A stretch of 35,851 nt of DNA from a virus, in the IMG/VR virus record IMGVR_UViG_3300030419_000739, positions 1-35,851 of that record. One strand, given 5' to 3'. Positions 1 through 35,851 of the stretch are shown piece after piece. A program made the translations under genes and the position numbers. How positions within the stretch are numbered: the stretch's first letter is position 1; each line of letters starts with the position of its first letter. Below the pieces are notes generated by a model, which was not told the origin of the DNA, searched no databases, and saw only the letters and a list, made by a program, of their open reading frames with translations.

Positions 1-98
1 GTCGGCTCACCGAACATATCAATTTCGCCTACACCACAACTAAGACAACGCACTCTTTAGCTTGTCAATCATAGCACTAGCATTACCCTTAGTAGCTT
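1..98. repeat. Terminal direct repeat, left copy
   Basis: The first 98 bases are identical to 35752-35849. The match stops at base 99, where the right end has C instead of T. It contains the last codons of the Rad52-like gene. It is most simply an assembly overlap from a circular or circularly permuted genome; a genuine short terminal repeat cannot be excluded from sequence alone. Confidence 0.95.
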
Positions 99-1014
99 TT
101 CCACTAGCTAGATACTTCTTAGCTTCAGCACCAAGTTCATCTTGACCTGCATCAATAGCTTGTTCAATCAAACTATTAATAAAGTTTTTCTGTCCATCAC
201 TTATAGGATCTTCTTTCCACTTCCCATCAGGTATATCAGCCATATCTTCCTCACTTTCTTTTTCTTCTACATTACCCATTGTTTCTATAATAGTATTAAC
301 TACCTCACTATTTCCTGCTCTTTTCTCAAATTCATCTTTATATTTTGCTACATAATCCTCTACGAGTTTGAGAAATTTATCTACATTATCGTTAGACCAA
401 TCAGCTACATTGTCGCCAATAGATTTATCCATTTTGAATCTAGTCATACTTGTGTCGTAGCATTTCTTTGCAAAGTTCTTGTCCTCGTTGCACATACTAA
501 AAACCATTTCTTTTAGTTGTGGCTCTGTCAAGCTAGAAGGGGATTTCGTAATCTCTTGTGCTACTGGTTTTTTTTTAGTCATACCTGTTGGCTTAGGTTG
601 TTGTACTACCTGTTCAACTACACCTGCGTAATGTTCTTCTTCTGTTGTATCGCCTGTCCATAGTTCTAGTCCTATACCAAAACGCATACAACATCTCTTT
701 ATCCCATCACTAACTGCTAGTTTAAGTATCTCGCTTTCAGTTAAGTTTCTTGCTAGTGCGTGTCTATCTACATCACCAACTTCTTGTACTGTACCAAGAT
801 CATCTATTTCTAATGTACATTTTGCACCTACAACTGCGTTGTCTTTATCCCTTATGATGTCATAAGTAAAGTTGTACTTGCCACCTACAACATCAACCAA
901 TCTCTTTGTGTATATGTGGTGTGGTACATAGTCGCCATACTTCCCTTGTGGTGCTTTCTTTACTACACTCTTTGGAAAGTTAGCTGTTAATTTTTTATGT
1001 GTTTCTTTATCCAT
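40..1014 (-). CDS. Rad52/Rad22-family single-strand annealing protein
   Basis: Probable phage recombinase of the Rad52/Rad22 family, which binds single-stranded DNA and anneals complementary strands. In this 324-residue protein the conserved core is residues 1-120: a GKYGDYVPHHIYTKRL segment, a beta-rich stretch, then DVDRHALARNLTESEILKLAVSDG and a KRCCMRFGIGLELW-like segment typical of the family's N-terminal domain. Residues 140-260 are charged and variable. The last 50 residues (SDGQKNFINSL...ASAMIDKL) form a C-terminal module seen at the end of various phage recombination proteins. The ATG has a strong AGGAG upstream. The gene ends the leftward run of small genes and is followed, across the circle junction, by a zinc-ribbon gene and the methyltransferase cassette. 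It is the only recognisable DNA-metabolism protein here apart from the methyltransferase and nuclease-like genes. Confidence 0.85.
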   Translation of the reverse strand: MDKETHKKLTANFPKSVVKKAPQGKYGDYVPHHIYTKRLVDVVGGKYNFTYDIIRDKDNAVVGAKCTLEIDDLGTVQEVGDVDRHALARNLTESEILKLAVSDGIKRCCMRFGIGLELWTGDTTEEEHYAGVVEQVVQQPKPTGMTKKKPVAQEITKSPSSLTEPQLKEMVFSMCNEDKNFAKKCYDTSMTRFKMDKSIGDNVADWSNDNVDKFLKLVEDYVAKYKDEFEKRAGNSEVVNTIIETMGNVEEKESEEDMADIPDGKWKEDPISDGQKNFINSLIEQAIDAGQDELGAEAKKYLASGKATKGNASAMIDKLKSALS

Positions 1015-1048
1015 TTCTCTCCTGTTCTGTGTGCCTACATTGTAGTTG

Positions 1049-1102
1049 TTATGTAAGACAATTTCTACTATAATAAAAGAAAACGATATTTGAATTATTC
1101 AT
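1049..1102 (-). CDS. Possible 17-residue leader peptide before the Rad52-like gene
   Basis: A 17-codon frame (MNNSNIVFFYYSRNCLT) starts at ATG with AGAAAGG about 8 bases upstream, directly after the perfect hairpin at 1120-1147. It ends 35 bases before the Rad52-like start. The good ribosome-binding site and position suggest a translated leader, but a frame this short can arise by chance and no homologue is known to me. Confidence 0.25.
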   Translation of the reverse strand: MNNSNIVFFYYSRNCLT

Positions 1103-1119
1103 TATTGTTTCCTTTCTGG

Positions 1120-1147
1120 AATAGCACTCTAGCGATAGAGTGCTATT
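1120..1147 (-). terminator. Perfect 12-bp hairpin at the end of a small gene
   Basis: Arms 1120-1131 and 1136-1147 are perfectly complementary around a 4-base loop. On the minus strand the hairpin contains the stop codon of the 62-residue gene (1143-1145). It lacks a clear U-tract on the minus strand (ATTCC follows), so it looks more like an attenuator, RNase-processing site or mRNA stabiliser upstream of the Rad52-like gene than a full terminator. Confidence 0.55.
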
Positions 1148-1331
1148 TTACTTTCTCACAAAATAAATCTACTTGACCTTTAATCTCACTACCACTAGCT
1201 ACAATTACTGCTCTTTCATATACATCTTCTTTTTTGTTGTATATATATACTGCTAGTTTGTCATCTAGTTTGTAATGTTTGTCTATTACATTACGCATTA
1301 AATCTTCTATCTTCCAACTATCCTTACTCAT
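1143..1331 (-). CDS. Hypothetical small protein, 62 aa
   Basis: A 62-residue protein of mixed charge with no recognised family. It has a short helical N-terminus (SWKIEDLMRNVIDKHYKL) followed by beta-prone residues (KLAVYIYNKKEDVYERAVIVASG). The start follows the recurrent junction GAATAGAAAGGGAAGTAATG, whose AAAGGGAAG is the ribosome-binding site and overlaps the region of the upstream stop. Its own stop lies inside a perfect hairpin. It is part of the leftward microgene operon. Function unknown. Confidence 0.7.
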   Translation of the reverse strand: MSKDSWKIEDLMRNVIDKHYKLDDKLAVYIYNKKEDVYERAVIVASGSEIKGQVDLFCEKVK

Positions 1332-1342
1332 TACTTCCCTTT

Positions 1343-1498
1343 CTATTCTTCTTCTTTTACTTCACTAATTGCAAATATTCCTACATTGTACTTACTATGA
1401 ATGTGTTTAAGATCTTCTTCTGCATACTCAATAGCTTGATTCTCTGTATCAGCTATATAATTTACATTTCCTGACAATAATATTTTATACTTTTTCAT
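1343..1498 (-). CDS. Small acidic protein, 51 aa
   Basis: A 51-residue protein beginning MKKYKILLSGNVNYIADTEN, followed by an acidic helix (QAIEYAEEDLKHI), a beta segment (VGIFAISEV) and a KEEE tail. The beta-alpha-beta pattern resembles many small phage proteins but I cannot name a family. The 45-residue protein at 2623-2760 shows a similar pattern (YKIEVGFYATDWEDVEDFIQ). The ribosome-binding site is AAAGAGAAG just after the upstream TAG. It lies in the leftward microgene operon. Confidence 0.7.
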   Translation of the reverse strand: MKKYKILLSGNVNYIADTENQAIEYAEEDLKHIHSKYNVGIFAISEVKEEE

Positions 1499-1509
1499 TA
1501 CTTCTCTTT

Positions 1510-1735
1510 CTATAATTTTTCTCTTTGTAAAATATCTTGTGCTAAATCTTCATTATCACAAGCACTACACACACCTTGTTTTTGTATGTAATTCAATTCC
1601 CATTGTATTTGTTGTTTACTATCCCCACTTAAAATTCCACAATGTAAACAATATTTTTCTTTGTGTATTTTATTAAGTTTTTTGTAATTTTTCTTTTCTT
1701 TTTTAACTAAAAAACTCTAACTCTTTAACTGTCAT
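1510..1735 (-). pseudogene. Zinc-ribbon protein split by a one-base shift in a T6 run
   Basis: An ATG at 1735 overlaps the upstream stop (TAATG) but reads only ten codons (MTVKELEFFS) before TAA. A second frame then continues to 1510 with no start codon of its own and encodes a convincing zinc ribbon (CLHC ... CSAC with Lys-rich N-terminus and EDLAQDILQ tail). Dropping one T from the T6 run at 1709-1714 joins the two into a 74-residue protein. The run is TTT TTT followed by A, so a +1 slip of the Phe tRNA is possible. Alternatives are a true inactivating indel or a homopolymer sequencing error. The intact ribbon and the clean junction to the next gene argue that the protein is made in nature. 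Confidence 0.65.
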
Positions 1736-2001
1736 TACTTCCCTTTCACTATATTGTGAATCATTTGTCTAGTTAAATTAGTTATCTCTGCTAACTCAAT
1801 AGCTGAATAACCAATGTCATACAAATTCTTTATTGCTGAATTTCTTATACCTACATATTCTTTATTAATAAATTTAAGATTATCCAGTTCTTTTAATGAT
1901 TCTTCCAGGACTTTGCGATAAGTAAACTCTGTTTGTTTATCTACATTGTCGCTTATGTTCTCTTGTGCTTGTGTTAAAAGATCGTTTAGTTCTTCTTCCA
2001 T
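1735..2001 (-). CDS. Small helix-turn-helix protein
   Basis: An 88-residue protein, helical throughout. The N-terminal half is acidic (EEELNDLLTQAQENISDN). The C-terminal half carries a helix-turn-helix-like segment: GYSAIELAEITNLTRQMIHN, where SAIELAEITNL is the first helix pair and TRQMIHNIV the likely recognition helix, as in sigma-region-4 or phage activator folds. Its start overlaps the upstream stop as TAATG, and its own stop overlaps the next ATG. It is the only clear DNA-binding regulator in the leftward block, so it is the best candidate to act on inverted repeats in the 4.6-5.5 kb control region. That link is inference. Confidence 0.7.
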   Translation of the reverse strand: MEEELNDLLTQAQENISDNVDKQTEFTYRKVLEESLKELDNLKFINKEYVGIRNSAIKNLYDIGYSAIELAEITNLTRQMIHNIVKGK

Positions 2002-2087
2002 TAATCTTCATATCCTTCTTTATCCATATGCCCTCTTTCTCTTGCAACAATACACTCATCACAAGTTTTTGGATTATGTTCTTCCAT
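2001..2087 (-). CDS. 28-residue CxxC/H microprotein
   Basis: A 28-codon frame with CDEC (Cys9, Cys12) and His20 (CDECIVARERGHMDKEGYED), which looks like half a zinc knuckle. The ribosome-binding site is AGGGAAGG followed by TAAACA before ATG, the same as at 2612-2622. Its TAA overlaps the ATG of the HTH gene (TAATG). The coupling at both ends supports translation. Function unknown. Confidence 0.6.
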   Translation of the reverse strand: MEEHNPKTCDECIVARERGHMDKEGYED

Positions 2088-2099
2088 TGTTTACCTTCC

Positions 2100-2330
2100 C
2101 TATTCTTCTTTTAATTCTATTTCTATTTCTGTACTTTCACAAAACTCTCTTTCGTTGTTCCAAATAAAACCAAATCTTTCTTGTGTTTCTTTGTCTGCAT
2201 CTAAAAGTAAATCTGCAATTTGACTTGGGCATTCTGTTTCTGCCCAATCTAATAAATCATTATTAAAATCAACTTCAGCAGTATAAGTAATATATACTTC
2301 TTCAACACTTGTTATATGTAATACTTTCAT
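2100..2330 (-). CDS. Acidic hypothetical protein, 76 aa
   Basis: A strongly acidic 76-residue protein ending STEIEIELKEE. It contains DWAETECP in the middle and a second Trp/Asn-rich segment (FGFIWNNEREF). The upstream 40-residue protein (2338-2460) repeats its W-x(n)-CP and acidic beta-tail pattern, so the two look like a full-length and shortened pair. It starts after the recurrent junction GAGTAGGGAAGATATG. High negative charge is compatible with a host-takeover or DNA-mimic role, but nothing shows this directly. Confidence 0.7.
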   Translation of the reverse strand: MKVLHITSVEEVYITYTAEVDFNNDLLDWAETECPSQIADLLLDADKETQERFGFIWNNEREFCESTEIEIELKEE

Positions 2331-2337
2331 ATCTTCC

Positions 2338-2460
2338 CTACTCTTCTTTTTCTTTTTCTAATACTGATACTTCAAAATTAAATGTTATCCAATCGCCATT
2401 ATCTTTTTCTTGTGTAAATGGAACTGGGCAATCACTTAACCACTCATCAAATTTATACAT
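2338..2460 (-). CDS. Acidic microprotein, 40 aa
   Basis: A 40-residue acidic protein (starts MYKFDEWLSDCPVPF, ends VLEKEKEE). It resembles a shortened version of the 76-residue neighbour through the W-x3-CP core and a beta strand leading to an acidic tail. The junction GAATAGGGAAGATATG supplies the ribosome-binding site, and TAG GGAAGATATG leads into the next gene. Function unknown. Confidence 0.65.
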   Translation of the reverse strand: MYKFDEWLSDCPVPFTQEKDNGDWITFNFEVSVLEKEKEE

Positions 2461-2467
2461 ATCTTCC

Positions 2468-2611
2468 CTATTCTCCTTCCTTTACTGGCGATAGTTGATC
2501 ATATTCTTTATCATAAGAAAAGTTTTCGTTCATATTATCGCTGTGATAATAAAACAATTTACCTTTACTATTTGACACAATAACTTCGTGTATAAAATAT
2601 TCTTCTTTCAT
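2468..2611 (-). CDS. Microprotein, 47 aa
   Basis: A 47-residue frame beginning MKEEYFIHEVIVSNSKGKLF and ending SPVKEGE. It is Tyr/Asn/Glu rich with a predicted beta hairpin at the start. The ribosome-binding site is AAAGG in GAATAGAAAGGTAAACAATG, and its TAG is followed at once by GGAAGATATG of the next gene. It is a member of the leftward microgene array. No family recognised. Confidence 0.65.
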   Translation of the reverse strand: MKEEYFIHEVIVSNSKGKLFYYHSDNMNENFSYDKEYDQLSPVKEGE

Positions 2612-2622
2612 TGTTTACCTTT

Positions 2623-2760
2623 CTATTCTTCTTCTTGTACTTCATTTAACCAATCTTTATGCGACATACTTTGTATAAAATCTTCAACATCTTCCCAATC
2701 AGTTGCATAAAAACCAACTTCTATTTTGTATGGCTTTAAATTGTTTTCATCATAACTCAT
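2623..2760 (-). CDS. Acidic microprotein, 45 aa
   Basis: A 45-residue protein with about 13 acidic and 3 basic residues. The core YKIEVGFYATDWEDVEDFIQ reads as a beta strand followed by a helix, comparable to the 51-residue protein at 1343-1498. It ends VQEEE. The start follows GAAGAATAGGGAAGATAATG. A translated, coupled gene is likely. Function unknown. Confidence 0.65.
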   Translation of the reverse strand: MSYDENNLKPYKIEVGFYATDWEDVEDFIQSMSHKDWLNEVQEEE

Positions 2761-2768
2761 TATCTTCC

Positions 2769-2945
2769 CTATTCTTCCTCATCAAAATCATCTAACCAAA
2801 TAACTACTGACCCACCTAACTCATATTCAGCTATCTTTGTATCATCTAGTTCTTCTTTAGAATATGTACTTGTATATCCCCAATTAGTATGACCCCAATT
2901 AGCTCTACAATATTCATCTAAATATTCTGTTGCATCTCTGCTCAT
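2769..2945 (-). CDS. Acidic Trp-rich microprotein, 58 aa
   Basis: A 58-residue protein with about 16 acidic and 4 basic residues. It has a duplicated aromatic stretch (ANWGHTNWGYTSTY) and a C-terminal acidic run (WLDDFDEEE). The junction GAATAGGGAAGATATG precedes its ATG even though the upstream gene ended earlier, which suggests this junction is a copied unit rather than a chance overlap. Function unknown. Confidence 0.65.
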   Translation of the reverse strand: MSRDATEYLDEYCRANWGHTNWGYTSTYSKEELDDTKIAEYELGGSVVIWLDDFDEEE

Positions 2946-2972
2946 ATCTTCCCTATTCTTTCTGCTTATAGC

Positions 2973-3170
2973 TTATAAAAAACTATCAGCTTTTTTAACT
3001 ACTACCACCAGGCTATCGTTAAATGTTTGTTGATCTACAATCTCTAATCTATTTCCCTCTATAAAATGCAACACTTCTTTTGTACTGCGAAAAGGTCTAA
3101 GAGTATTGTTGTAATTAACAAATATATACCTACAATCTAGTGGTAATTCAATCTTCTGTTTTAATACCAT
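2973..3170 (-). CDS. Hypothetical protein, 65 aa
   Basis: A 65-residue protein with alternating hydrophobic residues (CRYIFVNYNNTLRPF; LVVVVKKADSFL), so probably a small beta-rich fold. No Shine-Dalgarno is obvious before the ATG (51 bases separate it from the upstream gene), which lowers confidence in the exact start. It lies between the 96-residue gene and the acidic microgene array. No family recognised. Confidence 0.55.
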   Translation of the reverse strand: MVLKQKIELPLDCRYIFVNYNNTLRPFRSTKEVLHFIEGNRLEIVDQQTFNDSLVVVVKKADSFL

Positions 3171-3221
3171 AATCTAAGTCTAACTAACTTTACAATCTTT
3201 GCAACTGTATTTGACATTAGT

Positions 3222-3512
3222 TTATGTGTAAGGTTGCACATCATCAACTGAACGAAAGTATTTATTTACTTCATCTTGTTTAATGTTGCAGTAATTTGCC
3301 CAAAAATCTAGTGCTTGTTGCCGATCCCAACTACCTACACCATATTTTTTTGGTATATCAGCGAAACCAAATACAAATATTTCTAAAGTAATATCAAAAA
3401 AATGTGATAAGTTTTGTTTATATTTTTCTTTGTTATCTTTGCCCATATAAGTTTTTTTATACACATTAAACATTTCATCAATCGTTTGTGTATCTTCCAT
3501 AATTTTATTCAT
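3222..3512 (-). CDS. Hypothetical protein, 96 aa, first gene of the main leftward operon
   Basis: A 96-residue, mostly helical protein (DEMFNVYKKTYMGKDNKEKY; LSHFFDITLEIFVFGFADIP; WDRQQALDFWANYCNI). An alternative ATG lies four codons in. AGAAAGG precedes the chosen start. A good promoter (3546-3574) lies just upstream and a terminator (3628-3661) isolates it from the genes before it, so it is the first gene of its transcript and probably expressed early. Function unknown. Confidence 0.7.
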   Translation of the reverse strand: MNKIMEDTQTIDEMFNVYKKTYMGKDNKEKYKQNLSHFFDITLEIFVFGFADIPKKYGVGSWDRQQALDFWANYCNIKQDEVNKYFRSVDDVQPYT

Positions 3513-3545
3513 TGATTAACCTTTCTGTTTATTAACCTACACTAT

Positions 3546-3574
3546 ATATTAGTAAAGTATCTTTTACAAAGCAA
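3546..3574 (-). promoter_or_regulatory. Sigma70-type promoter for the leftward operon
   Basis: On the minus strand, TTGCTT (3574-3569), a 17-bp spacer and TAATAT (3551-3546) lie about 35 bases upstream of the 96-residue gene and just after the terminator for the preceding leftward genes. Spacing and position are good; activity is inferred. Confidence 0.6.
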
Positions 3575-3627
3575 GTTATTTATCTACAATATCGCTACAT
3601 AGTCGCTATATGCCTACACAATAGAAA

Positions 3628-3661
3628 AAGCTCGTAATGTTAAGGGGATCATTACGAGCTT
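3628..3661 (-). terminator. Intrinsic terminator, leftward
   Basis: Perfect 12-bp inverted repeat (arms AAGCTCGTAATG at 3628-3639 and its complement at 3650-3661) with a 10-base loop. On the minus strand it is followed by TTTTC, giving a standard intrinsic terminator. It ends the short operon 4560-3684, and a new promoter follows. Confidence 0.85.
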
Positions 3662-3683
3662 AATCTATGCTGTTGGTTAGCTA

Positions 3684-3860
3684 TTAATTTTTAAGATAAT
3701 TTTCTATAAATTCCTCATCTAATATCAGGGTTATTTCATTACAACTTTTGCATTTTTTAATTGTGTCTATGTGCTTGTTATAAATAATTATATGCCTGTT
3801 AGTTTTATTACAAAAAACACAATCTAATCGTAATAATTCGCCTACATTTTTAATAATCAT
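3684..3860 (-). CDS. Small zinc-ribbon protein, 58 aa
   Basis: A 58-residue protein with two Cys pairs, CVFC (14-17) and CKSC (37-40), separated by a beta-rich, Lys/His/Ile segment (TNRHIIIYNKHIDTIKK). The layout fits a compact zinc ribbon. The ribosome-binding site AAGGGGG overlaps the stop of the upstream membrane-protein gene. It is the last gene before the terminator at 3628-3661. Partner unknown. Confidence 0.7.
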   Translation of the reverse strand: MIIKNVGELLRLDCVFCNKTNRHIIIYNKHIDTIKKCKSCNEITLILDEEFIENYLKN

Positions 3861-3869
3861 TTAACCCCC

Positions 3870-4034
3870 TTAAAAAATATTCTTTCTGCTTAATACTTCG
3901 CCATTATTTAATCTAGTTATAAAGTCTGTGCGATCGCTTAATCTTTTTTCATCTAACTTTATCCAGGATATAGCTAGTAAAGACATAAGACTAAATAAAC
4001 CTACACTAACTAATAACATTGTAATTATTAACAT
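3870..4034 (-). CDS. Single-pass membrane microprotein, 54 aa
   Basis: A 54-residue protein whose first 24 residues are hydrophobic (MLIITMLLVSVGLFSLMSLL then AISW), followed by a charged tail (KLDEKRLSDRTDFITRLNNG). This is an N-terminal membrane anchor with a short soluble tail. AGAGG lies 8-9 bases before ATG. The early operon position suggests a host-membrane role such as superinfection exclusion, but this is a guess. Confidence 0.6.
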   Translation of the reverse strand: MLIITMLLVSVGLFSLMSLLAISWIKLDEKRLSDRTDFITRLNNGEVLSRKNIF

Positions 4035-4101
4035 TAATTAACCTCTTTCTAGTGCTTATAAACACCCTACAAGCACCCTTTAACAAGTGCTTGTTAGCTA
4101 T

Positions 4102-4560
4102 TTATTTTTTAAAATAGGTTTTATGACTTTGATTATATGAAATACTATTTTTAAAAGTATCTAGTAAATAATCGAAATCATCTTTAGCATTTTTATAATT
4201 ATCGTAATAATCTATGTCTTTAAGATTATTTGAAAAATATAAAATGTCTTTACCATTAATTAAGATAATTTTATATTGTTTTTCATTATCGTAGTAATTA
4301 TATTTATCTGTATTTTCTTCGATCGCTAAAATCAAATCAACACTTTTATAAATACCAGAAGAATAGATAGTAAATAAATTACCATAATCTGTTTTGGTAT
4401 CTATAAAACCAATTCTTTTAATTTTACTATCGTGAAATTTACGATTAGCTAACGCAAAATAAGTGCTACCTTGCATTAATGTAAATTCAAATAATTCTGT
4501 GCAATCGTCATTTGTTGGTCTAATTGCTAAAGTATTATTTTCTTTTTTTTTCGTTTTCAT
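4102..4560 (-). CDS. Hypothetical protein, 152 aa, first leftward gene from the control region
   Basis: Rich in Tyr, Asn, Asp, Ile and Lys, with no recognised family. The start at 4560 (MKTKKKENN) is preferred over 4587 because AAAAGGGG lies 5 bases upstream of it and nothing comparable precedes 4587. The protein is alpha/beta in pattern, with strands such as YKIILINGKDILYF. It is the first gene leftward from the control region, behind a promoter at 4600-4627, so it is likely made very early in infection. Confidence 0.65.
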   Translation of the reverse strand: MKTKKKENNTLAIRPTNDDCTELFEFTLMQGSTYFALANRKFHDSKIKRIGFIDTKTDYGNLFTIYSSGIYKSVDLILAIEENTDKYNYYDNEKQYKIILINGKDILYFSNNLKDIDYYDNYKNAKDDFDYLLDTFKNSISYNQSHKTYFKK

Positions 4561-4599
4561 TATTACCCCTTTTAAGTAATTAACCAATACATAAGAATA

Positions 4600-4627
4600 A
4601 TATTAATTAGTTAAATAAGTTTTACAA
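4600..4627 (-). promoter_or_regulatory. Sigma70-type promoter, leftward
   Basis: On the minus strand, TTGTAA (4627-4622), a 16-bp spacer and TAATAT (4605-4600). It lies about 40 bases upstream of the 152-residue gene and resembles the promoter at 3546-3574 in its -10 box. AT-rich surroundings raise the chance of coincidence. Confidence 0.45.
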
Positions 4628-4943
4628 GTTATTAATAATTATTTTATTTAAGGATCGTTAACAAATAATTTTAGATAAGGTTAGTTAATTAATGTTATTA
4701 TCGTTCTTCCACAATCTAAACTACTACCCCCCATTTACTTAAAAAATATCCCTATATCTACGCATACCTAGTTATTTCTAGCTTATTCTTGATTAAACCC
4801 TATAAACATTGACTATATAACTTTGTCCTATAATATACAATATGTTGCGTTGTACATATATAAATCCATATATCAATGCTGACACCACCATTACATTACG
4901 ATACACTTTGATCAATATCTGGAAACTATACTACAAATACCTA

Positions 4944-5060
4944 CTATATATTGTGTACTTTCATAGACATACTACATCTAGTAGGTGCACTATCACAGTA
5001 ATACCTAGGTTGATCACCAATTTGTTTTAGTGTATTTTTACACTCTTTACATACTTTCAA
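4944..5060 (-). CDS. Possible zinc-finger microprotein with TTG start
   Basis: A 38-residue frame with CKEC ... PRYYC ... RC, the spacing of treble-clef fingers in which a CxxC pair is followed by RRYC and a final Cys. The only plausible start is TTG, with no clear Shine-Dalgarno; a TATATT box about 10 bases upstream could give an almost leaderless mRNA. The Cys pattern is better than chance, but start and expression are doubtful. Confidence 0.3.
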   Translation of the reverse strand: MKVCKECKNTLKQIGDQPRYYCDSAPTRCSMSMKVHNI

Positions 5061-5143
5061 TAAGATAAGAATAATATATTTTTTTTTAAAAAAGACAGAA
5101 AGAATATTACTTACCCTGTGCCACTCCCAACCCAACCAGAATG

Positions 5144-5157
5144 ACTAAAGATTTAGT
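5144..5157. promoter_or_regulatory. Palindrome, possible operator
   Basis: ACTAAAGATTTAGT is a 6-bp inverted repeat around two bases. The half-site TTTAGT recurs inside the hairpin at 5335-5364. The repetition near promoters suggests protein-binding sites, but no binding protein is known. Confidence 0.35.
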
Positions 5158-5278
5158 AGCATATAACAATGTGGAATAATAGGCTATGACCCTAGTTACT
5201 ATGGTCCAGCTAGTCCACTTGTCCTGTTGTTTGATCCAATATTTCTTTCCTAAGAGCTGGAGAAATATCTTGTTTGTG

Positions 5279-5307
5279 TTGTCATACTATCACAAGGTTT
5301 CTATAAT
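5279..5307 (+). promoter_or_regulatory. Strong sigma70-type promoter of a structured RNA unit
   Basis: TTGTCA (5279-5284), 17-bp spacer, perfect TATAAT (5302-5307). The predicted start near 5314 falls at the foot of the 9-bp inverted repeat 5315-5335. A TCCTAAGA half-site lies upstream (5248-5255), and two more copies form the repeat at the start, so a repressor could sit there. Confidence 0.7.
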
Positions 5308-5314
5308 GCAAAGT

Positions 5315-5335
5315 ATCTTAGGAAAGTCCTAAGAT
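5315..5335. repeat. 9-bp inverted repeat at the predicted transcript start
   Basis: Arms ATCTTAGGA (5315-5323) and TCCTAAGAT (5327-5335) flank AAG. The half-site TCCTAAGA also occurs at 5248-5255. It could be an operator overlapping +1 or the 5' hairpin of the RNA. Confidence 0.75.
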
Positions 5336-5364
5336 TTAGTTATAAATAAATATCTATAACTAAA
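5335..5364. repeat. 10-bp inverted repeat
   Basis: Arms TTTAGTTATA (5335-5344) and TATAACTAAA (5355-5364) are perfect complements around a 10-base loop and abut the preceding hairpin. Confidence 0.75.
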
Positions 5365-5471
5365 GAAAAAGAAGATAGCTGATCATCATATAGTTATGTA
5401 TGTGGGGATTGATTCAAGTTATTATTTTTTTTCTTTCATTACAGTAAATGGACAGACTGTACGGAACAGAG

Positions 5472-5497
5472 CCCTGCTTACCGATTGGCAGGGTTTT
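5472..5497 (+). terminator. Intrinsic terminator of the structured RNA unit
   Basis: CCCTGC (5472-5477), 10-base loop, GCAGGG (5488-5493), then TTTTGTTT. Two more weaker pairs extend the stem. It is a GC-rich island in very AT-rich DNA. No plus-strand gene precedes it, so it must end either a non-coding RNA or leakage toward the late promoter that starts six bases downstream. Confidence 0.8.
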
Positions 5498-5502
5498 GTT
5501 TA

Positions 5503-5531
5503 TTGACTATAAATACATAATGATATATAAT
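5503..5531 (+). promoter_or_regulatory. Late promoter for the rightward structural block
   Basis: TTGACT (5503-5508), 17-bp spacer, perfect TATAAT (5526-5531). It is the best consensus match in the window and lies directly after the terminator. The predicted start (about 5538) is the first base of a small hairpin. Confidence 0.8.
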
Positions 5532-5537
5532 GAAATT

Positions 5538-5602
5538 ACTCATTTCTTATGAGTATCAACTTCCCTGTTTGATTAACCAATAAACCCTAGCTAGTCTAGG
5601 GT
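5538..5602 (+). promoter_or_regulatory. Hairpins in the late-transcript leader
   Basis: Two perfect stem-loops: ACTCAT/ATGAGT (5538-5554, 5-base loop) at the predicted 5' end, and ACCCTAG/CTAGGGT (5584-5602, 5-base loop) just before the AAAGG ribosome-binding site of the first gene. They may protect the 5' end or tune translation. Confidence 0.5.
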
Positions 5603-5616
5603 ATGGAAAGGAAAGT

Positions 5617-5736
5617 ATGACAGATATTTATGTACAAGATTGCGACCAATGTTTGAATCCTTTTTGGGAAGATCAATTAGAAGAAGGATTGTGTCCTACT
5701 TGTGGTCAAAACGATTTAGCAAGTTTCTTTGAATAA
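5617..5736 (+). CDS. Zinc-ribbon microprotein, 39 aa
   Basis: A 39-residue protein with CDQC (Cys9-Cys12) and CPTC (Cys26-Cys29) around an acidic linker (LNPFWEDQLEEG): a minimal zinc ribbon. AAAGG lies 6-7 bases before ATG. It is the first gene after the late promoter, and its stop faces the stop of the minus-strand gene 5747-5953 across 10 bases of A and T. Being first in the late transcript hints at a regulatory or assembly role. Function unknown. Confidence 0.75.
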   Translation: MTDIYVQDCDQCLNPFWEDQLEEGLCPTCGQNDLASFFE

Positions 5737-5746
5737 AAAATTTTTT

Positions 5747-5953
5747 TTACGCCTTCGGCTCTTGTAAGCCTTCAGGCTTTTGTCTGCCTTTAATACGAGG
5801 GTATGTTTTTGTTTTATGAGCATTACAGTATCTGTACTTGTTATATTTTGAAATAACAGTATTACAGTTTTCCTGCAAACAAATTCTTCCACTACTATAT
5901 GAAGTAGAGGGTTTGTAATTAGGATATTTATTTCCTTTTATATAATCACTCAT
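5747..5953 (-). CDS. Zinc-finger protein with YN-YC-H and YPRIKG motifs, 68 aa
   Basis: The 68-residue protein from MSDYIKGNKY has CLQENC (C-x4-C), then TVISKYNKYRYCNAH and YPRIKGR. I recognise this pattern (Cys pair, YNxxxYCxxH, PRxRG) from small actinobacteriophage proteins, where Cys and His probably bind zinc; no function is established that I know of. The frame stays open upstream, but those residues are unlikely coding and ATG 5953 is the first sensible start. It has no Shine-Dalgarno; a TATACT box 9 bases upstream suggests a leaderless mRNA. It is the only leftward gene inside the rightward block. Confidence 0.65.
   Translation of the reverse strand: MSDYIKGNKYPNYKPSTSYSSGRICLQENCNTVISKYNKYRYCNAHKTKTYPRIKGRQKPEGLQEPKA
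5766..5779 (+). terminator. Weak hairpin with T run
   Basis: AAGCC (5766-5770), TTCA loop, GGCTT (5775-5779) then TT. It lies in the end of the minus-strand gene and 30 bases after the 39-residue gene. It is a possible weak rightward attenuator. Confidence 0.25.
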
Positions 5954-5987
5954 ACAACATATAGTATAGTTAGGAGAAAGCAAACTT

Positions 5988-6041
5988 ATGTACGGATATA
6001 AGAAGAAGAAAAAGAAATCTAAGAAAAAAGGCAAGAAGTAA
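5988..6041 (+). CDS. Lys-rich micropeptide, 17 aa
   Basis: MYGYKKKKKKSKKKGKK, 17 residues with 12 lysines. AGGAG lies about 11 bases upstream. Very short Lys-rich frames of this look beginning MYG occur next to packaging genes in other marine phages I know of, so it is probably real, perhaps binding DNA inside the head. It starts a run of five basic small genes ending at the terminase. Confidence 0.55.
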   Translation: MYGYKKKKKKSKKKGKK

Positions 6042-6044
6042 CAA

Positions 6045-6302
6045 ATGGCTGAATGGCGTGGAATGAAGGTTAAGCTGAATAGTCCTACGGCTATCAGAAA
6101 AGGCGAACCTGGTTATGGTCGCAAAGCTAAAAAAGTTTTTGTTATGTCCAATGGGAAAGTTAAAAAGGTAATGTTTGGAGATCCAAATATGCCTGTGCGT
6201 AAAAGCAATCCTAAAGCAAGAGCTTCATTTCGTGCCAGGCATAAATGTTCTACTGCAAAAGATAAGACTACTGCTCGTTACTGGGCGTGTAGGGATTGGT
6301 AA
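6045..6302 (+). CDS. Basic small protein with a HKC...ARYWACRDW motif, 85 aa
   Basis: An 85-residue basic protein. Residues 1-50 are Lys/Arg rich with a beta-like VFVMSNGKVKKVMFG segment. The C-terminus SFRARHKCSTAKDKTTARYWACRDW (broken into FRARHKC and ARYWACRDW) carries a His and two Cys, a possible zinc site. I recognise this C-terminal motif from small proteins of marine myo- and podophages near head genes; its role is not established. It is third upstream-to-downstream member of the basic gene run in front of the terminase; start ATG 6045 directly follows the previous stop. Confidence 0.7.
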   Translation: MAEWRGMKVKLNSPTAIRKGEPGYGRKAKKVFVMSNGKVKKVMFGDPNMPVRKSNPKARASFRARHKCSTAKDKTTARYWACRDW

Positions 6303-6311
6303 AGGAGAGAT

Positions 6312-6434
6312 ATGCCAAAAGGTAAAAAAGGGTACTCTAAAAAGCAAATGAAGATTGCAAGAGTTGCACCACCAAGAAATAAAATAACTGGTGCTGATTT
6401 CAAAGCACTTAAAAAGAAAAAGAAAAAGAAATGA
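6312..6434 (+). CDS. Lys-rich small protein, 40 aa
   Basis: A 40-residue protein (MPKGKKGYSKKQMKIARVAP ... ) ending in seven lysines. AAAGGAG lies 5-6 bases upstream of ATG, and the stop overlaps the next start as ATGA. Extreme basicity suggests binding to nucleic acid or to an acidic scaffold. No enzyme motif. Confidence 0.7.
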   Translation: MPKGKKGYSKKQMKIARVAPPRNKITGADFKALKKKKKKK

Positions 6435-6604
6435 AAGTTAAAGGCGTAGATGTTTCTAGTTTGACTAAAAGACAGCAACAAAGTATGAAAAAACATTCAC
6501 AACATCATACTAAAAAACATATGCAGTATATGTTAAACTCAATGAAAAGAGGTGCTACATTTACACAAGCACATCAAAGAGCTATGAAGAAAGTAGGTAA
6601 ATAA
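6431..6604 (+). CDS. Basic His/Met/Lys-rich protein, 57 aa
   Basis: A 57-residue helical basic protein with many His, Met and Lys residues (KKHSQHHTKKHMQYMLNSMK; TFTQAHQRAMKKVGK). The start overlaps the previous stop (ATGA) and the stop overlaps the next start (TAATG), so it is translationally coupled on both sides. Similar small proteins sit before terminases in other phages. Function unknown. Confidence 0.7.
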   Translation: MKVKGVDVSSLTKRQQQSMKKHSQHHTKKHMQYMLNSMKRGATFTQAHQRAMKKVGK

Positions 6605-6768
6605 TGGCTGCTAAAAAAGGTTTATATTACAACATAAACAAAAGAAAAAAAGCTGGTACAAGTAGATCAAAAAAGAAATCTACTATAAGTCCAGAAGCAT
6701 ATAGAGAAATGCAAAAAGGTTTTCCTAATAGCAAAAAAAATAAAGCCAAACGTAAAAGAAAAAAATAG
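6604..6768 (+). CDS. Basic small protein, 54 aa
   Basis: A 54-residue Lys/Arg-rich protein (KRKKAGTSRSKKKS; C-terminus KAKRKRKK). The stop TAG shares its G with the GTG start of the terminase, so terminase synthesis is probably coupled to this gene. A DNA-binding accessory role in packaging is possible but unproven. Confidence 0.7.
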   Translation: MAAKKGLYYNINKRKKAGTSRSKKKSTISPEAYREMQKGFPNSKKNKAKRKRKK

Positions 6769-8654
6769 TGGCTGAACGAAAAACTTGTGCCAATCCTGGT
6801 TGCGAAAAAAAATTTACAGCTAAACATAACAATAAAAAATATTGTACTGTTCAATGTAGTCGCAAAGCACAGCACAAAAGAAGTAAAGCAAAAAAACAAA
6901 AAGTATTTACTTCACAGATGACTGCTACTCGTGGTGAGTATTACGAAGATTATGTAGAAAATTTTGCACCAGAAGTACAAGAAGGATTAATACAAAAACA
7001 AGTAGTTGCAGAATTGTTAGGTGTCAATAAATCTCTTATTACAAAAATGCACGAAGCATATTTGATAGATAAAGACAATATAGAAAAAAAGAAAGATTGG
7101 ACAACACCTAAAGAAGCAATTAAAGCGTTAGATAAATTTGAAGATTTTAGAAACAGATACTTTCAAACAGAAACAGGAGATCAATACGAAACAGCAGATT
7201 TTCACAAAAAATGGATAGCTAGTATTTTAAAAGCTATTGATGAAGGTGGCGAACAAATGATACTTAGTCCACCACGACACGGCAAGACAGATTTGCTTAC
7301 ACACTTTGCTGTATGGCAGATTTGTAAAAATCCTAATGTAAGAATTATGTGGGTTGGTGGTAACGAGGAGATAGCAAAAAATGCTGTAGGTGCTGTAGTA
7401 GATCACTTAGAACATAACGAAAAACTTATACAAGATTTTTGTGGACCAGGAGAAACATTTAAACCTAAAAATAGGTCAGGTAAATCTTGGACATCAGGAC
7501 AGTTTACTATTGCTACTAGAACTGTTACAGGTATTAAATCACCAACAATGGTTGCTGTAGGAAAAGGTGGCAAGATTCTATCAAGAGATTGCGACTTGAT
7601 TATTGCAGATGACATTGAGGACCACGGCACAACAATACAACCTAGTGCTAGAGAACAAACTAGACAATGGTGGACAACAACTTTGTCATCTCGTAAAGAG
7701 GAACATACAGCTATTGTTGTTATAGGTTCAAGACAGCACCCAGAAGATTTATATAACTTTCTTTTAGAAAACCCACAGATGGACAAGATAGTAGAAGAAG
7801 CACATAGCACAGAATGTGTACTTCCAGAAAACGATTTAGAAGCACATACAGATTGTATGCTATGGGCTAGTAAGAGAAGTTACAAGTGGTTGTTATCACG
7901 ATTACAAGCTGCTGAAACTACAGGTGGTAAAGCAATATTTGAGATGGTATATCTTAACAAAGCATTTGCAGAAGGTATAGCTATGTTTGATGTAGAAGAA
8001 GTAGATTTGTGTAGAGATGTCAATAGAGTTGTAGGACACATACCAGCAGGTTGTCATTTAGTAGCAGGATTAGACCCTGCATCAACAGGTTATCAAGCTG
8101 CGTTTTTATGGGCTATCAATACTGAAACAGGCAAAATGTATATGGTAGATATAGAGAACGAACAGGGTGGTGGAATTATACAGGCAAAAGAAACAATAAA
8201 AAAATGGTATGAGAAATATAATCTTGCACATTGGGTTATAGAAGAAAATGGATTTCAGAGAGCAATTAGACAAGACAAAGATTTAAAAGAGTATTGTGCA
8301 AGAATGGGTATTTATTTAGAAGGACATCAAACACAAAAAAACAAATTTGATCCTATCTTTGGCGTTGGAAGTATGAGAGAATTGTTTAAAGAAGAACTAA
8401 TTTCTTTGCCTTATGGTAGTGCAGAAAGCGAAACTAAGAGTAATATATATCGTAGGCAACTAATTTATTTTTCTACAGGTGCTAGTAAGCAATCTGGCAG
8501 AAACAACAAGAGTGATGTTGTTATGGCAAGTTGGTTTCCTATGCGTGTAATCAGGAGATTACAGAAGGAACGACTAGCAGAAGTAGGATTAGATTATACA
8601 CCTAGTTTTGGAGAATGGAATTTAAGCGATATAAACGATATACCTTGGAGATAG
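6768..8654 (+). CDS. terL: Terminase large subunit with N-terminal zinc finger and HTH
   Basis: The DNA-packaging motor, 628 residues. The ATPase part has a Walker A-like SPPRHGKT (167-174) and Walker B LIIADD (277-282). The nuclease part has acidic residues in AGLDPAST (Asp436), VIEENGF (Glu492/493) and NKSDVVMA (Asp583). The first 130 residues are an addition: a C-x4-C ... YC-x3-C finger (Cys7, Cys12, Cys26, Cys30), a Lys-rich linker, and an HTH-like GLIQKQVVAELLGVNKSLIT (73-92), the pattern of small terminase DNA-binding domains. No separate small terminase is seen, so the recognition domain may be fused here. The start is GTG, sharing a base with the previous stop. Confidence 0.95.
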   Translation: MAERKTCANPGCEKKFTAKHNNKKYCTVQCSRKAQHKRSKAKKQKVFTSQMTATRGEYYEDYVENFAPEVQEGLIQKQVVAELLGVNKSLITKMHEAYLIDKDNIEKKKDWTTPKEAIKALDKFEDFRNRYFQTETGDQYETADFHKKWIASILKAIDEGGEQMILSPPRHGKTDLLTHFAVWQICKNPNVRIMWVGGNEEIAKNAVGAVVDHLEHNEKLIQDFCGPGETFKPKNRSGKSWTSGQFTIATRTVTGIKSPTMVAVGKGGKILSRDCDLIIADDIEDHGTTIQPSAREQTRQWWTTTLSSRKEEHTAIVVIGSRQHPEDLYNFLLENPQMDKIVEEAHSTECVLPENDLEAHTDCMLWASKRSYKWLLSRLQAAETTGGKAIFEMVYLNKAFAEGIAMFDVEEVDLCRDVNRVVGHIPAGCHLVAGLDPASTGYQAAFLWAINTETGKMYMVDIENEQGGGIIQAKETIKKWYEKYNLAHWVIEENGFQRAIRQDKDLKEYCARMGIYLEGHQTQKNKFDPIFGVGSMRELFKEELISLPYGSAESETKSNIYRRQLIYFSTGASKQSGRNNKSDVVMASWFPMRVIRRLQKERLAEVGLDYTPSFGEWNLSDINDIPWR

Positions 8655-8655
8655 A

Positions 8656-10401
8656 ATGACACCTGAAGAAATACAATACCAAATTACGCAGTTGCACTAT
8701 GACAACCAAAGTGCTTATTCCACTAGAGGTCGTATTCGTGCAATTATGAATGGTGGACCTGATGGTATTCTTGCATTACTAGGCGATCAATTACAAGGTT
8801 TTGAAGATTTCCAAATACCTGTACCTAACTTAATGATGTCAGGTTTGGAGCATTTATCACAAAAGATAGGTCGTATTCCTAACTTAAAAGTAGATGTACC
8901 TAACAATAAAGATTCAGATAGAGCTAGAGCTAAAGCAGATAAGATAGCTCGTATTGTAACTTCGTATGATGACACACAAAAACTAGATTTACAAATGCCA
9001 CAAGTAGGTAGATGGCTACCTGGTTATGGTTTTGCAGTATGGGTAATTAGAGAAAAGAAAGGACCTGATGGCACACCATATCCTTGTGCTGAACTTCGTG
9101 ATCCTTACAACTGTTTTCCTGGTTACTTCGGTGCAGACCAACAACCAAAAGAAATGGCTATTGTTCGTAGAGTACCTAAAGAATCTCTTGCAAAAGTATA
9201 TCCAAAGTTTGCAGAAAAAATTATGTCTAAAGATGCTTATGCAACTAACACACTAGGTATAGGTAATGCTTATGCTTCTGCTTACACAGATTCTTACAAT
9301 GGCTCTTGGGCAAACTCAAATGGCGAAGGTGATTTAATAGCAGAGTATTATAACGAAGAAGGTACATACATATTTCATATGACTTCTGCAACTATTCTTG
9401 ACTTCATACCAAACCCACTAGATAGTGGACCTGCTTTTGTTATTGCAAAGAAATTTGCTTTTGACAGAATGCAAGGACAGTATGACCAGATTATAGGACT
9501 TATGGCTTCTATGGCAAAGATTAATGTGATGTCAATAATAGCTATGGAAGATGCAGTATTTACAGAAACAAACATATCTGGTGAGATAGAATCAGGACAG
9601 TATCGTAAAGGTAGATTTGCTGTAAACTATTTAGCTCCAGGTACACAAGTAAGTAAACCTGCATCAAATGTTCCTTATCAAATATTTCAACAAATAGACA
9701 GAATAGAAAGACAACTTCGTGTAGGTGGTTCTTATCCTGTATCTGATGATTCACAATCTCCACTTAGCTTTGCAACAGGTAGAGGATTAGAAGAACTAGG
9801 TGCATCTATGTCATTAATGATTAGAGAATATCATACAGTTATGGCAGATGCTATAGAGATGATTGACAGCAAGAGATTAGAGTGGGATCAAAAAATGTAT
9901 GGTGGTAAGTCAAAAGATTTATCAGGTTATTACAATAATCAATTTTTTAGTGAAAAGTATGACCCAAGTGTAGATATTAATGGTGCATACAAGACACGCA
10001 GAGTTTATGGTGCTATGGCTGGATATGATGAGCCACAAAAAATAGTAACAGGGCTGCAACTACTTCAGGCAGGTATCATAGACACACAGACACTACAGGA
10101 AAACTTAGATGGGTTAGATAACCTTACAACTGTAAATAGCAGAATAACAAAAGAAAAAGCAGAGAAAGTATTGTTTGATTCTTTATTAGCACAGGCACAA
10201 CAAGGCGATCCTAAAGCTACTATGGCTGTTATACAGATAAGAAAGAAACCTGATGATATGCAAAGTATTTTAGATAAATTTTATACAGCAGCACAACCAG
10301 AAATACCACAAGCAGAACAAGATTTGCTTGGGGGTGCGACCTTACCACCACAAGGTCCACCACCAGGCATAGCACAATTATTACAAGGTATGGGTGGATA
10401 A
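8656..10401 (+). CDS. Portal protein
   Basis: The 581-residue portal, expected to form the ring at the capsid vertex through which DNA enters and leaves. Position directly after the terminase, length and sequence features fit the portal superfamily: an N-terminal stretch with LMMSGLEHLSQKIGRIPNLK, the GYGFAVWVIREKKGPDGTPY region, a long helical segment near 380-410 (ATGRGLEELGASMSLMIREY), and a Pro-rich tail (TLPPQGPPPGIAQLLQ). ATG follows the terminase stop by one base. Its stop overlaps the next start (TAATG). Exact portal subfamily not assigned. Confidence 0.88.
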   Translation: MTPEEIQYQITQLHYDNQSAYSTRGRIRAIMNGGPDGILALLGDQLQGFEDFQIPVPNLMMSGLEHLSQKIGRIPNLKVDVPNNKDSDRARAKADKIARIVTSYDDTQKLDLQMPQVGRWLPGYGFAVWVIREKKGPDGTPYPCAELRDPYNCFPGYFGADQQPKEMAIVRRVPKESLAKVYPKFAEKIMSKDAYATNTLGIGNAYASAYTDSYNGSWANSNGEGDLIAEYYNEEGTYIFHMTSATILDFIPNPLDSGPAFVIAKKFAFDRMQGQYDQIIGLMASMAKINVMSIIAMEDAVFTETNISGEIESGQYRKGRFAVNYLAPGTQVSKPASNVPYQIFQQIDRIERQLRVGGSYPVSDDSQSPLSFATGRGLEELGASMSLMIREYHTVMADAIEMIDSKRLEWDQKMYGGKSKDLSGYYNNQFFSEKYDPSVDINGAYKTRRVYGAMAGYDEPQKIVTGLQLLQAGIIDTQTLQENLDGLDNLTTVNSRITKEKAEKVLFDSLLAQAQQGDPKATMAVIQIRKKPDDMQSILDKFYTAAQPEIPQAEQDLLGGATLPPQGPPPGIAQLLQGMGG

Positions 10402-10616
10402 TGTCAACAAACGGAGATTTTGCAGATATAGTACATAACTCACTTGGAGATGTAGATGAAGTTGGAGATGATATATTGCTTGAAGCAGAAACATTACAAC
10501 CAAGAATGTTTAGAGATCAAATGCCACCTTTAGCTTTCCCTTTTGGCTATATGATTATAAGTTCTACTTTTATGTTTTATGATGATGAGGAGCAAGATGG
10601 CAACGAGGAGTTCTAG
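10401..10616 (+). CDS. Acidic hypothetical protein, 71 aa
   Basis: A 71-residue acidic protein (DFADIVHNSLGDVDEVGDD) with a hydrophobic patch in the second half (PPLAFPFGYMIISSTFMFY) and an acidic tail DDEEQDGNEEF. It is coupled to the portal by TAATG and overlaps the start of the next gene by 20 bases. The C-terminal coding supplies the GAGGAG ribosome-binding site of that gene. It may be a portal-associated head protein. No family recognised. Confidence 0.65.
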   Translation: MSTNGDFADIVHNSLGDVDEVGDDILLEAETLQPRMFRDQMPPLAFPFGYMIISSTFMFYDDEEQDGNEEF

Positions 10617-10995
10617 TAACAAAGGTGTAACAGGTAGAAATGCAAATGTAATGTATGCAGCACCTAACACACAAGATACTACTTCAGGTATGATACCTGG
10701 TTTAACAAAAGGTACAACATATGGAAAAGGTGAAGAAATAAAAAAACAAGTAGAAATTACTGGTGGTTTACCTAATGTAAAAGATTTACCAACTCCTAGC
10801 ACTAAAAGACCTATGCCACAAGTAGATGTATTTGCAGGAACTGATAGAAAATCAGAACCTGTTACAGCAGGATTACCTTTTGGTCCAGGAGTAGGTCCTA
10901 CTGAACCTGTTGCAGATGATCCTGATATGTTACTTCGTGCAATATACTCTGTTTATCCAGACCCACTATTGTTAAGATTGTTGCGAATACAATAA
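10597..10995 (+). CDS. Low-complexity Pro/Gly/Thr protein, 132 aa
   Basis: A 132-residue protein, mostly unstructured by composition (Gly, Pro, Thr, Lys; e.g. TSGMIPGLTKGTTYGKGEEI), with a more ordered end (DPDMLLRAIYSVYPDPLLLR). Start 10597 (MATRSSSNKG) is preferred over an upstream ATG run because GAGGAG lies 4 bases before it. It lies between portal and the giant virion protein, so it is probably a minor virion component. Function unknown. Confidence 0.65.
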   Translation: MATRSSSNKGVTGRNANVMYAAPNTQDTTSGMIPGLTKGTTYGKGEEIKKQVEITGGLPNVKDLPTPSTKRPMPQVDVFAGTDRKSEPVTAGLPFGPGVGPTEPVADDPDMLLRAIYSVYPDPLLLRLLRIQ

Positions 10996-11000
10996 AGTGT

Positions 11001-14000
11001 ATGTTATATCCAGAAAATCCTAACTTTGAAGATGAGTTTGAAGCAGAAATAAAAACTAAAGACCAAAGATTTAAAGAATTAAAATCACAGTTATCAGAAA
11101 ATAATAATTTCAAAGCAAGATTAGCTAACAAAAATTTACAAATAGCTCCTTATATTCCTAGCACAATACCTGCTGGTATGGGTTTATTAGGTCAAGACAT
11201 AGAAGATGTTGACCCTGCTGTTCTGAAAGCAGTTGCTTTGCAAGTACAAAATCAAGATAAAGATTTGTGGGATAACATTACAGACAAATTCAAAGGGGTA
11301 TTTAGAGGAACTTTTGCAGCTTTTGATGCAGGTTTAGATTTTGTTAAAGGACAGTTGTTAGGTAGATTTCCTGTAGAGATTGGTCAGAGATACTCTGATA
11401 AGATAGCAGAAGGAAAATCAAGAACAGAAGCATTAGGAGAAGTATTTGATGAGTTTGATGATATAAGAAAAAAAGTAGGAGATACTGCTTTTACTATGGC
11501 AATTCGTGAAGCTACTAGAGGTAGAGAAGTAAACTTAGGTGAAGGTATTATTCCACAATCTACACCAATTAATGAAACAGATGAATACAAAGAATTAGTA
11601 AAAAGAGGTGTTGCACCTGAAAAAGCATTAGAACTTGCAGAACAAATAGTTGGTAAACCAATTACTGATATAGCAAGACAACAAGCTATTAGTGGTGTTC
11701 AGTTCAGAGGAGAAACTAGAGCAGGACTAGAACAAGCAGGTTACACGCCTGAAGTTACTCTAGGAAGATTATTTGCAGAACCATTAGTTGCTATGGACGT
11801 TATAGAACCAGGAACTAAAGGATATAGAAATATGTCTGGTTCTGTAGATTTTGTAGGAACACTTGCTTTAGACCCTGCTAACTGGTTGTTGTTTGGTGCA
11901 GGTGCAGCAGCAAAAGGTGCTAAAACAATTAAGTATGTATCAGAAGCACAGAAAGCACAAAGCATAGCAGGAAAAGCAAGAACATTTGTAGTAAGTGCTG
12001 ATGGAGTAGCCAATGTTCAACAATTAGGTGCAGTTAAAGGTGGTATTAGAAAAACAATATTAGAGAGGTTTCCTAGACTAGGTGGGTTTAGTGTAGAAGG
12101 TTTTTTACAAAGTAAAAAAGGAGATGACTTATTAAATTTCTTATCACAAAGTAATGATATAAATGCACCTGCTGGAAACATAGATGTATTAAGTTCATTA
12201 CTTCAAACAGATGATTACGCAACATTAGGTAAAATATCAAGATCAGCAAACAAAGATGAAATGTATGGTTTGTTAAATGATTTTTTTAGTGGAAGGGTAG
12301 GAGAAAAATTACCAATACAAACTAAATTATTTGACAGTTATAAATTAGGTAGAGGTCCTAATAGAGCAAGTCAAATGTTTAACAAACTAATAGATGCACC
12401 TGAAGATTTAAAACAATTTGGTAGAGGACCTGCATTAAGATATTCAAATCAATGGTCGCCACTTGTTAGGTCATTTAGTAAATTATATGAACCAGGATTT
12501 GATCCTAATAATATGAATCAATCATTTGTTACTTTGCGTAATATGATGCGACAAATGGATATAGACCCTAAAGAGAGAGCAAAGATATTAAGAGATTTTG
12601 TTGATGATGCAGAGTTTGGATTAATAAGAAGCGAAGGTACGGAGTTAGCATTAAGAGAAACACCATTAGCTAGAGTTGGTGATGAGTTAATTGAAGAAGC
12701 TACATTAATACGACCACCTAGTACATTCCAAGATGCAGATACAATATTCAAAGCTAATATTGCTGCTGTAAATGCTTGGAAATCTAAACTGTCAAAAGAA
12801 GTTGGAGATAACGAATTAGCAGAAAAGCTGATTGATAACATTACTAGGATTTATACAAAAGAAATAAAAGAATCAGGTTTGAATTTTGTTGATGAACAAG
12901 GACAAGCATTTGATATAGGTAATGCGTTGAAAGCATATGTTAATGATGAAATAACAGATATACCTACATTTAGACTTGAAACAGAGTTAGCACAAAATTA
13001 CATACCAACAATAGCACCAGGTTTATTAGTCAAAGCTACAAACATATTTAAAAAAGATATGTTAGGTAGAAATCCATTGAAAAAATTTATTGCACAAGGA
13101 GAAATATCAGACAACGCATTAGAGCTAATGATGGATAAATACATATCAGGTATATGGAAACCTGCTGTATTGTTACGAGGTGCTTGGACTGTTCGTGTTA
13201 TTGGTGAAGAACAAGTAAGGTTGTGGGCACAAGGTTATGATGGTTTGTTTAGTCCAAGAAGATGGGTGGCTTTAGCAACAGGTAAATCATTAGATCCAAC
13301 AGGCACATTAAAAATATTGAAAAAAATAGATGAAGGTGTGTCAGACAGACAAATAGAAAATCTTATATTCCAAGAGTTTCCTAACTTGCCAAAAAGATTT
13401 AAGTATCAAGGCGAACAAATAGGAATAGTACAAGCCATAAGAAAATATATGAACTCTGGTGATAGAGAGTTATTAGAAATAGTTAATTTAACAAGTAAAG
13501 AAACAGATGTTATGAGAGAGTTTTTTGAAGCCATTAACAGCACTACAAGAGGTTGGCAAGGATTAAGAAAAACAAATCCTAATATGGCAGCTAAAGGATT
13601 TGCTATATTTAATAAAAGTTTACCAGATCAAAGAAAAGGTTACATAAACAGTATGCAGACAGAGTTTGACCAATTAATGAATGATACTTTAGCTGTCAAA
13701 ATATTAAATGAAGGACCAGATGCTGCAAAAGAATTTTTATGGAAAACAAGATTTGATGAAAATTCAATAGCATTTCAAATATCTAAACAAGATGAGTTTT
13801 TTAATTCTATATTTCAAAACCAAGATTTTAGTAACAAAATAGTAGATTTTATTAATGCAAGAATACACATAAAAACAGGTGGAAAAATAGACAAAACAAC
13901 ATTAGCAGTATTGATACCTGGTAATAGTGAGTTAAGAAACATACTTAAAACTGGTAAATATAAAGATATAAATATTAAAAGTATGGGTACAACTAAAGCA

Positions 14001-16091
14001 GCAAGAACACAATATACAAAAATATTTAATGAGTTTGAAGATGTACTACCTGCATCACTAAAAGGTAGAGGTGGTACACAGTATGGTGAGTTTGCGTTTG
14101 AAAGCAGGTTTGGACAAAAATATGACCAACTAGTAGAAAATATGTTTTATTATTTTATGTCTGTACCAACTAACAAATTGTCAAGAGGTCCAGTATTTAA
14201 ACAAGCGTATTGGAATAAAGTTACATCTTTAATTGCTGCATCAGATAGTTCTGTAAAAGCAGGAATTATAGCTAGAGCAAAACAAGCTAATGTTGATAGT
14301 AAGTTAATTAAAAAAATGCAACAAACACAACCTGCTAGTTACGAAGATGCTTTGTTTAGATTTAGAGGAACTGCTACTGATGCAGGTTATGCAAATTTTG
14401 ATAAGGCATATAATGCTATAGATGAAGTATCTAAAGCACACGCATTAGCTGAAACAAAAAATTTACTTTATGATTTAAGTGAAAGAACAAGATTTTGGGA
14501 AGCAACTAGATTAATATTTCCATTCGGAGAAGCGTTCCAAGAAATTATATCTACTTGGGTAAAGATACTTGCAGACAACCCAGCTCCTGCTAGAAGATTT
14601 CAATTACTTGTACAGAAAGGGAGAGAAACAAATCCTTTTGAAACTGAAGATACAGACAGAGGATTTTTCTATACTGATCCAACAACAGGTGAAGAAATGT
14701 TTACATTTCCAGGTTGGGGTGGTTTAGCTAACAAGTGGCTAGGAATACAAGAAGATGACCCAATACAGTTAGAGGCATCTGGTTTTGCTAAAAGTGTAAA
14801 CTTAGTAGGTCAATCTTTTTTACCAGGATTTGGTCCATTAGTACAAGTACCTGCTGCGTATATGCTAAAAGGAGTTGATCCTGAAAGTGATATAACAAAA
14901 TTTGTGTTTGGTGATTTTCCACCTGAACCAACAACAAATCCTTTAGATTACTTTACTAGATTAATACCTTATCCATCTTGGCTTAAAAAAGTTATACAAG
15001 CATATAATTTAGACCCAGATGAATATGGGAGATTACAAAGTAACACAACAATAGATGTGTATAACGCTTTGTATTATGCAGGTAGAGTTAGTGATGCTAC
15101 ATATGATGAATGGAAAGAAGGTTTTGATTTAGCAAAAGAATATGCAAAAACATTAACATTGATTAGAGCAGCAGCACAGTTTATAGGACCAACAGGTTTT
15201 ACTCCTAGATGGGAAGTTTTAGGTGATACAGAACAAGGTCGCCAAGTTATATTAGTATCTGCTTTATCACAAGATTATAGGGAAAAATTAGAACAAAATA
15301 ATGGCGATCAATTTAAAACAACACAGGAATTTATACAACAATATGGAATTGACCCAACAGCATTGTTTGTTGGCAAATCATCACAGATATATAAAAGACC
15401 TGTTACTGTAGAAGGTTCTAAATTTTATAGAGATAATAAGGAATTATTTGAAGAATACAAAAGCACAGCATACTTTGCAAAACCTGATGACCCAACAGGA
15501 GAATTTAGTTATGAAGCATATTTAAAATCTATAGAGGAAAAAGCTAGAGAACCACTAACAGTTGAACAATGGAGATTAGTTCGTAACAATATATTAGGTG
15601 CAATAGCTTGGGAACAGTTTATGTTATCCTCTGCACCAGGTATGAAACCTTACTGGCTAAGAAGTGATGACCAAGCACAAGCAGATAAAACTGCTAAAAG
15701 ATTACAACTAAGAGGACAGTATGTTGGTTGGGGATATGATGATATACCAGGAGTTGCAAGTGGTGCTACTTTAGATGTTATTATACAAGAGTTTTATAGA
15801 TGGAAAGATAATGAAATATTATCAGAAAGTGAAGCAGGAAAAGGTTTATCATTATACTTGAAGGCAAGAGATAATGCTAAAATGGAATCAGTAAGATTAG
15901 GATATGGTCCTGAATCATTTAGAAGTGCTAGGGCTTTAGGTAACATAAGGTTGTACTTAAATGATTATGCAAACTATGTGATAGAACAATATCCAGATTT
16001 TCAATACATTTGGAATAGCTATTTTAAAAGAGAGTTGTTAGAAGCTGAAAGAGATGAACAAATTAAGCAAACTATAAGGAATAATTATTAA
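11001..16091 (+). CDS. Giant virion protein, 1696 aa, probable internal/ejection protein
   Basis: The largest gene, 14% of the genome. The protein is mostly helical and soluble, with Gly/Ala-rich amphipathic stretches near 285-310 (GTLALDPANWLLFGAGAAAK) and Trp-rich segments near 1160-1240 (FWEATRLIFPFGEAFQEI; FPGWGGLANKWLG). No catalytic motif was recognised. In short-tailed phages, very long helical proteins made with the head are internal or ejection proteins that enter the host with the DNA, and that is my best guess. A tape measure is less likely, because the gene lies between portal and scaffold and no sheath or tube genes follow. The ATG is six bases after the previous stop, with only a weak AAAG upstream. 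Confidence 0.7.
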   Translation: MLYPENPNFEDEFEAEIKTKDQRFKELKSQLSENNNFKARLANKNLQIAPYIPSTIPAGMGLLGQDIEDVDPAVLKAVALQVQNQDKDLWDNITDKFKGVFRGTFAAFDAGLDFVKGQLLGRFPVEIGQRYSDKIAEGKSRTEALGEVFDEFDDIRKKVGDTAFTMAIREATRGREVNLGEGIIPQSTPINETDEYKELVKRGVAPEKALELAEQIVGKPITDIARQQAISGVQFRGETRAGLEQAGYTPEVTLGRLFAEPLVAMDVIEPGTKGYRNMSGSVDFVGTLALDPANWLLFGAGAAAKGAKTIKYVSEAQKAQSIAGKARTFVVSADGVANVQQLGAVKGGIRKTILERFPRLGGFSVEGFLQSKKGDDLLNFLSQSNDINAPAGNIDVLSSLLQTDDYATLGKISRSANKDEMYGLLNDFFSGRVGEKLPIQTKLFDSYKLGRGPNRASQMFNKLIDAPEDLKQFGRGPALRYSNQWSPLVRSFSKLYEPGFDPNNMNQSFVTLRNMMRQMDIDPKERAKILRDFVDDAEFGLIRSEGTELALRETPLARVGDELIEEATLIRPPSTFQDADTIFKANIAAVNAWKSKLSKEVGDNELAEKLIDNITRIYTKEIKESGLNFVDEQGQAFDIGNALKAYVNDEITDIPTFRLETELAQNYIPTIAPGLLVKATNIFKKDMLGRNPLKKFIAQGEISDNALELMMDKYISGIWKPAVLLRGAWTVRVIGEEQVRLWAQGYDGLFSPRRWVALATGKSLDPTGTLKILKKIDEGVSDRQIENLIFQEFPNLPKRFKYQGEQIGIVQAIRKYMNSGDRELLEIVNLTSKETDVMREFFEAINSTTRGWQGLRKTNPNMAAKGFAIFNKSLPDQRKGYINSMQTEFDQLMNDTLAVKILNEGPDAAKEFLWKTRFDENSIAFQISKQDEFFNSIFQNQDFSNKIVDFINARIHIKTGGKIDKTTLAVLIPGNSELRNILKTGKYKDINIKSMGTTKAARTQYTKIFNEFEDVLPASLKGRGGTQYGEFAFESRFGQKYDQLVENMFYYFMSVPTNKLSRGPVFKQAYWNKVTSLIAASDSSVKAGIIARAKQANVDSKLIKKMQQTQPASYEDALFRFRGTATDAGYANFDKAYNAIDEVSKAHALAETKNLLYDLSERTRFWEATRLIFPFGEAFQEIISTWVKILADNPAPARRFQLLVQKGRETNPFETEDTDRGFFYTDPTTGEEMFTFPGWGGLANKWLGIQEDDPIQLEASGFAKSVNLVGQSFLPGFGPLVQVPAAYMLKGVDPESDITKFVFGDFPPEPTTNPLDYFTRLIPYPSWLKKVIQAYNLDPDEYGRLQSNTTIDVYNALYYAGRVSDATYDEWKEGFDLAKEYAKTLTLIRAAAQFIGPTGFTPRWEVLGDTEQGRQVILVSALSQDYREKLEQNNGDQFKTTQEFIQQYGIDPTALFVGKSSQIYKRPVTVEGSKFYRDNKELFEEYKSTAYFAKPDDPTGEFSYEAYLKSIEEKAREPLTVEQWRLVRNNILGAIAWEQFMLSSAPGMKPYWLRSDDQAQADKTAKRLQLRGQYVGWGYDDIPGVASGATLDVIIQEFYRWKDNEILSESEAGKGLSLYLKARDNAKMESVRLGYGPESFRSARALGNIRLYLNDYANYVIEQYPDFQYIWNSYFKRELLEAERDEQIKQTIRNNY

Positions 16092-17102
16092 ATGACAATA
16101 GAAGAATTTATACAACAATTAGAAGCATTAGTTAATTCTAAAAGTCCTTTACCAGGACAAGCACCTTTGTTTATACCTAATGAAGTAAAACAAATATTAT
16201 ATGAACAACCATCAGTAAAAGCAGCAGCAGATCAAGCAGTTGTTGCATTGACAGGAACTAATAGTCCAATATCAGCAGGAGATATTTATAGAGTTGCAGG
16301 AATGACAAGTGAGCCGCAACTTACTGATTCACAATATACTGCTGGTACATTTGAACTTCCTAACTTTTTAGGTGTACCTAGAAACTATGAAGTAGATGGT
16401 GTATCTATATATACAACAGATGACCAAGGAGAATTTTTATTTTATCAATCAGGTGCACAATATGCTTTAATGGCAAACCAACCACCAGAAATAGTAGCTG
16501 CAATACAAGCAGAATTAGTAAATGCAAACTTATTAAAACTAGGAGAGTTTGTTCCTGGTAGTTGGGGTGGATTATTTATAGGTGATGAACAAAAAGATGT
16601 AGAAGCGTTCAAGAAAGTATTAGAACATTCTAATCAAACTGGTAACCCTGATTTTACTATGTCATTAAGATTTTTTGTAGATAATCAAGAAGCAATAGAT
16701 GCTTTTCAACCACAACCTGCTTATTTACCCCCAGACTATGCAACAGCATCACAGTCTGTTACTAATCTTTTTGAAAACCAATTAGGAAGAAAACCAAAAA
16801 CATACGAGTTAGAATTACTTGCTAATCAATTATTAGCCGATACAAAGAAAGCATTTGATGCACAACAACCTGCACAATTAGATATAGGTGATATAAGTGC
16901 AGAAGAACTCTTGACAGGTAATTTAGGTAATCATATAGTAGAACCACCAGTACAAGAAGAAACTGCTATTGATCCATCAGCAAGACTGTTACAAAAGTTT
17001 GATGAGATTACAGCAAAAGAACAGGAAAGGTTAGGTGCAAATCGTGATATTCAAGCCACTAATCGTATCATTCTTAATAGCATCACAGGTGCTCCAAGGT
17101 AG
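16092..17102 (+). CDS. Hypothetical virion-associated protein, 336 aa
   Basis: A 336-residue protein without a recognised family. It has a helical N-terminus (MTIEEFIQQLEALVNSKSP), a central region with aromatic and Gly residues (VPGSWGGLFIGDEQKD), a helical segment (FENQLGRKPKTYELELLANQ), and an acidic/Gln-rich end. It starts directly after the stop of the giant protein. Together with the next three genes it forms a block between portal and scaffold, likely internal head or tail-hub proteins. Confidence 0.65.
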   Translation: MTIEEFIQQLEALVNSKSPLPGQAPLFIPNEVKQILYEQPSVKAAADQAVVALTGTNSPISAGDIYRVAGMTSEPQLTDSQYTAGTFELPNFLGVPRNYEVDGVSIYTTDDQGEFLFYQSGAQYALMANQPPEIVAAIQAELVNANLLKLGEFVPGSWGGLFIGDEQKDVEAFKKVLEHSNQTGNPDFTMSLRFFVDNQEAIDAFQPQPAYLPPDYATASQSVTNLFENQLGRKPKTYELELLANQLLADTKKAFDAQQPAQLDIGDISAEELLTGNLGNHIVEPPVQEETAIDPSARLLQKFDEITAKEQERLGANRDIQATNRIILNSITGAPR

Positions 17103-17106
17103 TATT

Positions 17107-17820
17107 ATGGAGAATGAAATGACAAATGACACAAATCCAGCGTTAATAGATATTTATATGAAAGCATTACTAATGCGTGAAAGTACAAATAATTATGAAG
17201 CAAAACATAAATCATCTGTAATAGAGGATTACGAAACAGGAAAACCTATACGAGTACAAGCATTAGGTGGTTATGGAATATTAGATATTAATTTTGAAAA
17301 GTGGGCAAAACAAGCTGGACTTAAAGATTTTAGTATGGCTGATGAGGATTGGAAAGACCCTAAAGCACAAGATACAATAGCTAAATATAAACTACAAGAG
17401 TATTTTAACAAGTTTGGTTCTTGGGAAGCTGTATCAGTTGCTTGGTTTGCAGGAGAAAATAAAGCTAAAGAACTTTTGCGTAATGGAACAATAGATTACG
17501 ATAAAGCAGACAGTAATGGTACAACTATAAAACAATATGTAGATAGTATGAACAATCTTATTGCAGAAGAATTTATGACAATGGAAATACCAATGGAAAC
17601 ATTTACTATGCCTTCAACTGTTGCAGGTCCACCAACTCCACCTGTTATAGCAAAACAAAGGGATAACCAACAAGTGTTTGCTGCACAGATATTAGATGCT
17701 ATGACTAAAGCAAATGCAGGTGGTATGCGACCTAGTTTTGAATCACAAGTTCCAGCAAAAGCAGGAGATTTTGCTGATAAAGTAGCAGAAACAAAAGTTC
17801 GTAGAGGTGAAATTAAATAA
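17107..17820 (+). CDS. Lysozyme-like (SLT-type) virion protein
   Basis: A 237-residue protein whose first 140 residues look like a lytic transglycosylase/lysozyme fold: a catalytic-type Glu in LLMRESTNNYE (Glu25), the Gly-rich strand GGYGILDINFEKWAKQAG, and the later YKLQEYFNKFGSWEAVSVAW helix with AWFAG, as in SLT domains. The last 90 residues are Pro/Thr/Ala rich. Such enzymes open peptidoglycan during DNA entry, and its place among virion genes fits that better than host lysis. ATG 17107 (AAGG upstream) is chosen; ATG 17119 with GGAG upstream is nearly as good. The frame extends to a GTG at 17035, inside the previous gene, which is unlikely. Confidence 0.7.
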   Translation: MENEMTNDTNPALIDIYMKALLMRESTNNYEAKHKSSVIEDYETGKPIRVQALGGYGILDINFEKWAKQAGLKDFSMADEDWKDPKAQDTIAKYKLQEYFNKFGSWEAVSVAWFAGENKAKELLRNGTIDYDKADSNGTTIKQYVDSMNNLIAEEFMTMEIPMETFTMPSTVAGPPTPPVIAKQRDNQQVFAAQILDAMTKANAGGMRPSFESQVPAKAGDFADKVAETKVRRGEIK

Positions 17821-19604
17821 TGTCATTTGAAGGTAGTAACTATGTAGGAGATTTAGCACTTTATTACGCTGCTAAAAAAATAGAATCAGGTGCAAATAAA
17901 AGTATTAAAGACATAATATCTCCAACAGAACTTTACAGACAAAGGACAGGTAGAGGTCGTGCAACAAAATTTAGTCAAGGTGAAATACTACAAGCACAAT
18001 ATTTAGCAGATCGTTTAGTAAATACAGCACAAGCAGAAACAAAACCAAGTGGTTATACAGAAAAAGATTTATTAAATAGTGTACAAAATGTTGCTAAAGA
18101 AATAGTAGAAGTAGAAAAACAGGTAGGTAAATTACAAGTACCACCTGAAGCAACAGGTGTACAAGAAGCACAAATATTTCAAAATGCTTTAGATGAGGTA
18201 ATGAAGAAAAGTGTTTTAAATACATTATCAGAAAGTGGACAGTTAGAAAGAGATACATTTCTAAACGCTTTAGGTTTTAATGATGTAGCAGAAGGACCTG
18301 GAATACCTGTAACAACCACAACAACAGATGAAATTACAGAAAAAGATTTAGTTATAGAAGAAGAAGATGATGAAATAGTTGAAGAAGAAGATGATGAAAT
18401 AGTTGAAGAAGATGGTAATGGACAAATAACAAATACAGCATTTACACAATTTAATAACATACCTGAAGATGCTTTACTTTTTGATGTAGGTGGTAATTTT
18501 TATATAGTATATGAAGTTCCTGGTTCAGATGGAGAACTATATGAAGGTAATCCAATTTATATGGCATATGAATTAAAAGATAATGATTTATTTGCAGCAG
18601 GTTTATTAACACAAGGTGAAACAGCACCACAACCCAATGCAACAATGGATCAATCATTTTTTGATTCTATTGCAATAGTTACAGGTAATACTGACCAACT
18701 ATCAGCATTAATAGATAATCCTTTTGCTAGTTTTGTAGAAACTGTAGGAGAACAATCACAAGTAGCACCTTGGATTACAGACCCAGAAATGATTGCATTA
18801 ATAGCTGAAGCTGCTGTAGAAGGTAGAGAAGTTACAGATGCAGAGTGGCAAACAACTAATTGGTATCAGACACACAATGAAACTGAAAGAGAGTGGTTAA
18901 GAACATATTACGCTGACCCATCAACAGCAACACAACTTACAACAGATGCACAAATATCAGTTGCTAACTCACTACAAGCAGCAGGTGTATCTAATGCACC
19001 AGAAGCATTGATTAATTGGGTTGCAGGTAAGTTTGTGTCTGGTGAATGGTCTGAAACATACACAGGAGAACAAATTAGTTTATTTGCTGACCCATATGCT
19101 ACAGGTAAAAGAGATGAAAGTTTTGAAAACTATTTATCTTCTACTGCTTTGACTGGTGTAGATAGAACAACAGAGAGAGAAAGAGAAGTTAGAGAGTTAT
19201 ACAGCAAATGGTTAGGACCATCATTAGGTAAGCTAACAGATAATGAAGTTGCAGAGATTGCAGGTAGATTACGAGATGACCCTGACTATCAAGACCAATT
19301 AGTACAATCGTTAAAACAATCACGACTTGCTGCGTTTAGTAATTACACTAATCCAGAACTAACTTATGAAGATATTGCAAGACCTTGGAGAAACTTAACA
19401 ACTTCTGTGTGGGGTCAGACAGCAGATGAAACACAAGGTTGGTGGCAAGATATGGTTAAATCTAATGACTTTACACAAGCACAAACTACACTTAGAGAGA
19501 AAGGTTTAGAGCAAGATATTACACAAGTTACACAAGATGCAACAAAAGCATTACAACAAGGATTAGGACAAGGCACAGTAAGTCAGTTAGGAGTTAATGT
19601 ATAA
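17820..19604 (+). CDS. Virion protein with acidic repeat, 594 aa
   Basis: A 594-residue protein of unknown family. Residues 1-140 are helical and Lys/Glu rich; a Thr run (VTTTTTDE) and an acidic tandem repeat (EEEDDEIV twice) follow near 170-200, then a folded region and a helical end (QDITQVTQDATKALQQ). The acidic hinge separates two domains. It is coupled to the lysozyme-like gene by TAATG and to the next gene by the same overlap. Probably an internal or ejected virion protein. Confidence 0.7.
   Translation: MSFEGSNYVGDLALYYAAKKIESGANKSIKDIISPTELYRQRTGRGRATKFSQGEILQAQYLADRLVNTAQAETKPSGYTEKDLLNSVQNVAKEIVEVEKQVGKLQVPPEATGVQEAQIFQNALDEVMKKSVLNTLSESGQLERDTFLNALGFNDVAEGPGIPVTTTTTDEITEKDLVIEEEDDEIVEEEDDEIVEEDGNGQITNTAFTQFNNIPEDALLFDVGGNFYIVYEVPGSDGELYEGNPIYMAYELKDNDLFAAGLLTQGETAPQPNATMDQSFFDSIAIVTGNTDQLSALIDNPFASFVETVGEQSQVAPWITDPEMIALIAEAAVEGREVTDAEWQTTNWYQTHNETEREWLRTYYADPSTATQLTTDAQISVANSLQAAGVSNAPEALINWVAGKFVSGEWSETYTGEQISLFADPYATGKRDESFENYLSSTALTGVDRTTEREREVRELYSKWLGPSLGKLTDNEVAEIAGRLRDDPDYQDQLVQSLKQSRLAAFSNYTNPELTYEDIARPWRNLTTSVWGQTADETQGWWQDMVKSNDFTQAQTTLREKGLEQDITQVTQDATKALQQGLGQGTVSQLGVNV
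18357..18404 (+). repeat. 24-bp tandem repeat, two full copies
   Basis: Two identical 24-base units (18357-18380 and 18381-18404) followed by a partial third encode EEEDDEIV-type repeats. Exact identity at the DNA level suggests recent slippage and a length-variable acidic hinge. Confidence 0.85.
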
Positions 19605-20431
19605 TGGCAACATACGCTGAACTAGCACAGAGTTTATATCCTAATATGCCACCTGATATTTTAGATTTGTTTGCTAATGAATGGGCAAGAACAGGCGATC
19701 CACAAGTGGCTATTGCAGAAGTTAGAAGAAGTCCTGCATATGAGATAGCATTTCCTGGTAACAAAAGACCTGATGGTACAGTTAAGTTTGATGAAGTAAC
19801 TTACACAGGATTAAAAGAAAGTTACATAGGTACATTACAAGAGTATGGTATTCCAAGAAACACATCAGTTGATTTACTAACAGATAGATTTACAGGATTA
19901 ATAGAAGGTGAAGTATCTGCTAGAGAATTTGCACAAAGAGTAGATGCTGTGTATCAAGGCATACAAGAAAACATACCAGAAGTTACAGAGTTTTATAGAG
20001 AGAACTTTGGTTTAGAACTAACACCTGAAGCTATTTTTGTTGGTGCATTAGACCCAACTGTAGGTGAGGAAATAGTTGCAGGTAGAATAACTACTGCACA
20101 AATTGGTGGAGAAGCAGCAAGAGCAGGGTTTGAAATATCAGGTGATTTTGCACAGAGATTACAAAGAGCTGGTATATCACAAGCACAAGCTAGACAGTTG
20201 TTTACTACTGCACAAGCAGAACTACCAAGACTACAAGAACTACAAGCTAGAGGTGGCGTAACTGATCCTGAACAATTTACATTAGAACAGTTTACAGAGG
20301 CAGCAGTATTTCAAAGTCCTGAAGAATTAGAGGAAATACGATTGTTAGAAGCAGAAGAAGCTAGTAGGTTTGCACCTGTTGGTGGTGCTGCAAGGCGTGG
20401 TCGTAGAGTTACAGGATTAGTAGAAGAATAA
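19604..20431 (+). CDS. Hypothetical virion-associated protein, 275 aa
   Basis: A 275-residue mostly helical protein. It opens with ATYAELAQSLYPNMPPDILD and has a central region rich in Glu, Ala and Gln (LQRAGISQAQARQLFTTAQA) and an Arg-rich end (GGAARRGRRVTGLVEE). It is the last gene of the portal-to-scaffold block; a promoter follows its stop directly. No family recognised. A role as internal head protein or tail-hub component is inferred from position. Confidence 0.65.
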   Translation: MATYAELAQSLYPNMPPDILDLFANEWARTGDPQVAIAEVRRSPAYEIAFPGNKRPDGTVKFDEVTYTGLKESYIGTLQEYGIPRNTSVDLLTDRFTGLIEGEVSAREFAQRVDAVYQGIQENIPEVTEFYRENFGLELTPEAIFVGALDPTVGEEIVAGRITTAQIGGEAARAGFEISGDFAQRLQRAGISQAQARQLFTTAQAELPRLQELQARGGVTDPEQFTLEQFTEAAVFQSPEELEEIRLLEAEEASRFAPVGGAARRGRRVTGLVEE

Positions 20432-20434
20432 ACC

Positions 20435-20461
20435 TTGACATACTACATATAGTGGTATAAT
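20435..20461 (+). promoter_or_regulatory. Strong promoter for scaffold and capsid genes
   Basis: Perfect TTGACA (20435-20440) and TATAAT (20456-20461), with TGG before TATAAT forming an extended -10. The spacer is 15 bp; reading the -10 as TAATTA (20458-20463) gives 17 bp. It starts four bases after the previous stop and would boost capsid and scaffold, the products needed in greatest amount. Confidence 0.75.
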
Positions 20462-20462
20462 T

Positions 20463-20645
20463 AAATTGTCGCATAGTGGTAGTCTGCGAATATAAATTGA
20501 CTCTGCACTCTCCAGTTTATTCCTGGCGTATAAACTGCGTATTACAAATCGCCTAGTATCTGAATAGCCGAAAGTGGCTGACAATTTTTGTTATTCTTAA
20601 TTATTTTATTTGTCGCCTATCACATCATTATCCCAAGGGTGATGT
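20463..20645 (+). ncRNA. Structured leader RNA before scaffold/capsid
   Basis: The 244-base gap between 20431 and 20676 has no gene but much potential structure. AAATTGTC (20463-20470) pairs with GACAATTT (20580-20587), enclosing hairpins TCGCA/TGCGA (20469-20489), CAGTTTAT/ATAAACTG (20513-20537) and AGCC/GGCT (20566-20579). A T-rich stretch follows, then ACATCA/TGATGT with an inner CCC/GGG (20622-20645). The outer pairing competes slightly with the first hairpin, and the predicted transcript start (about 20468) trims the outer stem, so the exact fold is uncertain. It could be a translation or attenuation leader. No known family recognised. Confidence 0.45.
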
Positions 20646-20675
20646 AGCTAGTAGAAAACTTGGAGTAGGAGAAAT

Positions 20676-21131
20676 ATGGAAAACGAAGTAGAAAATACAG
20701 TAGAAGAAGTACAAGAAGATAACAATGCGATTAAGCAAATGCGTGAGCGTATTAAAGAGCTTGAATCAGTAGAGAAAGAATTTAAGTCTGTACAGATGGC
20801 TAACGCTATCAAAGATGCAGGTTTTGATCCTGAATCTGGTGAAGGTAAAGCACTAAAAGACTTGTATAAAGGTGAGTTACAAGCAGATGCTATAAAAGAG
20901 TTTGCTTCTAACTATGGTTGGGGTGAAGTACCACCACAAGCAACCCAAGAAGAACTACAGCGACAAAGAGTTGTTTCTAGTCAAGATAGTTTAGATACTG
21001 TAATAGAAGCATCAGTTCCTGTAGAACCTGTAGGTCTTGATGATCAGATTGCACAAGCACAAGCTGATGGTGATTGGCAGACAAGTTCTAATCTCAAAGC
21101 AGATAAATTAAAAGACCTATTGAAAAAGTAA
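20676..21131 (+). CDS. Scaffolding protein
   Basis: A 151-residue acidic, helical protein directly before the capsid gene, the usual place and look of a scaffold. Residues 1-50 form a probable coiled coil (EVENTVEEVQEDNNAIKQMR; IKELESVEKEFK), and the C-terminus is a short basic helix (NLKADKLKDLLKK) of the sort that binds the capsid protein. It also has an NAIKDAGFDPESGEGKALKD segment resembling scaffolds of other phages. GGAG lies upstream of the ATG, at the end of the structured leader. Confidence 0.8.
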   Translation: MENEVENTVEEVQEDNNAIKQMRERIKELESVEKEFKSVQMANAIKDAGFDPESGEGKALKDLYKGELQADAIKEFASNYGWGEVPPQATQEELQRQRVVSSQDSLDTVIEASVPVEPVGLDDQIAQAQADGDWQTSSNLKADKLKDLLKK

Positions 21132-21146
21132 AGGAGAAAGATTTAG

Positions 21147-22085
21147 ATGGGTGCAGTATCAGGATTGGGAGATTCATACGATCTCCCTAATTACGTGGGT
21201 GAGTTATTTAATATAACTCCAAATGATACACCTTTTCTTTCTGCTATTGGTGGAATGACTGGGGGTAAATCAGTTACCTCTAAACAATTCACTTGGCAAA
21301 CAGTTGATAATGCAACAGCAGCTCAAACAGTAGTTGCTGAAGGTGCAGATGCAACTTTCGCAGAGAGAAGCAGATCTGAAGTAACAAACGTTACTCAAAT
21401 TATGCAATATGGTGTACACGTATCATATACAAAACAAGCAGCAACAGGAAACCTTGCTGGTCAATCTATACTAGGAAACCAACCAGTTCAAGATGAATTG
21501 GCTTTCCAATTAGATATGGCTATGAAGAGAGCAGCTAGAGATATAGAGTTCTCTTTCCTTAGAGGTACTTATGTTGCAGACACAGATGTAGCAACAGCTA
21601 GAAAAACAAGAGGTATGTTGTCAGCTATTTCTACTAACGAAGTAGCAGGTGGTAACGCAGCTCTTGACCAAGCAAAAGTAAATGCTTTGATGAAAGCTAT
21701 GGCAGATTCAGGAGCTCCATTTGAGCAACCTGTAATTATGGCTAACGCTTTTCAAAAGCAAAAACTATCTTCAATTTATTCAAGTGCATTGTCACTTGCA
21801 CCAAGAGATAGAAACTATGGTGGCGTAAATATACAAACTATAGAAACTGACTTTGGTGAAGTAGGAATTGTCTATAGCAGACACTTACCTGCTGAAGATA
21901 TAATTTGCGTTGATCTTGCTTATTGTAAGCCTGTATTCTTAGACATTCCTGGAAAAGGACACTTCTTCGCAGAACCACTTGCACAAACTGGTTCAGCTTA
22001 TAAGTTCCAAATCTATGGAGAGGTCGGATTAGAATATGGTCCAGAGCAATTCCACGGCAAAATTACATCACTATCTACTTCCTAA
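21147..22085 (+). CDS. Major capsid protein, SU10/DUF5309 family
   Basis: The 312-residue HK97-fold shell protein. I recognise the SU10-type family (DUF5309) from the start LPNYVGELFNITPNDTPFLS, the following FTWQTVDN and TNVTQIMQYGVHVSYTKQA, the helical AFQLDMAMKRAARDIEFSFL, and the later GGVNIQTIETDFGEVGIVYS and end (YGEVGLEYGPEQFHGK). No cleavable prohead domain is visible; the separate scaffold fits this. AAGGAG lies 8 bases upstream. A stable hairpin follows the gene, probably raising mRNA stability. Confidence 0.92.
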   Translation: MGAVSGLGDSYDLPNYVGELFNITPNDTPFLSAIGGMTGGKSVTSKQFTWQTVDNATAAQTVVAEGADATFAERSRSEVTNVTQIMQYGVHVSYTKQAATGNLAGQSILGNQPVQDELAFQLDMAMKRAARDIEFSFLRGTYVADTDVATARKTRGMLSAISTNEVAGGNAALDQAKVNALMKAMADSGAPFEQPVIMANAFQKQKLSSIYSSALSLAPRDRNYGGVNIQTIETDFGEVGIVYSRHLPAEDIICVDLAYCKPVFLDIPGKGHFFAEPLAQTGSAYKFQIYGEVGLEYGPEQFHGKITSLSTS

Positions 22086-22110
22086 TAAGTAGTTAGATAG
22101 TATATTTATT

Positions 22111-22136
22111 AGAGGGAGATAAATACTTCTCCCTCT
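22111..22136 (+). terminator. 9-bp hairpin after the capsid gene
   Basis: AGAGGGAGA (22111-22119) and TCTCCCTCT (22128-22136) form a perfect stem with an 8-base loop. No T-run follows, so it is more likely an mRNA-stabilising or partial attenuation element that separates high capsid expression from the tail genes. Confidence 0.6.
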
Positions 22137-22152
22137 AGTAACATAGGTATAT

Positions 22153-23058
22153 ATGGCAGCAGTAAGCACACTTGTAGATAGAATATATAGAGATTTTTTA
22201 AACAAACCAGATGATTTATCTGCGTTTTCTCGTTTAGATGGAGCTATGTCAGATACAACAGGTACAACACTTACCTACGAATCTGGTTTATTTTCATCTG
22301 AAGAAGAAAACTTGTTAGGTAACGGAGCATTAGTAGAAGTAGATCAAGAGCTTATGCTTGTTACTGCTGCAAATACATCAACTAGAACACTTACAGTATC
22401 AAGAGGTTATGCAGGTACAACTGCTGCAACACACGCAGATCAAACTAATGTTTTTATAAACCCTACTTTTCCTCGTAAATCTGTGTTTGATGCAGTAGCA
22501 GATAACATAGTTAGGTTATATCCAAGTCTTTATAATGTAACAACTACCAATGTAACATCTAACAGTACATACCAAGAAGTACCTGCTAGTACAGTAGAAA
22601 TACTTACTTCATATGTACAAAACGCAACAGGTGATAAATACACTTCTGCTGGTATAGAACTTCTTAGAGATTTTCCACCATCAAGTACAAATACTGCTGT
22701 ACAGTTTTACAATACATCTACTGGCAAGACTGTACATTTAGTTATAAAAAGAAAATTTGTTAGACCTACTTCAGAAACTGTAGATTTAGCTACTGACTGT
22801 CTTATATCAGATGAGTATGAGCAGATAGTTATGGTTGGTGCTGTAGCTGACATTGTAGGTGCTACAGATGTAGATGCCTCAACACAAGAATTTATTACAG
22901 AGAAACTAGCTGCTGAAAGTTACCCAGTAGGATCAGGAGAAAGACTTAGAAATGCACTACTTAGACTTAGGTCATTGTTAATAGATGAAGCAAGAGGGAA
23001 CTTGCGTTCTTTATATCCTGCTCCTGTATCAATAATGAACATAAACTATAGTGCATAA
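22153..23058 (+). CDS. Head-tail adaptor or connector protein (probable)
   Basis: A 301-residue protein directly after the capsid gene. It starts MAAVSTLVDRIYRDFLNKPD, has a beta-rich central part with LVEVDQELMLVTAANTSTRTLTVSRGYAGT, and a helical end (ERLRNALLRLRSLLIDEARG). The ELMLVT...R...VSRG pattern resembles a small beta domain found in phage adaptor and baseplate-like proteins. Position and size fit a head-tail adaptor between portal and tail nozzle. The identification rests mainly on context. Confidence 0.55.
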   Translation: MAAVSTLVDRIYRDFLNKPDDLSAFSRLDGAMSDTTGTTLTYESGLFSSEEENLLGNGALVEVDQELMLVTAANTSTRTLTVSRGYAGTTAATHADQTNVFINPTFPRKSVFDAVADNIVRLYPSLYNVTTTNVTSNSTYQEVPASTVEILTSYVQNATGDKYTSAGIELLRDFPPSSTNTAVQFYNTSTGKTVHLVIKRKFVRPTSETVDLATDCLISDEYEQIVMVGAVADIVGATDVDASTQEFITEKLAAESYPVGSGERLRNALLRLRSLLIDEARGNLRSLYPAPVSIMNINYSA

Positions 23059-24974
23059 TGGCAGTATTACCTTCACCTAGCAATACATCTGCACCTGAAT
23101 CACAAGGTTTTGAAGCTAACTTAGATGATTTATTTTTAAGATTTGCTGTAGGTCCTGGTAGGCAGATGAATATAAATACTGCTCCACTACAGGCACAAGC
23201 TATACAGACATCAGAAACACCAGAAGATTTCCAACAGGAGTTTGGTCAGATATTTTCTAGGACAGACTTTGCAGGTGGTAGTGGTTTAGACAAAGCACAT
23301 AAAAGAAATGCAGGTCCTAATGACTTCCAAAGATATTGGGATAGCAAAGGTATTGATGTATTTAGTGGTAAGCAAGTAGGACAGGAATACAAAGTATCAC
23401 TACTACACGATACAGATGAAGTACAAAGCACAACAGGAACAAACTTGTATATGCAGGAAATGAGTGGTTCTATATTTTTTGCAGATGGTGCTGTGTTAAA
23501 AAGGATTGATTCGCCATTAGATGCTAGTCCAACTGTAACATCTGAAACTGCACCTAGTGCAGGGAATGATATTACAGGTATGGCTGTCTTAGGAACAAGG
23601 CTATACCTAGTTGCTAATGGTGCTATTTATGTAAGAACAGGTGCTTCTACATACAGCACACATAACAGTCACAAGACCTTTAGCAAAATATGGTCTATGA
23701 AAGGTCGTATTGTTGCTAGTGATACTTCTGGTGATTTGTATGAAGTACCTGATAGCAGTAACCCTACAACTATGAAAACATTACCTACTGGCACAGAGTG
23801 GACAGACTTAGCAGATGGTGGTGCAGTTGTGTTAGCTTGTGCAACAGATGGATATATATATTCTTTTGCAGATGTATCATCATCACTTACGCTAAAAGGA
23901 CAGACTTTTGTGGAAGGTGAAGTACCTAATGCAATAGATGCAGCACAAGGTTTAATATTTTATGGTACATATCAAAATACTGCTAGTGGTAAGATTGGCA
24001 GATTGTACACAGCAGAGATAACAAATGCTAATAGTTTGTATGTCTTAGTTAATGCACAATTACTAAAACAATGGGGTGATGGTACAACAACACTTAATCA
24101 AGCACCATACAGAATTATATCTACTAGAGATAGTATTTATACAGGCATAGTAGATAGTGCGAGTAAAACTAATCTGTGGCGATATTACTTACCAACAGGT
24201 GGTATAGCCAGAGATGTAGAGTTTGCAGAAAGTGGCATAGTAGAAGGTATAGCAGTATTCTCTGACAGAATATTTGCAACTGTATCAGGTGGTGGACTAT
24301 ATAGAGAAAGTACAAACTATGTATCTACTGGTTACATTATTACACCTCTTGCAGATTTTTTTACATCAGAAAAGAAACAATGGGTAGGAGCAAAACTAAA
24401 TACAAATGTAGTATCTTCAGGATCAGTAAAGTTATTTACATCTACTATTGCTGCTGATATAAACAATCCTTCTGCTGCAACTTGGGCAGAGCAAGTATCT
24501 ATATTTTCTGGTACAGGTGGTGATGAGGAAGTTATGACACTTGTAGATGGTAGATGGATTGCAGGTAAAATAGAAATAAATACAGATGATGTTACACAGA
24601 CACCAGAAATGTTGTCATTTGCTATTAGAGGTTTCCAGCTTGTTAATGACTTGGTAGTAGATATGCCTATAAATATATCTGACCAGATAGAAAGACCATT
24701 TAGAAAAGCAATACGAGTACAAGGTCAAGGAGATTTAGTGTACCAAGCACTTCGTAACAAAGAAGGTAAGAATGTGCAATTAGAGATATTTAGACCAGAT
24801 ACATTATTACGAGGTATAATAGAAAATGTTAGTAGTCCTATAGAAGAAATTAGTCCTAGAGGGTCTGTAACAATGTATTGTTTGGTAAGATTTAGAGGTA
24901 GTAAAGTAGTACAAACTTCAACATCTGGAGTAGGATTAGGAATAGAACTATTAGGAGTAGGTAGATTAGGATAG
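23058..24974 (+). CDS. Tail protein, probable nozzle/beta-propeller, 638 aa
   Basis: A 638-residue beta-rich protein. Residues 130-430 contain repeating segments of the form GxIYxRxG/GTRLYLVANGAIYVRTG, ...GRIVASDTSGDLYEV, ...DGYIYSFADV, ...DRIFATVSGGGLYRES, the look of a beta-propeller. The C-terminal part (450-620) is another beta domain. In short-tailed phages such a protein, coming after the adaptor, is the tail nozzle; in long-tailed phages similar ones are minor tail proteins. It is coupled to the previous gene by TAATG. Podovirus nozzle is favoured because no tube or tape-measure genes are seen. Confidence 0.6.
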   Translation: MAVLPSPSNTSAPESQGFEANLDDLFLRFAVGPGRQMNINTAPLQAQAIQTSETPEDFQQEFGQIFSRTDFAGGSGLDKAHKRNAGPNDFQRYWDSKGIDVFSGKQVGQEYKVSLLHDTDEVQSTTGTNLYMQEMSGSIFFADGAVLKRIDSPLDASPTVTSETAPSAGNDITGMAVLGTRLYLVANGAIYVRTGASTYSTHNSHKTFSKIWSMKGRIVASDTSGDLYEVPDSSNPTTMKTLPTGTEWTDLADGGAVVLACATDGYIYSFADVSSSLTLKGQTFVEGEVPNAIDAAQGLIFYGTYQNTASGKIGRLYTAEITNANSLYVLVNAQLLKQWGDGTTTLNQAPYRIISTRDSIYTGIVDSASKTNLWRYYLPTGGIARDVEFAESGIVEGIAVFSDRIFATVSGGGLYRESTNYVSTGYIITPLADFFTSEKKQWVGAKLNTNVVSSGSVKLFTSTIAADINNPSAATWAEQVSIFSGTGGDEEVMTLVDGRWIAGKIEINTDDVTQTPEMLSFAIRGFQLVNDLVVDMPINISDQIERPFRKAIRVQGQGDLVYQALRNKEGKNVQLEIFRPDTLLRGIIENVSSPIEEISPRGSVTMYCLVRFRGSKVVQTSTSGVGLGIELLGVGRLG

Positions 24975-24975
24975 A

Positions 24976-26838
24976 ATGACAGCACAAGAAACTAACTTAT
25001 TAAATGCGTTTGAAACAACTTTAACAGGTACTATTGGTGCATCTGATTTAACTTTTACAGTAAACTCTGTAACAGATTCAGCTTCTAATACACTTGCTGC
25101 TCCTTGTTATTTAATTTTAAACCCAGATAGTGCAACAAATAGAGAGGTTGTACAAGTTACATCTATAAATGCAGGTACTAAAACACTTACATTAGACAAC
25201 ATAAACAAAAGATATTTAACAGGATCAGCAGCTACTTCAGGTTTATCACACGCTTCAGGTTCTGTAGTTCGTATGTCGCCTGTACAACAGCACATAGAGG
25301 ACATAAATGACAGAGTAGATACCATAATTAACGAAGCTGGTACAGCAGTAAACACATCATTATTTTTAGATGAAGATGATATGTCATCTAACTCTGCTAC
25401 CAAAGGTGTAACACAGCAATCAGTTAAAGCATATGTAGATACACAACTTACAGCAGAGGACTTAGATATATCTGCTGATAGTGGTAGCAACATAGCTATT
25501 GATTTAGATTCAGAAGTGTTAGATTTAGAAGGTGGCACAGGTATAGATACCACTACAGGTACAAACAAAGTTACCTTTGCAATAGATAGCACAGTAGCAA
25601 CTCTTACTGGATCACAAGCATTAACAAACAAAACTATAGATGTAGATAGCAACACAGTATCTAACATTGAAGTAGATAACTTAAAGTCTGGTGTACTAGA
25701 TACAGACTTATCATCTGTTAGTGGTAGTGATGACACATTAGCTTCTGCAAAAGCAATTAAGACTTATGTAGATACACAAATTACTGCTGAAGATTTAGAT
25801 GTAACAGCAGATAGTGGTGGTCCAATATCTATTGATTTAGATTCTGAAACATTAGATATTGCAGGTGGTACAGGTATAACTACTACAGCTAGTGGTAATG
25901 AAATTAGTATTGCTATAGATTCAACTGTAGTTACAGAAAGTTCTACAGATACACTAACAAACAAAACTATAGATGCAGATGGCACAGGTAACAGTATTAC
26001 AAACATAGAAGATGCTAATATAAAATCTGCTGCTGCAATAGATGCAAGTAAGATTGCAGATGGAAGTGTTAGCAACGCAGAGTTTCAAAGACTTGATGGC
26101 GTAACTTCAGATATACAAACACAACTAGATGGTAAACAAGCATCAGGTTCTTACATAACTGCAAGTAGTACAGACACTCTTACTAATAAAACTATTGATG
26201 CAGATGGTACTGGTAACTCAATAACAAATATAGAAGATGCAAATATAAAAGCATCTGCTGCTATTGATGCTTCTAAAATTGCTGATGGTTCAGTAAGTAA
26301 TGCAGAGTTTCAAAGATTAGATGGTGTTACATCAGACATACAAACACAATTAGATGCTAAAGGTGTAGGAGATATAACAGCAGTTAATACAGCAGCAAAC
26401 TCTGGTTTAGCTGGTGGTGCTACAAGTGGTGATGCAAGTCTTACAGTTGATCCATCTAACTTAACAGATGGTACAGGTATAACTGTAGATACATCTAATG
26501 ACTTCTTAATTATGGAAGATGTTACAGATGGTACAGTTTACAAAGTCAACCCAGACCAGATAGCATCTGGTTCTGCAAATCAATTAGCAGCAGGAGATTC
26601 AGACTTTACACTTACAGATACAGGAACAGCTACAGGCATTCATTATGAATTAGACAATGTAGATACTGCTGACTGGAATCAAGGTGGTATTGCATTAACA
26701 GCAGCAGGTGGAATGTTTAGACATAATCAAACACAATCCTCTACATTTACAATAGCTGCAACAGAGGGTACAGTAATGGCAGGACCTATTACAATAACAG
26801 GTACAGTTACAAATGCTGGTACAATGGTAATACTATGA
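24976..26838 (+). CDS. Tail fibre protein with internal repeats, 620 aa
   Basis: A 620-residue Ser/Thr/Asp/Asn-rich fibre. Residues 1-110 look like the attachment domain, with LTFTVNSVTDSASNTLAAPC and a NREVVQVTSINAGTKTLTL strand, similar to the adaptor gene's ELMLVT...R...TLTVSRG. The shaft has repeats of KAYVDTQLTAEDLDI and LTNKTIDADGTGNSITNIED types, common in fibres of marine phages; two copies of about 65 residues (nt 25933-26160 and 26164-26358) are almost identical in protein. The end has QTQSSTFTIAATEGTVMAGPI. It binds the host surface or connects receptor-binding tips. Its stop overlaps the next start (ATGA). Confidence 0.85.
   Translation: MTAQETNLLNAFETTLTGTIGASDLTFTVNSVTDSASNTLAAPCYLILNPDSATNREVVQVTSINAGTKTLTLDNINKRYLTGSAATSGLSHASGSVVRMSPVQQHIEDINDRVDTIINEAGTAVNTSLFLDEDDMSSNSATKGVTQQSVKAYVDTQLTAEDLDISADSGSNIAIDLDSEVLDLEGGTGIDTTTGTNKVTFAIDSTVATLTGSQALTNKTIDVDSNTVSNIEVDNLKSGVLDTDLSSVSGSDDTLASAKAIKTYVDTQITAEDLDVTADSGGPISIDLDSETLDIAGGTGITTTASGNEISIAIDSTVVTESSTDTLTNKTIDADGTGNSITNIEDANIKSAAAIDASKIADGSVSNAEFQRLDGVTSDIQTQLDGKQASGSYITASSTDTLTNKTIDADGTGNSITNIEDANIKASAAIDASKIADGSVSNAEFQRLDGVTSDIQTQLDAKGVGDITAVNTAANSGLAGGATSGDASLTVDPSNLTDGTGITVDTSNDFLIMEDVTDGTVYKVNPDQIASGSANQLAAGDSDFTLTDTGTATGIHYELDNVDTADWNQGGIALTAAGGMFRHNQTQSSTFTIAATEGTVMAGPITITGTVTNAGTMVIL
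25933..26358 (+). repeat. Protein-level tandem repeat with divergent codons
   Basis: Two consecutive modules encode nearly the same 65 residues (SSTDTLTNKTIDADGTGN ... RLDGVTSDIQTQLD) but use different synonymous codons at many positions. The only clear protein differences are KSAAAIDAS versus KASAAIDAS and the module ends. Confidence 0.85.
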
Positions 26839-27398
26839 GTGAAATACAAGTAAACACAATCAATGAATATACAGGTGCAAATGGTGTAACCATTGATAGC
26901 TTTCAAGTAAAAGATGGTGGAATACTAGCTGCTAGTGGAGTACCTTTACAAGTTGTTACTTACTCTGATGTTATTACAGCAGCTAATACAATTACTAGCA
27001 CCAGTTATACAGACATAGAACAAAGTTCAGGTACAAAATTAGAAATAAAAATTACTCCAAAACAATCTGACAGTAAAATTTTATGTATTGCATCAGCTCA
27101 AACTTATCACGAATACGCAGGACAAGTTGCTGTTGTAAGAGCATTAAGAGATATTAGTGGGGGTACATCTGACACACAAGTAAGTCAATATAGATTTAGA
27201 GATGAAGATACTCCTGATAATTACAACATAAATTTTCCTATATCTTACAATTTTGTAGATACACCAAATACTACATCAGAAGTTACTTATCATTTCCAAG
27301 CAAAAGTTTCATCTACATCATCAGAATTTTTTTGGGGAGTAGCTGACACAAGTCTTGGAAACTCACAAACTTTTGTTCTTTGGGAGATAGGAGTATAA
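26835..27398 (+). CDS. Fibre tip / receptor-binding protein 1, 187 aa
   Basis: The 187-residue protein has an N-terminal module SEIQVNTINEYTGANGVTID then KDGGILA, nearly the same as the start of the gene at 28151. The rest is beta-rich with a jelly-roll-like pattern (IKITPKQSDSKILCIASAQT; VTYHFQAKVSSTSSEFFWGV), reminiscent of C1q-like or other trimeric phage tips. The shared start is the known sort of fibre-attachment sequence, so this is a probable receptor-binding tip. Coupled to the fibre gene by ATGA. Confidence 0.65.
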   Translation: MSEIQVNTINEYTGANGVTIDSFQVKDGGILAASGVPLQVVTYSDVITAANTITSTSYTDIEQSSGTKLEIKITPKQSDSKILCIASAQTYHEYAGQVAVVRALRDISGGTSDTQVSQYRFRDEDTPDNYNINFPISYNFVDTPNTTSEVTYHFQAKVSSTSSEFFWGVADTSLGNSQTFVLWEIGV

Positions 27399-27947
27399 AT
27401 GCCAGGTAGTATAAAAATAGATGATGGAAGTGGTAACTATACCATATTAACTAACGCAGGTTCGTTAGGTTCAGACAAAACAATTACTATTCCTAATCTT
27501 ACAGGAACTGTAGGTGTTCCTGAAACAGGAACTTGGACTGCAACTATTGAATATAGTACAACCCTTACTGAAACATCTAGTTGGAGTACCACAACACTCA
27601 CAGGTAATTATTTTAAAATTGGTAAATGGTATAGATGTTCTATACCAAGTATAAGTAGGTCAACTATGGGTTTGTCTGCTGATTTTATAGTCAATTCAGT
27701 TTCATTACCTGCCACTACAGCTTCTACTAATAGAACTGTTGCAGGTGTAGATGGTTATAGCTTGGGTGCAAGATATAACACCACTATCTTAGATGACCCA
27801 CAACTTTTAGTAGCTTGTGGTGGTAGTGCTACAAAAATTACTACTAAAGGATTAGATATGAGTAATGGTGGCTCTGGATTTTTATATTGCACAGATACAG
27901 GTAGTGCAGGTAATTTACATTTGCATTGGGATTTTGTAGGAGCATAA
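27399..27947 (+). CDS. Fibre tip / receptor-binding protein 2, 182 aa
   Basis: The 182-residue protein opens with SIKIDDGSGNYTILTNAGSL then GSDKTITIPNLTGTVG, a module that is common in marine phage fibres and differs from that of the neighbours. The body is beta-rich, with Thr/Ser-rich strands, a GNYFKIGKWYRCSIPS segment and several Gly-rich loops. It starts immediately after the previous stop and its stop overlaps the next start (TAATG). Probably an alternative or additional tip. Confidence 0.6.
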   Translation: MPGSIKIDDGSGNYTILTNAGSLGSDKTITIPNLTGTVGVPETGTWTATIEYSTTLTETSSWSTTTLTGNYFKIGKWYRCSIPSISRSTMGLSADFIVNSVSLPATTASTNRTVAGVDGYSLGARYNTTILDDPQLLVACGGSATKITTKGLDMSNGGSGFLYCTDTGSAGNLHLHWDFVGA

Positions 27948-28147
27948 TGATTTACGAAATTTTATCAGAATATAAGCATATAAATACAACAGATGAAAGT
28001 GGACACAAAGCTGTCTATACACCTGATATGGATGTATCTGAAGAAAGTCAAGAAATACAAGATTTAGCTAGTGAACATTGGACACAAGAAATTAAAGATG
28101 CTTGGGCTAATAAATTATCTAGTGAAGAAAATATAGGTATAGGATAG
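27947..28147 (+). CDS. Small acidic protein in the fibre region, 66 aa
   Basis: The 66-residue protein MIYEILSEYKHINTTDESGH ... has an acidic helical core (SEESQEIQDLASEHW, then TQEIKDAWANKL). AGGAG precedes ATG 27947. The frame is open a little further upstream, inside the previous gene, but the ribosome-binding site and TAATG overlap favour this start. Small acidic proteins next to fibres are often assembly chaperones, which is a possibility here without direct evidence. Confidence 0.65.
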   Translation: MIYEILSEYKHINTTDESGHKAVYTPDMDVSEESQEIQDLASEHWTQEIKDAWANKLSSEENIGIG

Positions 28148-28150
28148 ATT

Positions 28151-28723
28151 ATGGCAAGTGAAATAAAAGTAGATACAATATCAGAAAAGACTTCTGCTAA
28201 TGGTGTAACTATTGATGGTGTAAATATTAAAGATGGAAAAGTAGGTGGTGGATATACTATAACAGAGGCAGATCAATGGAGATTAACTGCTAATATTACA
28301 AATACAAATGCTGATATTACTTCTAACTTAGAAAGAATTGATACAGCACCACAAGGATATTTGGGTACAGGTATGTCAGAAAGCTCTGGAATATTTACAT
28401 TTCCTAGTACAGGTATTTGGCAAGTTACTGTAAATGCACAGATTGATGCTTCTGATAATGACAATACCTTACAAGTTTATACTTATGGAACTACAGATAA
28501 TTTTAGTTCAGAAGTTATTTTGGCTAAAGTAAGAGAAAGTAACAGAGGTAGTGGTGCAGGTGGTAATGCTTCAGGAAGTTCACAAACTTTAATAGATGTA
28601 ACAGACACGAGTAATATTAAAGTAAAATTTGGAACTGTTAGTTTTGGAGATGATGATAGTCTTATAGGTAGTTCTACAATAAATGAAACAACATTTACAT
28701 TTATTAGACTAGGAGATACATAA
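28151..28723 (+). CDS. Fibre tip / receptor-binding protein 3, 190 aa
   Basis: The 190-residue protein starts with SEIKVDTISEKTSANGVTID and then NIKDGKVGG, a paralogue of the start of the gene at 26835, showing a shared attachment module with different tips. The body is a beta sandwich pattern: GIFTFPSTGIWQVTVNAQID, NDNTLQVYTYG, SNIKVKFGTVSFG, NETTFTFIRLGD, typical of C1q/TNF-like tips with FPxxGxWxV. It is the last fibre gene; 35 bases without gene follow. Confidence 0.7.
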   Translation: MASEIKVDTISEKTSANGVTIDGVNIKDGKVGGGYTITEADQWRLTANITNTNADITSNLERIDTAPQGYLGTGMSESSGIFTFPSTGIWQVTVNAQIDASDNDNTLQVYTYGTTDNFSSEVILAKVRESNRGSGAGGNASGSSQTLIDVTDTSNIKVKFGTVSFGDDDSLIGSSTINETTFTFIRLGDT

Positions 28724-28758
28724 ACCTTAATAAATAATCCTATGATACAATCGTATGT

Positions 28759-28902
28759 ATGGACTTCATTATTATATTTGCATTAGGTTATTGTTTTAGA
28801 GATTTTACTTCGTATCTAAAAAACTTAGTTAATTATCAACAACTAACAATAGATGATTGGGATACAGAATTTGAGGAATGGAGTTCTGATGACTTACCCT
28901 AA
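28759..28902 (+). CDS. Small membrane-associated protein, 47 aa
   Basis: A 47-residue protein with a short hydrophobic N-terminus (MDFIIIFALGYCF), a middle with aromatic residues and an acidic C-terminus (DDWDTEFEEWSSDDLP). No ribosome-binding site is clear, but TATGAT/TACAAT boxes just upstream could make a leaderless transcript. It overlaps the next gene by 14 bases and supplies its GGAG. It begins the lysis/surface region. Confidence 0.5.
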   Translation: MDFIIIFALGYCFRDFTSYLKNLVNYQQLTIDDWDTEFEEWSSDDLP

Positions 28903-29080
28903 CGGCAACGGCTTTACACAAAAAGAAATGTTGAATCTTATATTGGAAGGACAACAGGATATAAACAAACGCATAGATGAATTACACGAAAAGGTTAATC
29001 AAAAGATTTCAAGACAAGAACTAAGTGGGTGGCTTGTAGCTATCTCTGCGTTGGTGGTGCTTATAAATAACTTAATGTAA
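28889..29080 (+). CDS. Tail-anchored coiled-coil membrane protein, 63 aa
   Basis: The 63-residue protein (MTYPNGNGFTQKEMLNLILE ...) has a helical coiled-coil part (GQQDINKRIDELHEKVNQKI) and a C-terminal membrane segment (LSGWLVAISALVVLINNLM). This layout is like small BhlA/UviB-type holins and like accessory lysis proteins. GGAG precedes ATG 28889; extending the frame upstream would overlap the preceding gene. Its stop overlaps the next start (TAATG). Lysis role inferred. Confidence 0.6.
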   Translation: MTYPNGNGFTQKEMLNLILEGQQDINKRIDELHEKVNQKISRQELSGWLVAISALVVLINNLM

Positions 29081-31035
29081 TGTTTCGTTTGTTACTGTCT
29101 GTCCTTTTACTAATACCACTACCCTTACTCGCTAATGAAACAGAAGCTACTGTTACAGAAACATTTAACGATCAGCAGATAAACACAGATATAGATATAT
29201 TGTATGGTGGAAACGACACAGAAGTAACTGCTGCGACTACTGCATCTCCTGAATGTGCAAGTACAGAGGTAGCAGGAAGTATAGGCATAGAAGATTTAGA
29301 TTGTTTTGGTTCAGAATACTTTAGTCTAAACAGACACGCATTAGGTATAAGAGGTAGTGGCGATAGTATCACTATTGCATTTCCTAATGAACCATACGAA
29401 GTAGGTTTTCAATATGGTGCTACAGATGTAGATACTATATCAGGTACTGTGTACTACGACAATGGTGCATCTGAAACATTTACACTAGACCAACACACAG
29501 ATTACACAACTGTATTGTCTAAGTCCTGGACAGTTGCAGAAGGTGTAGATACTTTTATTACAGAGATAGTTATTAATGGATTGACAGGAGAAAACCCTGA
29601 CTGGTACTTGATAGATAATATATACTATAAGTATGATAATGTACCTACTACAACGACATCTAGTACGACAACAACTACCACCACAACAACGACTACTACC
29701 ACGACTACAACGCTACCTAAAGCAGAAGATGTCGTGGAAGATGGTATTACTACCTATCTTGCTTGGGATAAAAATGGTTGTGAACACCCTAATAACCCAC
29801 TTTCGTACAAACAATACCTTGAAGCAGTAGAAAGTGGAGATTGGTTTGGTTATCAAAGTGGTGATTGCTCTGTTATACCTGATGTTGTTACTATTGTTAT
29901 CGCAGAGGAAGAACAGGAGATAGAAGAAGATGAAATACTTGAAGAAGATATGGAACTTGATGGACTTGATGATCTGGAATTACCAGAGGAAGAAGTCATT
30001 GAGGAACTTAGTGAAGAAGAAATAGCTGCAATAGAAGCAGAGATAAAAGCAGAAGAAGAAAAGCTAATCCAAGAACAGCTTGATGCTGAAGAAGAAATAC
30101 TTATACTAGAAGAACTAGAAGATAGTGTAATCATACTAGAAGATTTAACAGAGGAAGAACTAGAAGAATTTGTAGATGTTATACAAGAAATAGAAGATAC
30201 TATTGAAATTATAGAGATTATAGAGGAAGTCATAGAGTTAGACATACCTGAAGATATAATTGTAATAGAGATAGAGGAAGATGAGGTTATAGAAGATGAC
30301 ATTGTTATTGTGGTGGAAGATGAAGAAGTTGATGAGGAAGTTTTGGTTGAGCCAGTACAGGAAGATGTTGAGGAGAAACCTAGAGAAGAACTTTCTAAGG
30401 AAGAAATCGTTGAAGAACTTGTTGAAGTTGAAGAAGTCATTGAGGAAATTATAGAGATAGAGATTGTTGAAGAAGATTTAACAGAGGAAGAAATAGAAGA
30501 AGTTATTGAGGAGTATGTAGAGGAACTAGAAACAGAGGAAGTTATAGAAGTTCTTGAAGAAGTCAATGATGTTGGTGTACAGAATTTAGAAGAAGTGTCA
30601 GAAGAAGTCCAGGAAGTTATCCAGGCAGTAGTAGAGGAAGCTATAGAAGATGTTGAAGAACTTACAGAGGAACAGGTAGAAGTTGTAGCAGAAGTATTAC
30701 AGGTAGAAACAGAAGATGTTGAGATTATTGCTGAAGCTGTAAAAGAAGATGAGGTGGTAGCAGAGGCAGTAGAAGAATATGTAGAGAGAGCAGTAGAGAA
30801 CGCTAATGTAGAGGATTACACACTTGCTGATGTTGTTACAGAGGTACAGTATGAAGCATTTTTAGAAAATCCAATAGAAGTATTAGTAGATTTTGACAAT
30901 ATAACAGAGATAAATATATCAAACATATCTAATGATATGACACAAGATCAGAAAGAAAAAGCACAGGAAGTCGTAGTTCCTGTAATCTTGACTAGAATAG
31001 CTAGTATGGCTGCGTTTATATTTAGGAGAAGCTAA
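29080..31035 (+). CDS. Exported poly-Thr/Glu-rich surface protein, 651 aa
   Basis: It begins with a signal peptide (MFRLLLSVLLLIPLPLLANE). Residues 20-185 are a folded beta-rich domain with several Cys (SPECASTEVAGSIGIEDLDC; YEVGFQYGATDVD). A linker of almost unbroken threonine (about 190-212) leads to a small Cys/Trp domain (TYLAWDKNGCEHP ... YQSGDC). Residues 270-620 are extremely rich in Glu, Val and Ile (repeats such as EEVIEEIIEIE). A C-terminal hydrophobic segment ending RIASMAAFIFRRS could anchor it in the membrane. Poly-Thr linkers before small domains are common in actinobacterial surface proteins. A virus-encoded envelope protein of the infected cell is the likely product; attachment, immunity or lysis control are all possible. 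Confidence 0.65.
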   Translation: MFRLLLSVLLLIPLPLLANETEATVTETFNDQQINTDIDILYGGNDTEVTAATTASPECASTEVAGSIGIEDLDCFGSEYFSLNRHALGIRGSGDSITIAFPNEPYEVGFQYGATDVDTISGTVYYDNGASETFTLDQHTDYTTVLSKSWTVAEGVDTFITEIVINGLTGENPDWYLIDNIYYKYDNVPTTTTSSTTTTTTTTTTTTTTTTLPKAEDVVEDGITTYLAWDKNGCEHPNNPLSYKQYLEAVESGDWFGYQSGDCSVIPDVVTIVIAEEEQEIEEDEILEEDMELDGLDDLELPEEEVIEELSEEEIAAIEAEIKAEEEKLIQEQLDAEEEILILEELEDSVIILEDLTEEELEEFVDVIQEIEDTIEIIEIIEEVIELDIPEDIIVIEIEEDEVIEDDIVIVVEDEEVDEEVLVEPVQEDVEEKPREELSKEEIVEELVEVEEVIEEIIEIEIVEEDLTEEEIEEVIEEYVEELETEEVIEVLEEVNDVGVQNLEEVSEEVQEVIQAVVEEAIEDVEELTEEQVEVVAEVLQVETEDVEIIAEAVKEDEVVAEAVEEYVERAVENANVEDYTLADVVTEVQYEAFLENPIEVLVDFDNITEINISNISNDMTQDQKEKAQEVVVPVILTRIASMAAFIFRRS

Positions 31036-31223
31036 TGATTAAGAAATTATGGTCTTGGTTTGTACAAGCAATTAAAGAAACACTAAATCTTAGTTGGACT
31101 TTAGTTGGTTTAGTTATTGCAACACTTACACTAACTGGTTCTGCCCAGCAAATCACAGGTTTAGCGACTATAATTACTTTAGGCATATGGTTATTGACCA
31201 TAGGTTTTAGAAAAGGAGAGTAA
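31035..31223 (+). CDS. Two-helix membrane protein, holin-like, 62 aa
   Basis: The 62-residue protein starts MIKKLWSWFVQAIKETLNL and has two hydrophobic segments (SWTLVGLVIATLTLTG and ITGLATIITLGIWLLTIGF), then a short basic end RKGE. Length and topology fit a small holin or antiholin; the region also has a second holin at 31915. Coupled by TAATG to the large exported protein. Its last codons carry the AAAGGAG of the next micropeptide. Confidence 0.6.
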   Translation: MIKKLWSWFVQAIKETLNLSWTLVGLVIATLTLTGSAQQITGLATIITLGIWLLTIGFRKGE

Positions 31224-31224
31224 T

Positions 31225-31263
31225 ATGGACTGCTGTGGTAGTGGTTGCTGTGGTGGTAAGTAA
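31225..31263 (+). CDS. Cys-rich micropeptide, 12 aa
   Basis: MDCCGSGCCGGK: 12 residues with two vicinal Cys pairs. AAAGGAG lies 5-6 bases upstream of the ATG, one of the best ribosome-binding sites in the window. Its TAA shares a base with the next ATG. Translation is likely; the paired Cys suggest metal binding, disulfides or lipidation. No homologue known to me. Confidence 0.5.
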   Translation: MDCCGSGCCGGK

Positions 31264-31328
31264 TGTGTAAGTGCAACTATCTTTGTTGTGGTTGCAATTT
31301 GCATTGTAGTAACTGGGAGATTATATGA
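31263..31328 (+). CDS. Cys-rich micropeptide, 21 aa
   Basis: A 21-residue frame with six Cys (CKC, CCGC and a later HC; C-terminus SNWEII). It starts on the last base of the previous stop (TAATG) and its TGA overlaps the next ATG (ATGA), so both ends are coupled. Two consecutive Cys-rich micropeptides with perfect coupling are unlikely by chance. Function unknown. Confidence 0.5.
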   Translation: MCKCNYLCCGCNLHCSNWEII

Positions 31329-31915
31329 AATTACAAGTAGTTAGAACACAGTTTGGTACTGATGCAACAAATGGTTTGTTGTTTGTAAATGGTTTATTTG
31401 AGTGTTATACATTAGAGGATCAATACCAAGCAGTAAAAGTTATGCACGAAACCTGCATACCTGAAGGTAAATACGATATAAAATTTAGAACTGTTGGTGG
31501 TTTCCACGAGAAATACAAGAAAAGATATGGTGCAGACCATTATGGTATGTTGCATTTACAAGATGTACCTAACTTTACTTATATACTTATACACGCAGGT
31601 AACACAGATGAACACACATCAGGTTGTTTAATTGTAGGAGAAACACAACAAGATTTAGACCTAAGTGATGATGGATTTATAGGTCATAGTGGCGTAGCAT
31701 ACTCAAAATTATATAAAAAAGTAGCAAAAGAATTATTGTTAGGAAAGAGTGTAACAATAGAGTACACAACAATAACTAAATTATTAGAGAAACCTTTAGA
31801 GGAAGCCTCTAGTACAGACATAGGTGTTGCTAAAGATGTTATGGAGAAATTGCAAGAGATTAATGGTAATGTCATACAGACACAGACTATGTTGAGAGGT
31901 AGGATAATTAGATAA
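31325..31915 (+). CDS. DUF5675 protein, candidate endolysin-like enzyme, 196 aa
   Basis: I recognise the DUF5675 domain in residues 1-130: KLQVVRTQFGTDATNGLLFV, CYTLEDQ, CIPEGKYDI, MLHLQDVPNFTYILIHAGN and TSGCLIVGE. His and Cys in IHAGN ... SGCLIVG resemble the His/Cys pair of YkuD-type L,D-transpeptidases, which act on peptidoglycan, but this similarity is my inference. The C-terminal 60 residues are helical (DVMEKLQEINGNVIQTQTML). The place beside holins makes it the best candidate for a cell-wall enzyme. ATGA overlap with the micropeptide before and TAATG with the holin after. Confidence 0.7.
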   Translation: MKLQVVRTQFGTDATNGLLFVNGLFECYTLEDQYQAVKVMHETCIPEGKYDIKFRTVGGFHEKYKKRYGADHYGMLHLQDVPNFTYILIHAGNTDEHTSGCLIVGETQQDLDLSDDGFIGHSGVAYSKLYKKVAKELLLGKSVTIEYTTITKLLEKPLEEASSTDIGVAKDVMEKLQEINGNVIQTQTMLRGRIIR

Positions 31916-32196
31916 TGTTTGAAAGATATAAAAGAGCAAGAAACCAAGATGGTACATTTAAGAAAGATGTATGGTGGACACCTTGGTCTGATTCGTGGGA
32001 GTATAAAATGAGTGAAGATCTCAAAGATATGCTTGAAAGAACTGGTTGGACCTTTATTGAAGCGTTCATAGGTGCTTTAACAGTTGCTCCATTAGTTGGT
32101 GTAGAAGCTGAAACTTTACAGTTAGCTGCACTTGCTGGTGGTGGTGCTGCACTTGCAGTTATCAAGACATATGCTAAAAAACAAATCACTAAGTAG
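31915..32196 (+). CDS. Holin, r1t-type, 93 aa
   Basis: The 93-residue protein ends in a two-helix hydrophobic region typical of r1t holins of Gram-positive phages: DLKDMLERTGWTFIEAFIGA then LTVAPLVGV, and LQLAALAGGGAALAVIKTYA followed by KKQITK. The first 30 residues are hydrophilic and Trp-rich (WWTPWSDSWEYK). Holins form holes in the cell membrane to release the wall enzyme and end the infection. The presence of this type suggests a Gram-positive or actinobacterial host. Coupled to DUF5675 by TAATG. Confidence 0.78.
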   Translation: MFERYKRARNQDGTFKKDVWWTPWSDSWEYKMSEDLKDMLERTGWTFIEAFIGALTVAPLVGVEAETLQLAALAGGGAALAVIKTYAKKQITK

Positions 32197-32216
32197 ATTC
32201 TGTCCTAATTCCTGTG

Positions 32217-32244
32217 TATAATTAGCACAACAGAAAGGGCTGTT
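32217..32244 (+). promoter_or_regulatory. TATAAT box and hairpin exposing the ribosome-binding site
   Basis: TATAAT (32217-32222) with no good -35. Next, AACAG (32229-32233) and CTGTT (32240-32244) form a stem whose 6-base loop is AAAGGG, the ribosome-binding site of the phosphoesterase gene; ATG follows the stem directly. Confidence 0.4.
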
Positions 32245-33402
32245 ATGACACAGGAACTAGGTAATAATTATTACAAGTCTGGTTGGCAACCATCAATAGA
32301 GTTTGATGAAACAACAGGCAAAGGTGAAGTAACCTATGTAGGTACTGACCCTGATTACAAGAATAAGTATGATGAGATACTTAAAAACTGGGGGTTTGAT
32401 CCCAAATACTTTACGATTGAGGGGAATGTAAGGGCTAGTAGCTGGGAAGGACAGCTAAAAGGTGGCAGAACGACCACCTTTTTTGCATTTAAGGGGGTTG
32501 TAAAGCGTAAAAACCCTGCATTAGACCAGTATTTTGACAAACTTGTTAAGGAATACAGTAGAAAACCTAAGTTAAAAGACACAAATTTTGGTGGTGATAC
32601 TGCTTTTATATGGACAATGGCTGACTGGCAGTTAGGTAAAGCTGATTATGGCGTTGAGAATACCCTTAAACGCTACGAGGAAGCTCTTATTAAGGGGGTA
32701 AATCAGGTTAAGGCACTACGCAAGACAGGTACAGAGATAGATGAGATATATTTATTAGGATTAGGTGATCTAACAGAGAACTGTGACCAATCGTTTTACA
32801 GTTCAATGCCTTTTAATATAGAGTTATCGCTATCACAACAGTATCAATTAGCTAGGCGTATGATAATGAAAACTATTGATACATTCCTTTCACAAGCAGA
32901 CAAGATTGTGATTTGTGGTATTGGTGGTAATCACGGAGAGATGACACGATCAGGCAAAGGACAGGTATTGTCAGATAGATTAGACAACTCTGATATGATG
33001 CACTTTGAAGTAGTCAAAGAGATACTTGCACAGAACAAAAGATATGACAAAGTAAAGGTCATACTACCTACTGACTATCATCACTTGCTAGATATAAAAG
33101 GTAAGGGTGTAGCTATCACACACGGACATATGACAGGTGGTGGTTCTGGTCCAGAGGGTAAGATTATGAAGTGGTGGGCAGGTCAAGCTATGGGTTGGCT
33201 ACCTAGTGGTGCAGCCGAGATACTTATAACAGGACACTACCATCACCCAAGAGTATATAAACAAGGTAAACGTACTTGGTTTCAATGTCCAAGCATAGAT
33301 GCAAGTAAAGACTTTACTGCAAGAACAGGACTATGGAATGATCCTGGTGTGTTATGTTTTACAGTTAATAAAGATGGCTGGGATAACTACAGGATAGTTT
33401 AA
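32245..33402 (+). CDS. Calcineurin-like metallophosphoesterase, 385 aa
   Basis: A 385-residue protein with the motifs of the metallophosphoesterase superfamily: WTMADWQLGKADYG (residues about 127-140; DxQ in place of DxH), LLGLGDLTENCD, GIGGNHGEMT, ITHGHMT and GHYHHPRVY. These residues bind two metals. The family cleaves phosphodiester or phosphomonoester bonds, including nucleic acids; proteins of this shape are frequent in actinobacteriophages and their substrate is not known. The first 100 residues are a separate domain with ...YFTIEGNVRASSWEGQL. The start is fixed by AAAGGG in a hairpin loop. Its stop overlaps that of the minus-strand gene at 33399. Confidence 0.85.
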   Translation: MTQELGNNYYKSGWQPSIEFDETTGKGEVTYVGTDPDYKNKYDEILKNWGFDPKYFTIEGNVRASSWEGQLKGGRTTTFFAFKGVVKRKNPALDQYFDKLVKEYSRKPKLKDTNFGGDTAFIWTMADWQLGKADYGVENTLKRYEEALIKGVNQVKALRKTGTEIDEIYLLGLGDLTENCDQSFYSSMPFNIELSLSQQYQLARRMIMKTIDTFLSQADKIVICGIGGNHGEMTRSGKGQVLSDRLDNSDMMHFEVVKEILAQNKRYDKVKVILPTDYHHLLDIKGKGVAITHGHMTGGGSGPEGKIMKWWAGQAMGWLPSGAAEILITGHYHHPRVYKQGKRTWFQCPSIDASKDFTARTGLWNDPGVLCFTVNKDGWDNYRIV

Positions 33403-33497
33403 ACACAATCCTCTATCATATAAGCAATACAACCAACACATCTACCATCAAAATTTAATGTTGTTTGTGGTGGTTCGCCACACTCTATACAATTCAT
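33399..33497 (-). CDS. Zinc-knuckle microprotein, 32 aa
   Basis: A 32-residue frame with CIEC (Cys3-Cys6) and CVGC (Cys20-Cys23), a compact zinc ribbon. Its ATG overlaps the upstream stop (ATGA) and its TAA overlaps the TAA of the phosphoesterase on the other strand in the palindrome GTTTAAAC. It is the last gene of the leftward operon. Function unknown. Confidence 0.6.
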   Translation of the reverse strand: MNCIECGEPPQTTLNFDGRCVGCIAYMIEDCV

Positions 33498-33682
33498 TCT
33501 TCTTCTTGTTCTACTGTTGTAAGTACCTGCACATTAGGTAGTATTGCTAGTAGTTGTATTTGTCCATTAGATAATATTATGCTCTTGCCCATAAATAATG
33601 GTTGATCTTTATCATCTTTTCTTCCTAACAACTCTGCTATTAACATACCTGTTGTTGCTTTGCTTAACATTACATCAATCAT
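33494..33682 (-). CDS. Hypothetical protein, 62 aa
   Basis: The 62-residue protein starts MIDVMLSKATTGMLIAELLG and has a beta-rich middle (KSIILSNGQIQLLAILPN) and an acidic end (TTVEQEEE). AAGGAG precedes the ATG, which overlaps the stop of the upstream microgene (ATGA). Its stop overlaps the next ATG the same way. I do not recognise the family. Confidence 0.7.
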   Translation of the reverse strand: MIDVMLSKATTGMLIAELLGRKDDKDQPLFMGKSIILSNGQIQLLAILPNVQVLTTVEQEEE

Positions 33683-33798
33683 TTTTTCTCCTTTTTAATT
33701 TCTAATCTTCTTAATTCTATTAATACTCTTGCTTTATCAAGTTGTGTTTCATAATCTAAATGATTAATTACTTGTTCTAAATTGTCCATTGTGTTCAT
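33679..33798 (-). CDS. Helical microprotein, 39 aa
   Basis: A 39-residue charged helix (MNTMDNLEQVINHLDYETQL ... RRLEIKKEKK) that may form a coiled coil. GGGG lies 5 bases before the ATG, one base after the methyltransferase stop. Its final codons supply AAGGAG for the next gene, and its TGA overlaps the next ATG. Probably real because of coupling at both ends. An alternative ATG lies three codons in. Confidence 0.6.
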   Translation of the reverse strand: MNTMDNLEQVINHLDYETQLDKARVLIELRRLEIKKEKK

Positions 33799-33799
33799 A

Positions 33800-34441
33800 T
33801 CAACCCCATTGATTTGCCATAGCCTTTGCTATTCCTGGAAATGTAGCACTTCTAATTTTGCCTCTTTCCTCTTTTGGTAATGTATATGTATCATAATGAA
33901 ATTTAGACATTCTTTTACCCTTAGAAACATTTATCCATATAGGTTCAACTACATCTGTTGGTTGTAATGGTTCTAAATTTTTTAACCACAAACAAGTAGA
34001 TTTAGAAGTAGGGTGTCCATATTCATAAGGTTGTATTATTTGCGTAGGTTTTTTAATTTTTGAACTAATAACACTTATGGGATTTTCAACAACAATTTTT
34101 TCAATAGGTGCATCTAATAATAACTGTACAAAGTCCAATGCTTCTTGTTGATACTGCCTTCTATTAGGGTGCATTGGATGTGGTCTGCGTTCATCATAAG
34201 GTAAATGTTTATCTTCTGGATGATAGTACCATCTAGCACCACTTACTGATAGATAAGTACAAGGTGGATGTGCAATCATTAAATCCCAACCATCATATAA
34301 AATGTCTGTAACATCTCCTTGATAGTGTTCTCCTAAATCACTTTCACTTGGCAGCAAATCACAACTAACAGCCTCGTGTCCTTTGTTAATAAAAGCATCT
34401 CTTACTATTCCAGAATATTCACAAGCAACTAATACTTTCAT
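33800..34441 (-). CDS. DNA cytosine methyltransferase-like protein, 213 aa
   Basis: The protein has reduced C5-cytosine methyltransferase features: a cofactor-binding start LVACEYSGIVRDAF (motif I-like), IAHPPCTYLS with the putative catalytic Cys61 (motif IV, PPC rather than PCQ), and IVVENP (Glu119-Pro121; motif VI). After this comes YGHPTSKSTCLWLKN, also seen in the second methyltransferase-like gene in altered form (YGDTRMKPTDIWTN). At 213 residues it lacks the usual target-recognition domain, so it may be specificity-limited or inactive. Such short proteins are common in phages. It starts with an ATGA overlap with the nuclease-like gene. Confidence 0.75.
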   Translation of the reverse strand: MKVLVACEYSGIVRDAFINKGHEAVSCDLLPSESDLGEHYQGDVTDILYDGWDLMIAHPPCTYLSVSGARWYYHPEDKHLPYDERRPHPMHPNRRQYQQEALDFVQLLLDAPIEKIVVENPISVISSKIKKPTQIIQPYEYGHPTSKSTCLWLKNLEPLQPTDVVEPIWINVSKGKRMSKFHYDTYTLPKEERGKIRSATFPGIAKAMANQWG

Positions 34442-34833
34442 TCGTGAACCTTTGCTACACCTTCGTATAAAAATCCTACCACTTTTGTAACAGTTTTAGT
34501 ATCTTCAAACTCTGTTGTTCTAGGCATTGGTATTGGCGACCATTGGAAGTCATAACCTTTACGCACTAAGTTATGTATGTTCCAAGTCATAATCTTTCCA
34601 TCATATTCTGTAAGATATACAAACATCTTGCCTGTTTCTACTGATATGACAATGTTGCTATCAAATTTTTTCTTTTCAATAGCCCAACTCCTGTATTGTT
34701 TATCTCTTGACTTAACTTCTACAATGTATCTTTCGTTCTCTGCATCATAGGTGCTGTAAGGATTGCTTACTTCTACTAAATCAAGACCAGGATATATACT
34801 GTTTAACTTATTTATTATCTCTGTCTGTGTCAT
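34438..34833 (-). CDS. Possible PD-(D/E)XK nuclease-like protein, 131 aa
   Basis: A 131-residue alpha/beta protein. The segment YDAENERYIVEVKSRDKQYR (residues about 29-48) has the Asp ... Glu-x-Lys arrangement of PD-(D/E)XK nucleases, followed by a helix with WAIEKKKFD and a strand (SNIVISVETGKMFVYL). Helix, Asp, E-x-K strand and helix in that order fit the fold, though the short length leaves doubt. It sits exactly between two cytosine methyltransferase-like genes, with ATGA overlaps on both sides, as would be expected of a restriction or self-protection module. Confidence 0.5.
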   Translation of the reverse strand: MTQTEIINKLNSIYPGLDLVEVSNPYSTYDAENERYIVEVKSRDKQYRSWAIEKKKFDSNIVISVETGKMFVYLTEYDGKIMTWNIHNLVRKGYDFQWSPIPMPRTTEFEDTKTVTKVVGFLYEGVAKVHE

Positions 34834-35468
34834 ACCATTACCTCTAATAATTCTTTACATAATTCATAAGGTACTTTACTTCTTTCATAAGCACCTTTTA
34901 ATCCTTGTGTTCCTGTCTTTGATCCTCTAGGTGCAGATTCGTGGCAAGGCATACCATTCTTACACATTGGTCTAGGTGTCCAAGGTGCATTAGTCCATAT
35001 ATCAGTAGGTTTCATTCTTGTATCTCCATACTGACAATAGGTTACTGTGTGTCTAGTTAAGTATTCTACTGCACTCATCTTACGCATAAGTCCTCTAGGA
35101 TTTTCTATAACATAATACTTTGGTTGCAATTTATTCATTATCCATACTGTTTGTTCTAATAAATACAAACCTAATTCTGCATCATTTGTTTTAGGTATTC
35201 TTAAACCTTCTTCATCTGGTGCTGTCCAATGCGTACTGCAACTAGCAATACTAAATGTTGTACAGGGTGGACTAGCCCATATAATATCTGGACTAAATGA
35301 TATGTCATCTATAGTAAAATCAATTACATCTTTAACTAAATCTATTTTTTTATATTGATTTTTTGTCAACAAATCTAGTCCATTATCAACTGTAAATGTT
35401 TTATGTCCATATTCTTTAGCTACATCACTAAAACTACAACTACCTGCAAACAATTCCAGTACTTTCAT
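34830..35468 (-). CDS. DNA cytosine methyltransferase-like protein, 212 aa
   Basis: This protein begins KVLELFAGSCSFS (motif I, FxGxG-like), has IIWASPPCTTFS with putative catalytic Cys69 (motif IV), YVIENPRGLM (Glu122-Pro124, motif VI), and YGDTRMKPTDIWTN in the place of the later motifs. Like its neighbour it lacks a large target-recognition domain. The frame opens at 35498, but ATG 35468 overlaps the upstream stop (ATGA) and gives the normal start of the domain, so it is chosen. It could modify phage DNA against host restriction. The rest of the cassette is coupled downstream. Confidence 0.78.
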   Translation of the reverse strand: MKVLELFAGSCSFSDVAKEYGHKTFTVDNGLDLLTKNQYKKIDLVKDVIDFTIDDISFSPDIIWASPPCTTFSIASCSTHWTAPDEEGLRIPKTNDAELGLYLLEQTVWIMNKLQPKYYVIENPRGLMRKMSAVEYLTRHTVTYCQYGDTRMKPTDIWTNAPWTPRPMCKNGMPCHESAPRGSKTGTQGLKGAYERSKVPYELCKELLEVMV

Positions 35469-35707
35469 TCTTCTTCCCCAAACATTTCTATCCAACATCT
35501 TGGGTGTGTGCCTGTAATCATTTGTTCTCTAAAATCTCTGTCTAATGATTTAACTGCATCTTGTATGTGATAACCCTGATTAAGATAAAACAATTCCTGT
35601 GTAAATATCTCTACAGTTCCTGTCTGCTTACAATGAAAACATTTTTTTGTTTCAATAACATACTTGTCGCCATTTTCAAAGTCGTATATCTTGTCTATTA
35701 CTTTCAT
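35465..35707 (-). CDS. Zinc-ribbon protein with THPxCWxxMF motif, 80 aa
   Basis: The 80-residue protein has CFHC (Cys23-Cys26) and a later GTHPRCWIEMFGEEE, with a helical middle. I know this arrangement (an N-terminal CxxC and a C-terminal TGxHxxCWxxMF with an acidic tail) from small actinobacteriophage proteins; function is not established. The His and last Cys could complete a zinc site. AGGGAAA lies upstream of ATG 35707; the stop overlaps the methyltransferase start. Confidence 0.75.
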   Translation of the reverse strand: MKVIDKIYDFENGDKYVIETKKCFHCKQTGTVEIFTQELFYLNQGYHIQDAVKSLDRDFREQMITGTHPRCWIEMFGEEE

Positions 35708-35804
35708 TTATTATTTCCCTGCACTTTCTACAATATGTTTCTACAATATATGTCGGCTCACCGAACATATCAATTTCGCCTACACCACAACTAAGACAAC
35801 GCAC
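35676..35804 (-). CDS. Zinc-ribbon microprotein with GTG start, 42 aa
   Basis: A 42-residue frame with CLSC (Cys3-Cys6) and CRKC (Cys25-Cys28) around GVGEIDMFGEPTYIVETY, a good zinc-ribbon layout. The only start that keeps both pairs is GTG 35804, inside the last codons of the Rad52-like gene; an in-frame stop lies two codons earlier. It overlaps the start of the next gene by 32 bases. It links the Rad52-like gene to the methyltransferase cassette across the circle junction. Confidence 0.5.
   Translation of the reverse strand: MRCLSCGVGEIDMFGEPTYIVETYCRKCREIINESNRQDIRL
35725..35750. repeat. Short 13-bp tandem duplication
   Basis: TTTCTACAATAT occurs twice at a 13-base period just beside the terminal repeat. 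It lies within the 42-residue zinc-ribbon gene but its period is not a multiple of three. Confidence 0.6.
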
Positions 35805-35849
35805 TCTTTAGCTTGTCAATCATAGCACTAGCATTACCCTTAGTAGCTT
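35752..35849. repeat. Terminal direct repeat, right copy
   Basis: Identical to bases 1-98; the final CG (35850-35851) does not match. It contains a second copy of the end of the Rad52-like gene (35791-35849). Joining the copies closes a circle of 35,751 bp. Confidence 0.95.
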
Positions 35850-35851
35850 CG

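Follow-up and report, generated by a model that had tools for sequence, protein, structure and literature searches.

The DNA ahead of the late genes of the virus record IMGVR_UViG_3300030419_000739 appears to encode a non-coding, structured RNA about 185 nt in length, which we call RNA A. We analyzed positions 1 to 35,851 of the record, and this stretch of 35,851 nt is referred to as the window. Comparison with related phages establishes for RNA A a predicted start and stop, a fold kept by selection, and a single copy in each locus, placed before the late operon. We lean towards the view that RNA A stands alone as a phage RNA, is made where the late region begins and itself acts. The features discussed here are collected in Table 1.

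Table 1. Features around RNA A in the window, with strand and supporting evidence.
Feature	Positions	Strand	Description	Evidence
P1	5279..5307	+	sigma-70-type promoter of RNA A, TTGTCA (5279-5284), 17 nt, TATAAT (5302-5307)	sequence match and conserved -10 position
RNA A	5314..5501	+	predicted structured non-coding RNA, about 185 nt	fold (z -6.67); relatives
H1	5315..5335	+	hairpin at predicted 5' end, 9 bp, loop AAG	covariation in 38 copies
H2	5336..5363	+	hairpin touching H1, long-loop form in the window phage	fold; relatives
H3	5364..5434	+	long irregular hairpin, purine-rich arm with pyrimidine-rich arm	fold; 12 folded relatives
H4	5440..5461	+	hairpin TACAGT-AAATGGACAG-ACTGTA; UGGACA (5449-5454) conserved in relatives	relatives
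H5	5464..5501	+	intrinsic terminator, core stem 5472-5493, T-run 5494-5497	fold; terminator after H4 in 134 of 134 listed sites
P2	5503..5531	+	next same-strand promoter, TTGACT-17-TATAAT	sequence match; promoter-like site in 118 of 134
Leader C	5538..5602	+	leader behind P2: hairpin TACTCATTTCTTATGAGTA, conserved CTTCCCTGTTTGATTAACC, hairpin CCCTAGCTAGTCTAGGG	sequence; relatives
Early-operon promoter (putative)	5284..5311	-	TTGCAT (5311-5306), 16 nt, TAGTAT (5289-5284)	sequence and conservation in the RNA B alignment
RNA B	5109..5281	-	structured leader upstream of early genes: hairpin, loop-loop pairing CCAGCU/AGCUGG, second hairpin, outer helix	covariation

Fold of RNA A in the window

RNA A is laid out as the promoter P1 followed by five hairpins, H1 to H5, the last of which is the intrinsic terminator. 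The plus strand from 5314 to 5504 folds at -62.6 kcal/mol, compared with -34.7 +/- 4.2 kcal/mol for 200 dinucleotide shuffles (z -6.67), and none of the 200 shuffles folded equally well. A preliminary description of this DNA had proposed a single structured unit with two touching hairpins at its 5' end, a GC-rich intrinsic terminator, and a late promoter six bases after the T-run. The unit is real, although the inner hairpins H3 and H4 had been missed. H1 and H2 do adjoin, and the 9 bp of H2 become 10 bp if U5335-A5364 is counted instead. The core of the terminator pairs CCCTGC (5472-5477) with GCAGGG (5488-5493), and flanking A/U pairs extend the hairpin to the full length of H5. Our hairpin scan covered loops of 3-8 nt and did not list H5 because its loop is 10 nt. 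The T-run ends at 5497 and the TTGACT of P2 starts at 5503, as had been described.

Covariation among relatives

We fetched 80 loci related by their large terminase, most of which align to parts of the region, and aligned 40 complete copies of the RNA A unit. The order H1-H2-H3-H4-H5 recurs in 12 full-length relatives that were folded singly, and their stem sequences differ. For H1 in 38 copies, 99.2% of the cells are paired, compared with 73.5% when the partners are shuffled, and there are 72 two-sided changes compared with 19.5 shuffled; the 38 copies are related to one another, so these changes are not independent events. Versions of H1 slid by 1-3 columns drop to 10-58% paired. The extraction pattern partly fixes the two innermost H1 pairs, and it is the outer five that carry the evidence. 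The stems of H2 also change on both sides among the relatives, so compensatory changes, which the preliminary description had named as a check, occur in both of the first two hairpins. Terminator stems have many different sequences and all of them are paired. The H4 stem is nearly invariant, and hence uninformative by covariation, whereas the UGGACA of its loop stays the same among relatives.

In relatives the length of the unit ranges over 168-206 nt. We considered a coding gene inside RNA A and rejected it, since the indels between copies are not multiples of three and break the reading frames; the relatives have no conserved gene here, in agreement with the original reading of the region as lacking a well-initiated one.

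Promoter and transcript start

P1, which was also part of the preliminary description, matches at 11 of 12 positions and its -10 ends 7 nt upstream of H1. Taken alone, this match is weak evidence in such AT-rich DNA, where we found 25 promoter matches of this kind and 21.8 were expected from shuffles. P1 is supported because the spacing between the -10 and H1 is conserved: 66 of 71 distinct upstream regions have a -10-like hexamer 4-9 nt ahead of H1, compared with 26% at random. A hairpin at the 5' end is therefore a constant feature of RNA A. The sequences further upstream differ in type: some adjoin the early region, which is the arrangement in the window, and others lie elsewhere, following an A-run and T-run and often a G-run. 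With the fixed -10, the compensatory changes and a terminator in every relative that has H4, the suggestion of a phage small RNA of about 185 nt holds up well as a prediction.

Two kinds of simple sequence were seen near these promoters. A G-run of 6-8 (C in L229) lies just upstream of the -10 of the RNA A promoter in many of the distant relatives, L094, L097, L111, L114, L119, L130 and L169 among them, and is a possible activator site. An A-run followed by a T-run (AAAAAAATTTTTTT) recurs at gene ends near regulatory regions, at about 5735-5748 in the window and just before RNA A in L097, L099, L136 and others.

Distribution, synteny and modular forms

We scanned two H4 patterns over viral contigs, plus all of our other loci. 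Among the matches listed there are 134 distinct H4 sites with the loop UGGACA in 134 loci, one in each; these sites were located by H4 sequence, so that conservation of H4 is partly built in and the counts describe H4-bearing units rather than the whole phage group. An intrinsic terminator follows H4 in all 134 listed sites, and H4 is always within a few nt of it. A late-region marker, meaning a small late protein or the terminase, is downstream on the same strand within 5 kb in 115 of the 115 listed sites with at least 1.5 kb downstream, and on the opposite side in none. Just behind the terminator, 118 of the 134 listed sites have a promoter-like site, either TTGAC-17-TAnnnT, which is the window's own form, or an extended -10 located within the T-tail (TTTTGTGTTATAGT), motifs with random rates of 1.7% and 0.4%. 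The terminator abuts or overlaps this next promoter in most copies.

The preliminary description had placed the RNA between the early and late promoters. This is true of the window; in other lineages RNA A is hundreds of bases from the early region. In another group it is about 520-1220 nt from RNA B (described below), often behind a zinc-ribbon gene, and still directly before the late operon. Because RNA A always stays with the late operon, even far from the early region, the predicted late promoter is its constant neighbour.

The unit also varies in its parts. An extra segment, short or about 90 nt, lies between H3 and H4 in 13 of 112 sites, and the smallest form kept is H4 and H5 alone (L010, L086, L108). 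Relatives without the hairpins had been named as a point that would count against the RNA. As noted above, full-length relatives share the fold; L046, L050 and L055, however, are without RNA A, and in them P1 runs straight into the leader that P2 serves in the window. In L068 and L085 there is a different short terminated RNA in place of RNA A. Since some close relatives are without it or have another RNA, not every phage of the group needs RNA A.

What RNA A may do

In the reading that we favour, polymerase would begin RNA A at P1, the transcript would fold from its first bases into H1 and H2 and be released at H5, and P2, a few bases further on, would start late-side transcription anew. While expression changes over to the late genes, H4 would present its conserved UGGACA loop to a partner, either a protein or another RNA, which we infer to be the same across these phages or their hosts. 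H1 to H3, together with the optional extra domain, would protect or tune the H4 element. We favour this stand-alone reading because of the promoter-like site behind the terminator and because there is no competing hairpin. An upstream segment complementary to the terminator arm (exact 6-nt) was found at 0 of 112 sites with 2.2 expected, and on this basis we rejected an attenuator with a competing antiterminator hairpin. In the window we found no convincing target for the H4 loop near start codons, and H4 itself confounds a raw excess of TGTCCA in the loci. The control of the early-to-late switch that was first proposed would be a possible role, for which we found neither a competing antiterminator structure nor an H4-loop target in the window. 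We did not adopt a CsrA-type sponge with GGA in its loops, as the H2 loop is without GGA in the window and in the GAAA forms.

A somewhat unlikely alternative, though one we take seriously, is that RNA A gates the late operon as its leader: transcription from P1 would stop at H5 early and later read through into the late genes with an antitermination factor, which would perhaps bind H4 beside the terminator. The strict synteny favours this, because a trans-acting RNA would not need to be directly before the late operon and on its strand at every listed site where this could be scored, even where the surrounding gene order changes. The closeness of H4 to the terminator points the same way, and there is a precedent in lambdoid Stx phages, where transcription from pR' ends at tR' and the terminated RNA is a regulatory sRNA, StxS (PMC8065619; PMC12197685). 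With a promoter-like site behind the terminator in most listed copies, read-through would not be needed, and the absence of segments complementary to the terminator arm also speaks against gating. Lambda Q acts at DNA near the promoter, and a gate of that type would leave the conservation of the whole RNA fold unexplained. The two readings may both hold, and a released leader RNA may have a role of its own too.

We consider it improbable that only the act of transcription matters, with P1 and H5 insulating or interfering with P2 and the RNA a by-product. The way the terminator runs up to or into the next promoter would suit such an arrangement, but the H4 loop is conserved and H1 and H2, which lie far upstream of H5, show compensatory changes, and both facts require that selection acts on the RNA. 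Less probable still, to the point that we give it very little weight, is a structural role for RNA A in the virion or in the packaging motor, comparable to that of phi29 pRNA, which is similar in size to RNA A. RNA A does precede an operon that holds the terminase large subunit; however, this terminase matches the standard large-subunit family phrog_38, some relatives have H4 and H5 only or no RNA A, and we noticed no complementary loop pair.

Comparison with known RNAs

Searches of Rfam 15 with RNA A, RNA B and the extra domain (window plus 7 loci) gave no family at the gathering threshold, and the best permissive hits were far below it. We found no tRNA or tmRNA, no DNA match for the region or for RNA B among 50,697 records of cultured phages, and no match in GTDB contigs for the portal protein or the RNA B motif. 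In the literature we found no marine-phage RNA of this kind.

The closest layout is that of lambdoid pR'-tR' and StxS, in which a promoter and an intrinsic terminator flank a short RNA where the late region starts. RNA A has all three of these elements at the head of its late operon. It differs in its conserved five-hairpin fold and in having a separate promoter-like site behind the terminator, a site that the lambdoid type, with late genes reached by read-through alone, would not have. The likeness is one of layout; we claim no sequence relation. The put RNA of HK022, with a length of about 70 nt, suppresses termination and works on early operons (PMC9378689). Its two stem-loops open a phage transcript, as H1 and H2 do in RNA A, and RNA B likewise sits just behind the putative early promoter. 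RNA A, in contrast, ends in its own terminator and the H1 and H2 stems are not conserved in sequence; tandem stem-loops near a promoter are all it has in common with put. PreS, VpdS and Sar are trans-acting phage sRNAs (table in PMC12197685) and are also small phage transcripts with their own ends, but RNA A exceeds them in length and in structure and keeps synteny with the late operon, and we found no pairing target for it in the window.

We describe RNA A as a new, apparently undescribed RNA family of a known general kind, the promoter-proximal terminated phage RNA, and we claim no membership in a named family. It belongs to uncultured marine phages, whose early and late regulation is hardly known, and experiments could build on its predicted ends, its conserved loop and the compensatory variants that nature provides.

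RNA B and the early side

On the other strand, RNA B looks like a second undescribed RNA family, whose loop-loop fold is independently supported by covariation. It is conserved in more than 100 viral contigs among the matches listed. In 60 sequences, 94.3% of the cells are paired, compared with 84.0% shuffled and 35-53% slid, and there are 199 two-sided changes compared with 57 shuffled. We counted on the named structure, as a mutual-information covariation count was noisy in the 3' half. In an alifold consensus there is also an invariant helix, GUGG/CCAU, which would close the second of the two kissing loops. We assign RNA B to the minus strand because many U-G pairs occur in that sense. A minus-strand coding gene was rejected, as relatives have 1-nt indels.

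RNA B sits between the early genes and the putative early-operon promoter, a weak match that overlaps P1 on the opposite strand. The first early gene varies by lineage, which makes a gene-specific riboswitch unlikely; RNA B may act in a general way, on how the early operon is transcribed or how stable its RNA is. The early operon of the window showed few terminators, so position would be the one argument for a role in antitermination.

A 38-aa zinc-ribbon protein (TTG start, KVCKECKNTLKQ...) is encoded right behind RNA B at 4944-5060 on the minus strand and is conserved in L015, L048, L068, L085 and L104; the gene falls below the length and start choice of the ORF list. To the right of RNA B, a conserved hairpin GTAGGAGTTTCCTCCTTTCGCCTAC within a longer G/C stem is present in L097, L099, L103, L114, L136 and others, and its loop, read on one strand, is similar to the 16S anti-Shine-Dalgarno and, read on the other, to a Shine-Dalgarno.

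A segment seen in both RNAs

A segment of about 90 nt (AGGTGCGAGGACCT...AACAACTGCCT) is found within RNA A in L009:2255, L212:404 and L119:7795 and, in the same RNA sense, within RNA B in L135:11851 and L255:2067. It is possibly an exchangeable RNA domain. That RNA A and RNA B, as leaders of two opposite programmes with this domain and a UGGAC element in common, form one new RNA-based control system and set the early/late order by acting on the same machine seems to us unlikely, though worth stating. If true, the shared machine for the two would be RNA polymerase or a common RNA-binding protein.

The late side

Leader C, like RNA A, opens with a hairpin at its predicted 5' end, and its CTTCCCTGTTTGATTAACC is conserved in 44 contigs. 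Behind P2, at 5617-5736 on the plus strand, is a gene for a 39-aa zinc-ribbon protein (MTDIYVQDCDQCLNPFWEDQ...); L094, L114, L136 and L229 have relatives of it on the opposite side of RNA A.

Follow-up and report, generated by a model that had tools for sequence, protein, structure and literature searches.

A conserved 12-residue cysteine-rich micropeptide gene among the late genes of phages with likely marine actinobacterial hosts

The described systems closest to the phage micropeptide reported here (micropeptide 1, 12 residues) are small metal-binding peptides, Cys-codon leader peptides and conotoxins. With bacterial metallothioneins and other small Cys-rich metal-binding peptides, micropeptide 1 shares a very high Cys content, pairing of the Cys residues, the lack of a hydrophobic core and a presumably cytosolic location, but it contains only four Cys residues, is encoded by a phage, shows no detectable sequence relation to these peptides and is, to our knowledge, far shorter than any of them; its metal binding is putative. 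Actinobacteria are known to have Cys-responsive leader peptides, which micropeptide 1 resembles in the brevity of its ORF, the adjacency of its Cys codons, a translationally close next gene and a likely actinobacterial host. Unlike these leaders, micropeptide 1 lies inside operons and before unrelated genes, its Gly residues are conserved as strongly as its Cys residues, and no attenuator structure accompanies it. The T-superfamily conotoxins, which are CC-CC two-disulfide mini-scaffolds, also hold two Cys pairs within 10-13 residues; this is an analogy of spacing only, and the phage peptide is unrelated to them, has no secretion signal or propeptide and would be a cytosolic phage product. The phage small proteins reviewed in PMC11323111 are dozens of residues long in the examples given there, and the word "cysteine" is absent from the text; micropeptide 1 is likewise phage-encoded but comprises 12 residues only.

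The window, that is, the whole stretch of DNA analysed, covers positions 1 to 35,851 (35,851 nucleotides) of the IMG/VR virus record IMGVR_UViG_3300030419_000739. The features of the locus are the following:

31035..31223, plus strand: holin-like protein of 62 amino acids with two transmembrane segments (from the ORF list; function by resemblance only)
31211..31219, plus strand: Shine-Dalgarno region AAAAGGAGA of micropeptide 1 (from the sequence)
31225..31263, plus strand: micropeptide 1, MDCCGSGCCGGK, 12 codons and TAA (sequence, in-frame purifying selection, many gene contexts)
31231..31257, plus strand: invariant core of micropeptide 1, CCGxGCCGG, nine codons (34 distinct DNA versions)
31263..31328, plus strand: micropeptide 2, MCKCNYLCCGCNLHCSNWEII, 21 codons and TGA (start in a TAATG overlap; 12 versions with in-frame selection)
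31325..31915, plus strand: DUF5675 protein, PF18925 (Pfam E 7.5e-30; PHROG 1501), in ATGA overlap with micropeptide 2

Re-reading of the sequence and of the ORF list placed both micropeptide frames between the holin-like gene and DUF5675, as the earlier note had reported. Micropeptide 1 (ATG at 31225, TAA at 31261-31263) has four Cys among 12 residues, and micropeptide 2 (ATG at 31263, TGA at 31326-31328) has six among 21. The near-perfect Shine-Dalgarno claimed for micropeptide 1 was found upstream of its ATG (AAAAGGAGAGTAAT), and an SD-like sequence is present in 61 of 67 relatives. Tight overlaps had been claimed for all three junctions and were found at two of them: micropeptide 2 overlaps micropeptide 1 by one base (TAATG) and DUF5675 by four (ATGA, 31325-31328), but the TAA of the holin-like gene (31221-31223) is separated from the ATG of micropeptide 1 by a 1-base gap. 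The holin-like protein had no match in Pfam or PHROG; its gene is a conserved neighbour of the micropeptides in their IMG/VR relatives.

Short Cys-rich frames are frequent on the antisense strand of the window (e.g., MCICCKLCCC at 18953, minus strand), so Cys density alone is weak evidence, was rejected as proof of coding, and makes a comparative test necessary. The test loci were obtained from two IMG/VR scans by neighbouring proteins and were chosen blind to the micropeptides; these virus records are often fragments, and locus counts apply to the matches listed and are not estimates of frequency. Among these matches, a relative of micropeptide 1 was present in 67 of 96 distinct holin-DUF5675 intervals. 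For the nine core codons, pN/pS, taken as a simple pairwise count uncorrected for relatedness, was 0.095 in the reading frame of the peptide, compared with 2.77 and 0.37 when the frame was shifted. Third positions vary at all nine codons of the 34 distinct DNA versions, and outside the variable fourth codon only three amino-acid changes occur, all of them singletons. All four Cys residues are kept in six of the seven core peptide versions, the CC-x3-CC spacing is retained by nearly all versions (a rare exception being MDCCGSGRCGGK in L080), and the core conserves Gly 3, 5, 8 and 9 as amino acids, with codons varying freely. Shuffles of the window gave an expectation of 0.00 for the motif. Stops or a loss of conservation in relatives had been named as signs against these frames; the frame of micropeptide 1 proved to be conserved, and for micropeptide 2 the result was divided, its own sequence being kept in one subgroup and most relatives carrying a different Cys-rich peptide at that place.

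On these comparisons of sequence, micropeptide 1 is a real protein-coding micro-gene of a well-supported family, and the conserved entity is its amino-acid pattern and not an RNA. An RNA element was rejected on the grounds of free third positions, a weak fold (z -1.35, not unusual) and the lack of an Rfam match for the micropeptide region. The family pattern, M(D/E)CCGxGCCGG(polar), extends over 11-15 residues and comprises four Cys, four Gly, an acidic residue ahead of these, one free polar position and a polar end; as no hydrophobic residue occurs, insertion into the membrane is unlikely. A peptide of 12 residues is below the 20-residue minimum of profile searches and too short for a fold, and that length allows neither E-values nor trees. 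Searches against named phages, limited by the low-complexity filter, returned no match for the micropeptides; Pontimonas phage phiPsal1 likewise gave none, nor did Mycobacterium phage Mendokysei give one as a micro-ORF, and nothing on CCGSGCC or MDCCG peptides was found in open-licence papers. No family, RNA element, fold or paper that was found accounts for micropeptide 1, and it is apparently an undescribed gene.

The gene contexts, collected by a motif scan and from the earlier loci, number at least 130 distinct ones in which M..CCGxGCCGG.. stands as a free ORF with a start, a stop and usually a ribosome-binding site. The slot between the holin-like gene and DUF5675 is the commonest place (79 of the at least 130 contexts among the matches listed), and in most listed contexts a holin-like or other membrane protein is encoded upstream and DUF5675 downstream. 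In one record (L200), an amidase-like gene replaces DUF5675 behind micropeptide 1; in other contexts, the downstream gene is one that we take to be DUF6321-like. The micropeptide also lies between the tail terminator and tail tube genes (L212, L237, L251), and a variant, MECCGHGCCNGG, with a strong ribosome-binding site, precedes a Glu-rich gene (L096:1095, L101:1008, L129, L140, L142, L158); records without a micropeptide at the holin site can carry MECCGHGCCNGG elsewhere, before the Glu-rich gene. The genes downstream of micropeptide 1 in the contexts listed fall into many unrelated clusters, and every context found is located among late structural or tail-end genes. The Glu-rich gene of the window (29080-31035) encodes a 651-residue protein with a signal-like start, a poly-Thr linker and a very long Glu-rich region, for which Pfam gave no match.

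Micropeptide 1 is single-copy in nearly every record, with two matches in G016, and in a search left open to any CC-x3-CC ORF behind a ribosome-binding site, CCGxGCC was the stand-alone family that recurred. Some complete-looking relatives have no motif at all, so micropeptide 1 is not essential to this phage type. With the strict pattern, 84,980 bacterial and archaeal species genomes gave one match, on a phage-like contig (L279) in an Actinomycetota MAG; in the collections searched, the family is restricted to phages. This match, together with a capsid protein (21147-22085 of the window) that is 48% identical to those of Mycobacterium phages Mendokysei and Bernal13 and a tail terminator of the tail-type contexts that is closest to Pontimonas and Rhodococcus phages, suggests that the host likely belongs to marine Actinobacteria. 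The G+C content of the window, 34%, fits phages reported from Candidatus Actinomarinales (PMC7771536); WhiB, sought as a host marker, was found in none of 25 records.

The second slot behaves differently from the first. For the 12 distinct versions of micropeptide 2 itself, pN/pS was 0.25 in frame against 2.08 and 0.72 out of frame. Most relatives carry there a peptide of the pattern C-x13-C-x-C-K, whose 67 versions gave 0.39 against 0.90 and 0.91, the in-frame value being biased by collection of the set according to the Cys pattern. In six further loci (L022, L038, L043, L056, L064, L071), a Cys-rich peptide of the MICGLCSGSCATCP type replaces both micropeptides between the holin-like gene and DUF5675. 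Since different phages carry different Cys-rich peptides at this position, the second slot is a place for replaceable ones; comparison of the frames shows that it is coding and that selection keeps Cys-rich peptides in it. The slot-2 peptides (21-29 residues) had no significant Pfam match, and their best PHROG match was PHROG 26807, function unknown, with E 0.0027 for one form. Micropeptide 2 contains a terminator-like hairpin that, by inspection, is lost in L171, a locus that keeps the peptide.

In many relatives (L012, L017, L023, L024, L094 and others), the slot-2 peptide lies in the +1 frame without an ATG, and the closest start codon is a GTG inside micropeptide 1, which is preserved by TGT as the fourth Cys codon; the N-terminal extensions of the slot-2 relatives vary in length. 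All 24 of 24 distinct sequences in this class use TGT for the fourth Cys, whereas only 43 of the 66 others do (Fisher p 0.0003, relatedness being ignored). On account of the +1 frame, a frameshift fusion of micropeptides 1 and 2 was considered; it was set aside because, given this TGT bias, the nested GTG start fits better.

For micropeptide 1, we tentatively favour the function of a diffusible late micropeptide whose four Cys residues would bind a soft metal ion or carry out thiol/disulfide chemistry. Its own strong ribosome-binding site would direct translation late in infection, and the product would act as a free peptide, in which the two Cys pairs, with a flexible Gly-x-Gly linker between them, may coordinate a single soft metal ion (Zn, Cu(I)) or a small cluster of metal; alternatively, the pairs may cycle between thiol and disulfide or form two disulfides. 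Metal or thiols would thus be buffered during virion assembly and cell dismantling. Such a peptide would require no fixed partner gene, which would explain its several unrelated sites in the late gene block; its changing position within the late genes speaks against a constant protein partner encoded beside it. Micropeptide 2, as a member of the replaceable slot, probably serves related chemistry. Metal or thiol chemistry at the membrane had been proposed from the sequence alone: such chemistry is what CCGxGCCGG most naturally suggests, but the membrane site is unsupported given the tail-gene and Glu-rich contexts. The translation level, the metal or thiol binding and the purpose of micropeptide 1 are what we infer here, and its paired Cys residues might have some other use.

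A rival role, which we consider unlikely, is that of a virion or assembly component built into the tail or tail end, or stapling it, via metal or disulfide bonds. The location of all contexts found among late structural or tail-end genes, with the tail tube gene directly adjoining in three of them (L212, L237, L251), is consistent with this role, but the same peptide accompanies quite different capsid proteins (identities from 88% down to 29%, or none), and the variable neighbour leaves no fixed structural partner visible. Quite unlikely is a Cys-codon leader peptide, at whose paired Cys codons ribosomes would slow and so set the translation of the next gene, as might be suggested by a next gene that in most contexts is tightly coupled (TAATG or short gaps); here, the equal conservation of Gly, the use of all its codons, the lack of room for an attenuator inside an operon, the missing Rfam match, the absence of unusual folding and a downstream gene that varies widely, with no constant Cys-related target, argue against it.

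Less likely still is a peptide that, with the holin-like protein, times lysis or inhibits DUF5675 and its conserved Cys. The prevalence of the holin-like/DUF5675 slot among the contexts listed, the invariant His90 and Gly100-Cys101 of DUF5675 and its replacement by an amidase-like gene in one record favour this assignment, but no PDB fold matches DUF5675 (the AlphaFold model, mean pLDDT 76, returned noise only), and in the 36.6-kb record G033 the micropeptide is present and DUF5675 was not found. Lysis timing, one of the roles offered in the earlier note, is not supported in view of the occurrences at tail terminator/tail tube genes and before the Glu-rich gene, away from the holin-DUF5675 pair. 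Toxin-like activity, a further role offered there, gained neither support nor contrary evidence. The role of DUF5675 as a lysis enzyme is itself putative and unproven; its His90 and Gly100-Cys101 loosely resemble an L,D-transpeptidase motif.

That micropeptide 1 gives rise to a bioactive peptide, modified or disulfide-linked, that is freed at lysis is very improbable: the CC-CC spacing in so short a peptide recalls two-disulfide mini-scaffolds, but neither a signal sequence nor a leader region nor an adjacent modifying enzyme was seen in the contexts read. A chance open frame without a product, for which the abundance of short Cys-rich frames in the window might speak, has almost no probability and was rejected in view of the strong in-frame selection (0.095 and 0.25), the zero expectation from shuffling, the ribosome-binding sites and the many independent contexts.

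A second, unrelated micro-ORF of 11 residues, M(K/N)C(D/E)CC(N/S)C(T/N)CC, with a ribosome-binding site, was observed in seven other marine contigs of 30-34% G+C (L304:2526 on the minus strand, L335, L411:7573, L420, L421:11468, L439 and L456:2056). Because the search pattern itself set where the Cys residues stand, the evidence for this family comes from the remaining residues, from the ribosome-binding site and from the neighbouring genes; in several contigs, an outer-membrane-protein-like gene lies upstream and a membrane/coiled-coil protein is encoded downstream. It is possible, though more doubtful than the function favoured for micropeptide 1, that different marine phage lineages independently keep 11-12 residue micro-genes with a Cys tetrad or hexad (CCGxGCCGG, CxCCxCxCC) as free late metal/thiol reagents, undescribed and too short for standard gene callers.

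Annotation normally drops genes of a dozen codons. Micropeptide 1 is conserved as a peptide, is mobile within the late operon and occurs widely in the phages of marine bacteria that are abundant and uncultured; it suggests that Cys-rich phage micropeptides form a hidden class. Should its binding of metal or thiols be confirmed, phage infection would be tied to the way in which streamlined marine cells handle metal or sulfur.

Follow-up and report, generated by a model that had tools for sequence, protein, structure and literature searches.

In the CRP-810-type roseophages, the genes for a PD-(D/E)XK nuclease, a Holliday-junction resolvase and an annealing protein are constant and DNA methyltransferases are sporadically distributed, as set out in the accessible part of their description (PMC11288001). 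The locus analysed here resembles that module in its constant nuclease-like, predicted resolvase and annealing genes and in its sporadic methyltransferases. However, the roseophages have larger genomes (52-68 kb) and other replication genes, and a three-slot methyltransferase island is not mentioned in the same part of that source (PMC11288001). Nor did we find an island of such kind described in the accessible parts of the literature searched, which covered papers available without subscription. That phage-borne methyltransferases evade restriction is an established idea (PMC10477858).

At the level of single proteins, archaeal Hjc and Hje (e.g. Archaeoglobus fulgidus Hjc, 2wiw/2wcz) share with the phage protein X131 a size of about 120-135 aa and a D...ExK active site that follows a helix at the N-terminus, although the D-to-ExK spacing is shorter in X131. 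The C5 methyltransferases (M.HhaI; PF00145; phrog_757) share with the small methyltransferases of this locus a Rossmann core, the PPC and ENP motifs, a reduced motif VIII and a motif-X-like C-terminus. Unlike M.HhaI, the phage enzymes appear to have no target-recognition domain (TRD) and are ~100 residues shorter.

Layout of the locus

The window, i.e. the whole stretch of 35,851 nucleotides of a marine phage analysed here (IMG/VR record IMGVR_UViG_3300030419_000739), has only short or distant matches to named phages. The record is circularly redundant, with bases 1-98 repeated from position 35752 on, and the operon therefore runs upstream across the ends into the gene of a Rad52-like annealing protein. 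From the upstream to the downstream border, the features are:

Rad52-like single-strand annealing protein: 40-1014, minus strand; PF04098 5e-5, phrog_3290 3e-8; upstream border across the circular junction
Zn42: 35676-35804, minus strand; 42 aa with two CxxC pairs, its start lying within the annealing-protein gene, at the 3' end
Zn80: 35465-35707, minus strand; 80 aa with CxxC / THPRCW, phrog_20898 3e-6, function unknown
MTa: 34830-35468, minus strand; C5-cytosine methyltransferase by model, 212 aa (listed open reading frame 34830-35498)
X131: 34438-34833, minus strand; 131 aa, PD-(D/E)XK nuclease-like with a predicted Hjc-type fold, constant backbone gene
MTb: 33800-34441, minus strand; second small protein of putative C5-methyltransferase type, 213 aa
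u39: 33679-33798, minus strand; 39-aa microprotein, in some loci only
u62: 33494-33682, minus strand; 62-aa backbone microprotein, border of slot 2
Zn32: 33399-33497, minus strand; 32-aa backbone protein with CxxC pairs, at the border of slot 3
Exo: 32245-33402, plus strand; convergent downstream border, phrog_284 'exonuclease' 6e-55, calcineurin-like phosphoesterase type

All eight minus-strand frames that the earlier note had described are present in the list of open reading frames, where their coordinates were checked, and its remark that most of them are joined by ATGA overlaps is borne out at five of the seven junctions (Zn80/MTa, MTa/X131, X131/MTb, u39/u62 and u62/Zn32). A gap of 1 nt separates MTb from u39, and Zn42 shares 32 nt with Zn80. 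The likeliest start of MTa is at 35468 (MKVLELFAG...) and not at 35498, given the ATGA overlap there and the start position in most relatives. Zn42 and u62 (33-100% identical) are syntenic in most loci and Zn32 in many. Zn80, which ends THPRCWIEMFGEEE, is a semi-constant neighbour that is found in some loci only and is often missing, and u39 has tblastn matches in three loci (L033, L106, L158). Compared with their relatives, X131, MTa and MTb have dN/dS values of 0.07-0.14, 0.15-0.23 and 0.08-0.30, respectively, and are therefore real genes under purifying selection rather than chance frames.

The nuclease-like protein X131

The suspicion of a PD-(D/E)XK nuclease between the two methyltransferases has gained in substance. 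Seven residues (D30, E39, K41, R43, Y47, I52 and K56) are invariant among 39 sequences, including the D30/E39-x-K41 set that corresponds to the D...(D/E)xK residues of the superfamily, and the active-site residues stay invariant down to 26% identity. The structure prediction that had been proposed for the 131-residue protein returned a nuclease fold: the AF2 model (pLDDT 90.5) has the PD-(D/E)XK core, and its best match in the PDB is archaeal Hjc, with Z 12.5 and rmsd 2.4 over 103 aligned residues, a likeness of the whole chain. Hjc is also the top match in Foldseek (E 9e-4, prob 1.0). By its predicted fold and conserved active site, X131 is a PD-(D/E)XK-type nuclease-like protein. Unlike the fold, the sequence profile reveals no detectable relation to Hjc: PF01870 has no match within the window, X131 included, and hhalign of X131 against three Hjc sequences gave a probability of 1%. 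Searches of X131, MTa and MTb against the PDB sequences with phmmer and hmmsearch returned nothing useful. Since the predicted fold is that of Hjc and the profile does not match, we describe X131 as a protein that probably works like Hjc and do not file it as a member.

The PD-(D/E)XK superfamily is broad, and X131 might be another of its enzymes in the same island, such as a nicking nuclease, a host-DNA degradation enzyme or a recombination exonuclease. The negative Hjc profile comparison would fit such an enzyme, as would the matches of the model to SPARDA nuclease domains (Z 9.9, close to some of the Hjc matches) and to RecU, DpnI and others. Nevertheless, we regard this as rather unlikely, because the ten best Foldseek matches and the nine best by Z score are all Hjc or its paralogue Hje, and because the gene lies within a Rad52-like/exonuclease module. 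Modules of this kind commonly contain resolvases. X131 is thus most likely an Hjc-like junction resolvase, the relation to Hjc being drawn from the predicted model.

X131 is a constant backbone gene of these phages. With the Exo gene as an independent anchor for choosing loci (n=44), it was found between the Rad52-like annealing gene and Exo in 43 of them; in the single exception (L211), X131 is absent and another PD...ExK protein (2728-3240, minus strand) stands beside Exo. Two more lineages (L368-L370 and L108-L110, the replacing protein of L108 lying at 5011-5487 on the plus strand) show the same replacement, and X131 and the replacing protein never occur in one locus. At least 483 relatives were found in one scan of viral contigs. 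Unlike Hjc and Hje, X131 was found here in phage contigs, and one search pattern, at the sensitivity applied, retrieved no relatives from the genome contigs of bacteria and archaea. The family is a widespread phage family outside the coverage of Pfam and PHROGs.

Methyltransferases as exchangeable cargo

MTa and MTb had been read as two small C5-type proteins without a TRD, and the PPC and ENP motifs reported for them were found in both. For MTa the model bears this reading out. It scores 34 bits against PF00145 (cut-off 22), matches phrog_757 (1e-31, profile positions 13-213 of 247) and keeps its motifs in 32 relatives; its AF2 model matches M.HhaI end to end (Z 16.5), with a loop of ~20 residues where the TRD would stand. 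By these features MTa is a C5-cytosine methyltransferase without TRD. Although modelled with low confidence, this loop (residues 181-200) ranks with the most invariant stretches of the family (MCKNGMPCHxxAPRGSxTGTQG). A DNMT2-like role on RNA was rejected for MTa, as DNMT2 appears only at rank 31 in Foldseek. MTb has no Pfam match, PF00145 included, but falls into the same phage family as MTa (phrog_757 1e-64, profile positions 15-219 of 247), and its HPPC and ENP motifs are unchanged across 30 relatives; from its length and the shared family we infer that it is likewise of C5 type and without TRD.

Around the constant X131, the methyltransferases are exchangeable cargo. The 72 loci with both flanks fall into 34 arrangements; 37 of these loci carry at least one methyltransferase and 35, about half, carry none. 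C5, Dam-like, MT-A70, N4/N6 and D12-like enzymes occupy the three slots, with identities backed by Pfam and PHROGs. Sister phages, over 90% identical to the window in the backbone, differ in the same way: one (L002; X131 95% and Exo 90% identical) has neither MTa nor MTb, another (L034; X131 97%) keeps MTa and has a different C5 enzyme in the MTb place, a third (L035) has a D12-like enzyme in that place, and a fourth (L032/L033, one contig) keeps MTb and has an N4/N6 enzyme in the MTa place. Between the window and L106, MTb is 93% identical but X131 only 60%, which implies that MTb moves alone. These data speak against the single coupled system of the earlier note; a constant X131 with swapped methyltransferases points to a DNA-modification island and not to a restriction-modification-like machine.

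The expectation that the three genes would recur together elsewhere was not confirmed for the trio as such, but some methyltransferase does lie within ~1.5 kb of X131. Each of the 12 long contigs other than the window that carry a recognised methyltransferase has it within 1.3 kb of X131. This nearness spans a marine and a freshwater-type group, whose X131 proteins are 26-34% identical, and in four loci of the freshwater-type group (L091, L093, L094, L097) an ATGA overlap couples the relatives of X131 and MTa. The clustering is non-random and could reflect a functional link. Together with the nuclease fold of the model, it would suit the idea that X131 attacks the unmodified DNA of hosts or competitors while the marks of MTa and MTb spare that of the phage. 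Even so, this idea is disfavoured and we consider it improbable: besides the 35 two-flank loci without a methyltransferase, none was detected at all on 15 of 28 long contigs (the MT-A70 search was silent in controls too and is uninformative there), adenine- and cytosine-specific enzymes interchange beside the same X131, MTb exists with a different nuclease and without X131 (L108-L110), and the obligate nuclease-methyltransferase linkage of restriction-modification was not found. Slightly more doubtful still is a loosely coupled self/non-self device, in which the action of X131 on phage versus host DNA would be tuned by the modification of whichever neighbouring gene serves as an interchangeable 'password'; this derives from the nearness of X131 to methyltransferases whose specificity changes, a nearness that two distant phage groups have both retained. 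That MTa and MTb are halves of one heterodimeric methyltransferase is very improbable, since, for all that they share an operon, a PHROG and the apparent lack of a TRD, each carries a complete set of SAM-binding and catalytic motifs, many phages have an MTa relative but no MTb, and the joint presence of the two in only 6 of 129 loci argues against an obligate pair.

A probable junction-resolving nuclease amid a modification island

The explanation that we favour, and hold to be reasonably probable, is that of a core junction-resolving nuclease amid an exchangeable, probably anti-restriction DNA-modification island. X131 would serve this phage group as a core nuclease of recombination, most likely homodimeric and Hjc-like, and would cut four-way and other branched DNA arising from annealing-driven recombination and replication, leaving a genome fit for packaging. 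The gaps around its gene would be the three slots of the island, each of which may gain, lose or exchange small coupled genes, the larger ones being nearly all DNA methyltransferases of varied chemistry. In this genome, MTa and MTb would be the cargo, as orphan C5-cytosine methyltransferases. Each would methylate the phage DNA without depending on the other or on X131, most likely so that this DNA escapes host restriction.

With X131, a widespread phage family that profile collections do not cover can now be named as a predicted junction resolvase. Moreover, near-identical phages that differ only in the methyltransferases within fixed, translation-coupled slots amount to a natural experiment, in which one can test how a phage alters the modification state of its DNA and how TRD-less cytosine methyltransferases choose their sites.

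The putative nuclease X131

X131 (34438..34833, minus strand), the 131-aa PD-(D/E)XK nuclease-like protein, matched nothing in any family library searched. One scan of viral contigs returned at least 483 relatives, while one pattern found none in genome contigs. In 39 sequences, the most distant at 26% identity, D30, E39, K41, R43, Y47, I52 and K56 never vary and E53 hardly does, a PD-(D/E)XK pattern that points to an active site of that type. With the AF2 model (pLDDT 90.5, pTM 0.83), the top Foldseek rows were archaeal Hjc (E 9e-4, probability 1.0), and a second structure comparison placed Hjc or Hje in its first nine entries, the best over 103 residues (Z 12.5, rmsd 2.4), followed by SPARDA nuclease domains (Z 9.9) and RecU (about 8). 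The Hjc profile PF01870 did not match X131, and hhalign against Hjc gave a probability of 1%; at the sequence level, descent from Hjc is unsupported. X131 therefore probably works like an Hjc resolvase, judging by the model, but is not classed as an Hjc member. Its nuclease family is new, and the predicted function is that of a resolvase.

When loci were picked by Exo (the phrog_284 exonuclease-like gene) rather than by X131, 43 of the 44 that offered 3 kb or more of sequence contained X131. It is absent from the exception, L211, and from L368-L370 and L108-L110, where a 158-170-aa PDYxF...ExK protein adjoins Exo:

L211:2728-3240, minus strand: replacing nuclease-like protein
L368:4016-4498 and L369:3213-3695, plus strand: replacing nuclease-like proteins
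L108:5011-5487, L109:2843-3319 and L110:4647-5123, plus strand: replacing nuclease-like proteins

Identity between the L211 and L108 proteins is about 30% (E 4e-4); profile searches add a weak TnsA-like match (E 0.03). This second family is an apparent non-orthologous replacement of X131. That one PD-(D/E)XK-like protein takes the place of another speaks for a general nuclease role in recombination, and not for partnership with the flanking methyltransferases MTa and MTb. MTb accompanies the other putative nuclease in L108-L110.

A modular island around X131

Gene order was compared across loci fetched with X131, MTa, MTb, Exo and distant X131 queries. The 72 loci that have both flanks keep a backbone of annealing protein, Zn42 (Zn80), X131, u62, Zn32 and Exo, the Zn and u labels denoting small CxxC proteins and microproteins. 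Cargo occupies three slots (upstream of X131; X131 to u62; Zn32 to Exo) in 34 arrangements, with at least one methyltransferase in 37 loci and none in 35. The cargo methyltransferases include small C5 enzymes of three types, long C5 (382-535 aa), Dam-like, MT-A70, N4/N6 and D12-like enzymes; a PAPS-reductase-like and a SET-domain protein occur as well. PAPS-reductase-like proteins (288-291 aa) recur in the slot used by methyltransferases and are perhaps further DNA-modification or counter-defence genes; SET-domain proteins (about 95-117 aa; one in L194 at 6.6e-12) adjoin Exo in several phages.

L003:3794-4669, L011:2232-3098 and L203:1543-2412, plus strand: PAPS-reductase-like (phrog_424)
L194:3509-3811, L107:705-992 and L027:3395-3748, plus strand: small SET-domain proteins (PF00856)

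Near-identical sister phages with different cargo make methyltransferase exchange plain: L002 (X131 95% identical to the window's) lacks MTa and MTb, L034 (97%) pairs MTa with another C5 enzyme, L035 pairs it with a D12-like enzyme, and the L032/L033 contig keeps MTb with an N4/N6 enzyme at MTa's place. MTb also moves on its own: the window's copy and that of L106 share 93% identity, against 60% for X131. A modular DNA-modification island clearly surrounds X131.

A recognised methyltransferase occurs on 13 of 28 long contigs. In all 12 carriers besides the window, the one closest to X131 is no more than 1.3 kb away, and none is farther than 1.5 kb; under random positions the chance is about 2e-12, a figure that is only indicative for a related set of contigs selected by X131. 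The clustering, common to two groups with X131 26-34% identical, is explained by a hotspot for accessory genes in the early recombination region, and a functional X131-methyltransferase link behind it seems very improbable. The coupled modification/nuclease machine of the earlier note is not supported, given the methyltransferase-free loci (35/72), exchange between sisters and MTb beside another putative nuclease. The finding itself is real, and better than an ordinary annotation.

Methyltransferases and proposed mechanism

MTa (34830..35468, minus strand) scores 34 bits against a PF00145 cut-off of 22, and both proteins match phrog_757; for MTb (33800..34441, minus strand) this match, HPPC and ENP motifs and length suggest a small C5-type enzyme. 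Superposed on M.HhaI (Z 16.5), the MTa model (pLDDT 83.9) spans that enzyme from end to end, residues 2-222 against 3-319, but the M.HhaI target-recognition domain is skipped, a low-confidence loop standing in its place. This loop, MCKNGMPCHxxAPRGSxTGTQG, is among the best-conserved sequence of the family (32 relatives), so the target-reading part is, in the model, absent or shrunk to it. The near-invariant MTa-family segment MCKNGMPCHESAPRGSKTGTQG (window 34902-34967, residues ~178-199 of the 222-aa frame), predicted to be a disordered loop at the place expected for the target-recognition domain, may become ordered on DNA or bind a metal. In L026 a frame change breaks MTa into two frames (1503-1802 and 1804-2331), through decay of the gene or an error in sequencing.

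X131 would cut branched DNA from annealing recombination ahead of packaging. MTa and MTb would each act as a cytosine methyltransferase on the phage genome, and the gain would probably be evasion of host restriction, a benefit that has been proposed for phage methyltransferases in general (PMC10477858). What the analysis shows of this mechanism is the predicted fold, the active site, the constancy and replacement of X131, the exchange of the methyltransferases, and selection. CRP-810-type roseophages are comparable to the window's phage group in that constant resolvase, nuclease and annealing genes and sporadic methyltransferases are reported for them (PMC11288001).

Operon layout and gene joints

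The eight minus-strand frames lie where the earlier note placed them; the ATGA overlaps it described hold at five of seven junctions, failing at MTb/u39 (1 nt apart) and Zn42/Zn80 (32-nt overlap). MTa probably starts at 35468, giving 212 aa, since the ATG there overlaps the Zn80 stop and most relatives begin there. Low dN/dS (X131 0.07-0.14, MTa 0.15-0.23, MTb 0.08-0.30) indicates real coding. A direct repeat at the record ends (1-98 and 35752-35851; 98 bases exact) makes the assembly circular or terminally redundant, which places the operon start upstream, across the junction:

40-1014, minus strand: Rad52-like annealing-protein gene, operon start
32245-33402, plus strand: Exo, head to head with the operon end
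35465-35467, 33494-33496, 2769, 2623, 2338 and 1343, minus-strand genes: 3' ends with Glu-rich tails

These tails (GAAGAAGAA plus stop) terminate many early minus-strand genes of the window, and the purine-rich DNA that encodes them is the probable ribosome-binding site of the next, overlapping gene. Such a common joint would permit cassette swapping with coupling kept intact.
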